Shown: positions 1-60,075 of the stretch, piece after piece
How the letters are laid out: every line of letters begins with the position of its first letter
How positions within the stretch are numbered: position 1 is the stretch's first letter
IMG/VR virus record: IMGVR_UViG_3300046747_000237
Location: 1 to 60,075 of that record
DNA: 60,075 nucleotides
Strand: one strand, 5' to 3'
Source of the DNA: a virus
Position numbers and translations under genes: made by a program
Notes under the pieces: model-generated
Seen by the model: only the letters and a program-made list of their open reading frames with translations
Database searches by the model: none
Told to the model about the DNA's origin: nothing

Positions 1-127
1 GCTCGCGGGGAACGCCGTCGCGTTGAGCGTGAGCTCCGCGAGCAGCGTGTTGCCGGCGAGCGCGGTGTCTGCGTCAGTGGGACGAGTACCGCTGTACACG
101 CGGACAAAGCCCGAGTTGTAGGACGCG
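1..127. repeat. 127-bp direct terminal repeat (left copy), contig closure overlap
   Basis: These 127 bases are identical to the last 127 bases of the window (59949-60075). A minus-strand gene reads without interruption across the join, which supports a circular or circularly permuted molecule of 59,948 unique bases. A length of exactly 127 is a common largest assembly k-mer, so I read this as an assembly overlap rather than a biological terminal repeat. Confidence 0.9.
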
Positions 128-174
128 CGAATGGCGTCGAGCATGATGCCGCGTTGGACGACGGTGGTCTTCAT
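1..174 (-). CDS. Small tail-associated protein, N-terminal part (gene continues at 60075-59718)
   Basis: Joined across the contig ends, this reads as one 134-residue protein starting at ATG 174 (MKTTVVQRGI...) and ending at 59718. The C-terminal half is rich in Thr, Val, Ser and Ala in alternating beta-strand-like stretches with little charge, as in small virion beta-sandwich proteins. It is the first gene of a minus-strand unit followed, 2 nt after its stop, by the large adhesin-like protein ending at 57814, so a tail or tail-fibre accessory role is inferred. An AGGCCA-type promoter lies immediately upstream, putting the start codon at the predicted transcription start. I do not recognise a named family. 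Confidence 0.8.
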   Translation of the reverse strand, partial: MKTTVVQRGIMLDAIRASYNSGFVRVYSGTRPTDADTALAGNTLLAELTLNATAFPAS

Positions 175-180
175 GCTGCG

Positions 181-210
181 ATGAGACGCGCGCAGACACT
201 CAGCTGGCCT
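181..210 (-). promoter_or_regulatory. AGGCCA-class late promoter, leftward (drives 174 to 57814)
   Basis: On the minus strand AGGCCA (210-205) is followed by 18 nt and the hexamer TCTCAT (186-181); ATG 174 begins 7 nt after its last T, so the start codon would be at +1. Spacing matches the ten other sites exactly; only the conserved A in the second position of the -10 is missing. It is divergent from, and 5 nt away from, the rightward site at 216-245. Confidence 0.55.
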
Positions 211-215
211 GACGC

Positions 216-245
216 GGGCCAGGCAGAAACGCGCGCGCGTAGCGT
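216..245 (+). promoter_or_regulatory. AGGCCA-class late promoter, rightward (portal operon)
   Basis: GGGCCA (216-221), 18-nt spacer, -10 hexamer TAGCGT (240-245); ATG 254 lies 9 nt downstream of the final T. The -10 is identical to the one at 8262-8267. With the leftward site at 181-210 it forms a compact divergent promoter pair that separates the two late transcription directions. Confidence 0.65.
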
Positions 246-253
246 CGGCTACG

Positions 254-478
254 ATGGCCGTCGACGCAGAATCCTTCCTCGCGCTCTGCAAAGAGCTCCG
301 CACACTCGGCGCCTGCAAGGTCGAGGGCTGGGGCTTCTCGGCGGTGTTCGTGCCAGCCGATGGCGCGCACCTTCCCAAGCCCGCTACGCCCGCCAAGAAA
401 GCCGCGAAGCGCAGTGACGAGCCCACGTCCGCTGAGAAGCGCGAGGCGATGTACAAGCGCGAGCTGGGGGCCACCTGA
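254..478 (+). CDS. Small protein upstream of portal
   Basis: 74 residues, MAVDAESFLAL..., followed by a Lys/Ala/Pro-rich charged C-terminal half. It begins 9 nt after the AGGCCA-class -10, with no room for a normal Shine-Dalgarno, and its TGA overlaps the portal ATG (ATG at 478), which implies translational coupling. Function not recognised; position before the portal resembles small head-associated or terminase-linked genes, but the small terminase candidate is elsewhere (51202). Confidence 0.75.
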   Translation: MAVDAESFLALCKELRTLGACKVEGWGFSAVFVPADGAHLPKPATPAKKAAKRSDEPTSAEKREAMYKRELGAT

Positions 479-2445
479 TGGCCCGCAGAGGCGACGACGA
501 CGCAGGCAAGGCGACCGCCTCGCGCTGGTACCTGGCCGACAAGAACAAGGCCCACAGCGCCGTGGCGGTGACGTGCGACTACATCCGCTCGCAGCAGTCC
601 GACCAGCGCCGCGAGATGCGGCACCACATGGAGCTGTACTCGGCCGGCAACGTCGCGGGCCTGGGCAGCACCGGCGAGACTGCAGCAGACCGCCTATTCC
701 GCTACATGTACACGGGCCGGGCCGCGAGCCGCTTCAACATGTCCGCAGCGGTCTGTGACACCGCGCTGAGCATGATCGCGCAAGCGCCTGCCGTGCCGCA
801 GTACCTCACGGTGAGCGGTGACTTCGGGCTGCAGAGGAAGGCCGAGAAGCGCTCCCAGGTCTTGCAGTGCCAGATGAACGACTTGGCCACCGACATCCTC
901 ACCGAGGCGTTCTTGGACGCCTGCAAGGTGGGCTCAGGCTTCATCACCGGCTACCTCGACGAAGAGGGCTTGCCGGTGCTCGAGCGCGTGCATCCGCTCG
1001 AGATCCTTGTCGAGCACGCCGACGGCATCAACGGTGCGCCGCGCTCGATCCACCGCGTGAGGCTGCGTAGCCGTGAGGTGCTCAAGGCTGAGTACCCGGC
1101 GCAGGCGTGGGAGATCGAGAAAGCACCGGCGCCGAGCTCCGACTGCGTCAGCGCGTTCTTCCTGGAGCGGGTGGCCTCGGGCTCCGACATGATCGAGGTG
1201 TACGAGTCGCACCACCTGCGTAGCTCCAAGCGTGCGAAGGACGGGCGCCACACGATCTGCCTGCAGACCGCGACGCTGCTCGACGAGAGTTTCGACGTTG
1301 ACGAGCTCCCGTATCCACAGGTCCGCTACCGCAAGCGAGACTTCGGGTTCTTCGGCGCAGGCCTGGTCGAGGCGACGCGCGAGCCTCAGAACCGCGTCAA
1401 CGAGCTGATCGAGCGCGTGGCGCGCGGCCAGGACCTCGCGAGTACGCTGATCATCGCCAACCCCAACGGCGAGGGCGCGGTCAAGACCGAGCAGCTGAGC
1501 AACGAGATCGGGCTGATCGTCAACTACGACCCTGAGGTCGGCCCGCCGCAGCTGATGAAGTGGGACGGCACGCTGAGCGACCTGCAAGAGCAGATCGACC
1601 TCGAGTTCGAGCGCGTGCTCAAGGTCGAGGGCCTCTCTCAGGAGCAGGTCAACGGCGAGGGCGCAGGCGACGGGCTGACGAGCGGCGTGGCTGTGCGCGC
1701 TGCCGACGACGTGCAGTCTCGCCGGCTGGTCGCCCCCACCAAGCGCTACCAGAGCTTTTGCATCGACGTCGCCAAGCTGCTCGAGCGGCTCAACGACGAA
1801 GCGGTGCGCGAGAGCGACGGCGAGTTCACGGTCACCGGCAAGGCCACCGAGGGGCGGCGCACGTTCCTCGAGTCGTCGAAGTGGGCCGAGCTCGCGATCC
1901 CTGACGGCCAGGTCAACATCGTCATGGCGCCGATGTCCGCGCTGCCGACGACGCCACAGGGCAAGTGGGCTGCCGTGCAGGAGTGGATCGGGAGCGGCTT
2001 CATCTCGCAGCAGTACGCGATGTCGCTGCTGCAGTTCCCCGACATCGACGCCTACGCGGACCTCGAGCTCGCGCACCTCGACATGGTGCAGTGGCAGATC
2101 ACGCAGCTGCTCGACGGCAAGCCTGTGCTGCCCACGCCGCGCCAGAACCTCCAGATCGCGATGGACCTCGGCACCAAGAGCGAGCTCAAGGCGATGATGA
2201 TGCATGCGCCGGACAACATCATAGATTTGATGGAAAATTTCCTCGTCGCCTGCGGAAACATGCTCAAGGCTGCGCAGCCCCCTGCCCCGCCGATGCCTGT
2301 GCCGATGCAGGGTCCGGCGCCTGGTGGGCCGCCAGGAGCTCGCCCGCCTGGGCCGCTGCCACAGGGGCCGGTCGCGCCGATGGGGCCGCCTGTGATGCAG
2401 CCTAGACCGCAACAGCCTGTGATGCGTCCGGGGGTGGCAGCGTGA
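478..2445 (+). CDS. Portal protein (podovirus type)
   Basis: 655 residues. Portal proteins form the dodecameric channel at the capsid vertex through which DNA is packaged and ejected. Length, an N-terminal segment describing a capsid-binding helical region, central basic/aromatic segments such as YPQVRYRKRDFGFFGAGL (about residues 279-297) and a long helical part before a Pro/Met-rich disordered C-terminal tail (about 600-655) fit T7/P22-like head-tail connectors. It is followed downstream by scaffold and major capsid genes, the usual podovirus order. Identification rests on overall pattern and position, not on a short diagnostic motif. Confidence 0.85.
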   Translation: MARRGDDDAGKATASRWYLADKNKAHSAVAVTCDYIRSQQSDQRREMRHHMELYSAGNVAGLGSTGETAADRLFRYMYTGRAASRFNMSAAVCDTALSMIAQAPAVPQYLTVSGDFGLQRKAEKRSQVLQCQMNDLATDILTEAFLDACKVGSGFITGYLDEEGLPVLERVHPLEILVEHADGINGAPRSIHRVRLRSREVLKAEYPAQAWEIEKAPAPSSDCVSAFFLERVASGSDMIEVYESHHLRSSKRAKDGRHTICLQTATLLDESFDVDELPYPQVRYRKRDFGFFGAGLVEATREPQNRVNELIERVARGQDLASTLIIANPNGEGAVKTEQLSNEIGLIVNYDPEVGPPQLMKWDGTLSDLQEQIDLEFERVLKVEGLSQEQVNGEGAGDGLTSGVAVRAADDVQSRRLVAPTKRYQSFCIDVAKLLERLNDEAVRESDGEFTVTGKATEGRRTFLESSKWAELAIPDGQVNIVMAPMSALPTTPQGKWAAVQEWIGSGFISQQYAMSLLQFPDIDAYADLELAHLDMVQWQITQLLDGKPVLPTPRQNLQIAMDLGTKSELKAMMMHAPDNIIDLMENFLVACGNMLKAAQPPAPPMPVPMQGPAPGGPPGARPPGPLPQGPVAPMGPPVMQPRPQQPVMRPGVAA

Positions 2446-2585
2446 TCGCCCCGCTCGTCCTCGCTGGTCTGCTCAGCTTCGTCGGCGTCGGCGACGTGCC
2501 GCGTAGTCCGTGGCACGCGTGGCCGCGCACCGAGTGGACGTATCTCGGGCGCGCGACGTCGCGGCCCAAGTCGAGGTCGTGGTGA
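2442..2585 (+). CDS. Small hydrophobic protein
   Basis: 47 residues starting at GTG 2442, which overlaps the portal TGA (GTGA). Residues 2-17 (IAPLVLAGLLSFVGVG) form a short hydrophobic stretch that could be a signal or membrane segment; the rest is basic. It overlaps the next gene by GTGA as well, which supports it being a translated link in the operon. Function unknown. Confidence 0.5.
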   Translation: MIAPLVLAGLLSFVGVGDVPRSPWHAWPRTEWTYLGRATSRPKSRSW

Positions 2586-2740
2586 TCTTCGGCGTCCTCG
2601 GCCTCTGGTACCTCAGCGCCGGCAACTACTTCGCTGCCGAGTGCGTGATGTTCGCCGAGGTCTGCACGCACCTCGCGATCGCAGCGGCGTGGTTATCGTG
2701 GGCGTTTGTCAGGAGCTTGCACCATGAACGTCTGGGTTGA
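2582..2740 (+). CDS. Two-segment membrane protein
   Basis: 52 residues from GTG 2582, overlapping the preceding stop. Nearly the whole chain is hydrophobic (VIFGVLGLWYLSAG and MFAEVCTHLAIAAAWLSWAF), consistent with two transmembrane helices. An in-frame GTG at 2510 would extend it by 24 residues, but the 2582 start gives the GTGA coupling seen throughout the genome. Function unknown. Confidence 0.5.
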   Translation: MIFGVLGLWYLSAGNYFAAECVMFAEVCTHLAIAAAWLSWAFVRSLHHERLG

Positions 2741-2939
2741 GGCGCCACCACAAGAGACCGCGACACGTCGCAGCGAGCGCCTGGTGCTGCACGGGCTGCG
2801 TTGCGGCAAGCACAGCATCGCTGCGCTGAGCTATCACATCGGCAGCGACAGCAAGGGCGTCGATGCGCGCGATGCACTCGAGCGGCTGGAGAAGCGCGGC
2901 AAGGTGAAGCGCACGGAGCGTGGCTGGGAGCTGGCGTGA
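2724..2939 (+). CDS. Winged-helix-like DNA-binding protein
   Basis: 71 residues, ATG 2724. The pattern ...LRCGKHSIAALSYHIGSD... followed by ...ALERLEKRGKVKRTERGWEL looks like a helix-turn-helix with a beta-wing, as in small phage winged-helix proteins that decide restart or replication functions. It overlaps the membrane gene before it by 17 nt and the next gene by GTGA. A regulatory role in late expression is possible but unproven. Confidence 0.6.
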   Translation: MNVWVEAPPQETATRRSERLVLHGLRCGKHSIAALSYHIGSDSKGVDARDALERLEKRGKVKRTERGWELA

Positions 2940-3100
2940 CGCGCATGCCATACGCCGCTCGCCGCACCGGCACAGGCACCATGCTGCTGCTGTATCGCGG
3001 AGGGGCCAAGCACCGCACGCACTACGCGTCGCAGTCGCCGTGGTCTGACGCGACGCAGAGGCGCTTTCGCTGGCAGGTCTACCCAGGCGGCAAGCGGTGA
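2936..3100 (+). CDS. Small basic protein
   Basis: 54 residues from GTG 2936 (or ATG 2945, MPYAARRTG...). Strongly basic with many Arg/Trp/Tyr residues, ending YPGGKR. Start and stop both overlap neighbours by GTGA. No family recognised. Confidence 0.45.
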   Translation: MTRMPYAARRTGTGTMLLLYRGGAKHRTHYASQSPWSDATQRRFRWQVYPGGKR

Positions 3101-3189
3101 GCGCGATACGCGGCGCCGGCTACGCGCTGTTGATCGAGGCGGTGGTGGGGCTCGCTGTGCTACTGGTGGTGCGGTACGCGCACTGTTAG
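3097..3189 (+). CDS. Single-span membrane peptide
   Basis: 30 residues from GTG 3097: a short polar start then LLIEAVVGLAVLLVVRYAHC, one clear transmembrane helix. Its TAG overlaps the stop codon of the convergent gene 3186-3581. Function unknown. Confidence 0.45.
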   Translation: MSAIRGAGYALLIEAVVGLAVLLVVRYAHC

Positions 3190-3581
3190 CGAACGGTGAT
3201 GACGCCGCGCTTGTGGTCGACGCTCTCGACGGCGACCGACGCGCTGCCGAATATCAGCGAGCGCATGAACGCCGCCTCGGTCGCCCGCCAGAAGCCTTCG
3301 TCGTACGTGATCGACCACTTGCCATCGCGCTGCACTGCGCCGAAGCCAAACTCGAAGTGCTCGGCGTCGTCGGGGTTGGCGTAGGAGAAGACGCGGTCGT
3401 ACTCGCCAGCCTCGTCGGCGACAAAGTGCGTCTTGCGGCCAGGCACCGGTCGGAACGCATCCTCAAAGCCTCCGCGCAGGCGTGCGATGTGCGGCTCGCC
3501 GGGGCGCGAGTACCAACGTGCAGGCTCCGCAGCAACGCAGTAGTCACCGAAGCACAGGCGCTCGAAGGCTTCGCGGGTCAT
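3186..3581 (-). CDS. Hypothetical protein in leftward two-gene island
   Basis: 131 residues, ATG 3581, MTREAFERLCF... with many aromatic residues and a beta-rich look (Trp, Tyr, Phe spaced along the chain). It is transcribed against the surrounding head genes together with 3578-3775, the pair overlapping by ATGA. An inverted two-gene island between portal and scaffold is a typical place for a moron or an insertion. No family recognised. Confidence 0.7.
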   Translation of the reverse strand: MTREAFERLCFGDYCVAAEPARWYSRPGEPHIARLRGGFEDAFRPVPGRKTHFVADEAGEYDRVFSYANPDDAEHFEFGFGAVQRDGKWSITYDEGFWRATEAAFMRSLIFGSASVAVESVDHKRGVITVR

Positions 3582-3775
3582 GGCTGCTTCAGCGCCTCAC
3601 GCTCCCAGATGTCGCGCGCGGACTGTGGGATCTCGTGCCAACCAAGGCAGGGCAGAGGCTTCCCCACCTGCTCCGCGATCTTGTCCGTAAACCAGTCGAG
3701 CGGCGTTGTGTCGATCGAGTCCCACAGCCGCTGACCTGGAGTGCGCGTGTCTGGCTTCTGATCGGAACCGTCCAT
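3578..3775 (-). CDS. Small hypothetical protein
   Basis: 65 residues, ATG 3775, ending in ALKQP. Acidic/aromatic composition, PLDWFTDKIAEQVGKPLPC and DIWEREALKQP suggest a small helical protein. First gene of the leftward island; its stop overlaps the ATG of 3186-3581. Function unknown. Confidence 0.6.
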   Translation of the reverse strand: MDGSDQKPDTRTPGQRLWDSIDTTPLDWFTDKIAEQVGKPLPCLGWHEIPQSARDIWEREALKQP

Positions 3776-3805
3776 CCACCTTACTTACTCCACCACCTGA
3801 GTATC

Positions 3806-3835
3806 AGGCCAGCCCAATCGCACACCAATCAGCCT
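3806..3835 (+). promoter_or_regulatory. AGGCCA-class late promoter (scaffold)
   Basis: AGGCCA (3806-3811), 18-nt spacer, -10 hexamer CAGCCT (3830-3835). The expected transcription start near 3842 gives a leader of about 40 nt before ATG 3882. A perfect small stem-loop, GCGGC-ATTTC-GCCGC (3844-3858), lies at the very 5' end of that leader, followed by an AGAGG ribosome-binding site. Confidence 0.65.
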
Positions 3836-3881
3836 CGCGCTCAGCGGCATTTCGCCGCGACGAAGCAAAGAGGTCGTGAGC

Positions 3882-5114
3882 ATGCGTGTGCGATTCCTGT
3901 CTGTACTGCGTGACGAGGCTGGCGAAGGTGACGGCGGTGGCGACGGCCCCGCAGCAGAGCCGAAAGAGCCAGCCGACAAAGAGCCAAAGCCCAAGGCGAA
4001 AGAACCCGAGCCCGCCAAGCCAAAGACCGTCGGCGACCTGAAGGCCAAGAGCTTCGCCGAGCGCGCCAAAGACGCGACCAAGAACGTCGAGGCGATGCTG
4101 CGCGAAAAGCGCGAGGCCAAGGCAGCTGCGAAGGCGGCTGAGCCGAAGGACGAGCCGGACGACGACGCGCCGGCCAAGCCAGCTGCGAAGGACGAGCCCA
4201 GCGACAAGGCCGACAAGCTCGCCAAGGCGGTCGAGAAGGCTGGCGGCGACGCACCCGACCAGAAGGCCAACGAGACCGACAAGGCGTACGAGGCGCGGCT
4301 GGTGAAGGCGCTACAGGACCTGCGCGGCTCCGAGGTGCAGACCAAGCAGCAGAAGGCCCGCGCGGACGCTGCCGAGCAGAAGGCGGCGCAGCTCGAGAAG
4401 GAAAAGGCCGCGTACGAGAAGCGGCTCGCGCGCGCCAAGACGCCGGAAGAGCGGCTCGAGTTCATGGCGGACGAGATGGGCTGCACGCTCGAGGAGTTCA
4501 TCCGCGACATCAACGACAACAAGACGCGCCTGCCCGGACAGCGCGCCAAGCTCGACCCCGCGGTCCAAGCTGAGATCGAGGCCATCAAGGCAGAGAACCA
4601 GCGCCTGGCCAAGATCGCTGAGGAGCGAGACACAAAAGAGAAGTCAGAGGCTCAGCAGCGCACGTTCACCGAGCACGTGACGCAGGCCGGCAAGTGGCTC
4701 ACCGACAACGCAGCGGAGTTCCCACTGCTGCAGGCGATCCCATGGGCAGCGCAGAACATCGTCAACGGCGCCTACAAGAACGGCGGCGACATGGGCGAGC
4801 CTGCGCGCAAGCTGCAGGAGAGCATCCTCAACGACTTCTTGCCGCTGCTCGACCGTGACGACGCGTGGAAGATGCTCGACGGCAAGCTCAGCAAAGAGGC
4901 CAAGGAGAAGCTCACCAAGCGGTTCGGGGCGCAGGCTGTGAAGGCTGCTGTGGTGACGGTGCCGGAGCATACGCGCAAGCCGCCTAGCAAGGTGACGAGC
5001 GAGGCTGCGGTGCCGGAGAAGGGGGCGAAAGGGATGAGCGAGAACGATCGCAAGCGTATTGCGACGGCGAAGCTCGACCGCTTCTTGGCTGAGCGCAAGA
5101 CCGCCCGCGGCTAA
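3882..5114 (+). CDS. Putative capsid scaffolding protein
   Basis: 410 residues from ATG 3882 (an in-frame GTG at 3876 is less well spaced from the AGAGG ribosome-binding site). Extremely rich in Lys, Glu, Ala and Asp, with long predicted helices and coiled coil (about residues 45-250), as in the procapsid scaffold of podoviruses, which binds the inside of the capsid shell and leaves before or during packaging. Placement directly between portal and major capsid gene supports this. It has its own late promoter. No protease motif was seen, so the scaffold is probably not self-cleaving. Confidence 0.8.
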   Translation: MRVRFLSVLRDEAGEGDGGGDGPAAEPKEPADKEPKPKAKEPEPAKPKTVGDLKAKSFAERAKDATKNVEAMLREKREAKAAAKAAEPKDEPDDDAPAKPAAKDEPSDKADKLAKAVEKAGGDAPDQKANETDKAYEARLVKALQDLRGSEVQTKQQKARADAAEQKAAQLEKEKAAYEKRLARAKTPEERLEFMADEMGCTLEEFIRDINDNKTRLPGQRAKLDPAVQAEIEAIKAENQRLAKIAEERDTKEKSEAQQRTFTEHVTQAGKWLTDNAAEFPLLQAIPWAAQNIVNGAYKNGGDMGEPARKLQESILNDFLPLLDRDDAWKMLDGKLSKEAKEKLTKRFGAQAVKAAVVTVPEHTRKPPSKVTSEAAVPEKGAKGMSENDRKRIATAKLDRFLAERKTARG

Positions 5115-5117
5115 CGC

Positions 5118-5147
5118 AGGCCACCCCAGGCGCGCGTCTGACAGTCT
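5118..5147 (+). promoter_or_regulatory. AGGCCA-class late promoter (major capsid)
   Basis: AGGCCA (5118-5123), 18-nt spacer, -10 hexamer CAGTCT (5142-5147), placed right after the scaffold stop. It would give the capsid gene a leader of about 180 nt, the longest in the genome. Confidence 0.65.
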
Positions 5148-5153
5148 GGTGGA

Positions 5154-5336
5154 GCCTGACTGTTGAGACGTGCGCCGGTGAGCAAGCAAGCGCGCGCGAC
5201 TCGACCAGACGGTGAGCAAAGGCCTTCCCCGAGGTGAGCAAGCGAGTCGGGAAACCAGGCGATGCGCATTCCGCGCGTCTGCCGCCCGAACACTCAGATC
5301 TCACAGGTCCCTGATCGGGACCGGACGGCCTTTCTC
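5154..5336 (+). promoter_or_regulatory. Long structured leader of the major capsid mRNA
   Basis: This untranslated stretch holds three direct copies of GGTGAGCAA (5177, 5211, 5233), an inverted pair CGACTCG (5197-5203) / CGAGTCG (5243-5249), and a perfect hairpin GGTCCC-TGATC-GGGACC about 20 nt before the capsid start. Each GGTGAGCAA contains a GTG codon in a different reading frame. Such leaders often set translation rate or mRNA stability of very abundant proteins; that role is inference. Confidence 0.45.
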
Positions 5337-6599
5337 ATGGCAATGGATTCCAGCGCAGCCTCGTTTTTGTACCGCCAGCTGTACGCTGACGGCATCGATC
5401 AAGAGGCGCTTGTTCGCAACAAGCCGCTCATGCAGTGGACGAAGAACGACACCGACTTCACCAACGACCTTGGCTTCAAAATCCCGGCGCCCTACGTCAA
5501 TCCGCAGGGCATCGCGGCGACTAACGCTGCCGCGAACAACGCGGAGGTCTCGTCCAAGGGCGTGACGTTCACCGTCCCCCAGCGTCACCACTACGCGTTC
5601 ATGAAGATCGACGGCGACGTCGTTCGAAACACCATCAACGGCGGCTCGACGTCGCAGTTCACCAACATCCTAACGCGAGAGGTCGACGGCGTTACCGAGG
5701 CGATCGGCGCGGAGATCCACCAGCGGATGTACGGCGAGAAGACGGGCGTGCGCTCGTACCTGAGCGCCACCTCCAGCATCACGACCAACGTCCTGACGCT
5801 GGCCAACGCTGAGGACACGCAGTTCTACGAGCCGAACATGCGCTGCGTGCTCGTGGATCCCGCCACGGGCTTCTCGCGCACTGGCACGGCGTTCGTCATC
5901 AAGACGGTGGACCCCATCACGTCGACCTTGACGATCACCGACACGGCAGGCGCCAACGTCAACCTCAACGCCGCCTTCGCGGCGGCTGCGGTGAGCGACG
6001 GCCTGGCTCGCGAGACCTTCGCGAGCGCCTCGGGCGGCATCGATTTTGACGGTCTGAAGGCGTGGATCCCCTCGACCGTGTCGATCTCCGACTCCTTCAA
6101 CGGCGTCAACCGGTCGCTGTACCGCACGCGCCTTGCCGGCGTGTACGTGGACGCCTCGGCGCTCCCCATCCGCAACGGTTTCATCAAGGCGCTCGCGGTG
6201 GCTAAGGGCCAGGTCGGCTCGATGTTCGAGTCGAAGTCTCCCTTCTTCATCAATCCCAAGAACCTCGCCCAGATCATCCAGACCGTGGAGTCGACCAAGA
6301 TCAACTCCGTATCCCTGGACGACAAGTACGGCATCGGACTCGAGGCTGTCGAAGTCTTCGGACACAAGTTCGTGGAAGACTCCATGTGCCCGGTCAACGA
6401 GGCGTACCTCATCGGCAAGAACGCGCTCGTGCGCGGCACCTGCGGAAAGCAACCGCAGATCGACGATCAAGACGGGGAAGATTTTTGGTTTGATCGAATC
6501 AACGGCAAGTTGATGGCAGTTCTTGCCCACGACGGTTGTGTGGCCGGGCTCCAGCCGTACAATTTGATGCGCGTCGTCCTCCCGAACGTCGCTCTCTAA
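5337..6599 (+). CDS. Major capsid protein
   Basis: 420 residues from ATG 5337 (MAMDSSAAS...); the open frame extends 25 codons further but that part has no start context. It builds the icosahedral shell. Long beta-rich sequence with high Asn/Thr/Ala and low Lys/Glu, an insertion-type region around residues 150-220 and a conserved-looking C-terminal half (FFINPKNLAQIIQTV...) resemble HK97-fold capsid proteins of podoviruses. Position after scaffold, a dedicated promoter and a strong following terminator fit the most expressed virion gene. Confidence 0.85.
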   Translation: MAMDSSAASFLYRQLYADGIDQEALVRNKPLMQWTKNDTDFTNDLGFKIPAPYVNPQGIAATNAAANNAEVSSKGVTFTVPQRHHYAFMKIDGDVVRNTINGGSTSQFTNILTREVDGVTEAIGAEIHQRMYGEKTGVRSYLSATSSITTNVLTLANAEDTQFYEPNMRCVLVDPATGFSRTGTAFVIKTVDPITSTLTITDTAGANVNLNAAFAAAAVSDGLARETFASASGGIDFDGLKAWIPSTVSISDSFNGVNRSLYRTRLAGVYVDASALPIRNGFIKALAVAKGQVGSMFESKSPFFINPKNLAQIIQTVESTKINSVSLDDKYGIGLEAVEVFGHKFVEDSMCPVNEAYLIGKNALVRGTCGKQPQIDDQDGEDFWFDRINGKLMAVLAHDGCVAGLQPYNLMRVVLPNVAL

Positions 6600-6621
6600 C
6601 CCTCCACACCTGACTATTTGA

Positions 6622-6650
6622 GCGGCTGGTGCAGAAATGCGCCGGCCGTT
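6622..6650 (+). terminator. Rho-independent terminator after the capsid gene
   Basis: An 11-bp stem (GCGGCTGGTGC / GCGCCGGCCGT, three G-U pairs) with a 6-nt AGAAAT loop (6622-6649) is followed by TTCTTG. It begins 23 nt after the capsid stop and isolates the HNH gene downstream. Confidence 0.7.
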
Positions 6651-6660
6651 CTTGCATCCG

Positions 6661-6679
6661 TATAATCTGACTGTCAGAT
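6661..6679 (+). promoter_or_regulatory. Consensus -10 box and operator-like palindrome before HNH gene
   Basis: TATAAT at 6661-6666 is the only perfect sigma70 -10 box noticed before a structural-region gene. It overlaps a perfect palindrome ATCTGAC-T-GTCAGAT (6665-6679) that ends at the HNH start codon. No good -35 was found 16-18 nt upstream. The layout suggests an independently expressed, possibly self-regulated gene. Confidence 0.5.
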
Positions 6680-7438
6680 ATGGGGATGACTGTTTGCTCG
6701 GTAGACGGCTGCGGCGGCACGGGGAAGATCATCAAAGGCCTGTGCCAGCGCTGCTACCTGAAGGACTACTACCGCAAGCACGCGGAGAAGCTCAAGCAGC
6801 GCACGCGTGACTGGGTAAAGGCCAACACAGAGCGGGCGCGCGCCAACGACAAGAAGAAGCGCGAAGCCAAGCCGGAGAAGTACGCCTCCTACAGCACTGC
6901 TTGGCTCAAGCGAAACCCCGACTACCCGAAGGAGCACTACTACGCCAACCGCGAGGAGCTACTGGCGAAGAGCAAGGCTTGGCGGGAGGCCAATGTGGAT
7001 CTGCGCCGAGAGCGTCGGCAGGCCGAGTACTACGCCGACGTTGAAAAGTCGCGCGAGCTGGCGCGTGCGGCGCGGAAGAAGCTGAAGGCCAAGAACCCGG
7101 ACGCCTTCAAGGCCTCCGCGAAGCGCTTCAAGGCCAACAACAAAGACAAGGTCAACGCCGACACGCACAGGCGCCGCGCGCGCATCAAGGGCGGCGGCGG
7201 GAGCTACACACGCGCGGACTGGCAGGCCATCCTCGAGCGCTACCAACACACTTGCCCATGCTGCGGCAAGACGGGCGAGAAGCTGACCGTCGACCACGTG
7301 ATCCCGGTCGCGATGGGAGGTAGCTCGAACCCGGACAATTTGCAGCCGCTCTGTCGGTTTTGTAACAACAGCAAGAACGTGCGCCACACCACCCGCTACG
7401 AGCCCTGGCACCTGCAGTCTGCAGACGCCGCCGAGTAG
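6680..7438 (+). CDS. HNH homing endonuclease (free-standing)
   Basis: 252 residues, ATG 6680 (or 6686). N-terminal Cys cluster, then about 130 residues of Lys/Arg/Ala/Glu-rich helix resembling a repeated DNA-binding arm, then a C-terminal HNH domain: CPCCGKTGE, LTVDHVIPVAMGGSSNPDNL, QPLCRFCNNSK (about residues 194-233) with paired zinc cysteines and the catalytic DH. Such enzymes cut DNA lacking the insert. It sits between the capsid terminator and the next late promoter, carries its own promoter, and is dispensable-looking, so an invading mobile gene. Confidence 0.88.
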   Translation: MGMTVCSVDGCGGTGKIIKGLCQRCYLKDYYRKHAEKLKQRTRDWVKANTERARANDKKKREAKPEKYASYSTAWLKRNPDYPKEHYYANREELLAKSKAWREANVDLRRERRQAEYYADVEKSRELARAARKKLKAKNPDAFKASAKRFKANNKDKVNADTHRRRARIKGGGGSYTRADWQAILERYQHTCPCCGKTGEKLTVDHVIPVAMGGSSNPDNLQPLCRFCNNSKNVRHTTRYEPWHLQSADAAE

Positions 7439-7466
7439 GCCAGCGCAGCTCCTGAGTCCTTACCGT
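7437..7466 (+). promoter_or_regulatory. AGGCCA-class late promoter (7538 gene)
   Basis: AGGCCA (7437-7442, overlapping the HNH stop codon), 18-nt spacer, -10 hexamer TACCGT (7461-7466). The predicted start near 7473 is followed by a perfect hairpin GGCACG-TTCC-CGTGCC (7478-7493) and then a GGAAGGA ribosome-binding site before ATG 7538. Confidence 0.65.
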
Positions 7467-7537
7467 CGTGGCTCAATGGCACGTTCCCGTGCCCGCCAAA
7501 ACGACCGCGCGGCTGTCGCGGGAAGGACTTCAGAACC

Positions 7538-7924
7538 ATGATCGACAACCTCGGCAAGTCGTCAACGCTCAACTTTGGACCGCAGCGCGTGCTCGCGTTT
7601 GCGCGGTTCAACGGGGCAGCCGCGGCGGCAACCAACATGACCCTTCTTGACCAGTTCGGGATTTTCAAAGTCGTCCAGGCGAGCACCGGCCTGTTCGTCG
7701 TGACGCTTCAGGAGAAGAGCGCAGAGTTCATCCCCGACGTGCGAGTCGTGTCGGCCGCAGCAGATCTTCACGACCTGCCCGTGACTGCCACGGACTTCGT
7801 GAACGGGACGTTCTCCTTCGCGCACTACCTGCAGACTGCGCGCACAGGCGCTCACGCGCTCAACAACGGCGTGTCTCCTGCCGCGGTGTTCAACATCACC
7901 GTGTTCGCCCGAGGCTCGCTGTAA
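7538..7924 (+). CDS. Probable head decoration or minor virion protein
   Basis: 128 residues, ATG 7538, preceded by a strong GGAAGGA site, so likely well expressed. Beta-strand-rich with few charges (AVFNITVFARGSL at the end). Located directly after the capsid unit with its own late promoter and a hairpin-capped leader, which fits a capsid decoration or head fibre protein. No named family recognised. Confidence 0.65.
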   Translation: MIDNLGKSSTLNFGPQRVLAFARFNGAAAAATNMTLLDQFGIFKVVQASTGLFVVTLQEKSAEFIPDVRVVSAAADLHDLPVTATDFVNGTFSFAHYLQTARTGAHALNNGVSPAAVFNITVFARGSL

Positions 7925-8157
7925 TGGCCGCCGCATCCTCCCCCGCCCTTCTAATCGGCTTCGGCGAGGGCAAGCCCACCCCCGGCGCCCCCACCGAGGA
8001 GAGCTCTCGATCTCTCGCCGGCAAGGCGCTCAAGAAGGCGCTTCTCGGCGACGATGGAGAGGCCATCGCCGACGCCTGGGACGCGCTGCAACGCGAGTCC
8101 GACGACGCCGCCTCCGAAGAGGAAGAGCCCGTTGCCGAGCCACCCGAGGCAGCGTAA
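7924..8157 (+). CDS. Small acidic protein
   Basis: 77 residues; ATG 7924 follows the preceding TAA without a gap. Short hydrophobic start, then a strongly acidic C-terminal half (ASEEEEPVAEPPEA). Probably co-translated with 7538-7924 and ended by the terminator at 8197. Function unknown. Confidence 0.6.
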   Translation: MAAASSPALLIGFGEGKPTPGAPTEESSRSLAGKALKKALLGDDGEAIADAWDALQRESDDAASEEEEPVAEPPEAA

Positions 8158-8196
8158 GATCTGACCGTTCGGCGAAGTAACGAGTGATCGGGTCTG

Positions 8197-8234
8197 ACGG
8201 CCGGTGGGGGATGGTCCCTCACCGGCCGTTTGCT
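8197..8234 (+). terminator. Rho-independent terminator
   Basis: A perfect 10-bp stem ACGGCCGGTG / CACCGGCCGT (8197-8206, 8220-8229), extended inside by GGGA/TCCC pairing, followed by TTTGCTGT. It lies 4 nt before the next AGGCCA box, so termination and reinitiation are back to back. Confidence 0.85.
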
Positions 8235-8237
8235 GTC

Positions 8238-8267
8238 AGGCCAGCCAAGCGCCCGCACTCGTAGCGT
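8238..8267 (+). promoter_or_regulatory. AGGCCA-class late promoter (tail operon)
   Basis: AGGCCA (8238-8243), 18-nt spacer, -10 hexamer TAGCGT (8262-8267). GTG 8274 begins exactly 7 nt after the last T, that is at the expected +1, so the mRNA should be leaderless. Directly behind a strong terminator, which makes this promoter necessary for the head-tail genes. Confidence 0.75.
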
Positions 8268-8273
8268 CGCGCT

Positions 8274-8975
8274 GTGAGCTCCACCTTCGTTCTGTCAGAT
8301 CTCCTGCGCGACGTGGCGACCCTCGCGAACTGCCCCCAGTTCACGACAAACACGCGCGTCACGGCGGCGCAAGCGACGTATTGGCTTTCGCAAGCCGCCC
8401 GCGAGCTCTCCGCGCTCATCCGCCAGAAGCTCTGCGAGGACCGCGACCTGCTCCAGATCCTCACCATCTCCACGGTGCCAGACTTCAACCTGATCAGCCT
8501 CCCAGCCGACTGCGGCGAGGTGCACTCCGTGGTCTGGCAGCGCGACACCACAGACGCTGTGCTGCTCAGGTCCGCCAGCGCCGCCAACCTCACCGACGAG
8601 CTCGAGGACGGCCAGTCGTGGAGTGACGTCGCTGTGGAGCCGACCTGGCGCCTCGAAGGCAACACGATCGCGCTCTACCCGACCAGCCCCGAGGCTGAGG
8701 ACCTGACGGTCTACTACACGACCAACTACGACACCTCGGGCACGACGGTGCAGGCGCGGACGGGCTTTGACCGCTGGGTGACGCTCGAGACGTGCATCCA
8801 GGTGTGCACCGCCCGCGACCGGCCGCAGTCGGTGGCGGCCTTCCAGCAGCAGAAAGCCTTGCTCGAGAACGACCTGTTCGCCCGAGCGCGCAAGCGAGAC
8901 GTCAACGAGTCTCACGTCATCCGCGATATTCGCGCGACCGCGGTGATGCGCGATATCCGGCGGCGGGGCTGGTGA
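8274..8975 (+). CDS. Head-tail adaptor protein (putative)
   Basis: 233 residues from GTG 8274. The N-terminal helical segment (LSDLLRDVATLANCPQF..., RVTAAQATYWLSQAARELSALI) followed by a beta-rich middle and a helical C-terminus is like the adaptor proteins that bind under the portal in short-tailed phages. First gene of a unit that continues with the 133-residue protein and the 1082-residue tail protein (ATG overlaps TGA at 8975), consistent with connector assembly. Predicted leaderless translation from GTG is unusual. Confidence 0.6.
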   Translation: MSSTFVLSDLLRDVATLANCPQFTTNTRVTAAQATYWLSQAARELSALIRQKLCEDRDLLQILTISTVPDFNLISLPADCGEVHSVVWQRDTTDAVLLRSASAANLTDELEDGQSWSDVAVEPTWRLEGNTIALYPTSPEAEDLTVYYTTNYDTSGTTVQARTGFDRWVTLETCIQVCTARDRPQSVAAFQQQKALLENDLFARARKRDVNESHVIRDIRATAVMRDIRRRGW

Positions 8976-9376
8976 TGGACCGGCGCCCGCAGACCCCGTT
9001 CCCCGCCGACCCCTTTCGCGGCGGCTACGACCGGCCGCTGCCCCAGCAGCCTCAGCAGGCCCCCGGCAGTCCCGAGCTCGGCGAGCTCACGCGCCGGCTG
9101 GGGCTCGACCTGACCACCTTTGCCAACAAGCTCCGTGCGCTCCTGGCCGCCCCCATCTACCGCGATGTCACGGTCACGCTGCTCGCTGGCGACCTCACGG
9201 CGACCGCGGAGCACGGGTTGGGTCGCGGCTACCTCGGCGCTGCGATCGAGGGCCAGTCGAGCGCTGGGGCCGTCTACGTGCTGACTCCTGACGGCAGCAC
9301 GTCCAGCACGGTGGTGACGGTCGGTATCGACGTCGCGGCGGTGGTCGACATCACCGTGCAGCTGAGGGTGCGCTGA
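8975..9376 (+). CDS. Small tail/connector protein
   Basis: 133 residues, ATG 8975 overlapping the preceding TGA. Pro/Gln-rich N-terminus (residues 1-35), a helical section, then a compact beta-rich C-terminal region ending DITVQLRVR. Its last base pairs overlap the ATG of the large tail gene. Likely structural; family not recognised. Confidence 0.6.
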   Translation: MDRRPQTPFPADPFRGGYDRPLPQQPQQAPGSPELGELTRRLGLDLTTFANKLRALLAAPIYRDVTVTLLAGDLTATAEHGLGRGYLGAAIEGQSSAGAVYVLTPDGSTSSTVVTVGIDVAAVVDITVQLRVR

Positions 9377-12300
9377 TGCCGATCCCGTCCGGAGCGCCGC
9401 TCAAGCTGTCGCTGTTGCTCAACGGAGGCGTGAACAACCGCAGCGAGCCGGAGCTCGTGCAGCCGGTCGCGGCGCAGGGCAGCACGATCAAGCTGCGTGC
9501 GAGCACCAACACACGCTTGTCACGTCGCGTCGGCACGGTGGCGCGCTCGCCGAGCTTCGTGCAGGTGGACAACCCGCTGGCCGCGGCTGTGCCTGGCGAG
9601 GCCCGATACGGGCTGTTCACGGCGGCTCATGGCAAGTGCACGCTCGCGCTCCGGGCGCCCTACCATCTCCATGGCAGTCCGGTGTATGCAGACGCGGGCC
9701 GCGTCACGCCAGGCAACGCGCTGTCGACGTACACCGGCGACACGGCCACCACGCAGGTCTCCGCAGCGACCCCGCTCGTTGTCGACGCCGGCGCGGTCGG
9801 CCAGTACGCGGCCATCAGCAACATCGCGAACGTCTACAGCGAGACGCTCGACCAGGTGTGGACGTTCTACTGGGCCTACTCGTCGTCTGACTACTCGTAC
9901 CCCTATGCGTCAGTCCGCAAGGGCGACGGGACGCTGATCGCCTACCCGCAGATCCTTGCGGTGTCTGGCGGGTTCCTGCCTGTCGCGGCAGAGACCGCGG
10001 GTCTCGGCTATCCGCTGTGGTGTGGAGTCACCGAGCACGGCGCCAACGGGATTGTCGTCTGGTGGCAGCTGCCAACCGACCACACCATCTACTGCATGCG
10101 GCTGACGGTCAACGCCAGCGGCCTGATCGTGGCCCTGGCCGCTTCTTCGTCTGTGGCAGTGCTGCCCGCATACGCGACCTCGTCTGCAGATCCTGCCTAC
10201 GGCATCGACGTCTGCTCAGGCGGCGACAGCTACGCCTACATCGCGACCACGCTCGGCGCCTCGCCAAACAACGGGCGGGTGATCCAGTGGGACGTGGTCT
10301 CTCAGGCCGCGGTGGGTGGGTACTCGTTCGCGGGCGCGTCGCTGGGAGCCGGGCAGACCGCCATCTCCAGTCAGGTCATCCGCGGCACGCGCTACGTCGC
10401 CTGCAACTTCGGCAGCGTCACCAACAACCAGACGACGGTGGGCTGTTTTGCTGGCGGCAGCATGACGCCAACGTGGACGGTCGTACTCGCCGAGCAGGGC
10501 GGGCAAGCGGTCGGCTTCCTCGACGTCGGCTACGACGACGCAGGCAACGCGGGCCCGCGCACCGTCCACTTGATCGGAGTGGTCTCGGGCAGCTCCGCAG
10601 CTGGGCTCAACCGCACCAGCCTGGCGACGAACGCTCCGTGGATCTGCCGCACAATCATGCGGACGTGTCACCTCGCGACAGGATCGGACTCGCTCACGGT
10701 GGCCACGGAAATCTCGCTGCCGTTCCGCTCGTTGCAGACGCACGCGGCGCAGTGGTCTCCCACCACCAGCACGACCTTCCCGGTGTTTGGAACAGCGCCC
10801 ACTTACGGAAAAGGCACGGACGCGGTCGGACAGGCCGACTACGTAGACGACCCGTCGATCGACTTCTACGCGGTGCGCGATTGGCAGCATGCGTGCCCCA
10901 TTGCTCGCATCGGCTGCGTACGCGGCACGTTGCAGGCTCCGGCGCGCATCCAGGTCGAGCGGCGCCTGCAGAGCAAGTCGTTCTGCGTGGTCGGCCAGCG
11001 CGGATTTGCCGCGTACCGTCAGCTGAGTGAGACGTCGGGCATTTCCTCGGCAGACGTGGCGCTGGGCTTTCAGGGCTCATCGGGGCGCTATGCGGTGCTC
11101 GACTTCTCGCCGACGCAGCTGAGCGTTGCGCACGACAAAGACGGGTCCGTGTACGTAGCGAGCGCGCTCCCCTATCAGTGGGACGGGCGCGACCTGTTCG
11201 AGATGGGCGGCTTTCTCCACACGCCACACCTGTCGAATCTGATCTCGGGCGGCTCGCCGCTGGCCGGCAACTTCCATGCGCGCGTCGTTCATCGCTTCCA
11301 GGACGCTGCTGGGTCGATGCATCGCTCGCGGACGAGCGCCATCCACGAGTTCTCGCTGGCTGCGCAGGCGACCTACTTGTTCGCGGACCCTGGGCAGACG
11401 ATGAGCCGGCGGATCCCGCTGCTCTACTACTACGCCTCTGAGGCGAACGGGAAGACAGAGCACCTGTTCGAGGTGACCTCAGACCTCTGGAGCACCCTCA
11501 ACTCGGCGGTCTCCACGGCCTACCCGATGGTCTACACCACCGAGGCCGACGGCACGGAGCTCGCTCCACAGCCGCCCCCGCCCGCGTGGGACTTCGGCAT
11601 CGTCGGCTCTCGCATGTGGGGTGTCGATGCCGAGCTGCGCACGCGCGCGTTCTACAGCAAGCTCCGCGTCGCTGGCATCGGGTACGAGTTCCACCCCGCA
11701 CTCGAGGTCGCCGTTCCGAGCGGCTCAGGCGACCTGTTCGCAGTGCGCGAGTGGGCGGGGTTCCCCGTCCTGATCGCCGAGCGCGCGGTCTACCAGGTGT
11801 CCGGCGACGGGCCCACCAACCAGGTCGGCGGCGGCGGCGGAAGCTTCTCGCCCCCGGTGAAGATCAGCGACTACGGCTGCACCAACACCGCCAGCGTCGC
11901 CGTCTTCCCGACCGGCATGATCTGGCAGTTCCGCGATCGCTTCGTGCTGCTCGACGCCAACGGCGTGCAGCTCGTTCCAGACTTCCTTTGCACCGAGGAT
12001 GTGTCGGCGGCGCTTGTACTTACCCGCTACTCCGAGGTGCTCTTTTTCTCCGCGACCACGGCCGGCGCGCGCGTCTACAACTACGAGTTCGGCCGCTGGA
12101 CGACGTGGGACAGCGAGACGTTGCCCGACCCGGTCACCCAGGTGTCGCTGCTCCCGTACGACCCGGACACGGCGCTCGTCTACTCTGCGAGCACGGGCAT
12201 CCTGCGCCGGCTCGAGTGCGACACCTACGGGGCCGCCGCGCACATGACGCTCGAGACCGACTGGCTGCTCTTGGGGGGCGACTTCCAGGACCACGTCGAG

Positions 12301-12624
12301 CTGCGCGACCTCGTGTTCAGCGCCGTGGTGAACGGGCCGCACGGGCTCGAGGTCAACGTCTACACCGACTACGAGGACGACACGGCCACCACCGAGCGCA
12401 GCTGGACGGCGGACGAGATCGCCACGCTGTCGGACGCCACGGGGCGCTACACGCTGCGCATCGACCCTGTGCAGCCCAACTGCCGCGCGGTGCGCATCCG
12501 CGTGCGTGACGTGGTCGAGGCGGGCGACAACACCCAGGGCATGGGGCCGCGCGCGCTGACTGTGAGCTACCAGCTGAACGGGCAGTTGTTCGAAGACTCG
12601 TTTCTGCAGAACAGCCACAAGTAG
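9376..12624 (+). CDS. Large tail nozzle / tail tubular-type protein (putative)
   Basis: 1082 residues, ATG 9376. Beta-rich throughout, with repeated aromatic and Gly/Ser/Thr segments suggesting a propeller and Ig-like sandwiches. N-terminal SLLLNGGVNNRSEPELV resembles starts of podovirus tail proteins that form the nozzle below the adaptor. Size and position between adaptor and ejection proteins match the T7 gp12 or P22 gp10 slot. I saw no catalytic motif. Assigned from context and composition, so moderate confidence. Confidence 0.55.
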   Translation: MPIPSGAPLKLSLLLNGGVNNRSEPELVQPVAAQGSTIKLRASTNTRLSRRVGTVARSPSFVQVDNPLAAAVPGEARYGLFTAAHGKCTLALRAPYHLHGSPVYADAGRVTPGNALSTYTGDTATTQVSAATPLVVDAGAVGQYAAISNIANVYSETLDQVWTFYWAYSSSDYSYPYASVRKGDGTLIAYPQILAVSGGFLPVAAETAGLGYPLWCGVTEHGANGIVVWWQLPTDHTIYCMRLTVNASGLIVALAASSSVAVLPAYATSSADPAYGIDVCSGGDSYAYIATTLGASPNNGRVIQWDVVSQAAVGGYSFAGASLGAGQTAISSQVIRGTRYVACNFGSVTNNQTTVGCFAGGSMTPTWTVVLAEQGGQAVGFLDVGYDDAGNAGPRTVHLIGVVSGSSAAGLNRTSLATNAPWICRTIMRTCHLATGSDSLTVATEISLPFRSLQTHAAQWSPTTSTTFPVFGTAPTYGKGTDAVGQADYVDDPSIDFYAVRDWQHACPIARIGCVRGTLQAPARIQVERRLQSKSFCVVGQRGFAAYRQLSETSGISSADVALGFQGSSGRYAVLDFSPTQLSVAHDKDGSVYVASALPYQWDGRDLFEMGGFLHTPHLSNLISGGSPLAGNFHARVVHRFQDAAGSMHRSRTSAIHEFSLAAQATYLFADPGQTMSRRIPLLYYYASEANGKTEHLFEVTSDLWSTLNSAVSTAYPMVYTTEADGTELAPQPPPPAWDFGIVGSRMWGVDAELRTRAFYSKLRVAGIGYEFHPALEVAVPSGSGDLFAVREWAGFPVLIAERAVYQVSGDGPTNQVGGGGGSFSPPVKISDYGCTNTASVAVFPTGMIWQFRDRFVLLDANGVQLVPDFLCTEDVSAALVLTRYSEVLFFSATTAGARVYNYEFGRWTTWDSETLPDPVTQVSLLPYDPDTALVYSASTGILRRLECDTYGAAAHMTLETDWLLLGGDFQDHVELRDLVFSAVVNGPHGLEVNVYTDYEDDTATTERSWTADEIATLSDATGRYTLRIDPVQPNCRAVRIRVRDVVEAGDNTQGMGPRALTVSYQLNGQLFEDSFLQNSHK

Positions 12625-12630
12625 CCGCTC

Positions 12631-12660
12631 AGGCCAGCGCGGGGGTCGTGCCGCGATGCT
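12631..12660 (+). promoter_or_regulatory. AGGCCA-class late promoter (ejection-protein operon)
   Basis: AGGCCA (12631-12636), 18-nt spacer, -10 hexamer GATGCT (12655-12660). ATG 12667 begins exactly 7 nt after the last T, so leaderless initiation is predicted. Confidence 0.7.
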
Positions 12661-12666
12661 GGCGGT

Positions 12667-15015
12667 ATGGGCAACGGCGGGCTGATCAAAACCAAGAAGG
12701 AGAAGGCTGCCAACGAGCGCAAAAAGCAGCGCGAGGCCGCTGAGAAAGCCGCGCAGACGGCCAACGCCGACAACATCCGCGCCCAGGCGACAGCGGGAGC
12801 AACAGCGGCCACCGCTGAGCGCCAGGCCACGCAGGACGCGCTGGCCGCGACAAGCGCGCAGGCGACCGAGCGCGCGACCCTGGCAGGCAACCAGCGCGAG
12901 TGGGCGCTGGCCGGCCAGTCGAACTCGCGCCAGGAAGCGGCGAACTCGATCGGCGGCATCAACCAGTCTGTCACCGCCGGCAACCAGCTGCGCACCGACG
13001 CGCTGAACGCCAACAACCTGAACACGGCGGCGCAGCGCTCCGCAGACCTGCGCACGCAGGCGCTCGCGGGCACGAACCTGCGCACAGACGCCGCGTCTGC
13101 GAACAGCCTCGCAGATAGCTATCTGAACCGCGTCGACCTGCAGAGCGCGGCGTCGAGCGCGAACCGCCAGGCCGACAGCTACTTGGCTCGCAGCGACCTG
13201 AACCGCAGCGCGGCAGCGGCGAACGCTTCGGCGGACAGCTACCTCGCTCGCAGCAACCTGAACGCCTCGGCGGCCAGCGCCAACAGCCTCGCGGACAGCT
13301 ATCTGGCGCGGTCCAACCTCAACCAGAGCGCGGCGGCGGCGAACAGCTTCCGCACGCAGGCGCTGGCGAACACCGACCTACGGGCAGACGCGGCGGACGC
13401 GAACTACATCCGCAACGAGGCGTTCAACCAGGTCGACATGGAAGGGGCGGCGCAGCGCGGCATCAACATGCGCTCGGCGGCACTCGACAAGCTCAACCTG
13501 GAGAACTCGGCCGTTGGCGCGAATCTGGAGCGCAGTCAGGCGCTTGCAGGCCGCGACCTTACGCGCAACGCGCAGCAAGCCAACCAGCTGCGCACGGACG
13601 CCTACGACTCCACCAACCTGAACGCGCTCGGTGACCAGTCCAACGCGCTCCGGGACGCTGCGCTCGCGGGGGGCAACCTCAACACCGCGGCCAACACCGC
13701 GATCGAGCAGAACGCGGACATCTCCGGGCGCCGCGTCGCCAACAGCATCGGCGTCAACAACCGCGCCGCGCAGGGCCTCGCGACCAGCCTCGGCGAGGGT
13801 AGCGCGCTCGGTCTGCAGCAGGCGCTCGCCAGCGCTGGCCAGGGCAACTCCGACCTGATGGCGGACAACGAGCTCAACCAGGCGCAGCTGGCCAGCGACA
13901 TGCGCTACGGCGCGGCCAACCAGCAGATCAACAACCAGCTGAACACAGCCAACCTCAACGCGAACCAGAAGTACGCGGCGGGGCTCGCGCAGACCAACAA
14001 CAAGCTCAACACGGCCAACCTCAACGCCAACCAGCTCTACACCGGCGCCTACGACCAGTACGGCAACGAGCTGATGATCGCCGACGCGAACGCCAACACG
14101 ACGATGCAGGGCGCGATCACACAGGCCGGCAACAACATCAGCGTCGGCAACGCGAACGCGAACCAGCTGTTCCAGGGAGCGGACGCGCAGGCTGGCTACC
14201 GCATGAGCACGGCCAACGCCAACGCGGACACGGCCATGCAGGGAAGCATCCTGCAGACCGGCAACGAGCTCAACGTGGCCGACCAGAACGCGAACACGTA
14301 CTACACGGGCGCGCGCGACCAGGCCGGCAACGAGATTTTGGTCGGCAACGCCAACGCCGACCGCGCGTACACCGGTGCGCGCGACCAGGCGGGCAATGAG
14401 ATCACCGTCGGCCTGTCCAACGCTGATCGCACGCTCCAGGGCGCGCAGTACCAGGCGGGCAACGAGATCTCAGTCGGCAACGCGAACGCGAACCGGAGCT
14501 ACCTCGGCGCGAGCGAGAGCGCGGCCAACAACATCACAGTTGGCAACGCGAACGCCGACCGCTCCTACACGGGCGCGCGCGACCAGACCACCAACGTGCT
14601 GAACACGGCAGACCAGAACGCCAACCAGCTCTATTCGGGCGCGTATGGTCAGTCGCTGAACGCGATTGGTGTGGCAGGCGACAACGCGAACTCGCTCTTC
14701 CAGGGCTCGACCGCGACCGCGCAGGCGTACGGCAACCTCTACGGCAACGACATCAACGCGACCAACTCGGCCAACAACTGGGCCAGCGGTGCGTACGGAC
14801 AGCAGTACGACACGCAGTCTCAGCTCGCCAGCAACTCGCTCGCCAATCAAAACCAGTGGCTCGCCAATCAGCAGAGCGCGTACGGGCAAGAGGTCATGGG
14901 TCAGCAGGCGGCGGCCAATCGAGCGACCACCCAGCGCGGCCAAAACACGCAGCTCGCGGGCGACATCATCCAGTCGACCTCCAACATCGCCGCCGCCAAC
15001 TCTGGCAACTCGTAA
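12667..15015 (+). CDS. Repeat-rich Ala/Asn virion protein (putative internal/ejection protein)
   Basis: 782 residues. After a basic coiled start (about 1-90), residues 90-330 carry a roughly 20-residue repeat (ANSLADSYLARSNLNASAAS and variants). Residues 420-690 carry a different repeat of about 22 residues built on GNEI.VGNANADR.Y.GA. Trp, Cys and Pro are nearly absent. Long regular repeats point to an extended solenoid or helical rod. Its place directly before two further giant late proteins fits internal virion proteins that podoviruses eject to span the cell envelope. No family recognised. Confidence 0.6.
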   Translation: MGNGGLIKTKKEKAANERKKQREAAEKAAQTANADNIRAQATAGATAATAERQATQDALAATSAQATERATLAGNQREWALAGQSNSRQEAANSIGGINQSVTAGNQLRTDALNANNLNTAAQRSADLRTQALAGTNLRTDAASANSLADSYLNRVDLQSAASSANRQADSYLARSDLNRSAAAANASADSYLARSNLNASAASANSLADSYLARSNLNQSAAAANSFRTQALANTDLRADAADANYIRNEAFNQVDMEGAAQRGINMRSAALDKLNLENSAVGANLERSQALAGRDLTRNAQQANQLRTDAYDSTNLNALGDQSNALRDAALAGGNLNTAANTAIEQNADISGRRVANSIGVNNRAAQGLATSLGEGSALGLQQALASAGQGNSDLMADNELNQAQLASDMRYGAANQQINNQLNTANLNANQKYAAGLAQTNNKLNTANLNANQLYTGAYDQYGNELMIADANANTTMQGAITQAGNNISVGNANANQLFQGADAQAGYRMSTANANADTAMQGSILQTGNELNVADQNANTYYTGARDQAGNEILVGNANADRAYTGARDQAGNEITVGLSNADRTLQGAQYQAGNEISVGNANANRSYLGASESAANNITVGNANADRSYTGARDQTTNVLNTADQNANQLYSGAYGQSLNAIGVAGDNANSLFQGSTATAQAYGNLYGNDINATNSANNWASGAYGQQYDTQSQLASNSLANQNQWLANQQSAYGQEVMGQQAAANRATTQRGQNTQLAGDIIQSTSNIAAANSGNS

Positions 15016-15026
15016 AGGCCACCACC

Positions 15027-17015
15027 ATGCCACCCTACGGCGTCTCTCTCGGCAATCTCTCCAGCGCGCTCCGTCTCACCGGTGGAGACGAGAGCCTCGC
15101 GCGCCGTCTGCTCGCGGAGGAAGAGCAGCAGCAGCGGCACGAGGCGGTCACCGCGGGCCCCGTCAACGACGCCCCGATCGTCGAGCGCGGGCTGCCCGAC
15201 AACCCCTACAACGAGCCGGGGGCGAATCCCTATCAGCGTGGCGCAGGGCCTGCCGACGACGGCGTGATGCGCGACTTCGAGCCGGAGCGCGTCGTCGCTC
15301 GCCCGAAGGAGCAGCGCAGTCCGTACGACTCGCCGGAGATCCAAGCGGCACTCGAGCGTGTCGGCATGGCGCCGAAGACCTACGGCGGCTCTGCGCCCAA
15401 CGGCCAGGTCCCCGGCAACCCCTACGACGACCAGCAGCCGCCGATCGTGCAGCAGAACCAGCGCACGGCGTCGCTCGGCAGCCAGGACCTCGCCATGGGC
15501 GCGCCGCAGCCGCGTGCGCCTCAGCCTGCCCCGTCGCCAGTGCAGCAGGCGCTGCAGCGCACGCAGCCGGCCCCTGTGCAGCTGCCCCCCGACACGCAGC
15601 AGGCGCTCCAGCGCACGGGCAGCCAGTACCAGCTTCCCAACGTGCAGGGCGTGGACCCGCGGTCGAGCGTGCGCGCGCTGCAGCTGGGCCAGGTCGACGG
15701 CTACAACGATCGCATCGGGCTGGCGCAGCGCTCGGGCGAAGTAGCCGGCAACACCAACGCTGCGCAGGGCAAGGTGTACAGCGACGCGGCGACCGACCAG
15801 GGCGCGCGCAATGCCGTGAGCGATCAGCGTCAGCAGGGCATGCTCGACCGCACGGACGCGAACCGTCAGGACGCGTACGCGAAGGTCGACAAGATCCGCG
15901 AGCTCGCGGCCAACAGGCCCGGCAAGCAGAGCCCGACGGCCAGCAAGATCGCGGAGATCGGGATGATGATCCCCGGCCTCAACATCCTCGCGGCGCCTGC
16001 GTACGGCATCCTGCGAGGTCGCGACAAGGACGCGCAGCGCGAGTGGGCGCAGAACATCGACAGCGCGGCCACTGCCCAAAAGGCCGATACGGCGATGAAC
16101 GCCAGCGAGCACGACGACCGCAACAACGAGCTCTCGCAAGAGCAGCGGATGGCACTGCTGCGCGACGGGCAAAAGCTCAACCAGCTGGAGGCGATCGCCA
16201 AGGCCGGCGACAGCGAGCAGTCGCGGCTCAAGGCGAGCAACGACGCACTCGCGCTCAAGGACCGGATGGCCGACATGCTGATCGGCATCAAAACGGGCGA
16301 CCAGAAGAAGGCAGCGGCTGGCTCGCGCAGTGCCGAGGACACGCGGATCACGCAGCTGCTCTCGCAGGTGCCTGACGCCGAGCGGCCGGACCTGGCGATG
16401 AAGCTGGGCCCGCGCGCGGTCGAACTGCTCGGCAAGGCGGCGAAGAACACGACCGCTGTCGTCGGGATGGGCAAGGACCTGGCGCAGACCGAGGGCGCCA
16501 TCGCGGAGGCAGCGCACAAGCGCAACGAGGCGGCTGCGGGTCCCAGGCTCAGCGACGGCGACAAGAAGCTGCAGCGCCTCGCGGAAGGCGTGCGTCCCGC
16601 CTACGACGCTCTCAGCAAGTACGCCGCGCAGATCGGCAAGGGCACTGCCGAGGTGCCGTACGTCGGCATCGGGCCGGGCGCGACCACGATGTTTGCGGGC
16701 GAGGACACGCAGGGCCTCAACGGCAACATTCAGCAGCTCGCCAACGTGCTTCTACGCGATGAGTCAGGCGCCAACCTCCCCGAGTCCGAGCAGAAGACCA
16801 AGTGGGACGCCTGGGGCATCACCAGCCCAGACGCCGCGGTGCGCAACCGAGGGCTCGGCAAGATGCTCGCCGAGTACGAGGGACGTGTCTCCCATGTCGC
16901 CCCGGTTGGCGGACCGGCCCCCGCTGCGCCAGCGGCGGCAGGTCCAAAGGCCGACTACTCGCGCGATGAGCTCGAGGCCGAACTACGCCGGCGCCGTGCC
17001 CAGGCGGGGCGCTGA
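15027..17015 (+). CDS. Putative internal virion protein
   Basis: 662 residues from ATG 15027. Residues 60-230 are Pro/Gln-rich and probably disordered; residue ~310-340 contains a hydrophobic segment (IAEIGMMIPGLNILAAPAYGIL) that could insert in membranes; the remainder is helical and charged. The combination of disorder, a membrane-active segment and long helices is typical of ejection proteins. Overlaps the next gene by one base (TGATG). Confidence 0.6.
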   Translation: MPPYGVSLGNLSSALRLTGGDESLARRLLAEEEQQQRHEAVTAGPVNDAPIVERGLPDNPYNEPGANPYQRGAGPADDGVMRDFEPERVVARPKEQRSPYDSPEIQAALERVGMAPKTYGGSAPNGQVPGNPYDDQQPPIVQQNQRTASLGSQDLAMGAPQPRAPQPAPSPVQQALQRTQPAPVQLPPDTQQALQRTGSQYQLPNVQGVDPRSSVRALQLGQVDGYNDRIGLAQRSGEVAGNTNAAQGKVYSDAATDQGARNAVSDQRQQGMLDRTDANRQDAYAKVDKIRELAANRPGKQSPTASKIAEIGMMIPGLNILAAPAYGILRGRDKDAQREWAQNIDSAATAQKADTAMNASEHDDRNNELSQEQRMALLRDGQKLNQLEAIAKAGDSEQSRLKASNDALALKDRMADMLIGIKTGDQKKAAAGSRSAEDTRITQLLSQVPDAERPDLAMKLGPRAVELLGKAAKNTTAVVGMGKDLAQTEGAIAEAAHKRNEAAAGPRLSDGDKKLQRLAEGVRPAYDALSKYAAQIGKGTAEVPYVGIGPGATTMFAGEDTQGLNGNIQQLANVLLRDESGANLPESEQKTKWDAWGITSPDAAVRNRGLGKMLAEYEGRVSHVAPVGGPAPAAPAAAGPKADYSRDELEAELRRRRAQAGR

Positions 17016-20000
17016 TGGGTGGCCGAAGGCCGCTGACCGATCTCAGCGACGACGAGCTCTCGTCGCTGCTCGACCCACCGCGCGCTCGCTCGGTCGCTGA
17101 CCTCTCTGACGAAGAGCTGGAAGCGCAGCTGGCCGGCCCAAGCACGCCGGTCCAGAGCGGCGGCGCGGGCGCTCGTCTGCTCGAGCAGCTGAGCGGCAAC
17201 GAGGAAGAGCGCGCGGCTCGCGAGGCGTCTCTCCAGGCAGAGCACGGCGGCGCGCTCAGCCAAGCGATGGCCGGCTCTGAGGCGCTCTCTCGCGGCCTCA
17301 CCCTCGGCGGCTCCAGCGTCGCCAGCGCGGCGCTCACCGGCGCGCTCACGCCCGATGGCCCGCAGCTGACGCCTGAAGCTCGCGAGCGCATGAAGGACCC
17401 CGCCGTCGCCGCGCGGATGGCCGCGATGGGCGTGCGGCCGCAGGACGTGCCGGCCGACCGCGGCGGCTTCTCGATCGGCTACGACGCAGCTCGCCAGCAA
17501 GAGGACGACCGCGCGGCGGCGAACCCCGTCACCGCGCTCGGTGGCGAGATCGGCGGCGCACTGCTACCTGCGCTCGTCACGGGCGGCGCGTCCGCTGCGG
17601 CCGAAGGCTCGTCGCTGCTCGCTCGCGGCGGCCAGGCAGCGCTGCGCTACTCGCCGGCTGGGTTGGCAGAGCGAGCGGCCGGGAACGTCGCTACGCGGCT
17701 CGCGGGTCCCGGAGCCGGACTCGTTGGCCGGGTGGGCGGGAACGTTCTTGGTCACGCTGGCGTCGGCGGGCTGGAGACGCTCGCGTACGAGGCTTCGCAG
17801 CTGCGCGAGGCCGACATCGCAAATCCCGAGGAGGCTGCCGAGCACCTGCTCTACGCGTGGGGCACGGGGGCGCTGCTCTCGGGCGTGGCGGGCGGGGTAT
17901 TCGGCGGGTCCCCGGGGGCGACCAGGCGCGCTGGGCAGCAGACGGACGAGCTTGGGACGACGCTGGCGCAGCAGGGCGCGGGCGACGAGCTTGTGCAGCA
18001 GGCCGGCCGGCGAGCCGACTCGCACATCGGCGCGCTCGACCAGCTGAGCCAGCAAGCCAAGCAGGTGCCAGCGAACGACGTGGCCACGCGCAACGCCATC
18101 GACCACGAAGGCGGGCTCTTGCTCGACGAGGCGACGCAGGAGATCGAGCGGCGGCCCCTGTCGGCCGCGCAGATCCCCGAGCCTCCGCGTGCGAAGTGGC
18201 GGGCAGTTGCCGAGCGCGCGCAGGCAGCCGGCGGCAAGTTCAAGGAAGCGGTCGACACCGGGACGCGTGCCGCTCGACAGGACTTCGACAACGTCTTGCG
18301 CGGCATGGACCAGATCGACGAGTACGGCGGCATCGCGGCCAAGCAGCGCGCCAACCAGTTCAACGTCGGGCACGCCGTCGACTCGACGCCGGTAGACAAT
18401 CTGCTCGCCGACATGCACGGCGAGATCGCCGGGTTCATGCAGGGCCGGTCACGGACTGCGCTGGCGTCGGGCGGCGGCCTCAACGCGCTCGAGGGCGTCA
18501 AAAAGGTCATCAACGAGAGCGGCGCGCTCATCCGCGGCGCGCTCGGCCGTGGCGACGTGGGCGAGGCGTACAACCTGCTCGACCAGGGCGTGAAGGGCTT
18601 CCTCGGCAAGGCTCGCGGCTCCGCGCGCGCGGAGCCTGTGAAGGACCTGATCGAGCGGATGTACCCCAAGATCCAGGGCTTCCTCGAAGATGAGTCGTCG
18701 TGGGGAGAACTGGCGCAGCGACAGAAGCTCGCCAACCCTAGCTGGTCGAACCGGATCGGCGTCAGTATGGACGGCCGGATCCAGGGGCTCACCACCATCG
18801 CAGGCGAGCGTAAAGCGAACCTGTTCGACAACATCAAGCTCGCGAACTCGAGCGGGCTCGAGAGCCTCTTCAACCGCCTGGGCGACGCGGGCACGGAAGA
18901 CGTCGAGCAGGCGTTCCGCACGCACCTGCGCGCGATGGCACGCGACGCGACCGACCGCACTCGAGCGTGGGGCACCGACAAGCTGCGCGACGAAGCGACC
19001 CGCGTAGTCGGGTCCGTGAAGCGCATCGAAGACACCATGGACAGGATCGCCCTGCTCCGGCGCGACAAGCTGGCGCACGAGGCTTCGCTGCAAGGCTCCA
19101 CGATCCAGATGGTCGGCCAGCTTGCGAGCTCACTCGGCGCGAGCGGTATCGGGGCAGGCATCAGCGCCGCAGTCGGCGCCAAGCGCAAGCTGGTCGAGAT
19201 GCTGGGCGCGGCGCAGTCTCCGGGTGAGCGCGCAGCTATCCAAGCCTCGATTCCCCCGCCCCTGCCGCTCGAGCAGACCGTGGGCCAAGTCACCCGCACC
19301 ACCGGCTCGCGCATCGCCCAGGCAGGCGCCTCGATGCTGCAGACGGTCGGGCGCGGCGCGCAATCGGCGAGCGCGGCGGCGCCGTTCGTTCAGGGCGCGA
19401 TGCTCTCCGACGAGCGGCACGAGCAGGTGATGCGCGACGCCGTGGCGCTCAACAACCCTGACAGCCCCGAGGCTCGCCAGCTGTACGAGCAGGCCGCCGC
19501 GATCGAGAAGGAGTCGCCCAAGCTCGCCGACGCCTTCGCCATGTCGAAGCTGCGGATGGCCGACTACATCGCTAGCAAGATGCCCAAGCAGGACAGCCAG
19601 GCGCTGTACGCCCCGGCGCCGCAGCTCGACCCGGTGACCAACAGGAAGCTCAAGCGCACGGTCGCAGCGGCTGTCGACCCGGTGGGCGCGATCGAGCGGA
19701 TGGCTGCGATGCGGGCGTCGCCCGAGGACGTGGAGACGGTGCGCACGCTGTTCCCCTCGATGCACAAGGCGTATCAGCTGAACGCACAGCGCGCGCTCAA
19801 GGCTGCGAAGGTCAAGCCGAACTACGAGACCCGCGTTGCGGCGTCGCAGAGCATTGGGGTGCCCGCGGACCCGTCGATGGAGATCGACAACCTGCGCATG
19901 CAGCAGATGGTGGCCAACGCGCCAGACCAGGCGAAGCTGGAAGAGAACAAGGCCAAGCAGAAGAACATGGCCGAGGCAGCTAAGATGGGGCCAGGCGCTG

Positions 20001-20068
20001 GTGGCAAGTTCCGCAATGCCGACGACGTCTACGCCCCGCACGCAGATGCCATAATGTCGCGCCGCTGA
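17015..20068 (+). CDS. Giant internal virion (DNA ejection) protein (putative)
   Basis: 1017 residues, ATG 17015. Two DL[ST]D[DE]EL repeats near the N-terminus (residues 8-40), then long Gly/Ala-rich hydrophobic stretches at about 165-310 (GGEIGGALLPALVTGGASAAAEG, GTGALLSGVAGGVFGG) that look membrane-spanning, followed by hundreds of residues of charged helix. It matches the third ejection protein of short-tailed phages in size and position. No lytic transglycosylase motif was seen. It ends 2 nt before the next AGGCCA box. Confidence 0.6.
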   Translation: MGGRRPLTDLSDDELSSLLDPPRARSVADLSDEELEAQLAGPSTPVQSGGAGARLLEQLSGNEEERAAREASLQAEHGGALSQAMAGSEALSRGLTLGGSSVASAALTGALTPDGPQLTPEARERMKDPAVAARMAAMGVRPQDVPADRGGFSIGYDAARQQEDDRAAANPVTALGGEIGGALLPALVTGGASAAAEGSSLLARGGQAALRYSPAGLAERAAGNVATRLAGPGAGLVGRVGGNVLGHAGVGGLETLAYEASQLREADIANPEEAAEHLLYAWGTGALLSGVAGGVFGGSPGATRRAGQQTDELGTTLAQQGAGDELVQQAGRRADSHIGALDQLSQQAKQVPANDVATRNAIDHEGGLLLDEATQEIERRPLSAAQIPEPPRAKWRAVAERAQAAGGKFKEAVDTGTRAARQDFDNVLRGMDQIDEYGGIAAKQRANQFNVGHAVDSTPVDNLLADMHGEIAGFMQGRSRTALASGGGLNALEGVKKVINESGALIRGALGRGDVGEAYNLLDQGVKGFLGKARGSARAEPVKDLIERMYPKIQGFLEDESSWGELAQRQKLANPSWSNRIGVSMDGRIQGLTTIAGERKANLFDNIKLANSSGLESLFNRLGDAGTEDVEQAFRTHLRAMARDATDRTRAWGTDKLRDEATRVVGSVKRIEDTMDRIALLRRDKLAHEASLQGSTIQMVGQLASSLGASGIGAGISAAVGAKRKLVEMLGAAQSPGERAAIQASIPPPLPLEQTVGQVTRTTGSRIAQAGASMLQTVGRGAQSASAAAPFVQGAMLSDERHEQVMRDAVALNNPDSPEARQLYEQAAAIEKESPKLADAFAMSKLRMADYIASKMPKQDSQALYAPAPQLDPVTNRKLKRTVAAAVDPVGAIERMAAMRASPEDVETVRTLFPSMHKAYQLNAQRALKAAKVKPNYETRVAASQSIGVPADPSMEIDNLRMQQMVANAPDQAKLEENKAKQKNMAEAAKMGPGAGGKFRNADDVYAPHADAIMSRR

Positions 20069-20070
20069 GC

Positions 20071-20100
20071 AGGCCACGTTGATCTGACGGTCTGCAGACT
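20071..20100 (+). promoter_or_regulatory. AGGCCA-class late promoter (LamG/SGNH operon)
   Basis: AGGCCA (20071-20076), 18-nt spacer, -10 hexamer CAGACT (20095-20100). ATG 20107 starts exactly 7 nt after the last T: predicted leaderless. The spacer contains TCTGACGGT, a motif also present before the capsid gene and near 6666 and 8160. Confidence 0.7.
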
Positions 20101-20106
20101 CCCTGC

Positions 20107-20463
20107 ATGGCGTCACCTCTCGAGCTGTCGGGCAACCCGCAGATCCTCACGCTCCCGGCAACCCTCACGGTGCAGTCGGCATCCAACGCGGTCCGCAACC
20201 GGCACCTATCGATTGAGGCGTCGTGGACGGGTACGCCTACGGGCGTCTTCTCGCTCGTGTGCTCGTTCGACGGCGGGACGACGTTTCGGACTGTTCCAGG
20301 CGCGTCCGCCGAGTTCACCGCGAACGGCAACGCGCAGCCCGCTGGCGGCGCGAGTGCGGCGGTCTGGAACTTCCTCAACGTGCCGGGTGGTCTGTGGGCG
20401 ATCCTTTACACCGCCACGAGCGGCACCGGATCGGCACGCCTGAACTGGGCGTGGACGGACTGA
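20107..20463 (+). CDS. Small beta-sandwich virion protein
   Basis: 118 residues: alternating hydrophobic/polar strands with Ser, Thr, Ala and Gly (SLVCSFDGGTTFRTVPG, LNVPGGLWAILYTATSG), consistent with an Ig-like or jelly-roll fold as in tail-tip or head fibre proteins. First gene of a four- to five-gene unit leading to surface-acting enzymes. Function unknown. Confidence 0.65.
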   Translation: MASPLELSGNPQILTLPATLTVQSASNAVRNRHLSIEASWTGTPTGVFSLVCSFDGGTTFRTVPGASAEFTANGNAQPAGGASAAVWNFLNVPGGLWAILYTATSGTGSARLNWAWTD

Positions 20464-20464
20464 G

Positions 20465-21463
20465 ATGCTGGACAGCTATCACTCGCGCAAGCTGCTGGAT
20501 CCGCCGCGCTGGATGCTCGACGCGTACCGGCTAGGCCCGACCGCGGAGCGCACTGCCTGGTCCAAAATCATGGACGAGGCGCCGCTCTTTCGCCACAGCG
20601 ACGCCGTTCTTCGCGTGGTCGAAAGCGTGGTGCGCAGGTGCACGACTGAGCTCGGCACGAGGCTTGGAACGGACCTCGCCAAGCTTCTCGGCGTCGCGCC
20701 CGCGTTCGCGAGCATGTTCCAGCAGAACATCGGCGGCGTGCCTGGCAAGAGCGACGTCTGGCTCGACGCCAGCAACTACGTGCTCGACGGCGGCACGGGT
20801 AAGCTTCGATCGCTCGTCGACTACATCGACGCCACGCACATCGTGACGCAGGCAAGTGCAGGGCTTCAGCCCGCTGCCCCGGCAACAACCGCAGCAGTCG
20901 CAAACGCCATGACGACGCTGTTCGCCAGCAGCCAGCTGGTCAGCAACCGCGCCGCCTCTCTGTGGTCGTTCATTCACGACGGCACAGGCTTCGACAACAT
21001 CTGCGTGGTCGTCCCAACCGTTCTGAGCACCGGCCACATCTGGGCCACGGCGTCAGCTGCGGGCATCCTCGGAGGGACCGCCGTTGGCGCTGCGCTGCTG
21101 CCAGCCTCGGACACGTCCACTTACTTGCGGGCGTCCAACGGTCCGACCGCGATCATCAATAACAACGGCGCAACCCTTCTGGCCGTTGGCACGGGCTCTT
21201 ACATCGAGACGTCGTACTCGGAGACGAGCTCGCCCGAGTGGACGATCTGGAAGAAGGGCACGCTTGTAAACTCGGGCTCTTCTGCCGCCGCTCCGTCTGC
21301 GTCCGCGCCTACCACCACGCTTTATGTCGGCACGGACGGCATCGGAGCTTTCCCCGGCGACTTCCGGCTGCGCAGCAGCTACTGGTGGCGTCACGTACTG
21401 TCGGCGGCCGAGAAGACCGTCGCGCGCGCGTTCGTGCAGGCTGATACGGGCGTTGTCCCGTGA
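20465..21463 (+). CDS. Virion protein with LamG/concanavalin-like domain
   Basis: 332 residues, ATG 20465, 1 nt after the previous stop. An N-terminal helical part (1-100) is followed by a jelly-roll region starting DVWLDASNYVLDGG and containing ASLWSFIHDGTGFDNICVV, ending WRHVLSAAEKTVARAFV. The same signature (W-x-F-[LI]-H and a final R-x-L-x-x-x-E helix) recurs in the proteins at 21460, 57814 and twice at 54548. Such domains usually bind glycans or other surface ligands. Confidence 0.65.
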   Translation: MLDSYHSRKLLDPPRWMLDAYRLGPTAERTAWSKIMDEAPLFRHSDAVLRVVESVVRRCTTELGTRLGTDLAKLLGVAPAFASMFQQNIGGVPGKSDVWLDASNYVLDGGTGKLRSLVDYIDATHIVTQASAGLQPAAPATTAAVANAMTTLFASSQLVSNRAASLWSFIHDGTGFDNICVVVPTVLSTGHIWATASAAGILGGTAVGAALLPASDTSTYLRASNGPTAIINNNGATLLAVGTGSYIETSYSETSSPEWTIWKKGTLVNSGSSAAAPSASAPTTTLYVGTDGIGAFPGDFRLRSSYWWRHVLSAAEKTVARAFVQADTGVVP

Positions 21464-22275
21464 CCATCCTCGGCACGCAGCTTGGAACAGACCTCGCCGA
21501 CCAGGCCGAGCTTGCCAGCCTCGAGCTCTACCTCGCCCAGAACCTTTGGTCATGGAAGCGCTCGGACGCGTGCGCGGTTGCGGACGGCAAGGTCACAGCG
21601 TTCTACGACAAGGTGCTTCTGGCCAGCGAGGGCGCGCTCTACACCAACGCGCGCTCGGTGCACGCGGGCCATGCATGGGCGCAGAGCAACGGCCCAGACC
21701 AAGTGCTTGCGCCGGTGTCATCGCCCATCTTCAACAGCAAAGAGGCGATCGAGTACGACGGTCTGACACAGCTCTACGTCTCCACGCTGCCCGCGTCCGC
21801 GTGGTCGTTTACGGCAGACAACCTCGACATGTTCCTTGTGAGCTCGCCCGGCAGCACAAGCTCGGGCGTGTTGGTGGAGACGTTCGCGCGCCCCGGCGTT
21901 ACCAACGGGTCGTCCATCTATCGCACAGGCTCATCCGTGCAGACTGCAGTCTGCCGCGCAACGGGCGGCATCGCTGCTCCCGCGTCGGCCATCCCTGGCG
22001 CACTGCTCGACGTTGCGGACGTCATCGAGCTCCGCGTGGACTCGGGCAACACGCCGAACATCCAGCTCACCTACAAGGGCACGACCACGACGGCGGCGCT
22101 GGCCGGCGCGTACGGCACCGCCACGCAATCGATGGTCGTCGGCAACGCTTCTACCGGCGTCATCCCTGAGAGAGGGCGCGAGGCGGACCTGCTCATCGCG
22201 AACCGACAGGACGCCACGCTGCGCACGAAGATCAAGCGGTACATCCTGCTGCGCTACGGAATCGAGGTCGCATGA
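21460..22275 (+). CDS. Virion protein with LamG/concanavalin-like domain
   Basis: 271 residues from GTG 21460, overlapping the previous TGA. Almost the whole protein is one module: WSWKRSDACAVADGKVTAFYDKV, a middle with YVSTLPASAWSFTADNLDMF, and a C-terminal helix TLRTKIKRYILLRYGIEV. It is the shortest version of the module found in five copies in this genome. A receptor- or glycan-binding role on the virion is inferred. Confidence 0.65.
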   Translation: MTILGTQLGTDLADQAELASLELYLAQNLWSWKRSDACAVADGKVTAFYDKVLLASEGALYTNARSVHAGHAWAQSNGPDQVLAPVSSPIFNSKEAIEYDGLTQLYVSTLPASAWSFTADNLDMFLVSSPGSTSSGVLVETFARPGVTNGSSIYRTGSSVQTAVCRATGGIAAPASAIPGALLDVADVIELRVDSGNTPNIQLTYKGTTTTAALAGAYGTATQSMVVGNASTGVIPERGREADLLIANRQDATLRTKIKRYILLRYGIEVA

Positions 22276-23198
22276 CGAACTGGCTCACGGGGTCGGTCGC
22301 TCAGGTCGCGACCTACAAGACGACGCTCGAGACGCTGTACGCCACGCCCATCCGAGGCGTCGCGCGCGGCGTCGCTGACCGCACCCCCGCCACCTACACG
22401 ACTGGGGCGCCGGGATGGACGACGAGCGTCTTGCGTGCCCCCTACGTCGCCGGGGCGCTCTCGTGCCTCGCTGTGCCGGCGTCTGGCATGCAGTTCCTTG
22501 GCACCAGCGGGTTGCCGGCAAGCGCAACAGCCACGAAGAACCTCGACAGCACGCTCAAGGCGGTCATCGGACCTCAGAACGTCGTCTTCGACGGCAACAG
22601 CCTGGTGTCTGGGGAGGCGAGCACGGGCGCGGGCGGCCAGACGCTGCCGCAGAAGATGGCCGCGCGAACGCCCGTGCTCACCTATGGCGGCGTCTGCCCC
22701 AACCTCGGCGGCAGCGGGCAGACGTGGCGGCAGATGAGCGGGCTAGTGGGCGCTTACACGGCGGCCGACGTCGACAACGCCTACACGCCTGGCCGCGAGA
22801 ACATCCTCGTCTGCTGGGAGACGACCAACTCTATCGCCACCGGGCGCACTGTCTCGGAGGCGGTGGCCGACTGCACCGAGTACATCGCCGCGCGCAAGGC
22901 AAAGCGAGCCTGGTCTGCCGTGATCCTGCTGACCGCGTTGCCTCGGTCGATCATCGATCCCTCGCTGCGCTCATGGAACACGTACGCGCTCGCCAACTAT
23001 CTCGCAATGGGCGCTGACTACATCGTCGACGTCAGGCAGTCAGGCTCGCCGTTCAACTTCGCGGGCGAGGTCGACGCCAACTTTGTCGCGGTCCAGCCGC
23101 TCTTCTACGAGACCAGTTCACCCTGGACGCACCTCACCGACGCTGGGTACGTGTACGTCGCCAACTACCTGGCAACGACGCTGGCAGGCCTCCTGTGA
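22272..23198 (+). CDS. SGNH/GDSL-type hydrolase (tail-associated esterase)
   Basis: 308 residues, ATG 22272 overlapping the previous TGA. Block I VVFDGNSLVSGE gives the candidate nucleophile Ser110; block II Gly in NLGGSGQTW; block III Asn186 in CWETTNSI; block V His287 in PWTHLTDAGY, where the usual Asp three residues earlier is replaced. The family removes acyl or acetyl groups from carbohydrates. Together with the adjacent glycan-binding-like proteins this suggests deacetylation of a surface polysaccharide during adsorption. The N-terminal 100 residues are a separate, probably attachment, segment. Confidence 0.75.
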   Translation: MTNWLTGSVAQVATYKTTLETLYATPIRGVARGVADRTPATYTTGAPGWTTSVLRAPYVAGALSCLAVPASGMQFLGTSGLPASATATKNLDSTLKAVIGPQNVVFDGNSLVSGEASTGAGGQTLPQKMAARTPVLTYGGVCPNLGGSGQTWRQMSGLVGAYTAADVDNAYTPGRENILVCWETTNSIATGRTVSEAVADCTEYIAARKAKRAWSAVILLTALPRSIIDPSLRSWNTYALANYLAMGADYIVDVRQSGSPFNFAGEVDANFVAVQPLFYETSSPWTHLTDAGYVYVANYLATTLAGLL

Positions 23199-23671
23199 GG
23201 CTCGCTCCCGCCCTGCTGCTCGCGCTTGCCGCCTGCACTGCCGCCCCAGAGCTCCTGCCGCACGAGCGCGCAGCCGGCGCAGCAGCGTTTACCGCGTGGG
23301 CACAGGCGGGCCTCCCCGAGCCCGACAAGGGCCGCTGCGACGTGCGCACCTTCCGCGTGCGCATGGCGAGCGCCGAGCGCTTCGTGCAGGACTGCCGCAC
23401 CGCGCCAGAGGCTGCGTACGCCTGCACCGCGTGGGAGACGACAGACGAGCTGTTCAGGTGGCGGGACGTGCCTGTGGTGGTGATTGCGCCGTGGTGGCAC
23501 AGCGAGCCGGGCATCGTGGTCCATGAAATTTGCCACGCGCTGATTCGTTGTAGCGGCATCGGGCCGTCTGCTCGCGACGCAGGGGACTCGAAGCACACCG
23601 ACCCGCGCGTCTGGAAGGCCGAAGGCGGTGAGACGTCTGTGCAAGCGCGCGCGATGAAGCTGCTCGAGTAG
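23195..23671 (+). CDS. Putative zinc metallopeptidase-like lipoprotein
   Basis: 158 residues from GTG 23195. A short signal peptide with lipobox LAAC (Cys14) predicts export and lipid attachment in a Gram-negative envelope. VVHEICHAL (residues 109-116) is a HExxH zinc site, and KHTDPRVW further on supplies a possible third histidine. Known zincin-like phage lipoproteins have this layout, but substrate is unknown. It lies between the SGNH hydrolase and the terminase gene, whose promoter overlaps its stop codon. A role in lysis, envelope modification or superinfection exclusion is possible. Confidence 0.7.
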   Translation: MRLAPALLLALAACTAAPELLPHERAAGAAAFTAWAQAGLPEPDKGRCDVRTFRVRMASAERFVQDCRTAPEAAYACTAWETTDELFRWRDVPVVVIAPWWHSEPGIVVHEICHALIRCSGIGPSARDAGDSKHTDPRVWKAEGGETSVQARAMKLLE

Positions 23672-23699
23672 GCCACCTGCCGCGTTCCGCCGCGACACT
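23670..23699 (+). promoter_or_regulatory. AGGCCA-class late promoter (terminase/lysis)
   Basis: AGGCCA (23670-23675, overlapping the upstream stop codon), 18-nt spacer, -10 hexamer GACACT (23694-23699). Predicted start near 23706 gives a leader of about 27 nt to the TerL GTG 23733, with an AGAGG-like ribosome site between. Confidence 0.6.
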
Positions 23700-23732
23700 C
23701 ACACCGGTGCCTGGTCCATCGGTAGAGGCGGC

Positions 23733-25262
23733 GTGGCTGCCCTCAAAGTAACGCCCGAGCAAGCGCGCGCTGAGATTGTACGTCGCGCCTTCGTGGAGCT
23801 CGCGAAGCGGCGCGGCACGCCTGAGTACCTGCCTGCCATCGCGACGGCGATCCGCTCGGAACTGTTCCCTCGGCAGCTGGCTGTGCTCGACGACCCAAGG
23901 CGCCGCATTGCGTGGTGCTGCTCGCGACGTGCCGGCAAGACCGAGGGCGCGGTGCGCATGCTCGCGCTCTCAATCCTGGAGAGCGGAGAGGAGGAGTTCA
24001 CTGTCTTCGGAGCTCGGACGCTCGGCATCGCACGCGACTTGGTGTGGCGGCGCTTGGTGCGCCTCAACGACCGCTACTGCTTGGGCTGGAAGGTTCACGA
24101 AAGTCGCAACGAGATCTCCACCGGTGACGGCGCGGAGTTCCGCCTGTTCGGGGTCGACGACGAAGCGAGTCTCGAGAAGGTGCGCGGCAAGAAGTACCGC
24201 CTCGTCTTCTGTGACGAAAGCTCGACCTATGAGGGCAACCTCAAGAAGCTCATCCAGGAATGCTTCTCGCCCGGCACGATGGACTTTCGGCCCCGTGGCC
24301 GCATCGTCGTTGCAGGCACGCCTGGGTACGTCTGCGAGGGCTTCTGGTTCGACATCGCAGCGCGCCCGATTGAGGAAGGCGGCATCGACACGTACGCGCG
24401 GCACGGCTGGACGCTGCGCGACAACCCGCACATCCCCGACGTACACGAGGCCATCGCCGAGGAGTGCCGCGACAACAAGTGGACCGAGAACGACCCAGCC
24501 AAGCTGCGCGAGCTCGATGGCCGGTGGATCGCCGACGGCGACGCGCTGGTCTACGCGTACAACTCCCAGCGCAACTCCGTCTCCGAGCTCCCCGAGGCGC
24601 CCGAGGGTCTCACGCACGAGGAGTGGATACGCGACCACTGGCAGACCACCCTCGGCGCTGACATCGGGTACACCGACGATTTTTCGCTGGTGGTGCTTGG
24701 CTCGCCGCCGCACTCCAAGCTCATCTACGTGCTCTACGCGTACAAGCAGGCGGGTCTGCTCACCGGCCAGCAAGCTGACTTCATCCAGAAGGCTCGCCAG
24801 CGCTACAAGCCCGCACGCACGGTGATCGACGCAGGCGGGCAAGGGAAGCTGCCGCTTGAAGAGTTCAACGCCCGCTACGGCAGCAGCGCGGGCGGCAACG
24901 CGCGAGCAGCGGAGAAGCACGGCAAGATCGAGGCGATCGGCATGCTCAACAGCGACCTGCGCTACCTCGCTGAGGACGGCAAGGGAATCATCCGCGTGCT
25001 GCAACCGGATGCGGAGTGCCTGTCGAGCGAATGGATGCGCCTGCCGTGGGAGAACGAGCGGCGTGACAAGGAGTCGTCGCGGTTCCCGAAGCACGCCAGC
25101 GATGGGTGTCTGTATGCCTGGAGAGCCCACCGCGCGTACAAGGCCAAGCCTCCACCTAGCACCGAGAAGACCCCCGAGCAGATCGAGCAGGAGCTCGTCG
25201 AAGCCCGCATGAAGCGCGTCCGCGAGCAGCAGGCCAAGGGCCGCGCCTCACGCGCACGTTGA
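23733..25262 (+). CDS. terL: Terminase large subunit
   Basis: 509 residues from GTG 23733. The motor that cuts concatemeric DNA and pumps it through the portal. ATPase: Walker A CCSRRAGKTEG (about 62-72), Walker B RLVFCDES with Asp161-Glu162. Nuclease: Asp309 in LGADIGYTDDF, Asp365 in VIDAGGQGK, Asp456 in FPKHASDGCLYAW, the three-acid RNase H-like site. Unusually it sits at the end of the tail genes, next to lysis genes, while the small-subunit candidate is 26 kb away at 51202. Confidence 0.95.
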   Translation: MAALKVTPEQARAEIVRRAFVELAKRRGTPEYLPAIATAIRSELFPRQLAVLDDPRRRIAWCCSRRAGKTEGAVRMLALSILESGEEEFTVFGARTLGIARDLVWRRLVRLNDRYCLGWKVHESRNEISTGDGAEFRLFGVDDEASLEKVRGKKYRLVFCDESSTYEGNLKKLIQECFSPGTMDFRPRGRIVVAGTPGYVCEGFWFDIAARPIEEGGIDTYARHGWTLRDNPHIPDVHEAIAEECRDNKWTENDPAKLRELDGRWIADGDALVYAYNSQRNSVSELPEAPEGLTHEEWIRDHWQTTLGADIGYTDDFSLVVLGSPPHSKLIYVLYAYKQAGLLTGQQADFIQKARQRYKPARTVIDAGGQGKLPLEEFNARYGSSAGGNARAAEKHGKIEAIGMLNSDLRYLAEDGKGIIRVLQPDAECLSSEWMRLPWENERRDKESSRFPKHASDGCLYAWRAHRAYKAKPPPSTEKTPEQIEQELVEARMKRVREQQAKGRASRAR

Positions 25263-25266
25263 CGGC

Positions 25267-25533
25267 ATGACGGCCGACCAAATCGCAACCTGGGCCCTTG
25301 CCGCGATCGGTGCTGCGAGCATTGCCGCAGGCATCCTGCGCTCGATCCTGCCCTACCTGCGCGACTGGTCCGACCGCACCGCGACCAACGCCGACAACGC
25401 AGCCGTTGAGGGGCTCAGCCTCGCGCTGAACCTGCTCACGATGCTGATCGAGGTGCTGCACCGCATCGCGGACGCAGCCGCCATCAACCCGCCCGTGTCT
25501 GTGCAGACCGCCGAGAAGGAGAAGAGCCAGTGA
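25267..25533 (+). CDS. Putative holin-like membrane protein
   Basis: 88 residues, ATG 25267. One strong hydrophobic stretch (IATWALAAIGAASIAAGILRSIL, about residues 6-28), a second weaker one (LSLALNLLTMLIEVLHRIA), and a charged tail. Position 5 nt after terL and two genes before an endolysin suggests a holin that permeabilises the inner membrane at lysis. Holins are too diverse for a certain call. Confidence 0.5.
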   Translation: MTADQIATWALAAIGAASIAAGILRSILPYLRDWSDRTATNADNAAVEGLSLALNLLTMLIEVLHRIADAAAINPPVSVQTAEKEKSQ

Positions 25534-25724
25534 ACATCGGACGCATCTTCGCTGTCGTGCCTGCGCTCATCGACGCCGGCAAGTTCATCGCCGACAAGAT
25601 CCGCGCGCGTCGCAAGGCTCGGCTCACCGCCAATGAGCGCGAGCTGGCGATGCTCGAGGCTCAGGATCGGCTCGACGACATCCTCGACAAGGTGGACACG
25701 AAGCGAGAGAAGAAGCCGCGGTGA
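25530..25724 (+). CDS. Small amphipathic lysis-cassette protein
   Basis: 64 residues from GTG 25530, overlapping its neighbours by GTGA on both sides. N-terminal hydrophobic/amphipathic segment (IFAVVPALIDAGKFIADKI) followed by a very basic then coiled-coil-like charged helix. It could be a holin partner or antiholin; nothing in the sequence proves it. Confidence 0.5.
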   Translation: MNIGRIFAVVPALIDAGKFIADKIRARRKARLTANERELAMLEAQDRLDDILDKVDTKREKKPR

Positions 25725-26197
25725 CGCAGGGCAGTGGCGGCACGCTCTACAAGAGCGACGACATCGAGCTGCTCTTGCCGACGTGGCGCGAGAAGGTGCG
25801 CGAGCTCATGAACCGCCTCGGCGAGCTGGGGCACCGCCCGATCCTGTTCGACGGGCTGCGCACGATGGACGAGGCCAAGCGCAACGCGGCCAAGGGCGTC
25901 GGCATCGAGAACAGCATCCACTGCTACGGGGCCGCTGCCGATCTGATCTGCTCGAAGCACGGCTGGTCTTGCCAGGGCCAGCACTGCCGGTTCTTCGTGA
26001 ACCTCGGGCGCGAGGCTGACGCGATGGGCATCGTCTGGGGCGGCCACTTCACACGCGTGGATCTGCCGCACTGCCAGGGCATCTCCGTGCACATGCAAAA
26101 GGAGATGCGCGCGCTCGGAGCCGAGCCGATCACCGCAGCTGCTCGTGACAGGCTGGTGCAAGAGCACTTCAAGGCCAACGCTCCCAAGAAGGGGTGA
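25721..26197 (+). CDS. Endolysin, M15-family L,D/D,D-peptidase
   Basis: 158 residues from GTG 25721. Contains the peptidase M15 zinc site: SIHCYGAAADL (Ser65, His67, Gly70, Asp74) and WGGHFTRVDLPHCQ with Asp114 and His117, together matching SxHxxGxAxD ... DxPH. These enzymes cut peptidoglycan cross-links or stem peptides (VanY/L-alanyl-D-glutamate peptidase type). No signal sequence is seen, so release by the upstream holin candidate is expected. Confidence 0.9.
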   Translation: MTQGSGGTLYKSDDIELLLPTWREKVRELMNRLGELGHRPILFDGLRTMDEAKRNAAKGVGIENSIHCYGAAADLICSKHGWSCQGQHCRFFVNLGREADAMGIVWGGHFTRVDLPHCQGISVHMQKEMRALGAEPITAAARDRLVQEHFKANAPKKG

Positions 26198-26676
26198 GTG
26201 TCGCTCGCATGGCGGCGCCGACTGGACTGCTCAAGTGGCTGAGCGAGGTGAAGGTGGAAGAGCTCGCCGGCACCCTCGGCACCGTTGGCGGCGTGCTCTA
26301 CATCGCCTGGGACCGCTTCAGCAAGCTGCGCTCCAAGAACGTCGTCACCGCCGCCTACGAAGCCAGCAGGCCCAAGAGCCACCCGCCACCGCCCCCTACG
26401 CCACCTGCGCGCGAGCCCACGGGGCAGCACGCTGTCGATGCTGCGGAGCACCAGGCGTTGCAAGCTCGCTACGCCAGCACCGAGGCAACGCTGCTCGAGA
26501 CGCAGATGCGCATCGGGGCGGTGAGCGCCACCCTGAGCCGGCACATCCGCGAGGCGACGCGGGAGGAGGCTGCTTTGTCGGCGAGCCTGATCATGGAGCG
26601 CGCGGAGAACGAGCGGCTGCGCAAGGAGAACACCGAGCTGCGTGCGGAACTGATGCGGCGTCAGGCCGCGCCTTAG
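26194..26676 (+). CDS. Membrane-anchored coiled-coil protein (possible spanin)
   Basis: 160 residues from GTG 26194. A hydrophobic segment (LAGTLGTVGGVLYIAW, about 23-40), a Pro-rich linker (SHPPPPPTPPA, about 67-77), then a long coiled coil rich in Glu/Arg/Leu. Last gene of the lysis cassette. Inner-membrane spanins have a membrane anchor plus coiled coil, but here the anchor is not at the extreme N-terminus and no separate outer-membrane partner is visible. Its stop overlaps the convergent gene 26673-26864. Confidence 0.5.
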   Translation: MSVARMAAPTGLLKWLSEVKVEELAGTLGTVGGVLYIAWDRFSKLRSKNVVTAAYEASRPKSHPPPPPTPPAREPTGQHAVDAAEHQALQARYASTEATLLETQMRIGAVSATLSRHIREATREEAALSASLIMERAENERLRKENTELRAELMRRQAAP

Positions 26677-26864
26677 CGCTTCTGCTTCGCCAGTGCCGCG
26701 AGCGCGCGCCGCACAACACCCGCCTGCGTCTCCCCGTAGCGCTCGCACAGGGCTGCCAAGGTCTCGCGCAGCGCATCGCCCAGGCGCACCGTCAGGTTGC
26801 TGCCAGCACCCGCTGGAGAGGCGCGCGGACGACCGGCGCCGGGGCGCTTGCCGCCTCGTGGCAT
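26673..26864 (-). CDS. Small ribbon-helix-helix-like protein
   Basis: 63 residues, ATG 26864. Begins MPRGGKRPGAGRP, a basic Gly/Pro-rich leader common in small phage proteins, then SNLTVRLGDALRETLAALCERYGETQAGVVRRAL, which matches a ribbon-helix-helix DNA-binding pattern. Overlaps the upstream gene by one base. May regulate the lysis/early boundary or its own promoter at 27048-27076. Confidence 0.65.
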   Translation of the reverse strand: MPRGGKRPGAGRPRASPAGAGSNLTVRLGDALRETLAALCERYGETQAGVVRRALAALAKQKR

Positions 26865-27007
26865 CAGCCTAGCCACTCCTTCTTGGTCTTGATGATGCGG
26901 CGCAACTCCTTGCGCTCTTCCTTGCTCAGGTCGTAGTCGTCTGCGGTCTGAGTGAAGGGGGCGCCGCCGCAGATGATCTCGTAGGCCAGGGTGTAGAGCT
27001 TGCTCAT
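26864..27007 (-). CDS. Small acidic/basic hypothetical protein
   Basis: 47 residues, ATG 27007, preceded by a strong GAGGAGAG ribosome-binding site. DYDLSKEERKELRRIIKTKKEWLG forms a highly charged helix. Forms a two-gene unit with the ribbon-helix-helix-like protein, reading from the promoter at 27048-27076. Function unknown. Confidence 0.6.
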   Translation of the reverse strand: MSKLYTLAYEIICGGAPFTQTADDYDLSKEERKELRRIIKTKKEWLG

Positions 27008-27047
27008 CGGGTCTCTCCTCTGCGGCTCCGTGCCGCTCACAAGAAAG

Positions 27048-27076
27048 ACTATGCACCCTGCCGATTGAATGCGCAA
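27048..27076 (-). promoter_or_regulatory. Sigma70-type promoter, leftward (27007 operon)
   Basis: On the minus strand TTGCGC (27076-27071), 17-nt spacer, CATAGT (27053-27048). Predicted start near 27041 leaves a 34-nt leader containing the GAGGAGAG site. The -35 shares TTG with the PR, PL and lipoprotein promoters and differs from the AGGCCA class. Confidence 0.6.
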
Positions 27077-27102
27077 TGCGTTTTCTTAGATGCTTGCCCG
27101 GT

Positions 27103-27132
27103 AGGCCGCGAAACGCCCCGGCAACGCATGCT
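27103..27132 (+). promoter_or_regulatory. AGGCCA-class late promoter (27138 genes)
   Basis: AGGCCG (27103-27108), 18-nt spacer, -10 hexamer CATGCT (27127-27132); ATG 27138 begins 6 nt after the last T, so leaderless translation is predicted. It is the only member of the class within the leftward early region and predicts that 27138-27964 is expressed late. Confidence 0.55.
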
Positions 27133-27137
27133 GGCTC

Positions 27138-27638
27138 ATGCTGAAGTCTGGCGTCGTCATCGCAGCGTCCACGGTGCTCGCCGGCCTCATCACCTGCCAC
27201 ACCGCCGACCCGCCGCCAGCCACCATCACCCGCAAGCCTCGCCCGACGCCCGCGGTGACGCTGGTGCTCGCGAGCGCGGACATGTCGCCGCACTGCCGCA
27301 TGGTGACGGCGCACGCGGTGCGGCACCTGGTCGAGCTTGGGGCGAAGATCGAGATGATCACGGTCGACGAGACGCATCCGTCATTCGGACTCGAACCGCA
27401 CGTCGGCCAGGTCGTGGTGCGCGCGGGGCTGCCACTCGGCGGGCTCTCTGAGTCTTTTGCGTGGAGGTCGCCAGCTGGCACCGTGCTGCGCGCTGAGATC
27501 GTGCTGGGCTACTGCTCGACGGCGCTCGTAGCTCACGACCTTTCACACGTCCTCGGCATGGAGATGTCGGTCAACTACGAACTGCTGCTGCACGCCGAGG
27601 GGCAGGACTGGGGGCTTGAGCCGATGGGGCGCCCGTGA
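27138..27638 (+). CDS. Exported zincin-like protein
   Basis: 166 residues, ATG 27138. Residues 1-20 (SGVVIAASTVLAGLITC) form a signal sequence ending in a Cys that could be lipidated, though the lipobox is imperfect. Near the C-terminus LVAHDLSHVLGMEMS (His133, His137) resembles a HExxH-x-LG zinc protease helix with Glu replaced by Asp, so activity is doubtful. Opposite in direction to the genes around it and predicted late. It parallels the HExxH lipoprotein at 23195. Confidence 0.6.
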   Translation: MLKSGVVIAASTVLAGLITCHTADPPPATITRKPRPTPAVTLVLASADMSPHCRMVTAHAVRHLVELGAKIEMITVDETHPSFGLEPHVGQVVVRAGLPLGGLSESFAWRSPAGTVLRAEIVLGYCSTALVAHDLSHVLGMEMSVNYELLLHAEGQDWGLEPMGRP

Positions 27639-27964
27639 CCGACTACCCGAATCGCTGCAACGCCATCACCTCAATGGGCAGCAAGTGCTTCGTGCGCGTG
27701 AAAGAGCCCGGCCCATGCGCTGTCCACCGCCATCACGACGAGCGGGCACCGCAAGCCTTCAAGGCCGTGCGGCGCTGCGAGTACGTCGAGGCGAAGACGC
27801 GTGCGCGGTGCTTCGTGGCAGTCGGCGCCTACCAAGTGCTGTGTGACCAGCACGTGGCAGTGAGCGGCGTGCATGGGCTGCAGCGTGAGGCCAGGGCGCT
27901 CAGGAGGGCGCTCGACCAGCTGGACGAGGCGATCGCCCAGCTGGCGAGCCAGACGCCGCGTTAG
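27635..27964 (+). CDS. Protein with two CCCH-type zinc-binding repeats
   Basis: 109 residues from GTG 27635 (GTGA overlap). Two similar modules: C-x10-C-x8-C-x2-H at about residues 8-31 (CNAITSMGSKC ... CAVH) and the same spacing pattern near 48-73 (CEYVEAKTRARC ... CDQH), then a C-terminal helix. Zinc binding is inferred from the repeated Cys/His pattern. Function unknown; cotranscribed with the exported protein before it. Stop overlaps the H-NS-like gene stop. Confidence 0.65.
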   Translation: MTDYPNRCNAITSMGSKCFVRVKEPGPCAVHRHHDERAPQAFKAVRRCEYVEAKTRARCFVAVGAYQVLCDQHVAVSGVHGLQREARALRRALDQLDEAIAQLASQTPR

Positions 27965-28341
27965 GCGTGCGCCCCGTTGCCGTTGGCGCGTGACGGCGTG
28001 GCGACCTCCAACATCTCCCGCGAGTAGCCCTGTGCGATGGCCGAAGTGAACCAGCCCGGCGTCGGACCCTTGCCCGACCAGGTCACGCTGGAGTCATCGG
28101 GGTTCACGTACTTGGCCGGCGCCACTCCACGCTGCGCGACTGGCTTGCGGGCAGCGCGTGGCGCATCGAGTAGCGACTGCTGGATGAACGTCGCGAACGA
28201 CACGCCGTCATCGTCGGCGAGCTCCTCGATCTCCTTTCGCAATGCGCTGATGCGCTCGGCCCTATGCTCGACCAATGCGTCTGCGAGCTGCTGCTGCATT
28301 GCGCGGATCTCGGCGGCTGATTTCCCCTTAGTGTCGATCAT
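27961..28341 (-). CDS. H-NS-family DNA-binding protein
   Basis: 126 residues, ATG 28341, with an AAGGAGA ribosome site. N-terminal half is a charged oligomerisation helix (MQQQLADALVEHRAERISALRKEIEELA as separate helices); residues 76-112 match the H-NS C-terminal fold: AKYVNPDDSSVTWSGKGPTP followed by GWFTSAIAQGYSREML, including the W-S-G-[KR]-G loop that contacts the minor groove. H-NS proteins silence AT-rich DNA. A phage copy could keep its own moron genes quiet in the lysogen or interfere with host silencing. Confidence 0.88.
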   Translation of the reverse strand: MIDTKGKSAAEIRAMQQQLADALVEHRAERISALRKEIEELADDDGVSFATFIQQSLLDAPRAARKPVAQRGVAPAKYVNPDDSSVTWSGKGPTPGWFTSAIAQGYSREMLEVATPSRANGNGAHA

Positions 28342-28451
28342 GATCCATTCTCCTTGCTCGTTGCTGTTTGGAAGCGAGCGCCCTCTCGACAGCTGGGCGC
28401 GTGATCTCAGGCTTGCTGCGGACCACTTCTAGAGCCGCCCTGCCCGCCTTT
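28342..28451 (-). other. Intergenic spacer with nested inverted repeats
   Basis: 110 nt between the H-NS-like gene and the zinc-finger gene without a convincing ORF. CCGCCCT (plus strand, about 28436-28442) pairs with AGGGCGG (about 28472), enclosing CGCC-GTAAAAA-GGCG on the minus strand. It is the largest gap in the leftward early operon; a processing or termination role is possible. Confidence 0.3.
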
Positions 28452-28658
28452 TTACGGCGTTTCTGCGGTAGGGCGGTCGGTCTGGGCGGCCTCCCTGGAA
28501 GTGGCAGGGCGAGGGCTTTCGAAGACCTCGCAGAAGCTCATCCAGAGCGCTCCCGAGGCGTCGCCGGTCGGCGCAAGCAGGGTCGCGTCGCCGCACTTGC
28601 CTGGTGCGCTGCACGCAAAGCGCATGCAGCGGACGCATAAGACCAATGCGTCGGTCAT
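28452..28658 (-). CDS. Small Cys-rich protein
   Basis: 68 residues, ATG 28658. MTDALVLCVRCMRFACSAPGKCG places four cysteines as CxxC...C...C, a likely zinc site, followed by a hydrophilic tail. Starts with an ATGA overlap on the upstream gene. Function unknown. Confidence 0.55.
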   Translation of the reverse strand: MTDALVLCVRCMRFACSAPGKCGDATLLAPTGDASGALWMSFCEVFESPRPATSREAAQTDRPTAETP

Positions 28659-29134
28659 AGTGGCCGCTCCATCGGCCCGATCCACAAGTGGCCGAGTTCC
28701 GTCACGTCGAAGTCGTCCTCGATACATCGGTACCCGGTCGCGCATTCCACGACTTCGTAGACGTACGCCCTCGCGAATGGATGACGCTTGCACCAGTAGT
28801 AGCCCTCTGCTGATGGCGGCTGCGTTGTCCATGCCGGCTCAGGCTTCTCCATCGCTACGACGCCGTACGCGAACTCGCGCAGCGACTCGGGGCCGTTCAG
28901 GACCAGCAGGGCGGCCTCGAGCGCGTCGAGGGCGTTGGGGTGCCAGATAGACGCCAGCACCTCGAGCCGGCCGCTGCCCATCGTGGGGACCTGGAGCACA
29001 CGCGCCGATGTCACTTGGTCGTCGCTGTCCCAGTCGATGTCCACCTGGTGGATGTGCATGAGCCCGGACCCTGGACGCAGCCAAGCCTTCCGCGCCAGCG
29101 CCGTCAGCCTCTCCGTCCGCTTCTCGTCACTCAT
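28655..29134 (-). CDS. Hypothetical phage protein
   Basis: 159 residues, ATG 29134. The C-terminal part (WTTQPPSAEGYYWCKR ... LGHLWIGPMERP) has the P-x3-GYYW ... W-x-GP layout common in small phage proteins of unknown function. Overlaps both neighbours by ATGA. Confidence 0.6.
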   Translation of the reverse strand: MSDEKRTERLTALARKAWLRPGSGLMHIHQVDIDWDSDDQVTSARVLQVPTMGSGRLEVLASIWHPNALDALEAALLVLNGPESLREFAYGVVAMEKPEPAWTTQPPSAEGYYWCKRHPFARAYVYEVVECATGYRCIEDDFDVTELGHLWIGPMERPL

Positions 29135-29325
29135 GACCGCTCCTGTTCCGCGATGATTCGCGCGACCTCGGCATCACAGCGCCTGCGGTTCTCGATGCCC
29201 TCCAGACGACGGCTCTCGCGAGTGCAGCAGTTGATGGTGAAGACGATCGCCCAGCCCGTGACGAGCGACCAGAACAGCCCGTAGGCGCCGACTGCGATGG
29301 TGTCGCTTTGCAGGAGGGCGATCAT
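29131..29325 (-). CDS. Small membrane protein
   Basis: 64 residues, ATG 29325. One transmembrane helix (AVGAYGLFWSLVTGWAIVFTI, about residues 11-31) followed by a charged cytoplasmic-type helix. Function unknown. Confidence 0.55.
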   Translation of the reverse strand: MIALLQSDTIAVGAYGLFWSLVTGWAIVFTINCCTRESRRLEGIENRRRCDAEVARIIAEQERS

Positions 29326-29555
29326 GTCTCCCTCCAGTCGTGGGCGCGCCCGTCGATCGTGGAGACCAGCTGCGAGACCCGGCTCGACAGCCCCGTAGGC
29401 GTGGATTGCCCGATGTGCTTGACCTGCATAGGCACGCTGACGAGCGCACTGCACACGTTGCACTGGGCCGATTCCACTGCCGTCCAGTGGTCGAGCAGCC
29501 GACGCTTGCCCGGCACCAGCGCGTCGGACTCGCAGACAGGGCAGTGAATGTTCAC
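29322..29555 (-). CDS. Zinc-ribbon protein
   Basis: 77 residues from GTG 29555 (VNIHCPVCES). Two CxxC pairs, CPVC (5-8) and CNVC (about 32-35), typical of a zinc ribbon. Overlaps both neighbours. Function unknown; likely nucleic-acid binding. Confidence 0.6.
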   Translation of the reverse strand: MNIHCPVCESDALVPGKRRLLDHWTAVESAQCNVCSALVSVPMQVKHIGQSTPTGLSSRVSQLVSTIDGRAHDWRET

Positions 29556-29776
29556 AGCTTCCTCCAGCCCATGACCCAGGCGCAGAGCCCGATGCCCAGC
29601 AGCAGACCGCCGATGGCGTCGGGGGTGCCCGTCGCGCCCGAGTAGTGCAGGATCCAAGCGGTGCAGCCGAGCAACATGCACCCGACTATGGTGTAGAGGA
29701 GTCTCCCCAGGAAGCCGACGACCCACTTGGCTCCACCGACTGCTGTTCCGACGATGCCTTGCTCTGCTTTGCCCAT
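29552..29776 (-). CDS. Membrane protein
   Basis: 74 residues, ATG 29776. Two hydrophobic segments (LLYTIVGCMLLGCTAWIL and AIGGLLLGIGLCAWVMGW). It overlaps the C-terminal 91 nt of the gene starting at 30111 in another frame. Function unknown. Confidence 0.5.
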   Translation of the reverse strand: MGKAEQGIVGTAVGGAKWVVGFLGRLLYTIVGCMLLGCTAWILHYSGATGTPDAIGGLLLGIGLCAWVMGWRKL

Positions 29777-30111
29777 TTGAGTGCTCTCCTTGCTCGTTTT
29801 GCGTCGCGTTCTCTGCGGAGCTGTTCCTCGATCGCCCAGTGGGCGCGGAGGTAGCGGACGGTGTGCTCGTCCTCGATAGTCGCGGTCGGCCAGGCGATGG
29901 GCATGTCCGCATCGCAGGCGTTCCAGTCGCCGTCACTGCCGACGGCGTAGCGCTCCTCGCCCTGGTCGAGGTACTGCACCAGCCAGCGACCGTCGGCGGT
30001 GCGCCAAGCGCCGATGAACTCGCGTGGCGTGCCGAGCTGGTCGAGCAGCCAGATGACGAACCAGATCGAGAGGACGGCGCCTCCGACCAGGTGGGCGATG
30101 AGGGCGATCAT
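29686..30111 (-). CDS. Membrane-anchored protein
   Basis: 141 residues, ATG 30111. N-terminal transmembrane helix (LVGGAVLSIWFVIWLLDQL), a soluble beta-type section (WRTADGRWLVQYLDQGEERYAVG) and a basic helix. Its last 30 codons overlap 29552-29776, an unusually long overlap here. Function unknown. Confidence 0.5.
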   Translation of the reverse strand: MIALIAHLVGGAVLSIWFVIWLLDQLGTPREFIGAWRTADGRWLVQYLDQGEERYAVGSDGDWNACDADMPIAWPTATIEDEHTVRYLRAHWAIEEQLRRERDAKRARRALKWAKQSKASSEQQSVEPSGSSASWGDSSTP

Positions 30112-30176
30112 CGGACGCCCCTGCCCATGCCGAGCTTGCGGAGCGACCAGCAGAGGGCTGTGAGGAGGACGCTCAT
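30108..30176 (-). CDS. Very small basic ORF
   Basis: 22 residues, ATG 30176 to TGA 30108. It is linked by ATGA overlaps to the genes on both sides, which is the only support for it being translated. Could simply be a coupling ORF. Confidence 0.3.
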   Translation of the reverse strand: MSVLLTALCWSLRKLGMGRGVR

Positions 30177-30490
30177 TCGCCGCCTCGCAGCTTGGCGATG
30201 AGCGCCGCGAGGTCTTGCGGGTCGATGTGAGCCCGCTCGTTGGGCGCCGGGTCCCACACGCACTCTGCCTCGATCGCCGACAACACGCGCTCGCGCTCAG
30301 CGGCCTTGATCTGCTCTCCCTTGTCGAGCTCGCCGATGGCCAGCTGCGCGTCCCACGAGAGCCTCGAGACGCGCTGGAACTCGCCAGCCCAGTAGTCGGA
30401 GTACGGGCGGGTGAGCTCCTCGGTGAGGATGCGCTGCATCTCTGCGCGGTGCGTGTCGCGCAGGGCGACCAGTTCGTCTCGGCGGGTCAT
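30173..30490 (-). CDS. Helical hypothetical protein
   Basis: 105 residues, ATG 30490, largely helical and charged (MTRRDELVALRDTHRAEMQ...). Overlaps 30487-30834 by ATGA. Function unknown. Confidence 0.6.
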   Translation of the reverse strand: MTRRDELVALRDTHRAEMQRILTEELTRPYSDYWAGEFQRVSRLSWDAQLAIGELDKGEQIKAAERERVLSAIEAECVWDPAPNERAHIDPQDLAALIAKLRGGE

Positions 30491-30834
30491 CGCGTCTTCT
30501 CCCGCGTCGTCACCTTCACGTACGCGTCGTAGAACTTGGCCAGGCTGAACTCGGCAGTGCTCGCCCGCATGTGGTCGAGCTTCGGCTGAACCGACGACCG
30601 CCAGCGGTGGAGGTGGCTCAGCAACGGCGCGACCTCGGCGAGCGCGAGCGCGCGCTCGGCCGCCAGCAGTTCGGGCACCCTGCCGCCCAGGTCGAGCAGC
30701 CGCGCCCGCTCGGCCTCCTCAGCCTCTCGGACTTGGTAGTTGAACTCCGAGCCGCAACGGCACTTCATCCAGCCATCGGGGAGCTTCTGTTCCGTGTGCT
30801 GTCCGCACGACGGGCACTGGAGGTAGTCGCTCAT
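30487..30834 (-). CDS. Zinc-ribbon plus coiled-coil protein
   Basis: 115 residues, ATG 30834. N-terminal CPSCGQH ... CRCGSEF (about 7-32) is a zinc ribbon; a long helix rich in Glu/Ala/Leu follows. Such small proteins may bind DNA or RNA. Operon member with ATGA overlaps. Confidence 0.6.
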   Translation of the reverse strand: MSDYLQCPSCGQHTEQKLPDGWMKCRCGSEFNYQVREAEEAERARLLDLGGRVPELLAAERALALAEVAPLLSHLHRWRSSVQPKLDHMRASTAEFSLAKFYDAYVKVTTREKTR

Positions 30835-31124
30835 TCGCCCCTCCTCGCCGCTTCCTCAGCCTCTTTGTCTTCGTCCGCCTCGCGCAGCGCCGCGCGACGC
30901 TCACGACCGAGCCGCGACGCTACCGGCGACTCGTCCGTGGGGCGTGGGATGCCGTACCGCTCGTAGATGTCGCGTGCGTCCGCCTCGATGCTCTTGGCGG
31001 TGCGCTCGTCCGCGGCGTCGTCACTGTCGGCTGCGACGGGGGCTGCGGGCTTGTGTGGCTTGTCGGAGCTGCCGAGTAGGCAGCTGGCCATGGCGAGGAG
31101 CGCGAGGGCGATGAGGGCGGTCAT
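30831..31124 (-). CDS. Putative small lipoprotein
   Basis: 97 residues, ATG 31124. Short hydrophobic start with lipobox-like LAMASC (Cys15), then a hydrophilic, charged region. Lipidation is inferred. Function unknown. Confidence 0.5.
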   Translation of the reverse strand: MTALIALALLAMASCLLGSSDKPHKPAAPVAADSDDAADERTAKSIEADARDIYERYGIPRPTDESPVASRLGRERRAALREADEDKEAEEAARRGE

Positions 31125-31486
31125 GGCTTCGCCTCCAGCCCTTCCGCAAGTCCCTTGGCCACGAGCGCGCCGCCCGCGGTGAGGCGGTATACGCGGCGGT
31201 GCATCGTCGGCCCCTGGTACTCACCGGGCCGAGCTGGCTGATACGCGAGACGCGACACGACCAGGCCCGCAGTCTCCAGCCCGTCGAGCAGCACGTAGAC
31301 GGTGCCGCGCCCGATCGAACCAGCGCAGCGGTCGTAGATGTCGGCGCCGAGCATGTCTCCGTGCTCTGACAGCAGGGAGAGGATCAGGCGCTGCTGGCGG
31401 TACGCGCGCGCCGCGAGGATGCGCCGGCCGAGCCAGCCGCCGAACAGCACGCCGGCCAGGGTGAGGGCGACGGATCCGGGGGTCAT
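31121..31486 (-). CDS. Membrane-tethered winged-helix protein (PadR-like)
   Basis: 121 residues, ATG 31486. N-terminal hydrophobic helix (SVALTLAGVLFGGWLGRRIL) then a winged helix: RLILSLLSEHGDMLGADIYDRC, GRGTVYVLLDGLETAGLVVSRL and a YRLTAGG strand, close to the PadR pattern. A DNA-binding domain behind a membrane helix is uncommon. Possible regulator of lysogeny genes. Confidence 0.6.
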   Translation of the reverse strand: MTPGSVALTLAGVLFGGWLGRRILAARAYRQQRLILSLLSEHGDMLGADIYDRCAGSIGRGTVYVLLDGLETAGLVVSRLAYQPARPGEYQGPTMHRRVYRLTAGGALVAKGLAEGLEAKP

Positions 31487-32199
31487 GGGGACACCGTCGA
31501 GGTATCACGCCCACCAGGCGTCCCCACATTCGCCCAGGTCCGCCCCTTGATGGCGTCGCCGATTGCCCAGCGTGAAACGCCGAAGCGCGCGCCGACCTGC
31601 GCGTAGGACTGCCCCATCGCAACCAACTCGCGCACCTTGGGGATGTCGCTCTCGGCAAGCTTCGACGCGCCCCGAGCGCGCGGGAAGTCGTGCCGGCGCC
31701 TGTCGGCCGCGTTCTCACTCTTGGTGCCCCAGCGAAGGTTTACCGGCCATCGGTTGTCGCCGCGAACGCCGTTGTAGTGGCGGCACTCCATGCCAGCCGG
31801 GCAAGGCCCCTCGAACGCCTCGAGCACGAGCACGTGGACGAGCTTCTTCGCCTTGGCGCCACCCGAAAGCATCAGGTCGACGCGAGCGTAGCCAGCCTTC
31901 GAATCGGGCTTGAGCACCAGCCCGGTCTCGCCGTTGCGCACCGTCCCGTAGGCGCTGACCTCGTAGCGCGTGCCGGCAACAGGCTTCCAGCCCTCTGGAA
32001 TGGGCTGTGACAGACGCTGTGACAGAGCAGGCGCTAGATCGTGCTGGCTGGGGCCATCTGGCGCCGCGCAGTCTGCCGCGTTTACCGGGCCTTTTGCCGT
32101 AAAACTCGGCGCTCCCACCAGGAGTCGAACCTGGGACCTTTCGCTTAGGAAGCGACTCGCGTTTAAGTCTTTGGCGTCGTTTCGGGGTCTGTTTTCCAT
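31483..32199 (-). CDS. HNH endonuclease with NUMOD4 and C-terminal HTH, reading through attP
   Basis: 238 residues if started at ATG 32199. About residues 66-90 (EGWKPVAG..YEVSAYGTVRN) match NUMOD4; residues 115-165 (HVLVLEAFEGPCP, CRHYNGVRGDNRWPVNLRWGT) form an HNH nuclease of the homing type; a helix-turn-helix (SYAQVGARFGVSRWAIGDAI) ends it. The first 60 residues are not conserved-looking and residues 14-33 are a translation of the attP tRNA segment. No better start codon is visible, so the true N-terminus may have been lost or may use a rare start. Integration would cut the N-terminus off. Confidence 0.75.
   Translation of the reverse strand: MENRPRNDAKDLNASRFLSERSQVRLLVGAPSFTAKGPVNAADCAAPDGPSQHDLAPALSQRLSQPIPEGWKPVAGTRYEVSAYGTVRNGETGLVLKPDSKAGYARVDLMLSGGAKAKKLVHVLVLEAFEGPCPAGMECRHYNGVRGDNRWPVNLRWGTKSENAADRRRHDFPRARGASKLAESDIPKVRELVAMGQSYAQVGARFGVSRWAIGDAIKGRTWANVGTPGGRDTSTVSP
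32110..32156 (-). other. attP core: 3' portion of tRNA-Arg(CCU)
   Basis: On the minus strand 47 nt fold as the 3' part of a tRNA: anticodon arm GTCGC-TTCCTAA-GCGAA (loop with anticodon CCU), variable region AGGTC, T-arm CCAGG-TTCGACT-CCTGG, acceptor 3' strand TGGGAGC and a following G. The D-arm and 5' acceptor strand are absent. Lying 53 nt from the integrase stop, this is the expected attP; recombination would rebuild the host tRNA-Arg(CCU) gene. The exact core limits need the host attB. Confidence 0.85.
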
Positions 32200-32208
32200 G
32201 GCTGAACC

Positions 32209-33372
32209 TCAGTTGAGAGAGGAGGCTGAAGACTGGGCTGTAACAGCGGCTGTAACAGGGTCGATCCTGGTGGCCGCCGCGATCTTGGAAACGGCGCTGG
32301 CCATGCTCACGCGGTCGAGGTGGCCGTAGACGGCGCGCACCATCACCGTGCTCTCGTGGCCCATCAGCTCGGCGCAAACGCGCTCCGGGACGCCTGCCTG
32401 GCACAGCCACGAGCAGAAGGTCCGCCGCAGGTCGTTGGGTGTCACTCGGGCGATTCCAGCGCGCACGCAAGCCCTGGCAAGGTCTCGGACGCACGATCCG
32501 TCGGTCCACTCTGGGAAGGGCTTGGCGAGCACGCAGCGGCGGCGCAGCACCTCGGCAGCCTCTGGGTTGACGGGCACCAACCGGTCGGCGCCGTCGGTCT
32601 TGGTCCCGCGGACCCGAAGCTCGAGGCGCTTGGCGTCGAAGTCGTCTGGCTGCATGTCGGAGAGCTCGGACTTGCGTAGCCCGAGGTGGCAGTACGCGAT
32701 GACGTAGTCCCGTCGATCTTGCCGGTCGGCACGGCGGCGCAATGTCTTCGGAACGCGCTGGTTGCGTGTCGGCACGGGGTTGGGAGCAAGCGCGTCGAGT
32801 AGCGCCTCGTACTCCCCGCGGGTCATCCAGCGGTCTCGCGGCTTGTAGACGCCCGTCAGTTCGTCGGGAAAGTAATGCGTCGGGCTGCGGCTCGGGCGGT
32901 ACAGGCCCAGCTTTTCCGCGCGTCGCATCGCCTGGGTGAGGGTCTTGATCTCCTTCGCGACCGTATGCCGGTGGGCACCATCCTTGATGCGGGTCCGCAT
33001 GTAGCTGGTGGTGTCCGCGAGCGTGACCGATGCCAGCGGCGTGCTGCTGCCCAAGTGCTCGATCAGGTGCCGAGCGTGGTAGGTGCTCGCGCGGACCGTT
33101 GCCGGCGCGCGCTTCGCGTCCCGCTGGTACTTCAGGACGAGATCGAGGGCGGTGCTCACCGTGAGCCTCGCTTCCTCTTTCCAACCGGCGTCAACAACAA
33201 AGCGTCGCTCAATTTCTCGAGCGGCAAGCTTCGCGGCAGCCGGTTCGGTTTGCTTCGTCGACTCGTGCCAACGCTTCCCGTCGACGCCTCGTCCACAGCA
33301 CCAGAGGAACCGGGTTCCCTTCTTTTTGTAGATGCTCGGCACTGGTACTCGTTGCCTCCGCTTTTGAACCAC
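32209..33372 (-). CDS. int: Tyrosine recombinase integrase
   Basis: 387 residues from GTG 33372; an internal GTG at residue 11 (VPSIYKKKG) is an alternative. N-terminal arm-binding region (about 1-60), SAM-like core-binding domain (70-160), catalytic domain 180-360. Catalytic residues: Arg233 in HLGLRKSEL, Lys258 in GTKTDGADR, Asn313-Asp-Leu-Arg316 (the usual His of HxxR is Asn), His339 in LMGHES and the nucleophile Tyr349 in VYGHLD. It integrates and excises the phage at the adjacent attP. Confidence 0.93.
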   Translation of the reverse strand: MVQKRRQRVPVPSIYKKKGTRFLWCCGRGVDGKRWHESTKQTEPAAAKLAAREIERRFVVDAGWKEEARLTVSTALDLVLKYQRDAKRAPATVRASTYHARHLIEHLGSSTPLASVTLADTTSYMRTRIKDGAHRHTVAKEIKTLTQAMRRAEKLGLYRPSRSPTHYFPDELTGVYKPRDRWMTRGEYEALLDALAPNPVPTRNQRVPKTLRRRADRQDRRDYVIAYCHLGLRKSELSDMQPDDFDAKRLELRVRGTKTDGADRLVPVNPEAAEVLRRRCVLAKPFPEWTDGSCVRDLARACVRAGIARVTPNDLRRTFCSWLCQAGVPERVCAELMGHESTVMVRAVYGHLDRVSMASAVSKIAAATRIDPVTAAVTAQSSASSLN

Positions 33373-33551
33373 CGGTCGATCACGTCGGTGCTGATCTTGA
33401 GGAGCTTCCCGACTCGCACATGCGGAAGGGAAAGCATGATCTCGCGCGCCTTGTGGTCTTTGACGCCAACCAGTTCGCAGACCTCTTTGACGCTGAGTAG
33501 CAGCCGCGAGCGAACCTCACGCGTGCGCATATTCTCGGCCGCATTACTCAT
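33156..33551 (-). CDS. Excisionase-like HTH protein overlapping integrase
   Basis: 131 residues as an open frame, ATG 33551. Residues 15-62 (LLLSVKEVCELVGVKDHKAREIML, HVRVGKLLKISTDVIDRWF) are a MerR/excisionase-type helix-turn-helix. The remaining 69 codons overlap the integrase gene by 217 nt in another frame and look like a low-complexity shadow (Ser/Arg/Leu). A short Xis may simply read into int, or a ribosomal frameshift could join both; no slippery site was established. Confidence 0.6.
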   Translation of the reverse strand: MSNAAENMRTREVRSRLLLSVKEVCELVGVKDHKAREIMLSLPHVRVGKLLKISTDVIDRWFKSGGNEYQCRASTKRREPGSSGAVDEASTGSVGTSRRSKPNRLPRSLPLEKLSDALLLTPVGKRKRGSR

Positions 33552-33747
33552 GGCTAGGCCCCCTCAAGAACGCCTCGATCGTCTCCACCCGAAACCGGTG
33601 CCCCGCCAGCGACGCCCCGCTCTTCCCACGATGGTCCGGCACGATGCGCCCGCGCCTGACCAGCGCACGCACGCCGCTCACGGTGAGCTTGAGCCGCTTG
33701 GCGACCTCGCTGGTGGTGAGCCACTCGGTGGTGATGGCGTCAGACAT
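33544..33747 (-). CDS. Small HTH_17-type DNA-binding protein
   Basis: 67 residues, ATG 33747 (MSDAITTEWLTTSEV...). LTTSEVAKRLKLTVSGVRALVRRGRIVPD and HRFRVETIEAFL make a classic MerR-like excisionase helix-turn-helix. It lies directly before the second such protein, so one of the two is likely Xis. Overlaps by ATGA. Confidence 0.75.
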   Translation of the reverse strand: MSDAITTEWLTTSEVAKRLKLTVSGVRALVRRGRIVPDHRGKSGASLAGHRFRVETIEAFLRGPSHE

Positions 33748-34213
33748 CGCCCGCCACACTCGCCGCAAGCTCTGCCAGCCCCTTAGTGTCGAACCGTACG
33801 TAGCTGATCGTCTTGTACGATTCGCCGTAGGACGACGAAGCCCGCTCACCTCTCTTGTCGCGCTCGTACTTTACCAGCGACGGGCTGACGTCGTTCGAGA
33901 GCGAACAGTCGAAGCCGAGCCACCAAAGGTGCTCAGGCTCGCCCGGCTCCGGCACGTGGCAGAGTGGCGGCGAGCACTCATTGGCGTACGTGAGCCCGCC
34001 GTTCACGGCGATGTCGTCGCACATGGAGTGGACGTCGCCCTCACTCTTGCCGTGCCACGGGTGGCCAGGAGGCACGCCCACGTAGCCGCAGAGCGCACCC
34101 AGGCCATTACGGTGGATCAGGCACACGAAGCCCGCGTGTCGAAACTCGACGTGATCGGGCTCGTCCATCCACTCGCCGGGGCCGAACTTTGCAAGCTTCT
34201 CTTCGTTGGTCAT
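33740..34213 (-). CDS. Conserved phage protein of unknown function
   Basis: 157 residues, ATG 34213 (MTNEEKLAKFGPG...). The pattern CGYVGVPPGHPWHGK, NGGLTYANECSPPLCHVPE and HLWWLGFDC is widely seen in phage early operons as an uncharacterised protein with possible metal-binding Cys/His. Expressed with the recombination genes. Function unknown. Confidence 0.75.
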   Translation of the reverse strand: MTNEEKLAKFGPGEWMDEPDHVEFRHAGFVCLIHRNGLGALCGYVGVPPGHPWHGKSEGDVHSMCDDIAVNGGLTYANECSPPLCHVPEPGEPEHLWWLGFDCSLSNDVSPSLVKYERDKRGERASSSYGESYKTISYVRFDTKGLAELAASVAGDV

Positions 34214-34365
34214 GGTCGAGCTCCTCTCATCTGCACGAGCTGTCGCAGCGTCGGCAGGTTCTTTGCGGCCTGGTAACACGGGGTGCACAGGAGCTTTCCA
34301 GCGAGCTGCCACAGCGTGTGCGAGCCTTTGCCGCCTGCGTCGCAGGGGGTGAGTTGGTCGGTCAT
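34210..34365 (-). CDS. Small Cys/His protein
   Basis: 51 residues, ATG 34365. Contains CDAGGKGSHTLW and LLCTPCYQA, a possible zinc site. Overlaps both neighbours (ATGA). Function unknown. Confidence 0.55.
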   Translation of the reverse strand: MTDQLTPCDAGGKGSHTLWQLAGKLLCTPCYQAAKNLPTLRQLVQMRGARP

Positions 34366-34649
34366 GGCTCCACCCGGTTGATGAGCGCGTTCAGGCGGGC
34401 GACCTCGGAGAGAAGTCGACGCACGTCTGCAGGCGCTTGCGCCAGGATCTCCGCGACGCATGCGCTCGTCAGCATCATCTCGCTGCACCGCACGTGATCA
34501 GTCGTCAGCCAGACGGCGTGGCCCTCCTCCGGGTGCTCGCCAAAATCGCCAAGCGGCCAGTCCTGCATGGCATCGTCGAGGCCCTTGGCTAGGCGCAGCG
34601 GCGGCATGTCGCGCCAGCGCTCGATGATGGCTTCGATGGTTCTCGGCAT
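34362..34649 (-). CDS. Hypothetical protein
   Basis: 95 residues, ATG 34649. Helical, with WPLGDFGEHPEEGHAVWLTTDH in the middle and a Leu-rich C-terminal helix. Operon member; function unknown. Confidence 0.6.
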   Translation of the reverse strand: MPRTIEAIIERWRDMPPLRLAKGLDDAMQDWPLGDFGEHPEEGHAVWLTTDHVRCSEMMLTSACVAEILAQAPADVRRLLSEVARLNALINRVEP

Positions 34650-34837
34650 CACTTCGCCATCCTCTCCAACACGCCCCGCGTCTCCTCGATCTGCGTCCAC
34701 AGTCCCCGCGCGTCTCCGAGCAGGTTCTCGCTGGCCCTGGCGACGCTCATCGCCAGCCGCACCAGCGACTCAGCTTCGAGGCGCTCGACGTCGAGGGAGG
34801 CGGTGCTGTGCAGGGCGTCGGTGATGGGGCGGGTCAT
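34649..34837 (-). CDS. Small helical protein
   Basis: 62 residues, ATG 34837, MTRPITDALHS... mostly one long amphipathic helix. Stop overlaps the next ATG by one base. Function unknown. Confidence 0.55.
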   Translation of the reverse strand: MTRPITDALHSTASLDVERLEAESLVRLAMSVARASENLLGDARGLWTQIEETRGVLERMAK

Positions 34838-35274
34838 GGCGCCACCGGACGAGCGCGATTGCCTGCCTGGCGCTCGGTGATGCCAGCGAACGTCTGCTCG
34901 ACGCGGGTGCGGAGCAGTGCGACGTCGTCGAGGCTGCGCAGGGTCGCCGTCCCGAACATCGTCGTGACCATGCGTGGCAGTACGATGAGCACGGTGATCG
35001 TTTCTTCTGTCGGGAGGTCGTCGGTGGGAGCCAGGCAGTTCGCCTCGCGGTAGGCGCGCGGGTCCGTCCAAAGCTTCTCGGCGTCGTCCAGGTTCATGTA
35101 GCTTCCGTGGACGCCGCTCGTGCTGAGGAATACCCAGTTGATGTCGTCCGGTTCGAGGTCGCGCAGAATCTCCATCGCGTCTCCCATGATCTCGTTGGTC
35201 GTGTAGTGGCTCCCTGCCTCTACAGGTCGGCCATGACGGTCGACGTTTCGAAGCGGCCATGCGCCCTCGGTCAC
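34834..35274 (-). CDS. Hypothetical protein
   Basis: 146 residues from GTG 35274 (VTEGAWPLRN...), overlapping the preceding TGA. Mixed alpha/beta with an acidic middle (LRDLEPDDINWVFLSTSGVHG). No motif recognised. Confidence 0.6.
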   Translation of the reverse strand: MTEGAWPLRNVDRHGRPVEAGSHYTTNEIMGDAMEILRDLEPDDINWVFLSTSGVHGSYMNLDDAEKLWTDPRAYREANCLAPTDDLPTEETITVLIVLPRMVTTMFGTATLRSLDDVALLRTRVEQTFAGITERQAGNRARPVAP

Positions 35275-35573
35275 GTCGCCACCTTCGCGAGCTCTTCCCG
35301 CAGCCGCGTGTTCTCTTCCATGACGCGGTCGACGTACTCCCAGAGGCTCTGCACACCCGCCACCAGCTCGGCGCCAGTCACGCCAGCGTCGTGCATGTCG
35401 GCGGGGCGCTCGGAGTCGCCCTCCGGCCACAGCGCCTCGGCGATCTGCATCATCTCGGCAGAGATCTCGATGAGCGAGTTTTCCTTGGACCGGCATTCCG
35501 CTAAGAGCTCGTCCATGGTGAGGTTGGGCAGCACGCCGTGGGTGCGGATGTAGCTGACGGTGGCGGGGGTCAT
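35271..35573 (-). CDS. Hypothetical coiled-coil protein
   Basis: 100 residues, ATG 35573. Acidic, helical, ending in a coiled coil (VDRVMEENTRLREELAKVAT). First of the group after an 87-nt gap behind the SSB-like gene. Function unknown. Confidence 0.6.
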   Translation of the reverse strand: MTPATVSYIRTHGVLPNLTMDELLAECRSKENSLIEISAEMMQIAEALWPEGDSERPADMHDAGVTGAELVAGVQSLWEYVDRVMEENTRLREELAKVAT

Positions 35574-35660
35574 GGTGGTGTCTCCTTCGGTGGTCGCTGG
35601 TCGCGCTTCCGATACAGCGCAGCAACGTGTGCTGCTGCGCTGAGGCAGGGCGCGATCGGG

Positions 35661-36182
35661 TTAAAATGGGATGCTGTCCTCGTCGTCTGGCGGGCCGTCG
35701 TACGGCATGTCGGCGAAACCACCGGTCGGCTTGGCTGGCTCGGCGGCGCGAGCGGCTACCGGTGCCACGCCGTAGTTGCGCGCACTGTCGCGCGTGAGTC
35801 GCGCCATGCTCTCCGAGAACTTCTGCAGCTGCTCTGCGTTCATCGGGTTCTTCAGCATCAGGCGCGGCGGCCGGTTGACGAACCGCACCTCTTCGTAGGT
35901 CTTCTCGCCGTCCTTCCGAGCCTCGAGCACAACCTCGACCTCAGAGGTGCCCATGCCGGACATGTCGCCGAACGTCTCGCCGACCCATCCGCAGTGACGC
36001 AGCGACCTGAGCGTATGCTCCACCGAGTTGCTCGACAGGAAGCCAGTCCACTGTCGCGACTGGCCGGCCTTATCGCCACTGCGGAGCTCGAACAGCACCT
36101 TGACGACTTCGTAACCACCAACGACGTCGAAGTCCCACGACGTCGCCACTGCCTTGCACGTTGTTTGGTTCTCTTTGAGCAT
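35661..36182 (-). CDS. Single-stranded DNA-binding protein (phage type)
   Basis: 173 residues, ATG 36182. Beta-rich N-terminal OB-fold-like region (about 1-105), Pro/Gly/Ala linker and the acidic tip DDEDSIPF, the SSB signature that recruits partner proteins. It would protect ssDNA in replication and recombination and hand it to the RecT-like annealase encoded two genes upstream. Separated by 12 nt from the exonuclease gene. Confidence 0.75.
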   Translation of the reverse strand: MLKENQTTCKAVATSWDFDVVGGYEVVKVLFELRSGDKAGQSRQWTGFLSSNSVEHTLRSLRHCGWVGETFGDMSGMGTSEVEVVLEARKDGEKTYEEVRFVNRPPRLMLKNPMNAEQLQKFSESMARLTRDSARNYGVAPVAARAAEPAKPTGGFADMPYDGPPDDEDSIPF

Positions 36183-36194
36183 ATCCAGCCTCTC

Positions 36195-37058
36195 TTACGC
36201 TGCTTCGTCTTCTGCTTCGTCGTGGTGCGACCGGTCCTCATCGCCCCACCGCGGGGGCGTTGGCAATGCGATGAGCTCGCGCTCGACGCGTGGCCACAGG
36301 CCGGATGCGTAGTGCCCGCGCAGTCTGATCAACTGCCGCTCAGTCCAGCGCCAGCCCTGGTCGAGCCACTCGGGCGTGAGCTCGACGACCTGGCAGCGGA
36401 AGGGGATGGTCTTCTCGCAGACGAGCAGGAAGTGCCTCGAGCCCAGCACGTCCCACGCCTGGCGGCAGATCGAGCCCTGAGCGTCGTAGCGGTATTTGAT
36501 CACGCCTCGCCCGCTCGTGATGTCAGAGAGAGACTGCGCGCTCTTCAGGTCGAGCGAGAACGGCGCATAGCCGCTCGCAAGGCACCCTTCCGCGCTCAGG
36601 TAGTCGGGCCGGCTCTGAATGCCCGGCGTGCCAGGGAACGGGCCGCGGAGGGTCACCTGCTTCACGCACGCGTTCACCATCTCCACGGCGGTCTCGTTCT
36701 CTTCCAGGGCCGCACGCATGGCCATGCAGCTGTCGAGCTCTTCCTCGGTGACGAACGAGCGACCCGCGGCCAGGTGCGCATCGCGCCACTTCTTGTCCTC
36801 GTTCGACCGGAACTCGCGATCCTTGATGACGAGCTTCCCGTCCGCATTGAAGCCGCGGCCCTGCACGATGTCCTCGAACACCTGCCCGAAGATCAGGGCC
36901 TCCCGGTTCTTCGTCTCTGGCGTCGAGCGCAGCACGTGCTTCGTGTAGAAGCCGTACGCGCCGAGCTGCTCGAACGTCTTGAGCTTGTTCGCCCCGAGCC
37001 TCGGGGAGGCGTGGTAGTCCTCGAGCGACACGTCGAGGCTGAAATTGCGCTCGATCAC
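36195..37058 (-). CDS. RecE-like PD-(D/E)XK exonuclease
   Basis: 287 residues, ATG 37058. GIQSRPDYL (Asp152) followed by FSLDLKSAQS (Asp170, Lys172) is the PD-(D/E)XK nuclease core, with the YR/Q helix beyond (RQAWDVLG). This family resects double-stranded ends, giving 3' tails for the annealase. Start overlaps the RecT-like gene stop (ATGA). Short compared with full RecE, matching the C-terminal nuclease domain type (DUF3799). Confidence 0.82.
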   Translation of the reverse strand: MIERNFSLDVSLEDYHASPRLGANKLKTFEQLGAYGFYTKHVLRSTPETKNREALIFGQVFEDIVQGRGFNADGKLVIKDREFRSNEDKKWRDAHLAAGRSFVTEEELDSCMAMRAALEENETAVEMVNACVKQVTLRGPFPGTPGIQSRPDYLSAEGCLASGYAPFSLDLKSAQSLSDITSGRGVIKYRYDAQGSICRQAWDVLGSRHFLLVCEKTIPFRCQVVELTPEWLDQGWRWTERQLIRLRGHYASGLWPRVERELIALPTPPRWGDEDRSHHDEAEDEAA

Positions 37059-37885
37059 TGCGCTGCCTCAGCGGGCTGCATGGCCAGGTTGATGGCCTCG
37101 CGCGGCGAGACCTCGTGCGCAGCGCATGCCTCTTGGAACGCCAGCCACGCCTTGCTCTTTCGCACCGGGCCGTGGAGCCGCACGATCTCGCGCGCCGTCT
37201 CGGCGAAGTGCTCGATCTTCGAGCAGCCCGGCAGGTCGTCGTTTATCAGCTTGGCAAGGCTCTCGTCCTTCGACGGCCCAGCGGCCAGCGCTGGCGCAGC
37301 GGAGGACGGCTCCATCGCGTTCAGCGGCGCGTCGATGAAGCGCGGCGGTTCGTAGCTCTGCTGCTCATCGTCGAGCTCATCGGGCAGGTAGATGCCGGCG
37401 AGGATGTCGGGGCAGTACGCCTTGCCCGCTGCGCTGATGGCGCGCGCTCGCAGCATCGCCTGTGGGTACATCTTCCAGTTGCCGCCATCCTTGAGCAGAC
37501 CAGCGCGCTCGGCGAACGCGAGCGTGAACGTCGACACGTACGGCTCTTGGCCGTCGCGCGACAGTTCGAGCGACGCCGTCTGGCCGTCGCTGCCGTCGTT
37601 GAGCCAGCGGTACTTGAGGCCGGCGCGGATCATCAGTCCGAGCTGCAGCGCCGCGTCGAGGGTGACGTTCCCCTTCACAATTTTTATGCTGCGGATGCTT
37701 GCCATCGGACCAATGCCGAGTTCTCGGCCAGCGAGCACGACCGCGACGATTTCGCCTTCACCGCGCAGGTGAGTCGGAAGGAACCCGCCTGCTTTGACGA
37801 GCGCCGATGCCAACTGGAAGATCGCGGGCAGCTCGCCAGCGATGTCTGTGCCGTTGCGTAGTGCCAGTGAAGAACCGTTGCTCAT
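37055..37885 (-). CDS. RecT-family ssDNA annealing protein
   Basis: 276 residues, ATG 37885. GRELGIGPMASIRSI and the conserved NWKMYPQAMLRARAISAAGK, CPDILAGIYLPDEL segments are characteristic of RecT/Redbeta-like annealases of this subgroup; the last third is variable and Ala/Ser-rich. Works with the RecE-like exonuclease and SSB for recombination-dependent replication or gene exchange. Confidence 0.85.
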   Translation of the reverse strand: MSNGSSLALRNGTDIAGELPAIFQLASALVKAGGFLPTHLRGEGEIVAVVLAGRELGIGPMASIRSIKIVKGNVTLDAALQLGLMIRAGLKYRWLNDGSDGQTASLELSRDGQEPYVSTFTLAFAERAGLLKDGGNWKMYPQAMLRARAISAAGKAYCPDILAGIYLPDELDDEQQSYEPPRFIDAPLNAMEPSSAAPALAAGPSKDESLAKLINDDLPGCSKIEHFAETAREIVRLHGPVRKSKAWLAFQEACAAHEVSPREAINLAMQPAEAAQ

Positions 37886-37977
37886 GACTTCCTCCCGCGA
37901 ATGTCCGGCCAGAGTGCAGAGATTTTGAGATCGCCGAAGTGGGCAATCAGGAGACGCAGCTCTTTCAAGTTGAGCAC
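37882..37977 (-). CDS. Small ORF upstream of recT
   Basis: 31 residues from GTG 37977 to TGA 37882 (VLNLKELRLLIAHF...). It overlaps the RecT-like ATG by ATGA and follows the previous stop after 1 nt, so it tiles the gap exactly. Likely translated; function unknown. Confidence 0.45.
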   Translation of the reverse strand: MLNLKELRLLIAHFGDLKISALWPDIRGRKS

Positions 37978-37978
37978 T

Positions 37979-38071
37979 TCAGACCCCCACGTTGAAAACA
38001 CACGCCCAGAACAGCGCGGACCAGCACACCGCGACGACTGCTGCGACCATCCAGAACGCGACGATGCGCAT
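37979..38071 (-). CDS. Single-span membrane peptide
   Basis: 30 residues, ATG 38071 (MRIVAFWMVAAVVAVCW...), nearly all hydrophobic, so one transmembrane helix. Overlaps the upstream stop. One of several approximately 30-residue membrane peptides in this genome. Confidence 0.5.
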   Translation of the reverse strand: MRIVAFWMVAAVVAVCWSALFWACVFNVGV

Positions 38072-38286
38072 CAGAAGCCTCCGTAGGAGCAGACGCCGAG
38101 GCACCGCGAGCACCCGCCGTTGCAGTCGCAGTTGCGGTCGCCAGAGACGGCGTCCAACTCGTCGGCACGGAGCTCAGCCGCACACCACTGGCAGGCGATG
38201 CTGTGGGGGAACGCCTCCACCGGCTCGAAGCTGTCCACCCTGCACATGCAGTCGCAGAGCTGGCAGCGCATGAGGGGCGTGCCCAT
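38071..38286 (-). CDS. Cys-rich zinc-binding protein
   Basis: 71 residues, ATG 38286 (alternative ATG 38271). Twelve cysteines in CxxC groups: CQLCDCMC, CQWC, CDCNGGCSRCLGVC. At least two zinc sites are likely. Function unknown. Confidence 0.6.
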   Translation of the reverse strand: MGTPLMRCQLCDCMCRVDSFEPVEAFPHSIACQWCAAELRADELDAVSGDRNCDCNGGCSRCLGVCSYGGF

Positions 38287-38480
38287 CAGACTGCCCCGCC
38301 GCTCATCCAGACAGCCTTGCTGGTGTGGTGGTCGTAGTAGCGCCGCACGCGACCGCACAACCTGCACGTGCACTCGTCATTGCCATCGATGAACGCCTGG
38401 CCCTGATGCGCGTCGGAGAGCTCGAGCTCGGCGAGCGAAGGCGTGGGCTCGCGACGCGGCATTGCCGGCGGGGCGCTCAC
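38286..38480 (-). CDS. Small protein with CxC..C motif
   Basis: 64 residues, ATG 38480. CTCRLCGRVRRYYDHH suggests a zinc ribbon; ends KAVWMSGGAV. Overlaps both neighbours. Function unknown. Confidence 0.55.
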   Translation of the reverse strand: MSAPPAMPRREPTPSLAELELSDAHQGQAFIDGNDECTCRLCGRVRRYYDHHTSKAVWMSGGAV

Positions 38481-38815
38481 AGCGCACCTGCCATCGCCGG
38501 ATCCGCCTGCTGCGCCCAGTAAGCTTCGTCGAGCGCATCAGCTTCGTTGACGATCTCCTGAAGCTCGGTGACCTCGGCGGAGCAGTCGCCGTGTGCCGGG
38601 CACTGGTTGCGCACGCACCGGCGCAGAGCGTCAGCCAGCTTCTCCAGCGTCGGCGCCGACAGCCGGCGAGCCAGCTTCGAGACGCCGCCCGACTCGAGCG
38701 CGATGGCCGAGAGGGCTGAGAGCTCCGAGGAGTGGCAGTAGCAAGCGTCGTTCGCGCATGCATCGCTGTGGAGCGGTGTGACGCGGGCTGAGGCGGGCTG
38801 AGCGGTGATCCTCAT
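38477..38815 (-). CDS. First gene of the leftward early (PL) operon
   Basis: 112 residues, ATG 38815 (MRITAQPASARV...). Several Cys/His residues (CANDACYCHSSE; RRCVRNQCPAHGDC), so possibly metal-binding. The ATG lies inside the operator-like repeat and 8 nt from the -10 box, predicting leaderless translation. No family recognised; position matches early lambda-type regulatory genes. Confidence 0.65.
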   Translation of the reverse strand: MRITAQPASARVTPLHSDACANDACYCHSSELSALSAIALESGGVSKLARRLSAPTLEKLADALRRCVRNQCPAHGDCSAEVTELQEIVNEADALDEAYWAQQADPAMAGAL

Positions 38816-38852
38816 AACCACAGTTATGCAACCGCGGTGATGCAACCGTCAA
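38813..38852 (-). promoter_or_regulatory. PL-type promoter with repressor operator
   Basis: Minus strand: TTGACG (38852-38847), 18-nt spacer, CATAAC (38828-38823), 7 nt, ATG 38815. The -10 and start are part of the inverted repeat CATAAC-CACA-GTTATG (38813-38828), which matches the repeat in the PR region (40336-40349). Two GGTTGCAT copies lie in the spacer. Repressor binding here would shut off the recombination operon. Confidence 0.72.
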
Positions 38853-38909
38853 CTAACAATCGTTCGCGGGGTGTCGTTTTCTGAGATCAGCCATCGGCCG
38901 GGCGCTCGC

Positions 38910-39335
38910 TTACTGCATCGTCACCGTCACGTCATAGGTCGCGGTGCAGGGTTGGTTGGTCTCGTAGACGAAGGTCACGACCCCGCGCAGTTCGTCGGCT
39001 TCTACGAAGTGCAGCACGCCGATCATGGTGGCCGCCTGGCCGTCTGGATTGACGCAGCGGAAGTTGTCATACGTGAGCGCGCAGAGGTCGGCGGACCTGA
39101 CTACGCTGCCTGTGCACACCACGCCCGTCTCGCGCGGCGGCCCGCCGTACACCACGGCCTGCTCGAAGTCGCCGTCGTTGCACGTGCCGTTGGGACGCTC
39201 GTGCATCTGGTGCAGCCACACGCCTGTCATCGGCTCGCAAGGCCCCTCGAACGGCTCGTCGCCAGCTCCGCAGGCTGCTGAGGCTGCTGCAATCGCGAGC
39301 AATAGTGGCGCGGCGAGGGGACGAGTGTTTGGCAT
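38910..39335 (-). CDS. Lipoprotein moron
   Basis: 141 residues, ATG 39335. Signal peptide LLLAIAAASAAC with a good lipobox (Cys22), then a secreted domain with paired cysteines (CEPM, CNDGD, CTGS, CALTY, CVNP, CTAT) that could form disulphides, and beta-strand-rich C-terminus. It stands alone with its own promoter outside the early operon, typical of genes expressed from the prophage, such as superinfection-exclusion lipoproteins. That role is inference. Confidence 0.75.
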   Translation of the reverse strand: MPNTRPLAAPLLLAIAAASAACGAGDEPFEGPCEPMTGVWLHQMHERPNGTCNDGDFEQAVVYGGPPRETGVVCTGSVVRSADLCALTYDNFRCVNPDGQAATMIGVLHFVEADELRGVVTFVYETNQPCTATYDVTVTMQ

Positions 39336-39341
39336 TGGGCA

Positions 39342-39370
39342 GATCTACCTATTCCTGTGAGGGGACTCAA
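39342..39370 (-). promoter_or_regulatory. Leaderless sigma70-type promoter of the lipoprotein gene
   Basis: Minus strand: TTGAGT (39370-39365), 17-nt spacer, TAGATC (39347-39342), then 6 nt to ATG 39335, which is exactly +1. No operator-like repeat overlaps it, which fits expression in the lysogen. Confidence 0.65.
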
Positions 39371-39570
39371 CGGGTGTGCCTTTTGCTGTCGCGCAAAAGT
39401 GACACGGTGGGGTGAAGCTGCGCGTTTGGCGCGCTACAACGGACCCTGCTTCAGGGTAGATTGTTTCGGCTTCGACACGGAGGCGACAGTGCAGGGGGCG
39501 CTGTCGCCTCTGCCGTCGGATCTCAGCCCTCTGTCGAGCGAGCGCGCCCCACGCTCAGGAGCCTTGGTAT
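39371..39570. other. Non-coding spacer with two strong hairpins
   Basis: About 200 nt without a convincing ORF. Hairpin 1: CTTTTGC-TGTCGC-GCAAAAG (39380-39399), flanked by GTGT/ACAC that can extend it. Hairpin 2: AGGCGACAG / CTGTCGCCT (39481-39489, 39501-39509) with an 11-nt loop and no U-tract. Base composition is less GC-rich than the genes. Could encode a small RNA or act as a bidirectional boundary for the lipoprotein gene. Confidence 0.4.
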
Positions 39571-39750
39571 ATGAAGCTCGCTGCCGGCCCGCTGTACTTT
39601 GCCGAAGCCGTTCCCGACCGAGTCATGCACTGGACGGAGAACGACCTGGCGCTCATGCGAGACGGCATCAGGCAGATGGAAAACGCGCTCGAGCGGGCGC
39701 GTGCCGACTACCGCCACGCCGAGGCCCGCCTGCACGCGCAAGCTTGCTAG
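39571..39750 (+). CDS. Small protein convergent with repressor
   Basis: 59 residues, ATG 39571, preceded by AGGAG with 9-nt spacing. LALMRDGIRQMENALERARADYRHAEARLHAQ is a long helix, possibly coiled coil. Its stop overlaps the repressor stop on the other strand by two bases. Function unknown; could be lysogenic. Confidence 0.5.
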   Translation: MKLAAGPLYFAEAVPDRVMHWTENDLALMRDGIRQMENALERARADYRHAEARLHAQAC

Positions 39751-40253
39751 CGCAACTTGCGCGGTGGCTGCGGCTTCACCGGCTCGGCCCCTGCGGATGC
39801 CTGCGACGGAGAGTCGATCTGCAGGCCGCGGAACAGGTGGAGCTGGTTGAGCCACCAGCCATCATTCGCGTTGTCTATCCCGCGGGGGAAGCGGTAGCTG
39901 GCAAGGTAGTTGCGCTCGTCGAGCGTGATGCCTTGAGGCTTGGTAGCGCGCTCGAGAAAGCCCCGTAACGAAGCGTAGATGACCGCCCGCGGCTCGCATG
40001 GGTCGGCCGCCTCCTCGGGCGCATGGTCGAGGTCGTCCTCGTCAGTAAGCAGGTCGTCGAGTGGGCGCTTGAGCGCCTTGGCGAGCTCCCTGCGCGTTTC
40101 GAGGGTCGGCTTCGACGCGCCCGTGCGCCACTTCTGCATGGCGGGCCCGCTCTTCCCGATCATCTGCCCAAGGCGGTTCATCGAGACGCCCGCCTCCGCA
40201 GCCATGCGTTCCAGTCGTTCGTAGAACGCCGTGCGTTCGATCGGTCGCGCCAT
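39747..40253 (-). CDS. XRE-family (CI-like) repressor
   Basis: 168 residues from ATG 40253 (MARPIERTAFYERL...); the frame stays open to ATG 40337, which could be a leaderless alternative. Residues 10-62 are the helix-turn-helix (LERMAAEAGVSMNRLGQMIG, SGPAMQKWRTGASKP, RRELAKAL). No LexA-like Ser/Lys protease pair is evident; the C-terminal part probably dimerises. Divergent from the Cro-like gene across operators, so the lysogeny repressor. Confidence 0.82.
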   Translation of the reverse strand: MARPIERTAFYERLERMAAEAGVSMNRLGQMIGKSGPAMQKWRTGASKPTLETRRELAKALKRPLDDLLTDEDDLDHAPEEAADPCEPRAVIYASLRGFLERATKPQGITLDERNYLASYRFPRGIDNANDGWWLNQLHLFRGLQIDSPSQASAGAEPVKPQPPRKLR

Positions 40254-40258
40254 GAGGA

Positions 40259-40272
40259 GGGTTTGTAAACCC
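40259..40272. promoter_or_regulatory. Operator-like repeat proximal to repressor gene
   Basis: GGGTTT-GT-AAACCC, a perfect 6-bp inverted repeat 6 nt upstream of the repressor ATG 40253. A related element lies 39 bp away at 40298. Possible autoregulatory operator. Confidence 0.5.
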
Positions 40273-40297
40273 TGGTCCCTCCAAGACGCAATTGCGG

Positions 40298-40311
40298 GGG
40301 TTTCACAACCC
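40298..40311. promoter_or_regulatory. Second operator-like repeat
   Basis: GGGTTTCACAACCC, sharing GGGTTT and AACCC with the element at 40259. Centre-to-centre distance is 39 bp, nearly four helical turns, which would allow cooperative binding on one DNA face. Confidence 0.45.
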
Positions 40312-40325
40312 AAGGAGAGAAACTG

Positions 40326-40354
40326 TTGCGTCTTCATAACCATGGTTATATAAC
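40326..40354 (+). promoter_or_regulatory. PR-type promoter with operator (Cro-like gene)
   Basis: TTGCGT (40326-40331), 17-nt spacer, TATAAC (40349-40354), 7 nt, ATG 40362: leaderless. The palindrome ATAACCATGGTTAT (40336-40349) fills the spacer and touches the -10; it matches the PL operator at 38813-38828, so one regulator probably controls both. Confidence 0.75.
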
Positions 40355-40361
40355 CTGACCT

Positions 40362-40565
40362 ATGACCTTGGCTGAATGGTTGGCGGCCGGCAAGCGCGGC
40401 TCAGTCGCCCGACTCTCTCGAACATCCGGCGTCTCGATGCTGACTATCCGTCGCGTCAGAGACGGCCTTCGGCTGCGAAACGTGTGCGTCGCAAACGCGT
40501 TGAGTGCGGCTACCGCCGGCGCGGTTTCGCCGGAATCGATGCTCGACATCGCGAGGGCCGCGTGA
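40362..40565 (+). CDS. Cro/YdaS-like regulator
   Basis: 67 residues, ATG 40362. MTLAEWLAAGKRGSVARLSRTSGVS followed by LTIRRVRDGLRL and a C-terminal segment ending SPESMLDIARA resembles YdaS-type antirepressors. It is the first gene of the rightward early operon and is divergent from the repressor, the Cro position. Translation begins 8 nt after the -10. Stop overlaps the HNH GTG (GTGA). Confidence 0.72.
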   Translation: MTLAEWLAAGKRGSVARLSRTSGVSMLTIRRVRDGLRLRNVCVANALSAATAGAVSPESMLDIARAA

Positions 40566-41149
40566 TCCCGCAGGCGAAGATCGACAAGTTCTGGTCGCGC
40601 GTCGACAAGAGCGGCGAGTGCTGGGTCTGGACTCGATACGTCAACATCTTCGGCTACGGCCAGGTCTCGGGCTTCGGCAAGGGCCTCGGGACAGCGCACC
40701 GCGTCTCGTACTTCCTGAAGCACGGCCCGATTCCAACTGGCGCCCACATTTGCCATTCGTGCAACGTCGCACGCTGCTGCAACGACGCGCACCTGTACGC
40801 CGGAAATCCGCTGACAAACAGCTGGGACCGCGTGCTCGCGGGACGCTCGAACTACAGCGCTGGCGCGAAGGAGCGCGACCGCTCGAAGCTGCCGCGTAGC
40901 GACGCTGCGCGCGCGTCCGCCGAGACGTGCCGGGCGCTCCGCATGCGCTGCGGGATGACGCAGCGCGAGGTTGCAGCCGCGCTCGGCTGCTCGACCGCCA
41001 ACGTCTCCAACAACGAGCAGGCGTGGCGCGTCGCGCCGGCCGACGAGCTGGCGAAGCTCGAGCGGCTGGCCGACGCCGTGCGCCGGGGCGTCGTTCGCCC
41101 TCGCTACGCGCTGCCAGCTGGTGAGCATCCGCATTCCTTAGACACGTAG
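40562..41149 (+). CDS. HNH endonuclease fused to an XRE helix-turn-helix
   Basis: 195 residues from GTG 40562. Residues 7-85 are an HNH_3-type nuclease (CWVWTRYVNIFGYGQVSG, HRVSYFLKHGPIPTGAHICHSC, CCNDAHLYAG). Residues 123-150 form a Cro/CI-type helix-turn-helix (MRCGMTQREVAAALGCSTANVSNNE). The fusion to a repressor-like domain, inside the immunity region, may help it target operator-containing DNA; known homing enzymes use other DNA-binding tails. Confidence 0.8.
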   Translation: MIPQAKIDKFWSRVDKSGECWVWTRYVNIFGYGQVSGFGKGLGTAHRVSYFLKHGPIPTGAHICHSCNVARCCNDAHLYAGNPLTNSWDRVLAGRSNYSAGAKERDRSKLPRSDAARASAETCRALRMRCGMTQREVAAALGCSTANVSNNEQAWRVAPADELAKLERLADAVRRGVVRPRYALPAGEHPHSLDT

Positions 41150-41227
41150 TCGCACGTCCCCCCACCCGCAAGGACTGTTGCGCTGACTCGTCAGTAGGCC
41201 CGCATCTGCACCTGAACAGAGGCTCCC

Positions 41228-41458
41228 GTGATCGAAGCTCTCGCTGTCTTTTCCGCCCTCATCGCCTTCATCAGCATCGCCCGCATGATGGCGCGCTGCG
41301 GTAGCGACGCCTTCGACGACGACTACGAGCCGCCTGCGCCCATCGCCGCAGTGCCGCGCGCGCTCCTCGCGAAGCCCGCCAACGACGTGACGCCGTTCCC
41401 CGTCGACGCAGAGACGCAGCCCGCAGCACGCCGCAAGCGCCAGCAGGAGGCCGCGTGA
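41228..41458 (+). CDS. Membrane-anchored small protein
   Basis: 76 residues from GTG 41228 with an AGAGG site upstream. N-terminal transmembrane helix (LAVFSALIAFISIARMM), acidic then Pro/Ala-rich region, basic end. Follows a 78-nt non-coding gap after the HNH gene. Function unknown. Confidence 0.55.
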   Translation: MIEALAVFSALIAFISIARMMARCGSDAFDDDYEPPAPIAAVPRALLAKPANDVTPFPVDAETQPAARRKRQQEAA

Positions 41459-42057
41459 TCGCCGCCCTGTTCGTGCAGACCGATGGCGCGTACTTCGGCC
41501 TGCCCGACGTCGATCCGTGGGACCTGGCGCGCGATGCGCGGCTCTACACAGGCCCGCACCAAGTCGTCGCGCATCCGCCGTGCTCGCGCTGGTGTCGCCT
41601 GGCCGGCCTTGTCGAAGCGCGCTGGGGCCACAAGCGGGGCGACGACGGCGGCTGCTTTGAGAGCGCCCTGCGCAGTGTCCGCGCGTTCGGCGGCGTGCTG
41701 GAGCATCCCGCGTACAGCGCTGCGTGGGCGAAGTACGATCTTCCCGTTCCGCCGTCTGGTGGTGGTTGGGTGCGCGGGTTCTGCGGCGGCTGGAGCTGCT
41801 ACGTCGAGCAGGCTCAGTACGGGCACGCTGCGAAGAAGGCGACCTGGCTCTACGCGTTCGGCGTGACCCCGCCTGTGCTGCGCTGGACCTATCAGCCCGA
41901 TAGCGTTCCCAGCGCGACCGTCAGTTGGTGCCGCAACCACAGCCCGAACGACACGCGTAGGCGTATCGGAAAGGCCGAAGCGTCTCGGACACCGCCTGAT
42001 TTCCGCGCTGTCCTGATCGCAATCGCGCGGTCAGCACGCGCCATGGAGGCAGCGTGA
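41455..42057 (+). CDS. C5 cytosine methyltransferase-like protein (degenerate)
   Basis: 200 residues, GTG 41455. HPPCSRWCRLAG resembles the PC catalytic loop and GGVLEHPA the following E-x-P motif of cytosine-C5 methyltransferases, but the usual SAM-binding FxGxG start is missing and the protein is half the normal length. The C-terminal RTPPDFRAVLIAIAR segment is a recurring phage feature. Either a compact methylase-like enzyme or a non-catalytic relative; could protect phage DNA. Confidence 0.45.
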   Translation: MIAALFVQTDGAYFGLPDVDPWDLARDARLYTGPHQVVAHPPCSRWCRLAGLVEARWGHKRGDDGGCFESALRSVRAFGGVLEHPAYSAAWAKYDLPVPPSGGGWVRGFCGGWSCYVEQAQYGHAAKKATWLYAFGVTPPVLRWTYQPDSVPSATVSWCRNHSPNDTRRRIGKAEASRTPPDFRAVLIAIARSARAMEAA

Positions 42058-42146
42058 AGCGCGACATCTCTCTCATCGCACTCATCGTCATGTGGGTGAT
42101 CGGCCTCAGCCTGACGGCGATCGAGCTGCTGAAGGTGTCGCCGTGA
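42054..42146 (+). CDS. Single-span membrane peptide
   Basis: 30 residues from GTG 42054 (VKRDISLIALIVMWVIGLSL...), one transmembrane helix. Both ends overlap neighbours by GTGA. Function unknown. Confidence 0.45.
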   Translation: MKRDISLIALIVMWVIGLSLTAIELLKVSP

Positions 42147-42370
42147 GCGCGCGCAAAACCAAGCGCTGCCCCGTGCACGACAACCAGGAGCACGGCGCCG
42201 AGGCAGAGGAACTGCGCCGGGCCGTCGAGAAGCTGCGCGAAAGCCTCGTCCCGCACCTCGAGTACGACGGCTACGACATTCGCGACCGCTTGCAGGCGCT
42301 GCTCGATGACGTCGACGCGCGCGACTCGCTGGCGTGGCTCGAGCGGCACGACGCAGAGGTGTCGCCGTGA
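42143..42370 (+). CDS. Small charged protein
   Basis: 75 residues from GTG 42143. One CPVH near the start, then acidic/basic helices. GTGA overlaps at both ends. Function unknown. Confidence 0.55.
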   Translation: MSARKTKRCPVHDNQEHGAEAEELRRAVEKLRESLVPHLEYDGYDIRDRLQALLDDVDARDSLAWLERHDAEVSP

Positions 42371-42624
42371 GCCGCCTAGCCAGCCTTGAGGACTGCGCGC
42401 GCCTCAACGCGTTCTTGCCGTGCCCCGAGTGCGACTGGATGGCCATCCCGGCGAGCCGCATCTCCATCGACAACGTGCCGTCGTGGGACGAGGACGACGA
42501 GTGCGACTGCCCCGGCTGCGGCGTGCGGCTGCGCGCGAACATCACCGGCGACGACGATGGCGACTTCATGGAAGCGATCGTTACGGAGCGCGACACGTCG
42601 GTCACTTGGACGGTGAAGACATGA
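42367..42624 (+). CDS. Zinc-ribbon protein
   Basis: 85 residues from GTG 42367. CPECDW (about 19-24) and CDCPGCGVRLRA (about 43-54) form a zinc ribbon; acidic C-terminus. Function unknown. Confidence 0.6.
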   Translation: MSRLASLEDCARLNAFLPCPECDWMAIPASRISIDNVPSWDEDDECDCPGCGVRLRANITGDDDGDFMEAIVTERDTSVTWTVKT

Positions 42625-42815
42625 CCGACACCATCGCCCCCGAGGCGCACCCCATCTGTCAGATCACCCTCCTGCAGACCGGCACAGCCCGCGAGTTTTA
42701 CGCGCGCGTCGAGTCTGGCGAGTCGCAGCTGGTCACCGGGCCGTGGGAGACGCGAGACGCGCTGATGGCGTACGTGGCGCGGTGGTTGAGTGCTGATGGA
42801 CGGAGGGGGACGTGA
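42621..42815 (+). CDS. Small hypothetical protein
   Basis: 64 residues, ATG 42621, MTDTIAPEAHP..., beta then helix. ATGA overlaps. Function unknown. Confidence 0.55.
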   Translation: MTDTIAPEAHPICQITLLQTGTAREFYARVESGESQLVTGPWETRDALMAYVARWLSADGRRGT

Positions 42816-43327
42816 GCCAGATCGATCAAGGCAGCTTGTTTGCAACCTTCAGCATCGTTCGCACGAACGGCGATACGTACACGGTGCTGGTGGACGCCTG
42901 TGACCTCGATCGCGTGTTGGCGGCCGGCCCTTGGCACGTGACGCCAAGGCCATTCCACAATGCCGTTTACGCGCTCCGCCACGTATACGTGGACGGCAAG
43001 CGCACGACGCAACGGCTGCATCGCTTCTTGTTCGACGCAGGCGGTTTGCAGGTCGACCACATCAACGGCGACGGGCTCGACAACAGGCGGTGCAATCTCA
43101 GGGCTGCTTCGTCAGCCCAGAACATGCGCAACCGCGGCAACCGGCGCGACAACACGTCCGGGTTCAAAGGAGTGTGTTGGCACAAGCAAAGCGCCAAGTG
43201 GATTGCGCAGATCGGACACGGCGGCACCCAGAAGCGCCTTGGCAACTACGCCTCCCCTGAGCTCGCCCACGCAGCCTATTGCGAAGCGGCCGCCAAGCTG
43301 TACGGCGAATTCGCGAGGACAGCATGA
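42812..43327 (+). CDS. HNH-AP2 homing endonuclease
   Basis: 171 residues from GTG 42812. Residues 70-110 form the HNH site (RLHRFLFDAGGLQVDHINGD, LDNRRCNLRAASSAQN, MRNRG); residues 116-160 (TSGFKGVCWHKQSAKWIAQI, KRLGNYASPELAHAAYCEAA) are an AP2/ERF-type DNA-binding domain. This combination is a known homing family. It is translationally coupled to genes on both sides, so it has become part of the operon. Confidence 0.9.
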   Translation: MSQIDQGSLFATFSIVRTNGDTYTVLVDACDLDRVLAAGPWHVTPRPFHNAVYALRHVYVDGKRTTQRLHRFLFDAGGLQVDHINGDGLDNRRCNLRAASSAQNMRNRGNRRDNTSGFKGVCWHKQSAKWIAQIGHGGTQKRLGNYASPELAHAAYCEAAAKLYGEFARTA

Positions 43328-43956
43328 GTGGCCAAACCCGGCTCTTTGGCGAGCCCGACCAGCTGCCCGAGAGCTCGCAGTGGTGGACCCCGATGTGGTG
43401 CGCGCGACGGATCGCCAGCTGGGTGTCGCCCACCGCGAGAGTCCTGGAACCCGCCGCGGGCAGCGGCAACCTGATCGCGGCGCTGCTCGAGCGCGGCCAC
43501 GACCCGGCGCTGATCACCGGCGTCGAGCGCGACCCCGACTGGGCGCAGCACACCACCAACCGCTTTGAGGGCCGCGTCAGCATCCTGTGCGCTGACTTTC
43601 TGGGCCCGGACTGCGCGAACTACCTCGAGATGCTGCCGACGTTCGACGTCGCGTTCGGCAACTTCCCGTACGAGGGCGGCCAGCACGCTGCCTTCACGGA
43701 GCGAGCGCTCGACCTCGGCGTACCGCTCGTGATCGGAGTCTTCCCGCACTCCGTCGAGTACGGCATCGACCGCGACCAGCTGTGGCGCACCAAGGCTCAG
43801 GTCACGCGCCGCGCCCGGCTGCCTGCCCGCGTCAGCTACGGCGGTGCGCACTCGGCCAGCTTCGAGACCGTCTGCCTGAAGATCAAACGGCGTGAGCGCG
43901 CGCGTAGGGATGACGACCTGATGCTGGCGGTCGAGGAAGTCTGGGTGCAGCCATGA
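43324..43956 (+). CDS. N6-adenine DNA methyltransferase
   Basis: 210 residues, ATG 43324. Motif I VLEPAAGSGNL (40-50) binds SAM; the catalytic motif IV is GNFPYE (about 112-117) in place of NPPY, as in some phage Dam-like enzymes; VERD (68-71) is the acidic residue for the ribose. Conserved WWTP before motif I also fits the family. It may protect phage DNA from restriction or mark origins. Confidence 0.8.
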   Translation: MSGQTRLFGEPDQLPESSQWWTPMWCARRIASWVSPTARVLEPAAGSGNLIAALLERGHDPALITGVERDPDWAQHTTNRFEGRVSILCADFLGPDCANYLEMLPTFDVAFGNFPYEGGQHAAFTERALDLGVPLVIGVFPHSVEYGIDRDQLWRTKAQVTRRARLPARVSYGGAHSASFETVCLKIKRRERARRDDDLMLAVEEVWVQP

Positions 43957-44318
43957 GAGCCTGTGACCGCTGCAAGCGCGCCGGTGCCACGCACCGCTAC
44001 CTCACGCGCGAGATGTGCCCGAGTTGCTGCAGCGCGTTTGACGCGTGGTGGGAGCGCGGGCGCAAGAGCGCTGGGCAGCCCCCACGAGCGACCGTAGGCA
44101 CGCCCTGGAAGCTCATCAGCGGGTTGATCGAGAAGCACGGCAGCGTGACCGCAGAGCAGTACGCGGCGCTGTCTGGGCAGGTCGGCAGAGCGCCCTACTA
44201 CGCGCTCCGCTCGTTCGTCCGCAAGGGCTGGCTCGAGTCCGACCGGATGGCGGACGGGAGCGTCCAGTTCTTCTTCTCCACGTCGCGCTGGCAGCGGCCA
44301 GCGGAGGCCGCCGAATGA
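43953..44318 (+). CDS. Zinc-finger/winged-helix protein
   Basis: 121 residues, ATG 43953. N-terminal CDRCKRAG ... CPSCCSA (4-27) zinc finger, then a winged helix (WKLISGLIEKHGSVTAEQYAALSGQ, YYALRSFVRKGWLESDRM). Positioned directly before the replication initiator, possibly involved in origin recognition or regulation. Confidence 0.65.
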   Translation: MRACDRCKRAGATHRYLTREMCPSCCSAFDAWWERGRKSAGQPPRATVGTPWKLISGLIEKHGSVTAEQYAALSGQVGRAPYYALRSFVRKGWLESDRMADGSVQFFFSTSRWQRPAEAAE

Positions 44319-45199
44319 GCACCAAAGCGGCACCCTGGGCGAAGCTCTGGTGGGACTGGTACGCCACCCGCTCGCACGTTGGGCTGAGCGGAATCGCGCT
44401 CGCACTCGGCCCCGCGCTGATGCTCCTGGGTCGCGCTTCAAAGCGTCACTGTGACGCCTCCGGTGACGCATGCGGTGACATGGACGGTGACGGCGTTTGG
44501 ATCGTCACGGGCGCCGGCAAGCCAGTCACCGCCGCTTACCTCGCCAGCGTCGTCCGCTTCTCGGTACCCGAGGTAGAGGCCGCTCTCGCGGAGCTCGTCG
44601 AGTCCGGGACGCTCATCGTAAGGACTGACAAAGCTTACGGATTCCCCAACTTCTGGCGCTACCAAGAGACCGCTGCGGCGGCTCGTACCCGCAAGTATCG
44701 GAGCAAAGAAAAGCGTCACAGTGACGGTCACGGTGACGCTTCACGTGACGGGTCCGGTGACGACAAGAGGACAGAGGTAAGAGGACAGAGTGTGAAGAGC
44801 GCGGGCGGGGGCGCGAAGCCTTCGGCCGGACTCGACCAGTCCGAGGCCGAGCGCGTCGCGACTCGCGGGCTGATCCGCCGCGAGTTCTCGGCCCGCTACG
44901 AAGCCGCGCAGGAGACCGGGTGGACGCAGTCCAGTTCGCCCGACGTGGACACGCTCGTGACGTGGCTGCTGACCGTGAAGTCAGACCGCTCCGGAGCCTG
45001 GCGCACGACGCTGGACAACTTCTTCGCCGACCCGTTTGTGCGGTCGATCCACTTCTCGATCAGCCACCTGGCGAAGCACCCGGACAAGTACCGCCAGCCC
45101 CGCGAGATCGCCCGCGCCGCGCCCAACGGCGGCATGTCCGACGCCGAACGCGAGCGCCGCTACCCGACCCGCACCCTCGACCAGGCGAGCTACAAATGA
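44315..45199 (+). CDS. Replication initiator / replisome organiser
   Basis: 294 residues, ATG 44315. N-terminal winged helix (LGPALMLLGRASK, VTAAYLASVVRFSVPEVEAALAELVESGTL) as in phage O/DnaT-like proteins, an Asp/Gly-rich linker, and a C-terminal part (YEAAQETGW, TLDNFFADPFVRSIHFS) typical of helicase-loading organisers. It directly precedes the DnaB-type helicase gene. Its coding sequence carries two iteron clusters (44445-44508, 44715-44761), which encode the odd D-x-x-G tetrapeptides. Confidence 0.8.
   Translation: MSTKAAPWAKLWWDWYATRSHVGLSGIALALGPALMLLGRASKRHCDASGDACGDMDGDGVWIVTGAGKPVTAAYLASVVRFSVPEVEAALAELVESGTLIVRTDKAYGFPNFWRYQETAAAARTRKYRSKEKRHSDGHGDASRDGSGDDKRTEVRGQSVKSAGGGAKPSAGLDQSEAERVATRGLIRREFSARYEAAQETGWTQSSSPDVDTLVTWLLTVKSDRSGAWRTTLDNFFADPFVRSIHFSISHLAKHPDKYRQPREIARAAPNGGMSDAERERRYPTRTLDQASYK
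44445..44790. other. Probable replication origin: two iteron clusters inside the initiator gene
   Basis: Cluster 1: GTGAC at 44451, 44463, 44475 and 44487. Cluster 2: GTGAC at 44721, 44733, 44745 and 44757. In both the period is exactly 12 bp, and each begins with an inverted copy 6 bp upstream, giving GTCAC-N-GTGAC palindromes (44445-44455; 44715-44725; also 44727-44737). Next to cluster 2 is a purine-rich stretch with the direct repeat AGAGGACAGAG (44766, 44780). Iterons in the initiator gene followed by the helicase gene match the lambda O layout. Confidence 0.75.
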
Positions 45200-46470
45200 C
45201 CGAGCAGCAGCAACTCGCAGACCTCGACGTCGAAGCCGCGCTCGTCTCGGAAGCCCTGCGCCGCTACGACCGCTACGTCGCTCGTGGGCTCTCCCCAGCA
45301 GACTTCTGGGGCGAGCAGAACAAGCTCGTCCTCGAAGCCTGCGCAGCAGTCTGGGACCGCGGCGACCCAGTCAGCGTGGGCTCGGTCGCCCTCGAGCTGC
45401 AGCGCCGCGGGCTCAAGGTCGGCGCCTACCCCGGCGAGCGTGGCGTGGCCGAGTTCGCGCTGAACGGCGCAGCGGCGGTGCCAGACGCCGACCGGCTGCG
45501 AGAGCTCGCGAGACTCCGTGCGGTCGTGGACGTCTCGCTGCGGGCCGCTCTCCAGGCTCAGCAGCAAGACCTGTCCGGCGCACTGGCGACGCTCGCAGAG
45601 GTCGACCAGCTCGGCGCCAGCAAGCCCAGCACGCGCACGGGCGGCGACCTCGTGGACCGCGTGCTGAGCGGGCTACGCAACCCCGAGGAGTTCGACCAGC
45701 GTCGCGTGTACCTCGGGCTGCCAGGCTTTGACCGGGCGATCGGCAAGCTGCCCGTGGGCTCGATGCTCGTGGTCGCAGCAGACTCGAACGTCGGCAAGTC
45801 GCTTGTCGCTCTCGAACTGCTCGTGGGCTGCGCCGAGGCGAACGTCTCGTGCGGCTTGATCAGCCTCGAAGACCCCGAGGACATCACCGCCTCACGGCTG
45901 CTCGCTCGCTACACGCAGGGCATCTCGAGCCGCCAGATCTTGCAGGGCCGCGTCTCAGCCGACCCGAACGTACAGCTCGACCTGAGCGGCGCAGCAGCGC
46001 GTGTGAAGCGCCTCGGTGACCGGCTGCTGTTCGAAGACTGCACGGGCGAGAGCGAGCTTGAGGTCTGCGCCGCCATGAGCCGCATCGCAGCGCGCGGCGG
46101 AAAGCTCGTGGTCGTGGACTACGTGCAGGAGATCGAGGCCAGCAAGAAGCAACAGGACCGCCGCAACGAAGTGCGCTGGGTGGCTAAGCGGCTCAAGACG
46201 CACGCCAAGCGCCTCGGCGTTGTGCTGGTGCTGGTCAGTCAGATCGCGAGGCCCAAGGACGGCGACGAGTTCAAGCCGCCCTCGAAGCACGCCCTCAAAG
46301 AGAGCGGCGACCTGGTCAACGCAGCCGAGGCGATCGTGGTGCTCTGGCGCGAGTACGCAGCCGACGACGCGCCTATCTTCGCACGGCTGCAGAAGGGCAA
46401 GAGCGGCGGGCTCGGGCTCACCTGGGAGATGCGACGCAACACCGCCAACGGCGCGCTGGTGGAGCCATGA
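45196..46470 (+). CDS. DnaB-type replicative helicase
   Basis: 424 residues, ATG 45196. N-terminal DnaB-like region (about 10-110), linker, RecA-type motor from 170: Walker A AADSNVGKS (194-202), LISLEDPED (221-229), Walker B VVVDYVQEI (305-313), LVSQIARPKDG with the sensor Gln, and the C-terminal arginine-finger area. Unwinds DNA at the fork. Overlaps the initiator stop (ATGA), so the two are made together. Confidence 0.92.
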   Translation: MTEQQQLADLDVEAALVSEALRRYDRYVARGLSPADFWGEQNKLVLEACAAVWDRGDPVSVGSVALELQRRGLKVGAYPGERGVAEFALNGAAAVPDADRLRELARLRAVVDVSLRAALQAQQQDLSGALATLAEVDQLGASKPSTRTGGDLVDRVLSGLRNPEEFDQRRVYLGLPGFDRAIGKLPVGSMLVVAADSNVGKSLVALELLVGCAEANVSCGLISLEDPEDITASRLLARYTQGISSRQILQGRVSADPNVQLDLSGAAARVKRLGDRLLFEDCTGESELEVCAAMSRIAARGGKLVVVDYVQEIEASKKQQDRRNEVRWVAKRLKTHAKRLGVVLVLVSQIARPKDGDEFKPPSKHALKESGDLVNAAEAIVVLWREYAADDAPIFARLQKGKSGGLGLTWEMRRNTANGALVEP

Positions 46471-46820
46471 GCGCCGCACGCGAACGCAGCCGCCGAGCGA
46501 TCAACGAGTCGCGCGAGCTCTGGTACGAGATCGCCTGTCGCGACGAGCTGCAAGCGTACGTGACCGGCACCAACACGGAGCATGGCAGCGCACAGGAAGC
46601 GATCGAGAGCGTCGAGCGTCCAGCGCCTGCGACCGACGCAGACATCGACGCGCACATCGCAGGGCTCGCCAAGTGGGCAGCGGACATCCGCGGCTTCGTT
46701 GCCAAGGGCGGTGACAGCAGCGAGCCGTACGTCCGTGCGCGCTTGCTCGTGAGGGCTGAGGAGATCGAAGACCGCGTGGCGCAGCTGGTACCGGCAGACG
46801 CACTCAGGGAGGCATCGTGA
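46467..46820 (+). CDS. Hypothetical helical protein
   Basis: 117 residues, ATG 46467, overlapping the helicase stop. Arg/Glu-rich helices without recognised motif. Position in the replication operon suggests an accessory role. Confidence 0.6.
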   Translation: MSAARERSRRAINESRELWYEIACRDELQAYVTGTNTEHGSAQEAIESVERPAPATDADIDAHIAGLAKWAADIRGFVAKGGDSSEPYVRARLLVRAEEIEDRVAQLVPADALREAS

Positions 46821-46990
46821 CCAAGACCAAAGCAGCAGCACTGATCAGCATCGCGCACGCCCGTGCAGACCTGAAAAGGCGCGTGTTGGCAGCGCATGCC
46901 GCGGGCGACCTCGGCAACGGCGCGTGGCTGACGCTGGTGCGGGATGAGATGGCGAAGATCGCGATGAGTGCGAGTGAGGGGGAGCGATGA
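46817..46990 (+). CDS. Small helical protein
   Basis: 57 residues from GTG 46817 (VTKTKAAALISIAHARADLKRR...), ATGA overlap with the next gene. Helical, basic then acidic. Function unknown. Confidence 0.5.
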   Translation: MTKTKAAALISIAHARADLKRRVLAAHAAGDLGNGAWLTLVRDEMAKIAMSASEGER

Positions 46991-47442
46991 GCGAGCAAGA
47001 CGAGAAGAGGTCGGCCCTTTCGGTGGACGAAGGCAAGATGGTTTTCCGCTGGCTGCACAGCAACTGCGGCGATCGGCAGACTGCCGCGCGGATTATCAGC
47101 AGACTAGCTGCCGATGCGGATCGCATAATCACGAGCGACAGCCAGCGGCTCGCGCTGAGCGACGAGACCAGAAAACTGCGGGATCGCTTGTGCGCAAGCG
47201 ACGCTGCTGTTCTGGCAGTCGGCCGAGAGCCTTTGCTTGCGATCATCGAAGCTCACGCCGTGGAACTGGGGGCTGCCCGCGCAGACGAGCGGGCGAAGGC
47301 TCAGGAGCTATTCAGTGCTCTCGAGCGGCGCATGAGTCTGCACGCGACGAACGGCGGCGACTGCCCCTACGAAGCAAACGCCGTGGGCATGTTCGCTGCC
47401 GAGCTCGCCATGCTCATCAGGCAGCTCCGAGGTGCACGGTGA
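46987..47442 (+). CDS. Hypothetical coiled-coil protein
   Basis: 151 residues, ATG 46987. Predominantly helical with Leu/Arg/Glu repeats. Function unknown; between helicase and resolvase genes. Confidence 0.6.
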   Translation: MSEQDEKRSALSVDEGKMVFRWLHSNCGDRQTAARIISRLAADADRIITSDSQRLALSDETRKLRDRLCASDAAVLAVGREPLLAIIEAHAVELGAARADERAKAQELFSALERRMSLHATNGGDCPYEANAVGMFAAELAMLIRQLRGAR

Positions 47443-48014
47443 AGCTCACCAGCACCAAGAAGCCGCGCAAGGCCAAGCTCGCCCCGAGCTACGAGCCCTG
47501 GGACTGCGTTTGCCTGGTCGTCGACACCGCCCAGACCAGCGGCTACGCGGTGACCGTCCGCGGCGAGGTCGTGGGGCACGGCGAGGTCAACATGCTTGTT
47601 GCCAGGTTGCCGGGCCAGAGCAGCCCCTGTGAGGCCGCTTGTGCCGCTGCCCTACTCCTGGCCCGTAATCGCGGCTTGACGGCCGTCCTGGTCTTCGAGA
47701 GGCCCTTCCGTGGCACGTCTCAGGGCGGATGGACGGGCAGCTGGCGGGCAGCGTGGCTCAGCGCGGGGGGTCGGAAGCGCGCCCAGGTCGGCTGCTACCC
47801 CAGCGCCTGGCGTGCTCGGGTGCTCGGCAACGGCAGCCTGCCGAGGGAGCTCGCGAGGGCTGCGGAGATGCGTGTCGCCCGGTCGCTGGTGAGCGGCGAA
47901 CTCGGCGGCGACGAGGCCGCGGCCATCGCCATGAGCCGCTGGGCTGCGCATGCCGGCGAGGTCGGCAAGGTGCTCCCGAAGGGGCGTGCGCCGAAGCTGG
48001 CGAAGACGGGGTGA
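47439..48014 (+). CDS. RuvC-like Holliday-junction resolvase
   Basis: 191 residues from GTG 47439. RNase H-fold acidic residues: Asp29 in CLVVDTAQTSGYAV, Glu87 in VLVFERPF and Asp158-Glu159 in GGDEAAAIAMSRW, the order and spacing of RuvC-type nucleases. It would resolve branched DNA before packaging and works downstream of the RecE/RecT recombination. Confidence 0.8.
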   Translation: MKLTSTKKPRKAKLAPSYEPWDCVCLVVDTAQTSGYAVTVRGEVVGHGEVNMLVARLPGQSSPCEAACAAALLLARNRGLTAVLVFERPFRGTSQGGWTGSWRAAWLSAGGRKRAQVGCYPSAWRARVLGNGSLPRELARAAEMRVARSLVSGELGGDEAAAIAMSRWAAHAGEVGKVLPKGRAPKLAKTG

Positions 48015-48610
48015 GCTTGCTGGATGGGGGGTGCGACATGGGGGTAGCTCTGCGAAACCACGACGACGAGACAGGCAACGTTTACCAGCTGCGACCGGCC
48101 CAGGCAGGGCTGTTCGCGGACAACGACGTCGCGTCTCGTCGCATCGATCCGAAGCGGCACGTTCTAAAATTCAAGGTCCGGTCCGACTGGGACGACGGCG
48201 ACGTGCCGCTCGAGCAGGCTGTGCAGCTGGGGCTCGACGACGCCAGCGTGGACCGTGCGCAGCTCGCGAGGGAGGCGACAGACGGGCTGCCGATCAGCGA
48301 CCGCGAGTGCCTGCGCCGTGAGCTCGGCAGCGACGCGTCAGGCCATGCGCGGGCGAAGTTCAAGTCCGAAAGGGACGCGACAGTGCTGGCGCTGTTCCAT
48401 CGGTTCAAGCGCAGCGAGGGCTACGAGCAGGCGGTGTGCTCGCTGTTCAGCGTGGTGTCGCTCGACCCGACGTACATGCGCGACGAGCCTCCGTCCTGGA
48501 TCTTGCGGCTCTTTTGCGAAGAAAAGCGGCTGCTGATGGAGACGTTCTGCCGGGACGGGGACAAGCGGATTGAGCTGGGCGACAGCGAAGAGAGCGAGGA
48601 CGAGGGATGA
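48011..48610 (+). CDS. Hypothetical acidic protein
   Basis: 199 residues from GTG 48011 (ATG 48038 is an alternative). Charged with an acidic tail (DSEESEDEG). No motif recognised. GTGA/ATGA overlaps. Confidence 0.6.
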   Translation: MSLLDGGCDMGVALRNHDDETGNVYQLRPAQAGLFADNDVASRRIDPKRHVLKFKVRSDWDDGDVPLEQAVQLGLDDASVDRAQLAREATDGLPISDRECLRRELGSDASGHARAKFKSERDATVLALFHRFKRSEGYEQAVCSLFSVVSLDPTYMRDEPPSWILRLFCEEKRLLMETFCRDGDKRIELGDSEESEDEG

Positions 48611-49257
48611 AGGTCACAGACGAAATGCTGGCGAAGTTCTGCAAATACGCCGGAATGATCGGAGCGCGCAACACATGGCCCAACGTGAGGACGGGGCTTG
48701 AGGCTGTGTTTGCCGGCATGCCGGAGCCTGTGCCGGGGCCGTTCTGCACAACGCAAGCCGAGCTGAACGCACTGGCCACGTGCCCGAAGCAAGCACAGGC
48801 GATACTCACCAGCGCCCTCAACAGGGCTCTGAGGACGACGAGTCCAGAGCAGCCGAGCGCGGAGTTCCCGTTCAGGCTGACAACGGACGAGCTTGGCGCG
48901 CTGTCGAAAGCCCGGAGGTTTATCGGCTACGCAGGCGACTTCATGCGGACTGACACGATGGAGCTCGTTGCAGCCCTCGACCGCGCCGTCTCCACGCTGG
49001 CGGCGCCGACGGTGGAAGCGCTGAGCGCGGAGGAGGAGGAGATTGTTCGGGACGCCGAACGCTGCTGGCCGGCCGCGACGCAGACGCCAGGTGGTCTGCT
49101 GATCGCCATCATCCGCAAGCGCTTCCCGAAGCCTGCGCCAGCCGAGAAGACGGCAGACGACCTCGAGCGAATCATCCGCAACGACTCGCGGATGTCTGAC
49201 AGTCCAGCGTGGAACGAAGCCCTGGCCGAACTCGTGCGACGCGCGGAGGGGAAGTGA
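48607..49257 (+). CDS. Hypothetical helical protein
   Basis: 216 residues, ATG 48607. Repeated short amphipathic helices; EEEEIVRDAERCW in the middle. No motif recognised. Operon member. Confidence 0.6.
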   Translation: MKVTDEMLAKFCKYAGMIGARNTWPNVRTGLEAVFAGMPEPVPGPFCTTQAELNALATCPKQAQAILTSALNRALRTTSPEQPSAEFPFRLTTDELGALSKARRFIGYAGDFMRTDTMELVAALDRAVSTLAAPTVEALSAEEEEIVRDAERCWPAATQTPGGLLIAIIRKRFPKPAPAEKTADDLERIIRNDSRMSDSPAWNEALAELVRRAEGK

Positions 49258-49439
49258 CCTGGGTACGGCGCCCGCCCATCGAGGCCACAGCAGACCCCGA
49301 CGCGCCGCGCAAGGTCGCTGACTTGCCGGATTTCTGGGACCGGCGTCGACTGCTCGAAGGCAAGCCCGACACGTCGAGGTGCGCGGCTGACCTGCGACAG
49401 GCGCTCGAGGCGCTCAGCACGTGGGGAGACGAAGAGTGA
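49254..49439 (+). CDS. Small hypothetical protein
   Basis: 61 residues from GTG 49254 (VTWVRRPPIEATAD...), overlapping both neighbours by GTGA. Function unknown. Confidence 0.55.
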   Translation: MTWVRRPPIEATADPDAPRKVADLPDFWDRRRLLEGKPDTSRCAADLRQALEALSTWGDEE

Positions 49440-50035
49440 CCGACCCCTACGACGACGCGTATCTGCTCTACCGCCTCGCGCGGTACCGAGCGCATCTCGT
49501 CGCAGGCCAGTGCCGTCAGCTGTTCCGCATTGTCGCAAGTGGGCTGTTCAAGCCCGCGAGCAAGGCGGACACGGTGAATATCGAGATAAGCGCAGCGCAG
49601 CCCAATGAGCTGGGGCTGGTCTACAGCAGCTGGAAGATGAGCGCCCTCGACGCGCCGCACAACGACCCGCTGAAGTCGACCGGCATGGTCGGGCAGCACT
49701 TCACTCGCTACAACCGCGACGTCCAGCGCGTCATGCAGACACAGCCGCTCATCCTGGTAGCGCGCGAGCAGTCTGACCCGAGCTTCGCCTATGGGTGGAT
49801 CTGCGCGGGCCTCTACGACGGCGACTTGGCGATCCTGTACGTCTACACCAAGTACAAGTTCCGCAGGCTGGGGATAGCGCGAGACCTGCGCGACGCGGTG
49901 CTGTCGCGGTCGCCGGACAACGTGCGGCCGGTGTACTGCGCGAAGTCTGCGCACGACGAGGTGTTCGAGGACTGGGGGTTCACGTTTCGTGAGCTCGACG
50001 ATGTGTTGGGGACGAGCGAGAGGCGGGCAGGATGA
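49436..50035 (+). CDS. GNAT-fold acetyltransferase-like protein
   Basis: 199 residues from GTG 49436. The segment LAILYVYTKYKFRRLGIARDLRDAVL (read in parts) contains the R-x-x-G-[IV]-[AG] acyl-CoA loop of GNAT enzymes preceded by a beta4-like strand, and the following strand/helix (VRPVYCAKSAHDEVFEDWGF) fits the fold. Phage GNAT-like proteins include Mom-type base-modifying enzymes; no evidence decides the substrate here. Confidence 0.65.
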   Translation: MTDPYDDAYLLYRLARYRAHLVAGQCRQLFRIVASGLFKPASKADTVNIEISAAQPNELGLVYSSWKMSALDAPHNDPLKSTGMVGQHFTRYNRDVQRVMQTQPLILVAREQSDPSFAYGWICAGLYDGDLAILYVYTKYKFRRLGIARDLRDAVLSRSPDNVRPVYCAKSAHDEVFEDWGFTFRELDDVLGTSERRAG

Positions 50036-50301
50036 GACTGCGAGAACTGAAGCTGCGCACGGGCATCGACTCGCCCGAGCGCGGGCCCAACAAGACGATG
50101 CTGGACAGCCGCGTGCAGGACCGCTTCGTGGCGAGCGAGGCGCTGCAGCTCGAGGACCTGGGCCACTGCGTGCGCATCAGCGGGCCGTACGGCGTGCAGC
50201 GGCAGCCGTGGAGCAACGTGGCAGAGGCGTGGGAACTGGAAGCGCCACCATCAACAGGAACCGCGCAAGCGGCTGCGGCTAAGCCGCGGGGAGCGAAGTG
50301 A
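50032..50301 (+). CDS. Small hypothetical protein
   Basis: 89 residues, ATG 50032 (MRLRELKLRTGID...). Beta-rich N-terminal, Ala-rich tail. ATGA overlap. Function unknown. Confidence 0.55.
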   Translation: MRLRELKLRTGIDSPERGPNKTMLDSRVQDRFVASEALQLEDLGHCVRISGPYGVQRQPWSNVAEAWELEAPPSTGTAQAAAAKPRGAK

Positions 50302-50534
50302 GCATGGCTGAGGAGCAGACAGCGATCGAGTTCCTGTACCGGCAGCTCGTCGATGGCGTACCTGGCGCGCCGAGGTGGGAGGGCGTCAGGTACAACAGAG
50401 AAACGGGGGACGTTGTCGTCGACACGTCGAAGGGGTCGTTCTCCATTCCAGGGAGCCTCGCGCGTCTTGATCCGAGCGAGTTCACATACGTGCTCGGCGG
50501 CGAGATAGACAAGCTGATCGCCGGGGCCGTCTGA
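50298..50534 (+). CDS. Small hypothetical protein
   Basis: 78 residues from GTG 50298 (ATG 50304 is possible). Beta-hairpin-like RYNRETGDVVVDTSKGSF then helix. Last base shared with the next ATG. Function unknown. Confidence 0.55.
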   Translation: MSMAEEQTAIEFLYRQLVDGVPGAPRWEGVRYNRETGDVVVDTSKGSFSIPGSLARLDPSEFTYVLGGEIDKLIAGAV

Positions 50535-50998
50535 TGGGCGAGCGCTGGCAAAAGGACATCCGCGGTATTTTTCGCGGCGACGACCCGGGGAAGATCATCC
50601 GCGAAGGCGCCGCTGATTTGCTCGAGAGGGCAAAGATCAACGGCATCAAGCGCGAGCACAAGCTGCGCGAGCATGTCTATCAAAGCTCGCACTCGTTGGT
50701 CGTGCAGGTCGAGCAGATCCGGCACAACCCGCCGCTGTACCGCATGCGCACCACGCAGCCCCTCGTCGAGGGCGGGCAGCTGGTCGAGGTGACCGACGCT
50801 GACGAGAAGATGCTGGAGTGCGAGATGCGCATGGCCATTCGGCGGTCGCTCCAAGCAGCTGGCTACTTCGACGGCGCACCCTTCAAGGAGCAGTGGGAGA
50901 CGGCGAAGCGATGGGCCTCGAACGTGGTCATACATCGGGAAAGCGCGATCAAGCTTTTGGACAGTGAACTTTTTGCTGGGGAGCGGAGACGCTCATGA
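50534..50998 (+). CDS. Hypothetical protein
   Basis: 154 residues, ATG 50534. Mixed helix/strand, basic; SHSLVVQVEQIRHNPPLYRM beta section. No motif recognised. Confidence 0.6.
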   Translation: MGERWQKDIRGIFRGDDPGKIIREGAADLLERAKINGIKREHKLREHVYQSSHSLVVQVEQIRHNPPLYRMRTTQPLVEGGQLVEVTDADEKMLECEMRMAIRRSLQAAGYFDGAPFKEQWETAKRWASNVVIHRESAIKLLDSELFAGERRRS

Positions 50999-51198
50999 CC
51001 GACGCACCCAAGAAGCGCGCGCGGCTCACCGGTGACCAGCGCATGGCTGTGGTGATCGAGAAGCAGGGTCGCGAGGTCGACCGGCTCGCGGTGAGGCTTG
51101 CTGCGGCGTCAGAGGCTCACCAGGAGGCTCAAGGCGCGTACACCAAGGCGCTCAACCAGCTGGTGCGTTACAGGGCCGCAGCGGAGCTCGAGAGCTGA
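50995..51198 (+). CDS. Small basic helical protein
   Basis: 67 residues, ATG 50995. A basic start (KKRARLTGDQR) and a long helix. Directly before the small terminase. Function unknown. Confidence 0.55.
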   Translation: MTDAPKKRARLTGDQRMAVVIEKQGREVDRLAVRLAAASEAHQEAQGAYTKALNQLVRYRAAAELES

Positions 51199-51201
51199 CG
51201 C

Positions 51202-51699
51202 ATGGACATCGCACCGCCCGACAACCTCACCGAGCTCCTCAACGCACTGACGCTCAAGCAGCGCCGGTGGGTCGAGGCGTACTTCGGCGAAGCTGCGGGC
51301 AACGCGACCAAGGCAGCGCGACTCGCTGGGTATGAGGGAACGGACGCCGTGATGGCTGTCCAGGGGTACGAGAACCGCAGAAACCCTAATATTCAGAAGG
51401 TCACCGAAGCACTCACCGAGTGCGACGGTGGCGTACCTTCGTATCTCCAGCGGCTGCGCAACTTCGGCAAAATCGCGAACGGACGAGTGATGAAGACCTG
51501 GATCAACCCGGAGACCGGCGAGGCGAGCGACGTCGAGGTGGCTGCGGAAGCGAAGGACATCATCGCAGCGAACAGGGAGATCGGCCTGTTGGCGGGCAAC
51601 TACGTTTCGAAGGTAGCCCCCACCAACGCAGCTGGCGACGACTTGAAGGGCTGGACGATGGAGCAGCTGTTGGCACTGACGCAGCTGAAGGCGGGGTGA
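51202..51699 (+). CDS. terS: Terminase small subunit (putative)
   Basis: 165 residues, ATG 51202. LTLKQRRWVEAYFGEAAGNATKAARLAGY (read in parts, residues 14-43) is the DNA-binding N-terminal signature of Terminase_2-type small subunits, followed by NPNIQKVTEAL and a helical middle for oligomerisation. It recognises the packaging start. Being in the early region, 26 kb from TerL (23733), is unusual. Confidence 0.78.
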   Translation: MDIAPPDNLTELLNALTLKQRRWVEAYFGEAAGNATKAARLAGYEGTDAVMAVQGYENRRNPNIQKVTEALTECDGGVPSYLQRLRNFGKIANGRVMKTWINPETGEASDVEVAAEAKDIIAANREIGLLAGNYVSKVAPTNAAGDDLKGWTMEQLLALTQLKAG

Positions 51700-51703
51700 T
51701 GTG

Positions 51704-51877
51704 ATGGCTTTTACGTTGCGATCGGACGCATTCGATCTCGTGGCAAAGATGGTGTACCGCGAGCCAGGACCAGGCGAAGAGCGCATAGGGTTTGGGACGA
51801 TGGGCCTGCGCTGGATGCGTGCCGAGGAAGACCGCGTGCGGAGCAGGATGGAGCGCATCTGGCTCCACGTGGAGTGA
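51704..51877 (+). CDS. Small basic protein
   Basis: 57 residues, ATG 51704 (MAFTLRSDAFDLV...). Arg/Glu/Trp-rich C-terminal helix (LRWMRAEEDRVRSRMERIW). Follows terS after 4 nt. Function unknown. Confidence 0.5.
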   Translation: MAFTLRSDAFDLVAKMVYREPGPGEERIGFGTMGLRWMRAEEDRVRSRMERIWLHVE

Positions 51878-51879
51878 CC

Positions 51880-51942
51880 ATGCTGCAAGCGATACGAGAC
51901 TGGTGGCAGCGCGTGCTCGCTGAGCTCGAGATGCGGAACTGA
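51880..51942 (+). CDS. Very small ORF
   Basis: 20 residues, ATG 51880 (MLQAIRDWWQRVLAELEMRN), an amphipathic helix. Fits the space between neighbours but support is weak. Confidence 0.3.
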   Translation: MLQAIRDWWQRVLAELEMRN

Positions 51943-51953
51943 AGGAGATCGAC

Positions 51954-52130
51954 ATGGGACTTTTCGGAAAGCTGTTCAATATTGCAGACCACGTTGCGAC
52001 GCTGCCTCTCGAGGTGCTGCGCGATGCGGTCGATCCTCGGCTCGATGGCCACAACACGGCCAAGCGAGTGCACAGGCTGATCGACGAGGTGGACGGCACT
52101 GCAGACGAGCGCGAGCGACGCAGGCGCTGA
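51954..52130 (+). CDS. Small charged protein
   Basis: 58 residues, ATG 51954 with an AAGGAGA site at good spacing. Hydrophobic start MGLFGKLFNIADHVATLPLEVL then charged helix ending RERRRR. Resembles small proteins common in phage early regions. Function unknown. Confidence 0.55.
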   Translation: MGLFGKLFNIADHVATLPLEVLRDAVDPRLDGHNTAKRVHRLIDEVDGTADERERRRR

Positions 52131-52131
52131 C

Positions 52132-52434
52132 GTGGACCGCTTCACCTGGCAAGACTGCGTGCTCGACGCCAAGCAGCACACGCTGACGGTGCAGGGCAAG
52201 CTCGTGCACATCGAGCCGCGCTGCTTCGAAGTGTTGTTGATGTTGATGCGTCGTGCTGGCGAGCTGGTGACGAAGCAAGAACTGCTTGATACGGTGGGGC
52301 GTGGGCAGAAAGTGAGCGAGGCCAGTCTGCACGTGGCGGTCGGCGTGGCGCGTAGGGCTCTCAAGAGCGGGTGCGGCTACCCGATCGAGAACGTGCCGAC
52401 GCTGGGGTATCGGTTCGTTGGCAAGGTCGAGTGA
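52132..52434 (+). CDS. Stand-alone OmpR/PhoB-type winged-helix DNA-binding protein
   Basis: 100 residues from GTG 52132. Entire protein is a Trans_reg_C domain: CVLDAKQHTLTVQGKLVHIE (beta platform), CFEVLLMLMRRAGELVTKQELLDTV, SLHVAVGVARRAL (recognition helix) and NVPTLGYRFVG (wing). No receiver domain, so control by phosphorylation is unlikely. At the end of the early operon it is well placed to activate late promoters; see findings. Confidence 0.85.
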   Translation: MDRFTWQDCVLDAKQHTLTVQGKLVHIEPRCFEVLLMLMRRAGELVTKQELLDTVGRGQKVSEASLHVAVGVARRALKSGCGYPIENVPTLGYRFVGKVE

Positions 52435-52754
52435 AGCGCCTCCGCGACATCTGGCGCTTCCTCTGCGAGGCGCTCAGCGGTCGCTTGCTGGCACGGCTGC
52501 GCAATGTCGAGCTCAACTATGCGTGGCAGTGCGAGGCCAACGAGCGCTGGCTGCAAGAGGTGACCAACCTGCGAGGCACGACGACGCAAGACACGCAGCG
52601 GCTGACCAGGGAGCTCCGAGGGGTGCACGCCAGCATCCACGCGCTGGCTGTGCGGACTGCGGACGAGCGGCTTGGCACGGTGGAGCGGGCGCTCACGTTC
52701 GACGATGAGATAACGCCTGTCGTGATCGTACGGGATGCAGATAGTAAGACCTGA
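52431..52754 (+). CDS. Hypothetical protein
   Basis: 107 residues from GTG 52431, overlapping the OmpR-type gene stop. Helical, coiled-coil middle (RLTRELRGVHASIHALAVRT). Function unknown. Confidence 0.55.
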   Translation: MKRLRDIWRFLCEALSGRLLARLRNVELNYAWQCEANERWLQEVTNLRGTTTQDTQRLTRELRGVHASIHALAVRTADERLGTVERALTFDDEITPVVIVRDADSKT

Positions 52755-52795
52755 GTGTTTGTGCTATGGGCATGTGGACGAGCAAGGAGGCCACG

Positions 52796-53083
52796 ATGGG
52801 CGAGCACGAAGACTTGGCAGAGCGTCAGGTGAAAGCGGTTGAGCGGCAGAGCGACAACGCTGCGCTGGTTGGCGAGGCTGCAAAACAGCTGGCGGATCGC
52901 CTGTCTACCGTGCAAGCGGAAGAGTCGGCGCGCGTTGCTGCAGACCGCAAGCGCAACGCCTGGCGATACTTCGTCGCCGCCATCGAGAGTGGCCACGCTG
53001 GCCAGTCCCCGCTCGCTGAGCACGTCGCCAGGCGGGCTGACGCGTACGTCGAGATGGAAGAGTCGCGCTTTGGGAGGTTGTGA
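52796..53083 (+). CDS. Small helical protein
   Basis: 95 residues from ATG 52796, chosen because AAGGAGG lies 6 nt upstream; an in-frame ATG at 52766 has no ribosome site. Acidic/basic helices throughout. Function unknown. Confidence 0.55.
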   Translation: MGEHEDLAERQVKAVERQSDNAALVGEAAKQLADRLSTVQAEESARVAADRKRNAWRYFVAAIESGHAGQSPLAEHVARRADAYVEMEESRFGRL

Positions 53084-53892
53084 TGGGCTATGACGTCTTC
53101 ACCAAGCGCTGTGGTTGCGGCGCCATCCACCCGGTGCGCACCACCTGCGGTAGCTGCATCTCGCTGCGTCGTGCTGAGGCTGTGGCGAAGGCTGGGCCGG
53201 AGCAGAAGCGGTTCAGCGGCACGCAGTGGTATGTGAGCAGCCTCAAGGCGAGCGCGTTCAAGATGCCGCCTCCCAACGAGGGCGTGACCGTCGTGGGTCC
53301 GTGGTTGACGGTCCGGGCCGACCCGAATATGCCGCGCGACACGGCCATGCTGGTGCCGGCGTTAGGCGGCTTCGTCGACATGTCCGCCCCGGTCAGCAGC
53401 GCTGAGGTCTTCCGCCGCGAGCAGCAGTACCAGCGCGAGCTGGGCAACCTGCCGATGCTGAGCGACATGCAGCCGGAGAAGCCTGCGAAGCCGAAGCCAC
53501 GCAGCACCGTCGAGAAGCTGCGCGACGCCATGACGGGCATGCCTGCGGCCGAGGCGTACGACACGTTGAGGGAGACCGAGCGCCGGTACGGCGTGCGTGG
53601 CAGGTCGGCATGGTGCAAGCCGATGTCACCGGGTGCTTCCCTCAGCCCGCTTACAGCGGCCAGCGCCGCGAAGGAACGGTACATCGACGCCGACTGCAAC
53701 GAGGTCCGCGAGGCGCTGGGCGGCATGGTCGAGGACTGCTACGGGCAGCTGCGGCGCATCGGCGACACGAGCCCGGCTGTGCCAGGTCCGCTTGCGGTCA
53801 GGAGCGGTCGACAGCACGGCAAGCAGGAGGCAATGAGCAAGGCAGACGCGATGGAGAAGTGGTGCCGCGACATGGGGATACCGGTGCGATGA
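53083..53892 (+). CDS. Zinc-ribbon protein
   Basis: 269 residues, ATG 53083. N-terminal CGCGAIHP ... CGSC (10-25) zinc ribbon, then a beta-rich part, a Lys/Pro linker and a helical C-terminus. Function unknown; one of the larger genes at the end of the early region. Confidence 0.6.
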   Translation: MGYDVFTKRCGCGAIHPVRTTCGSCISLRRAEAVAKAGPEQKRFSGTQWYVSSLKASAFKMPPPNEGVTVVGPWLTVRADPNMPRDTAMLVPALGGFVDMSAPVSSAEVFRREQQYQRELGNLPMLSDMQPEKPAKPKPRSTVEKLRDAMTGMPAAEAYDTLRETERRYGVRGRSAWCKPMSPGASLSPLTAASAAKERYIDADCNEVREALGGMVEDCYGQLRRIGDTSPAVPGPLAVRSGRQHGKQEAMSKADAMEKWCRDMGIPVR

Positions 53893-54098
53893 GCTGGGTC
53901 GACGACATGCAGTCAGAGATCGACATCGCGTCCGGCACCATGGCCGACATGATGCTCAAGCTGATGTACCCGCTCTTCATCGGCCCACCTTCGCCAGAGG
54001 AGCACGCGGCAGGCATCGTGCGCAGCCTCATGTACGCGGCGGGCTACTCGCCGTACTGGGGCGTTGAGGATGGCGACGACTGCTGCGGGTGCTGCTGA
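53889..54098 (+). CDS. Small hypothetical protein
   Basis: 69 residues, ATG 53889. Helical with C-terminal DDCCGCC cluster, a potential metal site. ATGA/TGATG overlaps. Function unknown. Confidence 0.5.
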   Translation: MSWVDDMQSEIDIASGTMADMMLKLMYPLFIGPPSPEEHAAGIVRSLMYAAGYSPYWGVEDGDDCCGCC

Positions 54099-54388
54099 TG
54101 ACCATCCGCAGCCCAGTCCCACCCGTCGGCGCCAACCACACCGAGTGGCACGCCGCGCGCGATGCAGAGGTGCGGGCTGACGAGTGCTGGCAAGTCCTGA
54201 ACGCAGTAGAGAACCTGTCCGACGAACAGGCGCACGCTGAGGACGGGTGCGGGCACCAGGTCATCTACATGGAGAAGCTCTACGAGATTGTCGCCGAGCT
54301 GCGTGGCCCCGTGCCAGTACCGCCCATCGACCCGCGTGCTGCGCGAGCCCTGAGCCGGCTCGTAGACAGCAAGCGAGGCGAACCATGA
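54098..54388 (+). CDS. Small hypothetical protein
   Basis: 96 residues, ATG 54098. Helical middle with LSDEQAHAEDGCGHQVIYMEKLYEIV. Function unknown. Confidence 0.5.
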   Translation: MTIRSPVPPVGANHTEWHAARDAEVRADECWQVLNAVENLSDEQAHAEDGCGHQVIYMEKLYEIVAELRGPVPVPPIDPRAARALSRLVDSKRGEP

Positions 54389-54486
54389 CCTACTGGTGGC
54401 ACCTACTCGGCGTGCTGGGCGCGTTAGAGCGCCACTTCGAGACTTCGAGGCGCAGCACCAAGCCAGCGAGTTCGGGGCGATCCTGA
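54385..54486 (+). CDS. Short ORF, possibly truncated
   Basis: 33 residues, ATG 54385 overlapping the previous TGA. It is overlapped in another frame by 54396-54551 which extends to the operon end. One of these two is likely the real gene, or a frameshift links them. Confidence 0.3.
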   Translation: MTYWWHLLGVLGALERHFETSRRSTKPASSGRS

Positions 54487-54551
54487 AGCGTACGCGCGGC
54501 GCCCTGCAAAGGGACATGCTCTGCTACGCGATCGCCAACGGCTACGTCTAG
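54396..54551 (+). CDS. Small helical protein at the operon end
   Basis: 51 residues from GTG 54396; the C-terminal part (FEAQHQASEFGAILKRTRGA, QRDMLCYAIANGYV) reads like a folded helix, better than the competing frame. Its TAG overlaps the stop of the convergent adhesin gene. Confidence 0.4.
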   Translation: MAPTRRAGRVRAPLRDFEAQHQASEFGAILKRTRGALQRDMLCYAIANGYV

Positions 54552-57500
54552 ACCTGCGGCACCCCGTACCGCTCGTACGCATAGCGTCGCACCAGCTGCT
54601 TCGCGTCGTAGCCCATCTCCCTGTCGTAGATGATCAGGTCCAGGAACACGAACTGCGACCCGTCGGCGACACCCAGCTGCAGCGTCGCCTGTGCGTCGTT
54701 GGTGCTGGGCGTGAAGTAGAGCTTGATCGAGCTCCGCACGTCGCTGTTGACGTCGAGCGTGCAGTCGACCTGCTGGGCCTCGACGCCACCCGTGAAGTGC
54801 ACGATGACCACGTCGCCATTGGCGTGCGCGGCGCTCGCAGGGCCGTCCGCCTGGGGCTGCGTCTCCGCGATCACGAAGTGCACGTTCCCGGTGCCAGGGT
54901 TGACGTAGGTGTAGAGCCCATCGTTGCCCGTGGTGGTGGTCTGGATCAGCCCGTTGTAGTTGTCGTTCACAACGAGCTTGGCGATCAGGAAGATCTCGCA
55001 GGGGTCACCCTGGTGGATGAAGTTCCAGTCAGCCCGCGGCAGGTTGCTCACGTACTTCTGGCCGCCCGTGAAGGTCACTCCGAGCGCGTTGTTCGCGGTT
55101 GGGATGGCAACAGGCACTGCAACGCGCTCGCCGACGATGGCTGAGAGTGTGTGGCCGCCGACCACGAGATCTTGGAACGCGGTGACGAGCCCGCCGGCCT
55201 GGGTGTACGTGTCCGCGCGGATCCAGCACGCGGGCAGACGGTTCTCGAGCGCCCAGTAGACGTAGCCGTCGAGCGACCACACGGCGTAGCGGTCGCGGAT
55301 GTACGCGAGCACCGCGGTGTCTTCCTCTGGTCGCAGCACGCGGTCGAAGATGATCGCCTCAGCCAGGCGCATCGTGCTGCCGAGCTCGCACAGCGCGAGC
55401 GTCTGCGGAGCCGTCACGGTCGATGGCGTGGGGAAGTCCCCCGACGTCTCGCCCTGGCCAGGGCCGTACCGCAGCTCGGCTTGGAACGACTGCAGCGCGT
55501 CTGCACGCCAGCGCACGAGCACGCCAGCGCCGTCGGGGTTGCCGTCTGGCTGGCTGAGGATGAGGTTCGCGGCTGAGGCGTTCACGACGCCTACGGACAG
55601 TCCAGCGCCCGGGTTGGTGTACGCGAAGAAGCCGTTTGAGCCGGTCGATGTGCTGGAGAGGACGGTGTTGTAGCCAGCTGTCGCCAGCGACGTCATCACC
55701 AGGTAGACGGTGCGCGCGCCCTCCTGGTGCAGGAAGTCCCAGTCGTCCGGCGCGAGCGTGCTCGTGTAGTACGAGCCGCCGTTGAACGCTGCGACCTCGG
55801 CTCCGTTGAGCGAGGTGGTGACGTCAGACACGAGGATGCGGGCCGAGTCGTCTGCCTGGGCGAACGAGTGGCCAGGGCGCACTAGGTCGGTGAAGCTCGA
55901 GATCCGGCTGCCGACGGTCACGTACGCATCTGCGCGGATGCGCGAGAACGGCCCGAGCCCGTTGACGACCGTGCTCAGGTCGCTCGCAGGCATCGACGCG
56001 ACGGTGGGCCGCCGCGAGCTCGTGAGCAGCATGGGCACCTCGCCGAGCGCCAGCGTCATGTTCGCGCCGGCGTAGATGGCGGCCTCGCGCGCGTTGCCCT
56101 CGAAGTCGACGATCGTGGCGCCAACACCGACGCGCACGGTGATCGGGGGCTCCGGGTAGTCGTTGTCGCTCCAGTAGACCGAGACCCACTGCGAGTGGTC
56201 GGCGTTGCGGAATAGATAGAAGCGCGCGCGCTGCGTCAGCCCGGGGAGCACGCCGTCCGGCACGTAGCCGCGCAGGCTGGCGACGACCTGATTGACGACG
56301 CCGTACGCAGGGCGCGGCTGCAGGCTGAAGTACAGCAGCCCCAGGCTCGCTTCGTCGTCGGTGGGCCCGTCGAAGGTGTCGCGCATGAGGTAGATGATGA
56401 AACCTCGCGCAAGCTCGTCGTGGCGCACGTACGCCATCTTCTTGGCCAGCGTGAGCGCCTGCGTTCGTTGCTGGCTGAACGCGGCGGTGCGGCCGACCTC
56501 GGACAGGTACCAGGGCATCGTCTCGTCCACGCCCGCTGCTACGCGGTTGGCCTTGACGATCTCGTAGTCCTTCTCGAGCGAGCCGAAGTCGCCGTAGTTG
56601 TGCCAGCTGTGGATCGAGAACGCGGCGTTCGCCTCAGCGAGCACGCGCGCATGGATCGTCGGGTTCAGGTCGGTCAGCCCTGCGCCGTAGATCGTCTCGC
56701 TCGCGAACGCGCAGCCCAGGATGCTCGGCGCCGTGAGCGTGCCCCGTAGCGTGGCCGCGGTGAGGTTGATGAACGCAATGAAGTCGTCGATGCCGCTTGG
56801 CTGCGCCCAGTAGATCGAGAGGTTCGGCTCGTTCCAATCCTCCCAGCGCCAGACCTTGTCGCCGTATCGAGCGGCGTAGGCCGAGACGTAGTCGACCCAG
56901 TAGGCGTCGATTGGCCGCTCGCGGCTCAGATGCAGGTCGCTCCCGTCTGCAGCGTACCGAGCGAGCGAGGCAGGCGTAGCGGCGAACGCGGCGCTGTAGC
57001 TGGTGAGCGAGACGACGCGCAGTCCGGCACCGGTCAGCAGCTCGTACGCGGCGTCGGGGCGTGACCAGTCGAGCGTGCCGTCGGGACCCTCGGTGGAGTC
57101 CCAGTTGTGGCTGTGCCGCGCGACCATGAGGCCCGCCTGGCGCATCGCCTCGATCTGCGCGTCGTTGGACGCGTCGTCGCCGAGGTCGAAGTCAGGGCCA
57201 GCGTCTCCCGCGAGCGAGATGGTTGCGCCCCAGTCGAAGTTGGCGTCGTATTCAGCCCCGGCGAACGCAGGCACGAACACGAAGTTGTCGGTGCCGCTCA
57301 CCGATCCGCCCGACCAGCTCGCCGAGTACGTGACCAGCCTGTGCCCGTAGACAGGCTCGCCGTCGGTGCGCAGCTGCAGGCTGATGCTGCCCACCGAGAG
57401 CGCGGGCACAGAGAGCGACGTGTCGAGCGGGTGGTAGCGGTTGTCGACGGTCTTGTACGAGCCGGTGACCACGACCGTCTTGGCGACCGCGTAGCCGTTG

Positions 57501-57772
57501 AACACGCCGAGGTAGCTCGAGCCCTCGTGGGCTGGGTCGATGGCGCGCACGGGGTTGTCGCAAACGACGGCCAGCGTGATCGCGTCGGTCTGCGTGAGCG
57601 GGGCGACGGTGGGCGGCTCCGAGGCGAGCAGCGTGCCGCGCTGGAGCTCGCGGACGATGGCCTCCGTGCTGGTGGTGAGCTTCCCGTCGGCGGGGATCTG
57701 AATGCCGTCGTCGTCCAGCACGACAGCGCCGGTGAGAGGCGTAACGAAGATCGGTTGCGGGGTGCGTGCCAC
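54548..57772 (-). CDS. Tail adhesin with clan GH-A glycoside hydrolase and two LamG-like modules
   Basis: 1074 residues from GTG 57772. Residues 1-48 are an attachment module shared with the 57814 protein (MAR[TS]P.PI.V.P..G...). Residues 175-500 form a TIM-barrel glycosidase of clan GH-A: RWEDWNEPN with acid/base Glu315 and WYLSEVGRT with nucleophile Glu425, near GH39/GH5-like enzymes. Two concanavalin-like modules follow (about 615-850 and 860-1074), each with W-x-F-[LI]-H. It probably degrades a surface polysaccharide at adsorption. Confidence 0.82.
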   Translation of the reverse strand: MARTPQPIFVTPLTGAVVLDDDGIQIPADGKLTTSTEAIVRELQRGTLLASEPPTVAPLTQTDAITLAVVCDNPVRAIDPAHEGSSYLGVFNGYAVAKTVVVTGSYKTVDNRYHPLDTSLSVPALSVGSISLQLRTDGEPVYGHRLVTYSASWSGGSVSGTDNFVFVPAFAGAEYDANFDWGATISLAGDAGPDFDLGDDASNDAQIEAMRQAGLMVARHSHNWDSTEGPDGTLDWSRPDAAYELLTGAGLRVVSLTSYSAAFAATPASLARYAADGSDLHLSRERPIDAYWVDYVSAYAARYGDKVWRWEDWNEPNLSIYWAQPSGIDDFIAFINLTAATLRGTLTAPSILGCAFASETIYGAGLTDLNPTIHARVLAEANAAFSIHSWHNYGDFGSLEKDYEIVKANRVAAGVDETMPWYLSEVGRTAAFSQQRTQALTLAKKMAYVRHDELARGFIIYLMRDTFDGPTDDEASLGLLYFSLQPRPAYGVVNQVVASLRGYVPDGVLPGLTQRARFYLFRNADHSQWVSVYWSDNDYPEPPITVRVGVGATIVDFEGNAREAAIYAGANMTLALGEVPMLLTSSRRPTVASMPASDLSTVVNGLGPFSRIRADAYVTVGSRISSFTDLVRPGHSFAQADDSARILVSDVTTSLNGAEVAAFNGGSYYTSTLAPDDWDFLHQEGARTVYLVMTSLATAGYNTVLSSTSTGSNGFFAYTNPGAGLSVGVVNASAANLILSQPDGNPDGAGVLVRWRADALQSFQAELRYGPGQGETSGDFPTPSTVTAPQTLALCELGSTMRLAEAIIFDRVLRPEEDTAVLAYIRDRYAVWSLDGYVYWALENRLPACWIRADTYTQAGGLVTAFQDLVVGGHTLSAIVGERVAVPVAIPTANNALGVTFTGGQKYVSNLPRADWNFIHQGDPCEIFLIAKLVVNDNYNGLIQTTTTGNDGLYTYVNPGTGNVHFVIAETQPQADGPASAAHANGDVVIVHFTGGVEAQQVDCTLDVNSDVRSSIKLYFTPSTNDAQATLQLGVADGSQFVFLDLIIYDREMGYDAKQLVRRYAYERYGVPQV

Positions 57773-57777
57773 GGTGC

Positions 57778-57807
57778 AGCCTCGCGCGCGTGCGGGAGCG
57801 GTGGCCT
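57778..57807 (-). promoter_or_regulatory. AGGCCA-class late promoter, leftward (glycosidase adhesin)
   Basis: Minus strand AGGCCA (57807-57802), 18-nt spacer, -10 hexamer GAGGCT (57783-57778); GTG 57772 begins 6 nt after the last T. Placed in the 41-nt gap between the two adhesin genes. Its occurrence on the opposite strand, still aligned to a start codon, argues strongly that the motif is functional. Confidence 0.7.
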
Positions 57808-57813
57808 GTCAGG

Positions 57814-59715
57814 TCAGATGGTGATCGCGTAGTAGCTCGAGATGTACGAGTTCACGGTCGCGCGCTCCCCAGACGTCAGCACGCGGTTGCAGATGATGAG
57901 CTCGGCAACGCCCATCGCGCATGGGTTCTGCGAGCCGATGCGCAGCGTCAGCGCCGCGTTCCCGGTGTCTGGCGTCAGGCCGTAGTTGGCGGTGACGTCA
58001 GCCTGGCTGGAGACAGAGAGCGTCGAGTCAGGCGTCTGCGCCGAGCCCATCCGCAGGTTGACCGATCGCGGTGTGCCCGTGGTGTTGCTCGAGGCACTTG
58101 CGACAAGCACTGCCGCGGTGGACGCGTCGTCGACCTCCACGTTGATGACGCCGGTCGTATGATCGTTGTAGAGGGTGAGCCCAGCGCCGAGCGCGGTAGC
58201 CGCGACGTTGGTGGTCAGGTACTCGTTGAAGTTGCCGTCTGTCGTGACCTTGAGGACGAAGAAGAGCTCGCAGTCAGACCCATCGTGCAGGAACTTCCAC
58301 TGCGCCGTAGTGCGGCTGCTCGTGAGGTACACGCCCGACGTGAACGGGATGACCAGACGATTGTTCATCGTCGACTCAGTCGCCGCAGCACCAGGCCGAA
58401 GCCCCGCCGTCGCCTGATCAAACGTGTGGCCGCTCAGCACCAGGTCCTGCAGCTGGCTGACCTTGGAGCTGACCTCCGTCCGCGTGTCGGCGCGGACACG
58501 AGAGAACGCGAGCGCGCTGACCGCTGCGCTGAGGTCGCTGATGCCCGCAGCAGAACCCGTCAGCCCCGCCTGTGCGCCCGCTCCTGTGCCTGCGATGCGT
58601 TGCGCGCCCGAGGCCGCCCCGGTCAGCCCCGACTGCGCTCCGGCTGCCGTGCCGGCAATGCGCATCGCGCCGCTCGCCGCCCCGGTCAGGCCGCTCTGTG
58701 CTCCAGCGCCTGTGCCCGCGAGACGCAGCCCGCCAGCAGCCGCGCCCGTCAGGCCGGCCTGTGTGCCTGCTCCAGCGCCGCTGATCGCGCCAGCGCTCGA
58801 CGTGCCACCGGCGGCGCCTACGAGGCCCGCTTGGGCGCCTGCAGCGGTGCCAGCGATGCGGAGGCCGCCTGTCGCGGCCCCGGTCAAGCTTGGCCGCACG
58901 CCAGCGCCAGTGCCGCTGATGGACGAAATCGCGCCGGCGGTACCCGTAGCTGCCCCAACAAGCCAGGCGTCAGTCGAGTAGCGCAGCACGTTCGAGAAGG
59001 TGCCGACGAAGTTCGTGGGACCGCTCGACGTCGACAGCCTGCCGATGCCCATCGTGCCGAGCGGCCAGACGAAAGCGGAGCCGAGGTCGGTAGCCCCGTT
59101 GCCCTCGGTGGCGCCGGAGATCGTGATCCTGCCGATCGTCGTGTCGACCTCGACCGTGATCGCCTGGCCGAGCGAATACTCGAAGAACGCGAGGTTGCCG
59201 TTGCCCGCCGAGGCCCCGCTGTCCCAGGTGTAAATGCAGGTGTTGCCGTGGACGTTTGAGTAATAGAGGTCGAGCCCGTTCTGCGTTGCCCCGCCGATGT
59301 TGAACAGCTGGTACGTGACGCCGCTCGTGCGCGCGGACTGCGTGAACGTGAACTTCCACCGTCCGCTGCGCATGAACGACGGCGCCACCGTCGTGCTCGG
59401 CGGCTGCAGCGCGGTCAGGTCGAGGCCGAGCGAGTAGCCGTCGCCCGACATGAGCAGGCCGGCTGCCGTGCCCGCGAGACGCATCGCTCCCGCGCCGGCT
59501 CCCATGAGCCCCGACAAAGCACCCGCTGCCGACCCGCTGATCGGAGGCGGGTGGTACGGCACCGGGTAGCAGTCGAGCGACCCCTCGAGCAGCTCGTTCT
59601 CCACCTCGTCATCGACAGTCGTCTCGATGCCCGCAGCGGGCACGACAACGCCATCCAGGCGCACGGTGACGCCGGGCTTGGGGACGACGAGGATAGGAGC
59701 CGGGCTGCGCGCCAC
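57814..59715 (-). CDS. Gly/Ala-repeat tail adhesin with LamG-like module
   Basis: 633 residues from GTG 59715. Residues 1-48: attachment module shared with the 54548 protein and resembling DUF2635. Residues 92-250: a jelly-roll-like region. Residues 62-86 and 253-393: a 21-residue Gly/Ala repeat (GAQSGLTGAASGAMRIAGTAA). Residues 402-633: concanavalin-like module ending VLTSGERATVNSYISSYYAI. Likely a fibre or adhesin next to the glycosidase protein. Starts 2 nt after the stop of the gene spanning the contig join. Confidence 0.72.
   Translation of the reverse strand: MARSPAPILVVPKPGVTVRLDGVVVPAAGIETTVDDEVENELLEGSLDCYPVPYHPPPISGSAAGALSGLMGAGAGAMRLAGTAAGLLMSGDGYSLGLDLTALQPPSTTVAPSFMRSGRWKFTFTQSARTSGVTYQLFNIGGATQNGLDLYYSNVHGNTCIYTWDSGASAGNGNLAFFEYSLGQAITVEVDTTIGRITISGATEGNGATDLGSAFVWPLGTMGIGRLSTSSGPTNFVGTFSNVLRYSTDAWLVGAATGTAGAISSISGTGAGVRPSLTGAATGGLRIAGTAAGAQAGLVGAAGGTSSAGAISGAGAGTQAGLTGAAAGGLRLAGTGAGAQSGLTGAASGAMRIAGTAAGAQSGLTGAASGAQRIAGTGAGAQAGLTGSAAGISDLSAAVSALAFSRVRADTRTEVSSKVSQLQDLVLSGHTFDQATAGLRPGAAATESTMNNRLVIPFTSGVYLTSSRTTAQWKFLHDGSDCELFFVLKVTTDGNFNEYLTTNVAATALGAGLTLYNDHTTGVINVEVDDASTAAVLVASASSNTTGTPRSVNLRMGSAQTPDSTLSVSSQADVTANYGLTPDTGNAALTLRIGSQNPCAMGVAELIICNRVLTSGERATVNSYISSYYAITI
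58537..58959 (-). repeat. 63-bp coding tandem repeat (21-residue Gly/Ala unit)
   Basis: About six units of 21 residues (one of 24) inside the 57814 protein; the best two copies differ at few positions at the protein level. An isolated seventh copy is at 59458-59532. The regular Gly/Ala spacing suggests packed glycine-rich helices or an extended stalk; such repeats can change copy number by recombination. Confidence 0.75.
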
Positions 59716-59717
59716 GG

Positions 59718-60075
59718 TCAGGTCCCGACAGGCGCCGTGATCGTGAAGCTGCTGACGGTGACCACGACCGTCGCCACGAAGCTCAGCGTCGAGAACTGGA
59801 ACTCACCACCGCCGCCCGTCGCCGTGCAGCTGAAGTCGCCCAGCACCGTGGTGCCGTTGGACTGCAGCACGCGCACGAAGCTCGCGGTGCCGGTGGCGTC
59901 CGCCGAGCTGTCCTGCGTGATCGCGTTGGCCGTGAGCACACCGCTGGAGCTCGCGGGGAACGCCGTCGCGTTGAGCGTGAGCTCCGCGAGCAGCGTGTTG
60001 CCGGCGAGCGCGGTGTCTGCGTCAGTGGGACGAGTACCGCTGTACACGCGGACAAAGCCCGAGTTGTAGGACGCG
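59718..60075 (-). CDS. Small tail-associated protein, C-terminal part (gene begins at 174 across the join)
   Basis: Continuation of the gene starting at ATG 174. In the circle the coding length is 405 bp (134 residues). This portion holds the beta-rich Thr/Val/Ser segments (GTASFVRVLQSNGTTVLGDF, STLSFVATVVVTVSS). The TGA at 59718 is 2 nt before the next GTG. Confidence 0.8.
   Translation of the reverse strand, partial: ASYNSGFVRVYSGTRPTDADTALAGNTLLAELTLNATAFPASSSGVLTANAITQDSSADATGTASFVRVLQSNGTTVLGDFSCTATGGGGEFQFSTLSFVATVVVTVSSFTITAPVGT
59949..60075. repeat. 127-bp direct terminal repeat (right copy)
   Basis: Identical to 1-127. See the left copy; removing one copy gives a 59,948-bp circle with an intact gene across the junction. 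Confidence 0.9.

Follow-up and report, generated by a model that had tools for sequence, protein, structure and literature searches.

Two GTGAC arrays at 12-bp steps inside a putative phage replication initiator gene point to a probable in-gene iteron origin

We analyzed a stretch of viral DNA of 60,075 nucleotides (IMG/VR record IMGVR_UViG_3300046747_000237, positions 1 to 60,075; hereafter the window) and found two arrays of the pentamer GTGAC, repeated at 12-bp steps, within the gene of a putative replication initiator. The gene overlaps that of a DnaB-type helicase by 4 bp. This region is probably an in-gene origin of the iteron type, to which the protein encoded by the same gene would bind; we infer both the origin role and the binding from sequence. 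The features are as follows.

44315-45199, + strand: putative replication initiator / replisome organiser, 294 aa, with a winged-helix N part, a disordered linker and a C-terminal part; weak profile matches
44445-44491, + strand: iteron array 1, GTCAC-N-GTGAC followed by 12-bp steps, four GTGAC and one GTCAC; codes for RHCDASGDACGDMDGD
44495-44674, + strand: winged-helix core, residues about 61-120, presumed DNA-binding part; secondary structure E-H-H-E, block pLDDT 56-82
44612-44671, no strand assigned: the 60 bp of lowest stability in the gene, located between the arrays (nearest-neighbour stability, top 0.4% of the window); second candidate opening region
44715-44761, + strand: iteron array 2, GTCAC-N-GTGAC with an inner GTCAC and 12-bp steps, four GTGAC and two GTCAC; codes for RHSDGHGDASRDGSGD
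44762-44800, + strand: purine-rich tract (GACAAGAGGACAGAGGTAAGAGGACAGAG...) following array 2; candidate opening/loading element
45196-46470, + strand: DnaB-type replicative helicase, 4-bp overlap with the initiator; DnaB_C 2.9e-27, phrog_19 4.7e-48, TIGR03600 3.2e-33

The GTGAC copies start at positions 44451, 44463, 44475 and 44487 in array 1 and at 44721, 44733, 44745 and 44757 in array 2. One base ahead of the first GTGAC of each array lies an inverted GTCAC (44445 and 44715), and a third GTCAC is found at 44727. The initial annotation had reported the GTGAC positions and the exact 12-bp steps, with which our recount of the window agrees, and had correctly translated both arrays as D-x-x-G-type peptides. 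Nowhere else in the window is any 5-mer repeated fourfold with a constant period in the range of 6-30 bp. Given how often GTGAC occurs in the window, chance would produce 1.9e-7 fourfold arrays of it at 12 bp in 60 kb, counting both strands, and 2.4 Mb of first-order Markov sequence contained neither a fourfold nor a threefold array. No pentamer of the gene is more strongly enriched over the remainder of the window than GTGAC/GTCAC (14 copies in both orientations, 1.8 expected, P 9e-9). CRP-type sites, which face inward with a 6-bp gap, were considered and dropped; the sites of the window face outward with a 1-bp gap.

The identity of the 294-aa protein was deduced from profile searches and structure prediction. 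The best family match was PF09681 (Phage_rep_org_N) with an E-value of 0.0037 and 17.7 bits, under the curated cutoff of 23.3, accompanied by phrog_5968 (replisome organizer, E 0.0072) and phrog_186 (E 0.019). A search of NCBIfam gave no match for this protein. As the PF09681 score is below its cutoff and NCBIfam is silent, we call the protein organiser-like only: the weak but consistent matches suggest this much, and it is not a filed member of PF09681 or TIGR01714. AlphaFold gave a poor model (mean pLDDT 50.7), with winged-helix-like residues 61-120 mostly at pLDDT 69-82. Small winged-helix proteins made up most of the profile matches in the PDB (E 4e-4 to 0.4), and a fold search of the PDB with the model retrieved mainly winged-helix proteins, transcription regulators, none of which reached an E-value of 0.001. 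The winged-helix N part is predicted at low confidence; the assignment of the adjoining DnaB-type helicase is clear. In the model array 1 corresponds to a low-confidence loop in the winged-helix domain region (residues 45-58) and array 2 to a predicted disordered linker (residues 130-216). No phage in INPHARED has a recognisable relative of this protein, and single-protein scans of IMG/VR and genome contigs found none either; relatives were supplied by a scan for the DNA pattern.

One of these relatives is close. The protein encoded by L147 (IMGVR_UViG_3300021437_000067) is 58% identical to that of the window over residues 6-150, and the coding sequences share 63% nucleotide identity in the N part. 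L147 retains all eight GTGAC and both leading GTCAC; the inner GTCAC at 44727 is not conserved. Array 1 of L147 is longer by exactly one 12-bp unit and one GTCAC, i.e. it has grown by whole units. Three further proteins (L117, L040 and L043) align weakly with the window protein at the wing and a YQET/TQET motif (BLASTP E 0.006). L117 and L040 each have two blocks at comparable positions, of which the first reads VTVTRDACVTVT and the second, in L117, SHALSHSDSHAPSH; the gene of L043 is cut off before the first block.

The purine-rich segment with repeats that had been noted after array 2 is real. It contains a 21-nt purine run with at most two interruptions, which is equalled in 0.7% of 150-nt windows on either strand, and TRF detected a period of 7 at 44765-44790. 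L147 has a nearly pure purine tract of 57 nt in the same place. No AT-rich tract of the lambda type lies beside the arrays of the window. By analogy with the AT-rich tracts of lambda and SPP1, the purine-rich tract may serve as an opening or helicase-loading tract.

Related arrays were sought in IMG/VR with the pattern GTCACNGTGAC(N7GTGAC)2, in which two GTGAC at 12-bp steps come after GTCACNGTGAC. Of the 15 stretches retrieved, ten lie in initiator genes, which represent several types of protein (L095 and L138, which are one gene, L133, L134, L137, L145, L135, L140, L143 and L144), and five are low-complexity or unrelated. The same pattern matched 37 stretches in 85,000 bacterial genomes; these were mostly noise, with two initiators among them (L154 and L158). 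Nine proteins of a ten-protein panel matched PHROG families annotated as replication initiation protein, replication protein, DnaD-like or replisome organiser, and the tenth, L117, had no informative PHROG match; initiators outside the panel were classified by eye from the protein sequence. The control word CTGAC in the same layout occurred in four stretches, one of which, a plain 6-bp repeat, lay in an initiator-like gene, and none of the four was a comparable diverged array in an initiator. A plain scan of IMG/VR for four GTGAC at 12 bp was discarded, as it proves nothing without a filter for spacer diversity: simple 12-mer repeats in unrelated genes dominate its output. On the reverse strand of L045, near position 4947, at least six GTGAC at 12-bp and shorter spacing are found at the end of and beyond a short open frame, outside any recognised initiator; this cluster is possibly a split initiator or a separate origin.

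Since sampling by pattern is circular, we collected initiators by homology to the winged-helix region alone, which yielded 80 initiators, 70 of them non-redundant (phrog_2447-type); prophages drawn at random by family supplied too few genes. Of the 70 initiators, 16 contain four or more GTGAC/GTCAC within a span of 110 bp, a density that flanking control segments reach at a single locus. By the same criterion GTAAC/GTTAC scored in four initiators and no controls. The best pentamer of the initiator linker exceeded that of the flanking segments overall (Mann-Whitney P 6e-22), although 54 of the 70 have no GTGAC array. In-gene arrays are frequent in this group, and the word varies, being GTGAC in about a quarter. 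CGTTA, which is part of the word GTAACG, ranks top in six of the 70. In Gordonia phage Zipp, 13 copies of GTGAC/GTCAC lie in the gene of gp57, which is annotated as a replication initiation protein. Further members of this initiator family carry enriched words of their own, for instance CGAAC in 16 copies in Gordonia phage Phistory gp86 (L122), and words including AGCAA (10 copies), CGTTA and GAATC in L227, L235 and L290. The sampled genes suggest a constant layout in which the iteron word differs from lineage to lineage. A period-5 run of at least 18 nt lies near the arrays in 34 of the 70 phrog_2447-type initiators (L215-L294), and in flanking control segments at none of the 70 loci. The examples that were read are mostly (CCCGA)n or (CCCGT)n and encode TRPDPTRPDP-like peptides; AT-rich phages have a GATATAGATAAAG-like tract. 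Neither 5 nor 7 is a multiple of the codon length, and such periods again point to DNA.

The one-base variant GTAAC takes the same place in phages of Streptococcus, Listeria and Enterococcus. A scan for it gave 28 stretches, at least nine of them in replisome organisers of PF09681 appearance (SNVTSNVTVTQSNATDID). L321 and L143 encode related proteins with two blocks in similar places, made of GTGAC in L143 and mainly of GTAAC in L321. In orf20 of Staphylococcus phage phiPV83 an array of the GTGAC type (GTCACGTGACGTCACGTGACaGTCAC) directly follows the winged-helix part, and phiEf11, SM1, Javan240 and Listeria LMC have GTAACGTTAC arrays at this point; Bacillus phage 022DV001 has no such array. 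The organisers of phiPV83, phiEf11, SM1, Javan240 and LMC resemble that of the window in having a GTRAC array followed by a purine-rich tract. They differ in that their single array is shorter, the second tract is AT-rich and the protein is far more distant. We define a GTRAC 12-bp array class by at least four GTRAC half-sites within about 110 bp, located in an initiator gene, with same-strand neighbours mostly 12 bp apart. The window belongs to it. Over 20 genes the spacing of same-strand neighbours is 12 bp in 76 cases, 11 bp in 20 and 10 bp in 10.

The initial annotation had left undecided whether the linker peptide was shaped by a function of the DNA or the reverse. Selection on the peptide, for instance for an acidic or metal-binding D-x-x-G linker with the DNA repeat as a by-product of tandem duplication, would agree with the single frame used by all sites in the window and in L147, and with the D kept at every fourth residue. 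The codons speak against it. The eight sites encode CD, GD, GD, GD, SD, GD, RD and GD, all written NGT GAC, and NGT codons are rare among the remaining genes predicted for the window (GGT 8.2% of Gly, CGT 8.1% of Arg, AGT 4.2% of Ser, TGT 10% of Cys). The joint chance of NGT at all eight sites is about 5e-10, a value that overstates independence if the copies share ancestry. Elsewhere in the window 23 of 223 occurrences of the same dipeptides (10%) contain GTGAC. Between the window and L147 all 16 identical residues inside sites share their codons, compared with 31 of 67 outside (P 3e-5). Where residues at the sites do change, the residue before D is affected and GT stays constant: only codon position 1 is substituted (GGT to TGT or CGT, CGT to AGT), and GTGAC remains intact. 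This is the opposite of synonymous divergence of GTGAC under a constant peptide, which the initial annotation had named as evidence against its proposal, and it favours the DNA side of the alternative. Related or analogous, distant initiators moreover read the same DNA word in other frames as VT, RD or SH repeats, and gaps between neighbouring sites are often 5, 7 or 11 bp and hence not only codon multiples. In all 32 initiator genes with a cluster, copies occur in more than one strand/phase state. GTGAC is barred from the third frame because TGA would result; its remaining two frames and all three frames of GTCAC are used. Selection of the peptide is accordingly a very improbable explanation. 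We consider it equally improbable that the arrays lack a function and are a tandem repeat of recent date or a mutational artefact. Most arrays of four GTGAC at 12 bp in IMG/VR are indeed plain tandem repeats in unrelated genes. In the window, however, the spacers have diverged within and between the copies around an exact 5-mer, both arrays are kept in L147 at a nucleotide identity of 63% in the N part, and arrays are enriched in initiators that were sampled by homology. Selection of the arrays as DNA, and not as peptide, is thus well supported, and the sequences come close to settling that the arrays function at the DNA level.

The arrays could alternatively be an operator, i.e. sites within the gene at which its own product or another regulator controls transcription. 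Winged-helix proteins are commonly repressors, and transcription regulators are what the fold search returned. We nevertheless regard an operator in place of an origin as unlikely: the arrays lie in the coding region, twice, and not at a promoter, and they recur in initiator genes of several families with strand-biased tracts after them, as in known origins. Autoregulation and origin function are, besides, compatible with each other. An in-gene iteron origin of the lambda O or SPP1 gene 38 kind is characterized by short, regularly spaced repeats inside the initiator gene that are conserved as DNA independently of the peptide, and both properties are found here.

Based on these observations we infer the following course of initiation at the arrays. 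The product of 44315-45199 would bind to the GTGAC half-sites with one subunit per 12 bp along each array, and the GTCAC partners would give rise to divergent pairs. The two arrays would fold the easily melted intervening DNA and the purine-rich tract into an initiation complex. This complex would open the DNA and hand the neighboring DnaB-type helicase onto it, so that replication would start at the arrays. The linker peptides would be a by-product, as the predicted loops may tolerate whatever the DNA encodes.

The position of the gene was compared with the composition of the window. The cumulative GC skew has its minimum at 45,982. Third-position skew is higher on the right than on the left, by 0.15 for genes on the + strand (-0.10 to +0.05) and by 0.13 for genes on the - strand (+0.06 to +0.19). 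A shift on both strands agrees with an effect of replication and is suggestive, in a linear record that may be a fragment and in which gene content differs. No DnaA boxes were found near the initiator gene. Elsewhere in the window, GCTGTRACAG occurs four times in two 12-bp pairs (32004 and 32016, 32237 and 32249; 0.29 expected). These pairs (32004-32258) flank a tRNA-like stretch near 32112-32180, in which ARAGORN found no whole tRNA, beside an integrase gene on the - strand (32209-33372, phrog_1). The stretch 32004-32258 looks like an attP with integrase arm sites, and the phage is therefore probably temperate. Long tandem repeats at 14301-14586 (units of 66/132 bp) and 58559-58763 (63 bp) probably belong to structural or fibre-like proteins; the genes concerned, 12667-15015 and 57814-59715, have no PHROG match.

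Phage lambda has its origin inside the initiator gene O; the iterons are bound by the initiator and the helicase is delivered next (PMC7466680). O genes of lambda and Stx phages differ in the number of iterons, which adds amino acids (PMC7466680). As a way of working, the lambda O gene is an apt precedent with a different sequence, as had been suggested at the outset: its iterons lie mid-gene, and the growth of the L147 array by units parallels the variation among O genes. We found no sequence relation between the two, and ori-lambda differs in its iteron sequence, its single array and its AT-rich opening tract; the window has 5-bp GTGAC words at 12 bp, two arrays and a purine-rich tract that contains GC. 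Closer precedents by family than lambda O are SPP1 gene 38, TP901-1 ORF13, Tuc2009 Rep and 80alpha ORF20. In SPP1, oriL is located in gene 38 and its direct repeats are bound by gp38 (PMC6316719). Like the window protein, G38P is a replisome organiser with direct repeats in its own gene and a phage DnaB-type helicase; SPP1 differs by an AT-rich unwinding element and a separate loader, gp39 (PMC6316719). TP901-1 ORF13 and Tuc2009 Rep are summarised in PMC8965321 as replisome organisers with the origin in the gene. A deletion of ORF20 in 80alpha could not be complemented in trans, and ORF20 together with ORF21 drove plasmid replication (PMC5499656). TP901-1 orf13 and 80alpha ORF20, the two precedents that we checked and the best tested among those considered, contain no GTRAC arrays and have a different type of N-terminal sequence from the window, so that both support the layout but not the word.

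In-gene origins are thus of a known kind. New to this search are the GTRAC 12-bp class and its spread over several initiator families, as well as an additional array within the part of the gene that encodes the winged helix, and the tract next to the arrays. Descriptions of GTGAC or GTAAC phage iterons were not found in the open-access literature, which is weak evidence as subscription papers such as the TP901-1 and r1t originals lie outside this scope. GTRAC at 12-bp steps could be a half-site code by which a large part of the winged-helix initiators of tailed phages of Gram-positive and Gram-negative hosts recognise their DNA, located inside the gene, read in any frame and followed by strand-biased repeats of 5-7 bp. 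Linkers such as VTSNVTVT, SHTPSHT, GDxxGD, TRPDPTRPDP and KREEGRGKREEEKEK would then be translated origin DNA. We give this generalization an even chance.

If such a shared code holds, the sequence by itself could reveal the origins of very many uncultured phages, and for many phages known solely from metagenomes the start of replication would be placed within about 100 bp. Odd linker peptides of annotated replication proteins would be explained as translated DNA sites. The gene would offer a clean natural case of a putative DNA-binding site that governs a coding sequence, with frames and codons as built-in controls, and a curious repeat would become a testable signature of an origin.

Follow-up and report, generated by a model that had tools for sequence, protein, structure and literature searches.

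Does the long minus-strand gene near one end of this phage genome encode an enzyme that cuts host polysaccharide, and if so, does that enzyme travel on the virus particle? The window, by which we mean the whole stretch analysed, is the 60,075-base virus record IMGVR_UViG_3300046747_000237, which carries a direct terminal repeat of 127 bases (positions 1–127 and 59949–60075). A 134-aa virion gene that is split in two by the ends of the window reads intact across this repeat, and the record is therefore probably a complete genome of about 59.9 kb. Profile matches in the window included a portal protein (PHROG 156), a tail protein (PHROG 6013), the large terminase (PHROG 2), a DnaB-type helicase, an M15 peptidase endolysin and a tyrosine integrase; none of the window proteins scanned by profiles matched a tape measure. 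The phage is probably temperate, as suggested by the tyrosine integrase and a RecT match below the threshold, at 32209–33159 and 37055–37885, and it is probably podovirus-like. The terminase had only distant relatives in the collections searched and the portal and internal proteins had none there, while portal and module profiles gave no match in 398 genomes of one phylum, in a search that had no positive control; tblastn matches to chi-like phages at E 6–8 were taken as chance. A small ORF at 52132–52434 resembles, by eye only, an OmpR/CadC-type winged-helix DNA-binding domain.

The gene in question, P0001 (54548–57772, on the minus strand together with its neighbours P0002 and P0003), is present where the preliminary description of this locus puts it; it encodes 1074 aa from a GTG start, and a simple codon-usage caller scores it as strongly coding. 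That description also proposed a clan GH-A TIM barrel with catalytic residues Glu315 and Glu425 at a usual separation, and both proposals were borne out by structure prediction. An AlphaFold2 model of residues 1–610 was of high confidence for most of residues 170–597 and of low confidence before residue 170, and the alternation of strands and helices in residues 170–502 (56267–57265) is that of a (beta/alpha)8 barrel, the fold of clan GH-A; a non-barrel fold was thus not predicted. The catalytic body is thus predicted to be a TIM barrel, and not the beta-helix of classical tailspikes and depolymerases. The motif WEDWNEPN (residues 310–317, 56822–56845) follows strand 4 of the model, with WNEP starting at W313, which places the candidate acid/base Glu315 (56828–56830) directly after strand 309–312, while the YLSEVG motif contains the candidate nucleophile Glu425 (56498–56500) within strand 7 (residues 421–426). 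These are the positions of the catalytic glutamates in clan GH-A, whose acid/base usually belongs to an N-E-P motif and whose nucleophile ends strand 7. The two residues are 110 positions apart. Both were Glu in all 60 rows of a family alignment, as invariant as W310, W313, N314, P316 and H391.

An intact-looking barrel could still be catalytically idle, a sugar-binding platform by which the phage merely attaches, and phage adhesins might conceivably lose their activity. A quickly built tree with long branches gives P0001 a long branch of 2.31 changes per column, which leaves some room for such a loss, but P0001 retains the two glutamates together with the active-site motif around them (R219, W310, W313, N314, P316, H391 and Y393), and we consider an idle binder quite unlikely.

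Single-sequence phmmer searches of the PDB matched P0001 to a GH39 beta-xylosidase (E 2.4e-4), to 5JVK (E 0.0016) and to PslG (E 0.05), and phmmer of P0001 against GH ORFs fetched from bacteria, a small database, gave E 4e-27; together with the high-confidence TIM barrel, these matches exclude a chance resemblance. The profile of the 60-row alignment matched the structures 5JVK (E 6.8e-64) and PslG (E 2e-61), and the printed profile alignment sets the PslG motifs WNEPN and TE-G against those of the family itself. Structural comparison of the model using Foldseek and VIA-align also placed PslG (Z 34.5, rmsd 2.9 over 381 residues) and GH39wh2 (5JVK, Z 33.4) at the top, ahead of the GH39 xylosidases (Z 27–28) and other GH-A families (Z 26–27); all along the list, the fold matches were TIM-barrel enzymes. 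As in PslG, the modelled barrel is followed by a beta-sandwich (residues 503–593 in the model), which is the GH39 architecture; we delimit this domain as residues 503–597 (55982–56266), with homology to a cellular relative, the L071 enzyme, extending to residue 608 and the PslG alignment to residue 586.

The preliminary description had left the family as GH39 or GH5. A GH5-type cellulase like gp095 of Erwinia phage S6 would agree with BFVD, where several phage proteins with a fold similar to the P0001 barrel occur, many of them named GH5, and with the Pfam Cellulase family matching 31 of the 60 alignment rows. However, Pfam GH39 matches more of these rows (50/60), the profile matches are led by GH39, and the Z scores of PslG and GH39wh2 exceed those of the non-GH39 families by about 6, which makes a GH5 enzyme highly improbable. 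P0001 alone scores only 12.4 bits against the Pfam GH39 cut-off of 26 bits, hence its membership rests on profile and fold, by which the barrel appears to fit GH39 of the PslG/GH39wh2 endo-type better than GH5. PslG has been shown to be a retaining endo-beta-glucosidase with putative catalytic residues Glu165 and Glu276, at a spacing of 111 residues (PMC11912335), and endo action and a large groove have been described for both PslG and GH39wh2 (PMC6933502); since these are the nearest structures, we expect endo rather than exo action for P0001.

The two enzymes also mark how far P0001 departs from its cellular counterparts. PslG of Pseudomonas aeruginosa (4ZN2, 5BX9, 9G17) shares the barrel with C-terminal beta-sandwich and nearly the same spacing of the Glu pair (111 versus 110 residues) and acts on a bacterial biofilm exopolysaccharide, but it is a cellular enzyme of an exopolysaccharide operon, lacks a phage anchor and lectin modules, and is only 16% identical to P0001 over the structural alignment. 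Likewise, GH39wh2 of Bacteroides cellulosilyticus has a GH39 endo-type barrel and C-terminal beta-sandwich but is a cellular gut enzyme with 18% identity to P0001, and carries a beta-sandwich on each side of the barrel (PMC6933502), whereas no match was obtained for the N-terminal part of P0001. In P0001 this position is occupied by a strand-rich stretch (residues 55–169, 57266–57610; AlphaFold2 pLDDT <50), possibly an N-terminal beta-sandwich like that of GH39wh2; its sequence did not significantly match the equivalent region of the L071 enzyme.

What surrounds the enzyme domain is partly shared with a neighbouring adhesin-like gene. P0003, P0002 and P0001 follow one another on one strand, about 2 and 41 bases apart, P0003 being upstream of both others. 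The adhesin-like ORF P0002 (57814–59715, 633 aa) begins with the same segment of about 48 residues (59575–59715) that heads P0001 (residues 1–48, 57629–57772), the two being 44% identical (BLASTP E 7e-10, 12.9 standard deviations above shuffles), and from this sharing the segment looks like a virion anchor. The N-terminal attachment domain claimed earlier is represented by this short segment, while the following residues 55–169 showed no resolved fold. A DUF2635-like family was considered for the anchor, but the anchor had no match in Pfam even at E 10; no trimerisation element was identified in P0001. At the other end of P0001, the modules M1 (residues 606–843, 55244–55957) and M2 (residues 844–1074, 54551–55243) are homologous to each other (35 standard deviations above shuffles) and to the C-terminal module M3 of P0002 (57817–58521), with all three mutually 29–39 standard deviations above shuffles, so that the two C-terminal modules of the preliminary description are indeed present. 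The AlphaFold2 model of M2 is of low confidence (mean pLDDT 52.5); its best structural match was the tailspike of Cyanopodophage Pan3 (9VYH, Z 15.9, 198 residues, rmsd 3.0, 15% identity), and its other high matches were jelly-roll domains of unrelated proteins, which indicate the fold only. In this low-confidence model the C-terminal modules thus resemble a lectin-like jelly roll. The Gly/Ala-rich middle of P0002 is possibly a glycine-rich shaft; repeats of about 21 residues (a 63-base tandem repeat, 58559–58763) lie there between a beta-rich part and M3.

The neighbourhood bears on where in the particle such a protein would sit. P0003 (59718–60075), the 134-aa gene already noted as reading across the 127-base terminal repeat, encodes a virion structural protein of PHROG 3758 (E 2.3e-25), a family with the category head and packaging, and the cluster lies apart from the tail-like genes at 8–23 kb, which are on the other strand. 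P0001 could accordingly be a head fibre that binds and cuts slime, in the way that gene transfer agents have capsule-binding head spikes (PMC13420450). On the other hand, a relative of P0003, gp34 of mycobacteriophage Send513, is encoded shortly after three minor tail proteins, and M2 resembles a podophage tailspike, which renders attachment to the head unlikely. On the basis of module resemblance and gene neighbourhood, a location of P0001 in the virion is itself likely, and this is supported by P0001 sharing both its anchor and its C-terminal module with P0002, as well as by similar barrels being encoded beside tail genes elsewhere.

These other barrels came from a search of IMG/VR with the DNA pattern W..WNEPN, which gave 52 contigs, some 20-odd of them with real GH-A frames, after length and HMM score had been used to discard about 25–30 chance frames. 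Relatives in IMG/VR were neighboured by tape measure and Dit genes (L016), a tape measure gene (L046), a tailspike gene (L057), tail protein genes (L067) or a major head protein gene (L060), and in Lactobacillus phage Bacchae a family member adjoins a tail spike gene. Three large viral ORFs with GH-A motifs or barrels, L067:6420-9899 (1160 aa, directly before the tail protein genes), L017:2612-7156 (1515 aa) and L005:8128-10437 (770 aa), are independent candidates for enzyme-bearing virion proteins. In several IMG/VR contigs the GH-A gene is instead single-domain and has no visible tail neighbours, as in Caulobacter phage Cr30, whose 'beta-1,4 xylanase' gp072 shares a GH39/PslG-like barrel with P0001 (33% identity to the family consensus) but is a stand-alone gene of 394 aa in which the adhesin architecture is not seen. 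By analogy, P0001 might be a non-virion enzyme, freed at lysis to clear slime for the progeny. However, a signal peptide is not apparent by eye in P0001, and its N-terminal segment and C-terminal module are both common to a second ORF of the cluster, and release at lysis is very unlikely.

Guided by the profile, a search through bacterial and archaeal genomes identified at least 292 confirmed relatives among at least 597 candidates. The closest among the matches listed came from an uncultured Lentisphaeria bacterium, whose ORF (E about 1e-29, small database) aligns with residues 212–608 of P0001, thus including the beta-sandwich after the barrel. P0001 also groups beside a Lentisphaerota enzyme in the quick tree (SH-aLRT 91), which is only a hint. 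The viral copies are scattered among bacterial copies in this tree, which suggests that phages may have acquired barrels of this kind on more than one occasion. Direct searches with P0001 gave no match in INPHARED phages or in plasmids, and exact peptide patterns of P0001 gave none in IMG/VR; P0002 had no match in phages, and the module profile had none in IMG/VR.

Phages were already known to carry clan GH-A enzymes within or next to their tail genes, and with several more detected here in IMG/VR, the rarity attributed to such an enzyme in the preliminary description was overstated. The unusual receptor polysaccharide suggested there amounts to a guess. Erwinia amylovora phage S6 requires cellulose, and its GH5 protein gp095 is active on a cellulose model substrate (PMC9544554). 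Like P0001, gp095 is a clan GH-A glycosidase, S6 is a podovirus, and the N-terminal domains of gp095 are thought to attach to the particle, although its place there is unproven according to a commentary (PMC9544554); gp095 differs in belonging to family GH5, in its other accessory domains and in having the catalytic domain at the C-terminus. The 'endoglucanase E1' of the Lastavirus phages LASTA and SJM3 is a putative endoglucanase by annotation only, and its gene adjoins tail fibre genes (PMC10052179). In the Rhodobacter gene transfer agent, a TIM-barrel domain whose function is unknown sits peripherally on the baseplate (PMC13420450). What is new in P0001 is that a PslG-like GH39 type occurs together with a presumed phage anchor and modules resembling a tailspike; no phage adhesin of the GH39/PslG type was described in the literature searched, which left most subscription journals outside its scope.

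Taken together, we favour P0001 being a virion-borne adhesin-depolymerase of a podovirus-like phage, composed of an anchor, a retaining beta-endoglycosidase barrel and glycan-holding modules, a reading to which we assign a probability of roughly 0.64. The anchor of about 48 residues would attach the protein to the particle, at the same place as P0002 or beside it, and the lectin-like modules, judging by their fold, would hold a host polysaccharide or surface glycan. The barrel may then cut an internal beta-glycosidic bond of the host exopolysaccharide by retaining double displacement, with Glu315 as putative acid/base and Glu425 as putative nucleophile, roles which correspond to their positions in the model and to the chemistry expected from the family. 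Such combined binding and cutting would let a short-tailed phage pass through slime to the cell surface. The chances are about even for the wider proposal that a PslG-type GH39 endoglycosidase was captured as the main body of a phage receptor-binding protein, replacing the beta-helix and serving as primary receptor-degrading enzyme, with such barrels apparently gained more than once. The conserved Glu pair makes the enzyme activity easy to test, and the family alignment and list of viral contigs provide a handle for finding more phage enzymes directed against bacterial exopolysaccharides. If the proposal is true, the enzyme folds that phages use for slime penetration would include the GH39/PslG type in addition to beta-helices and GH5.
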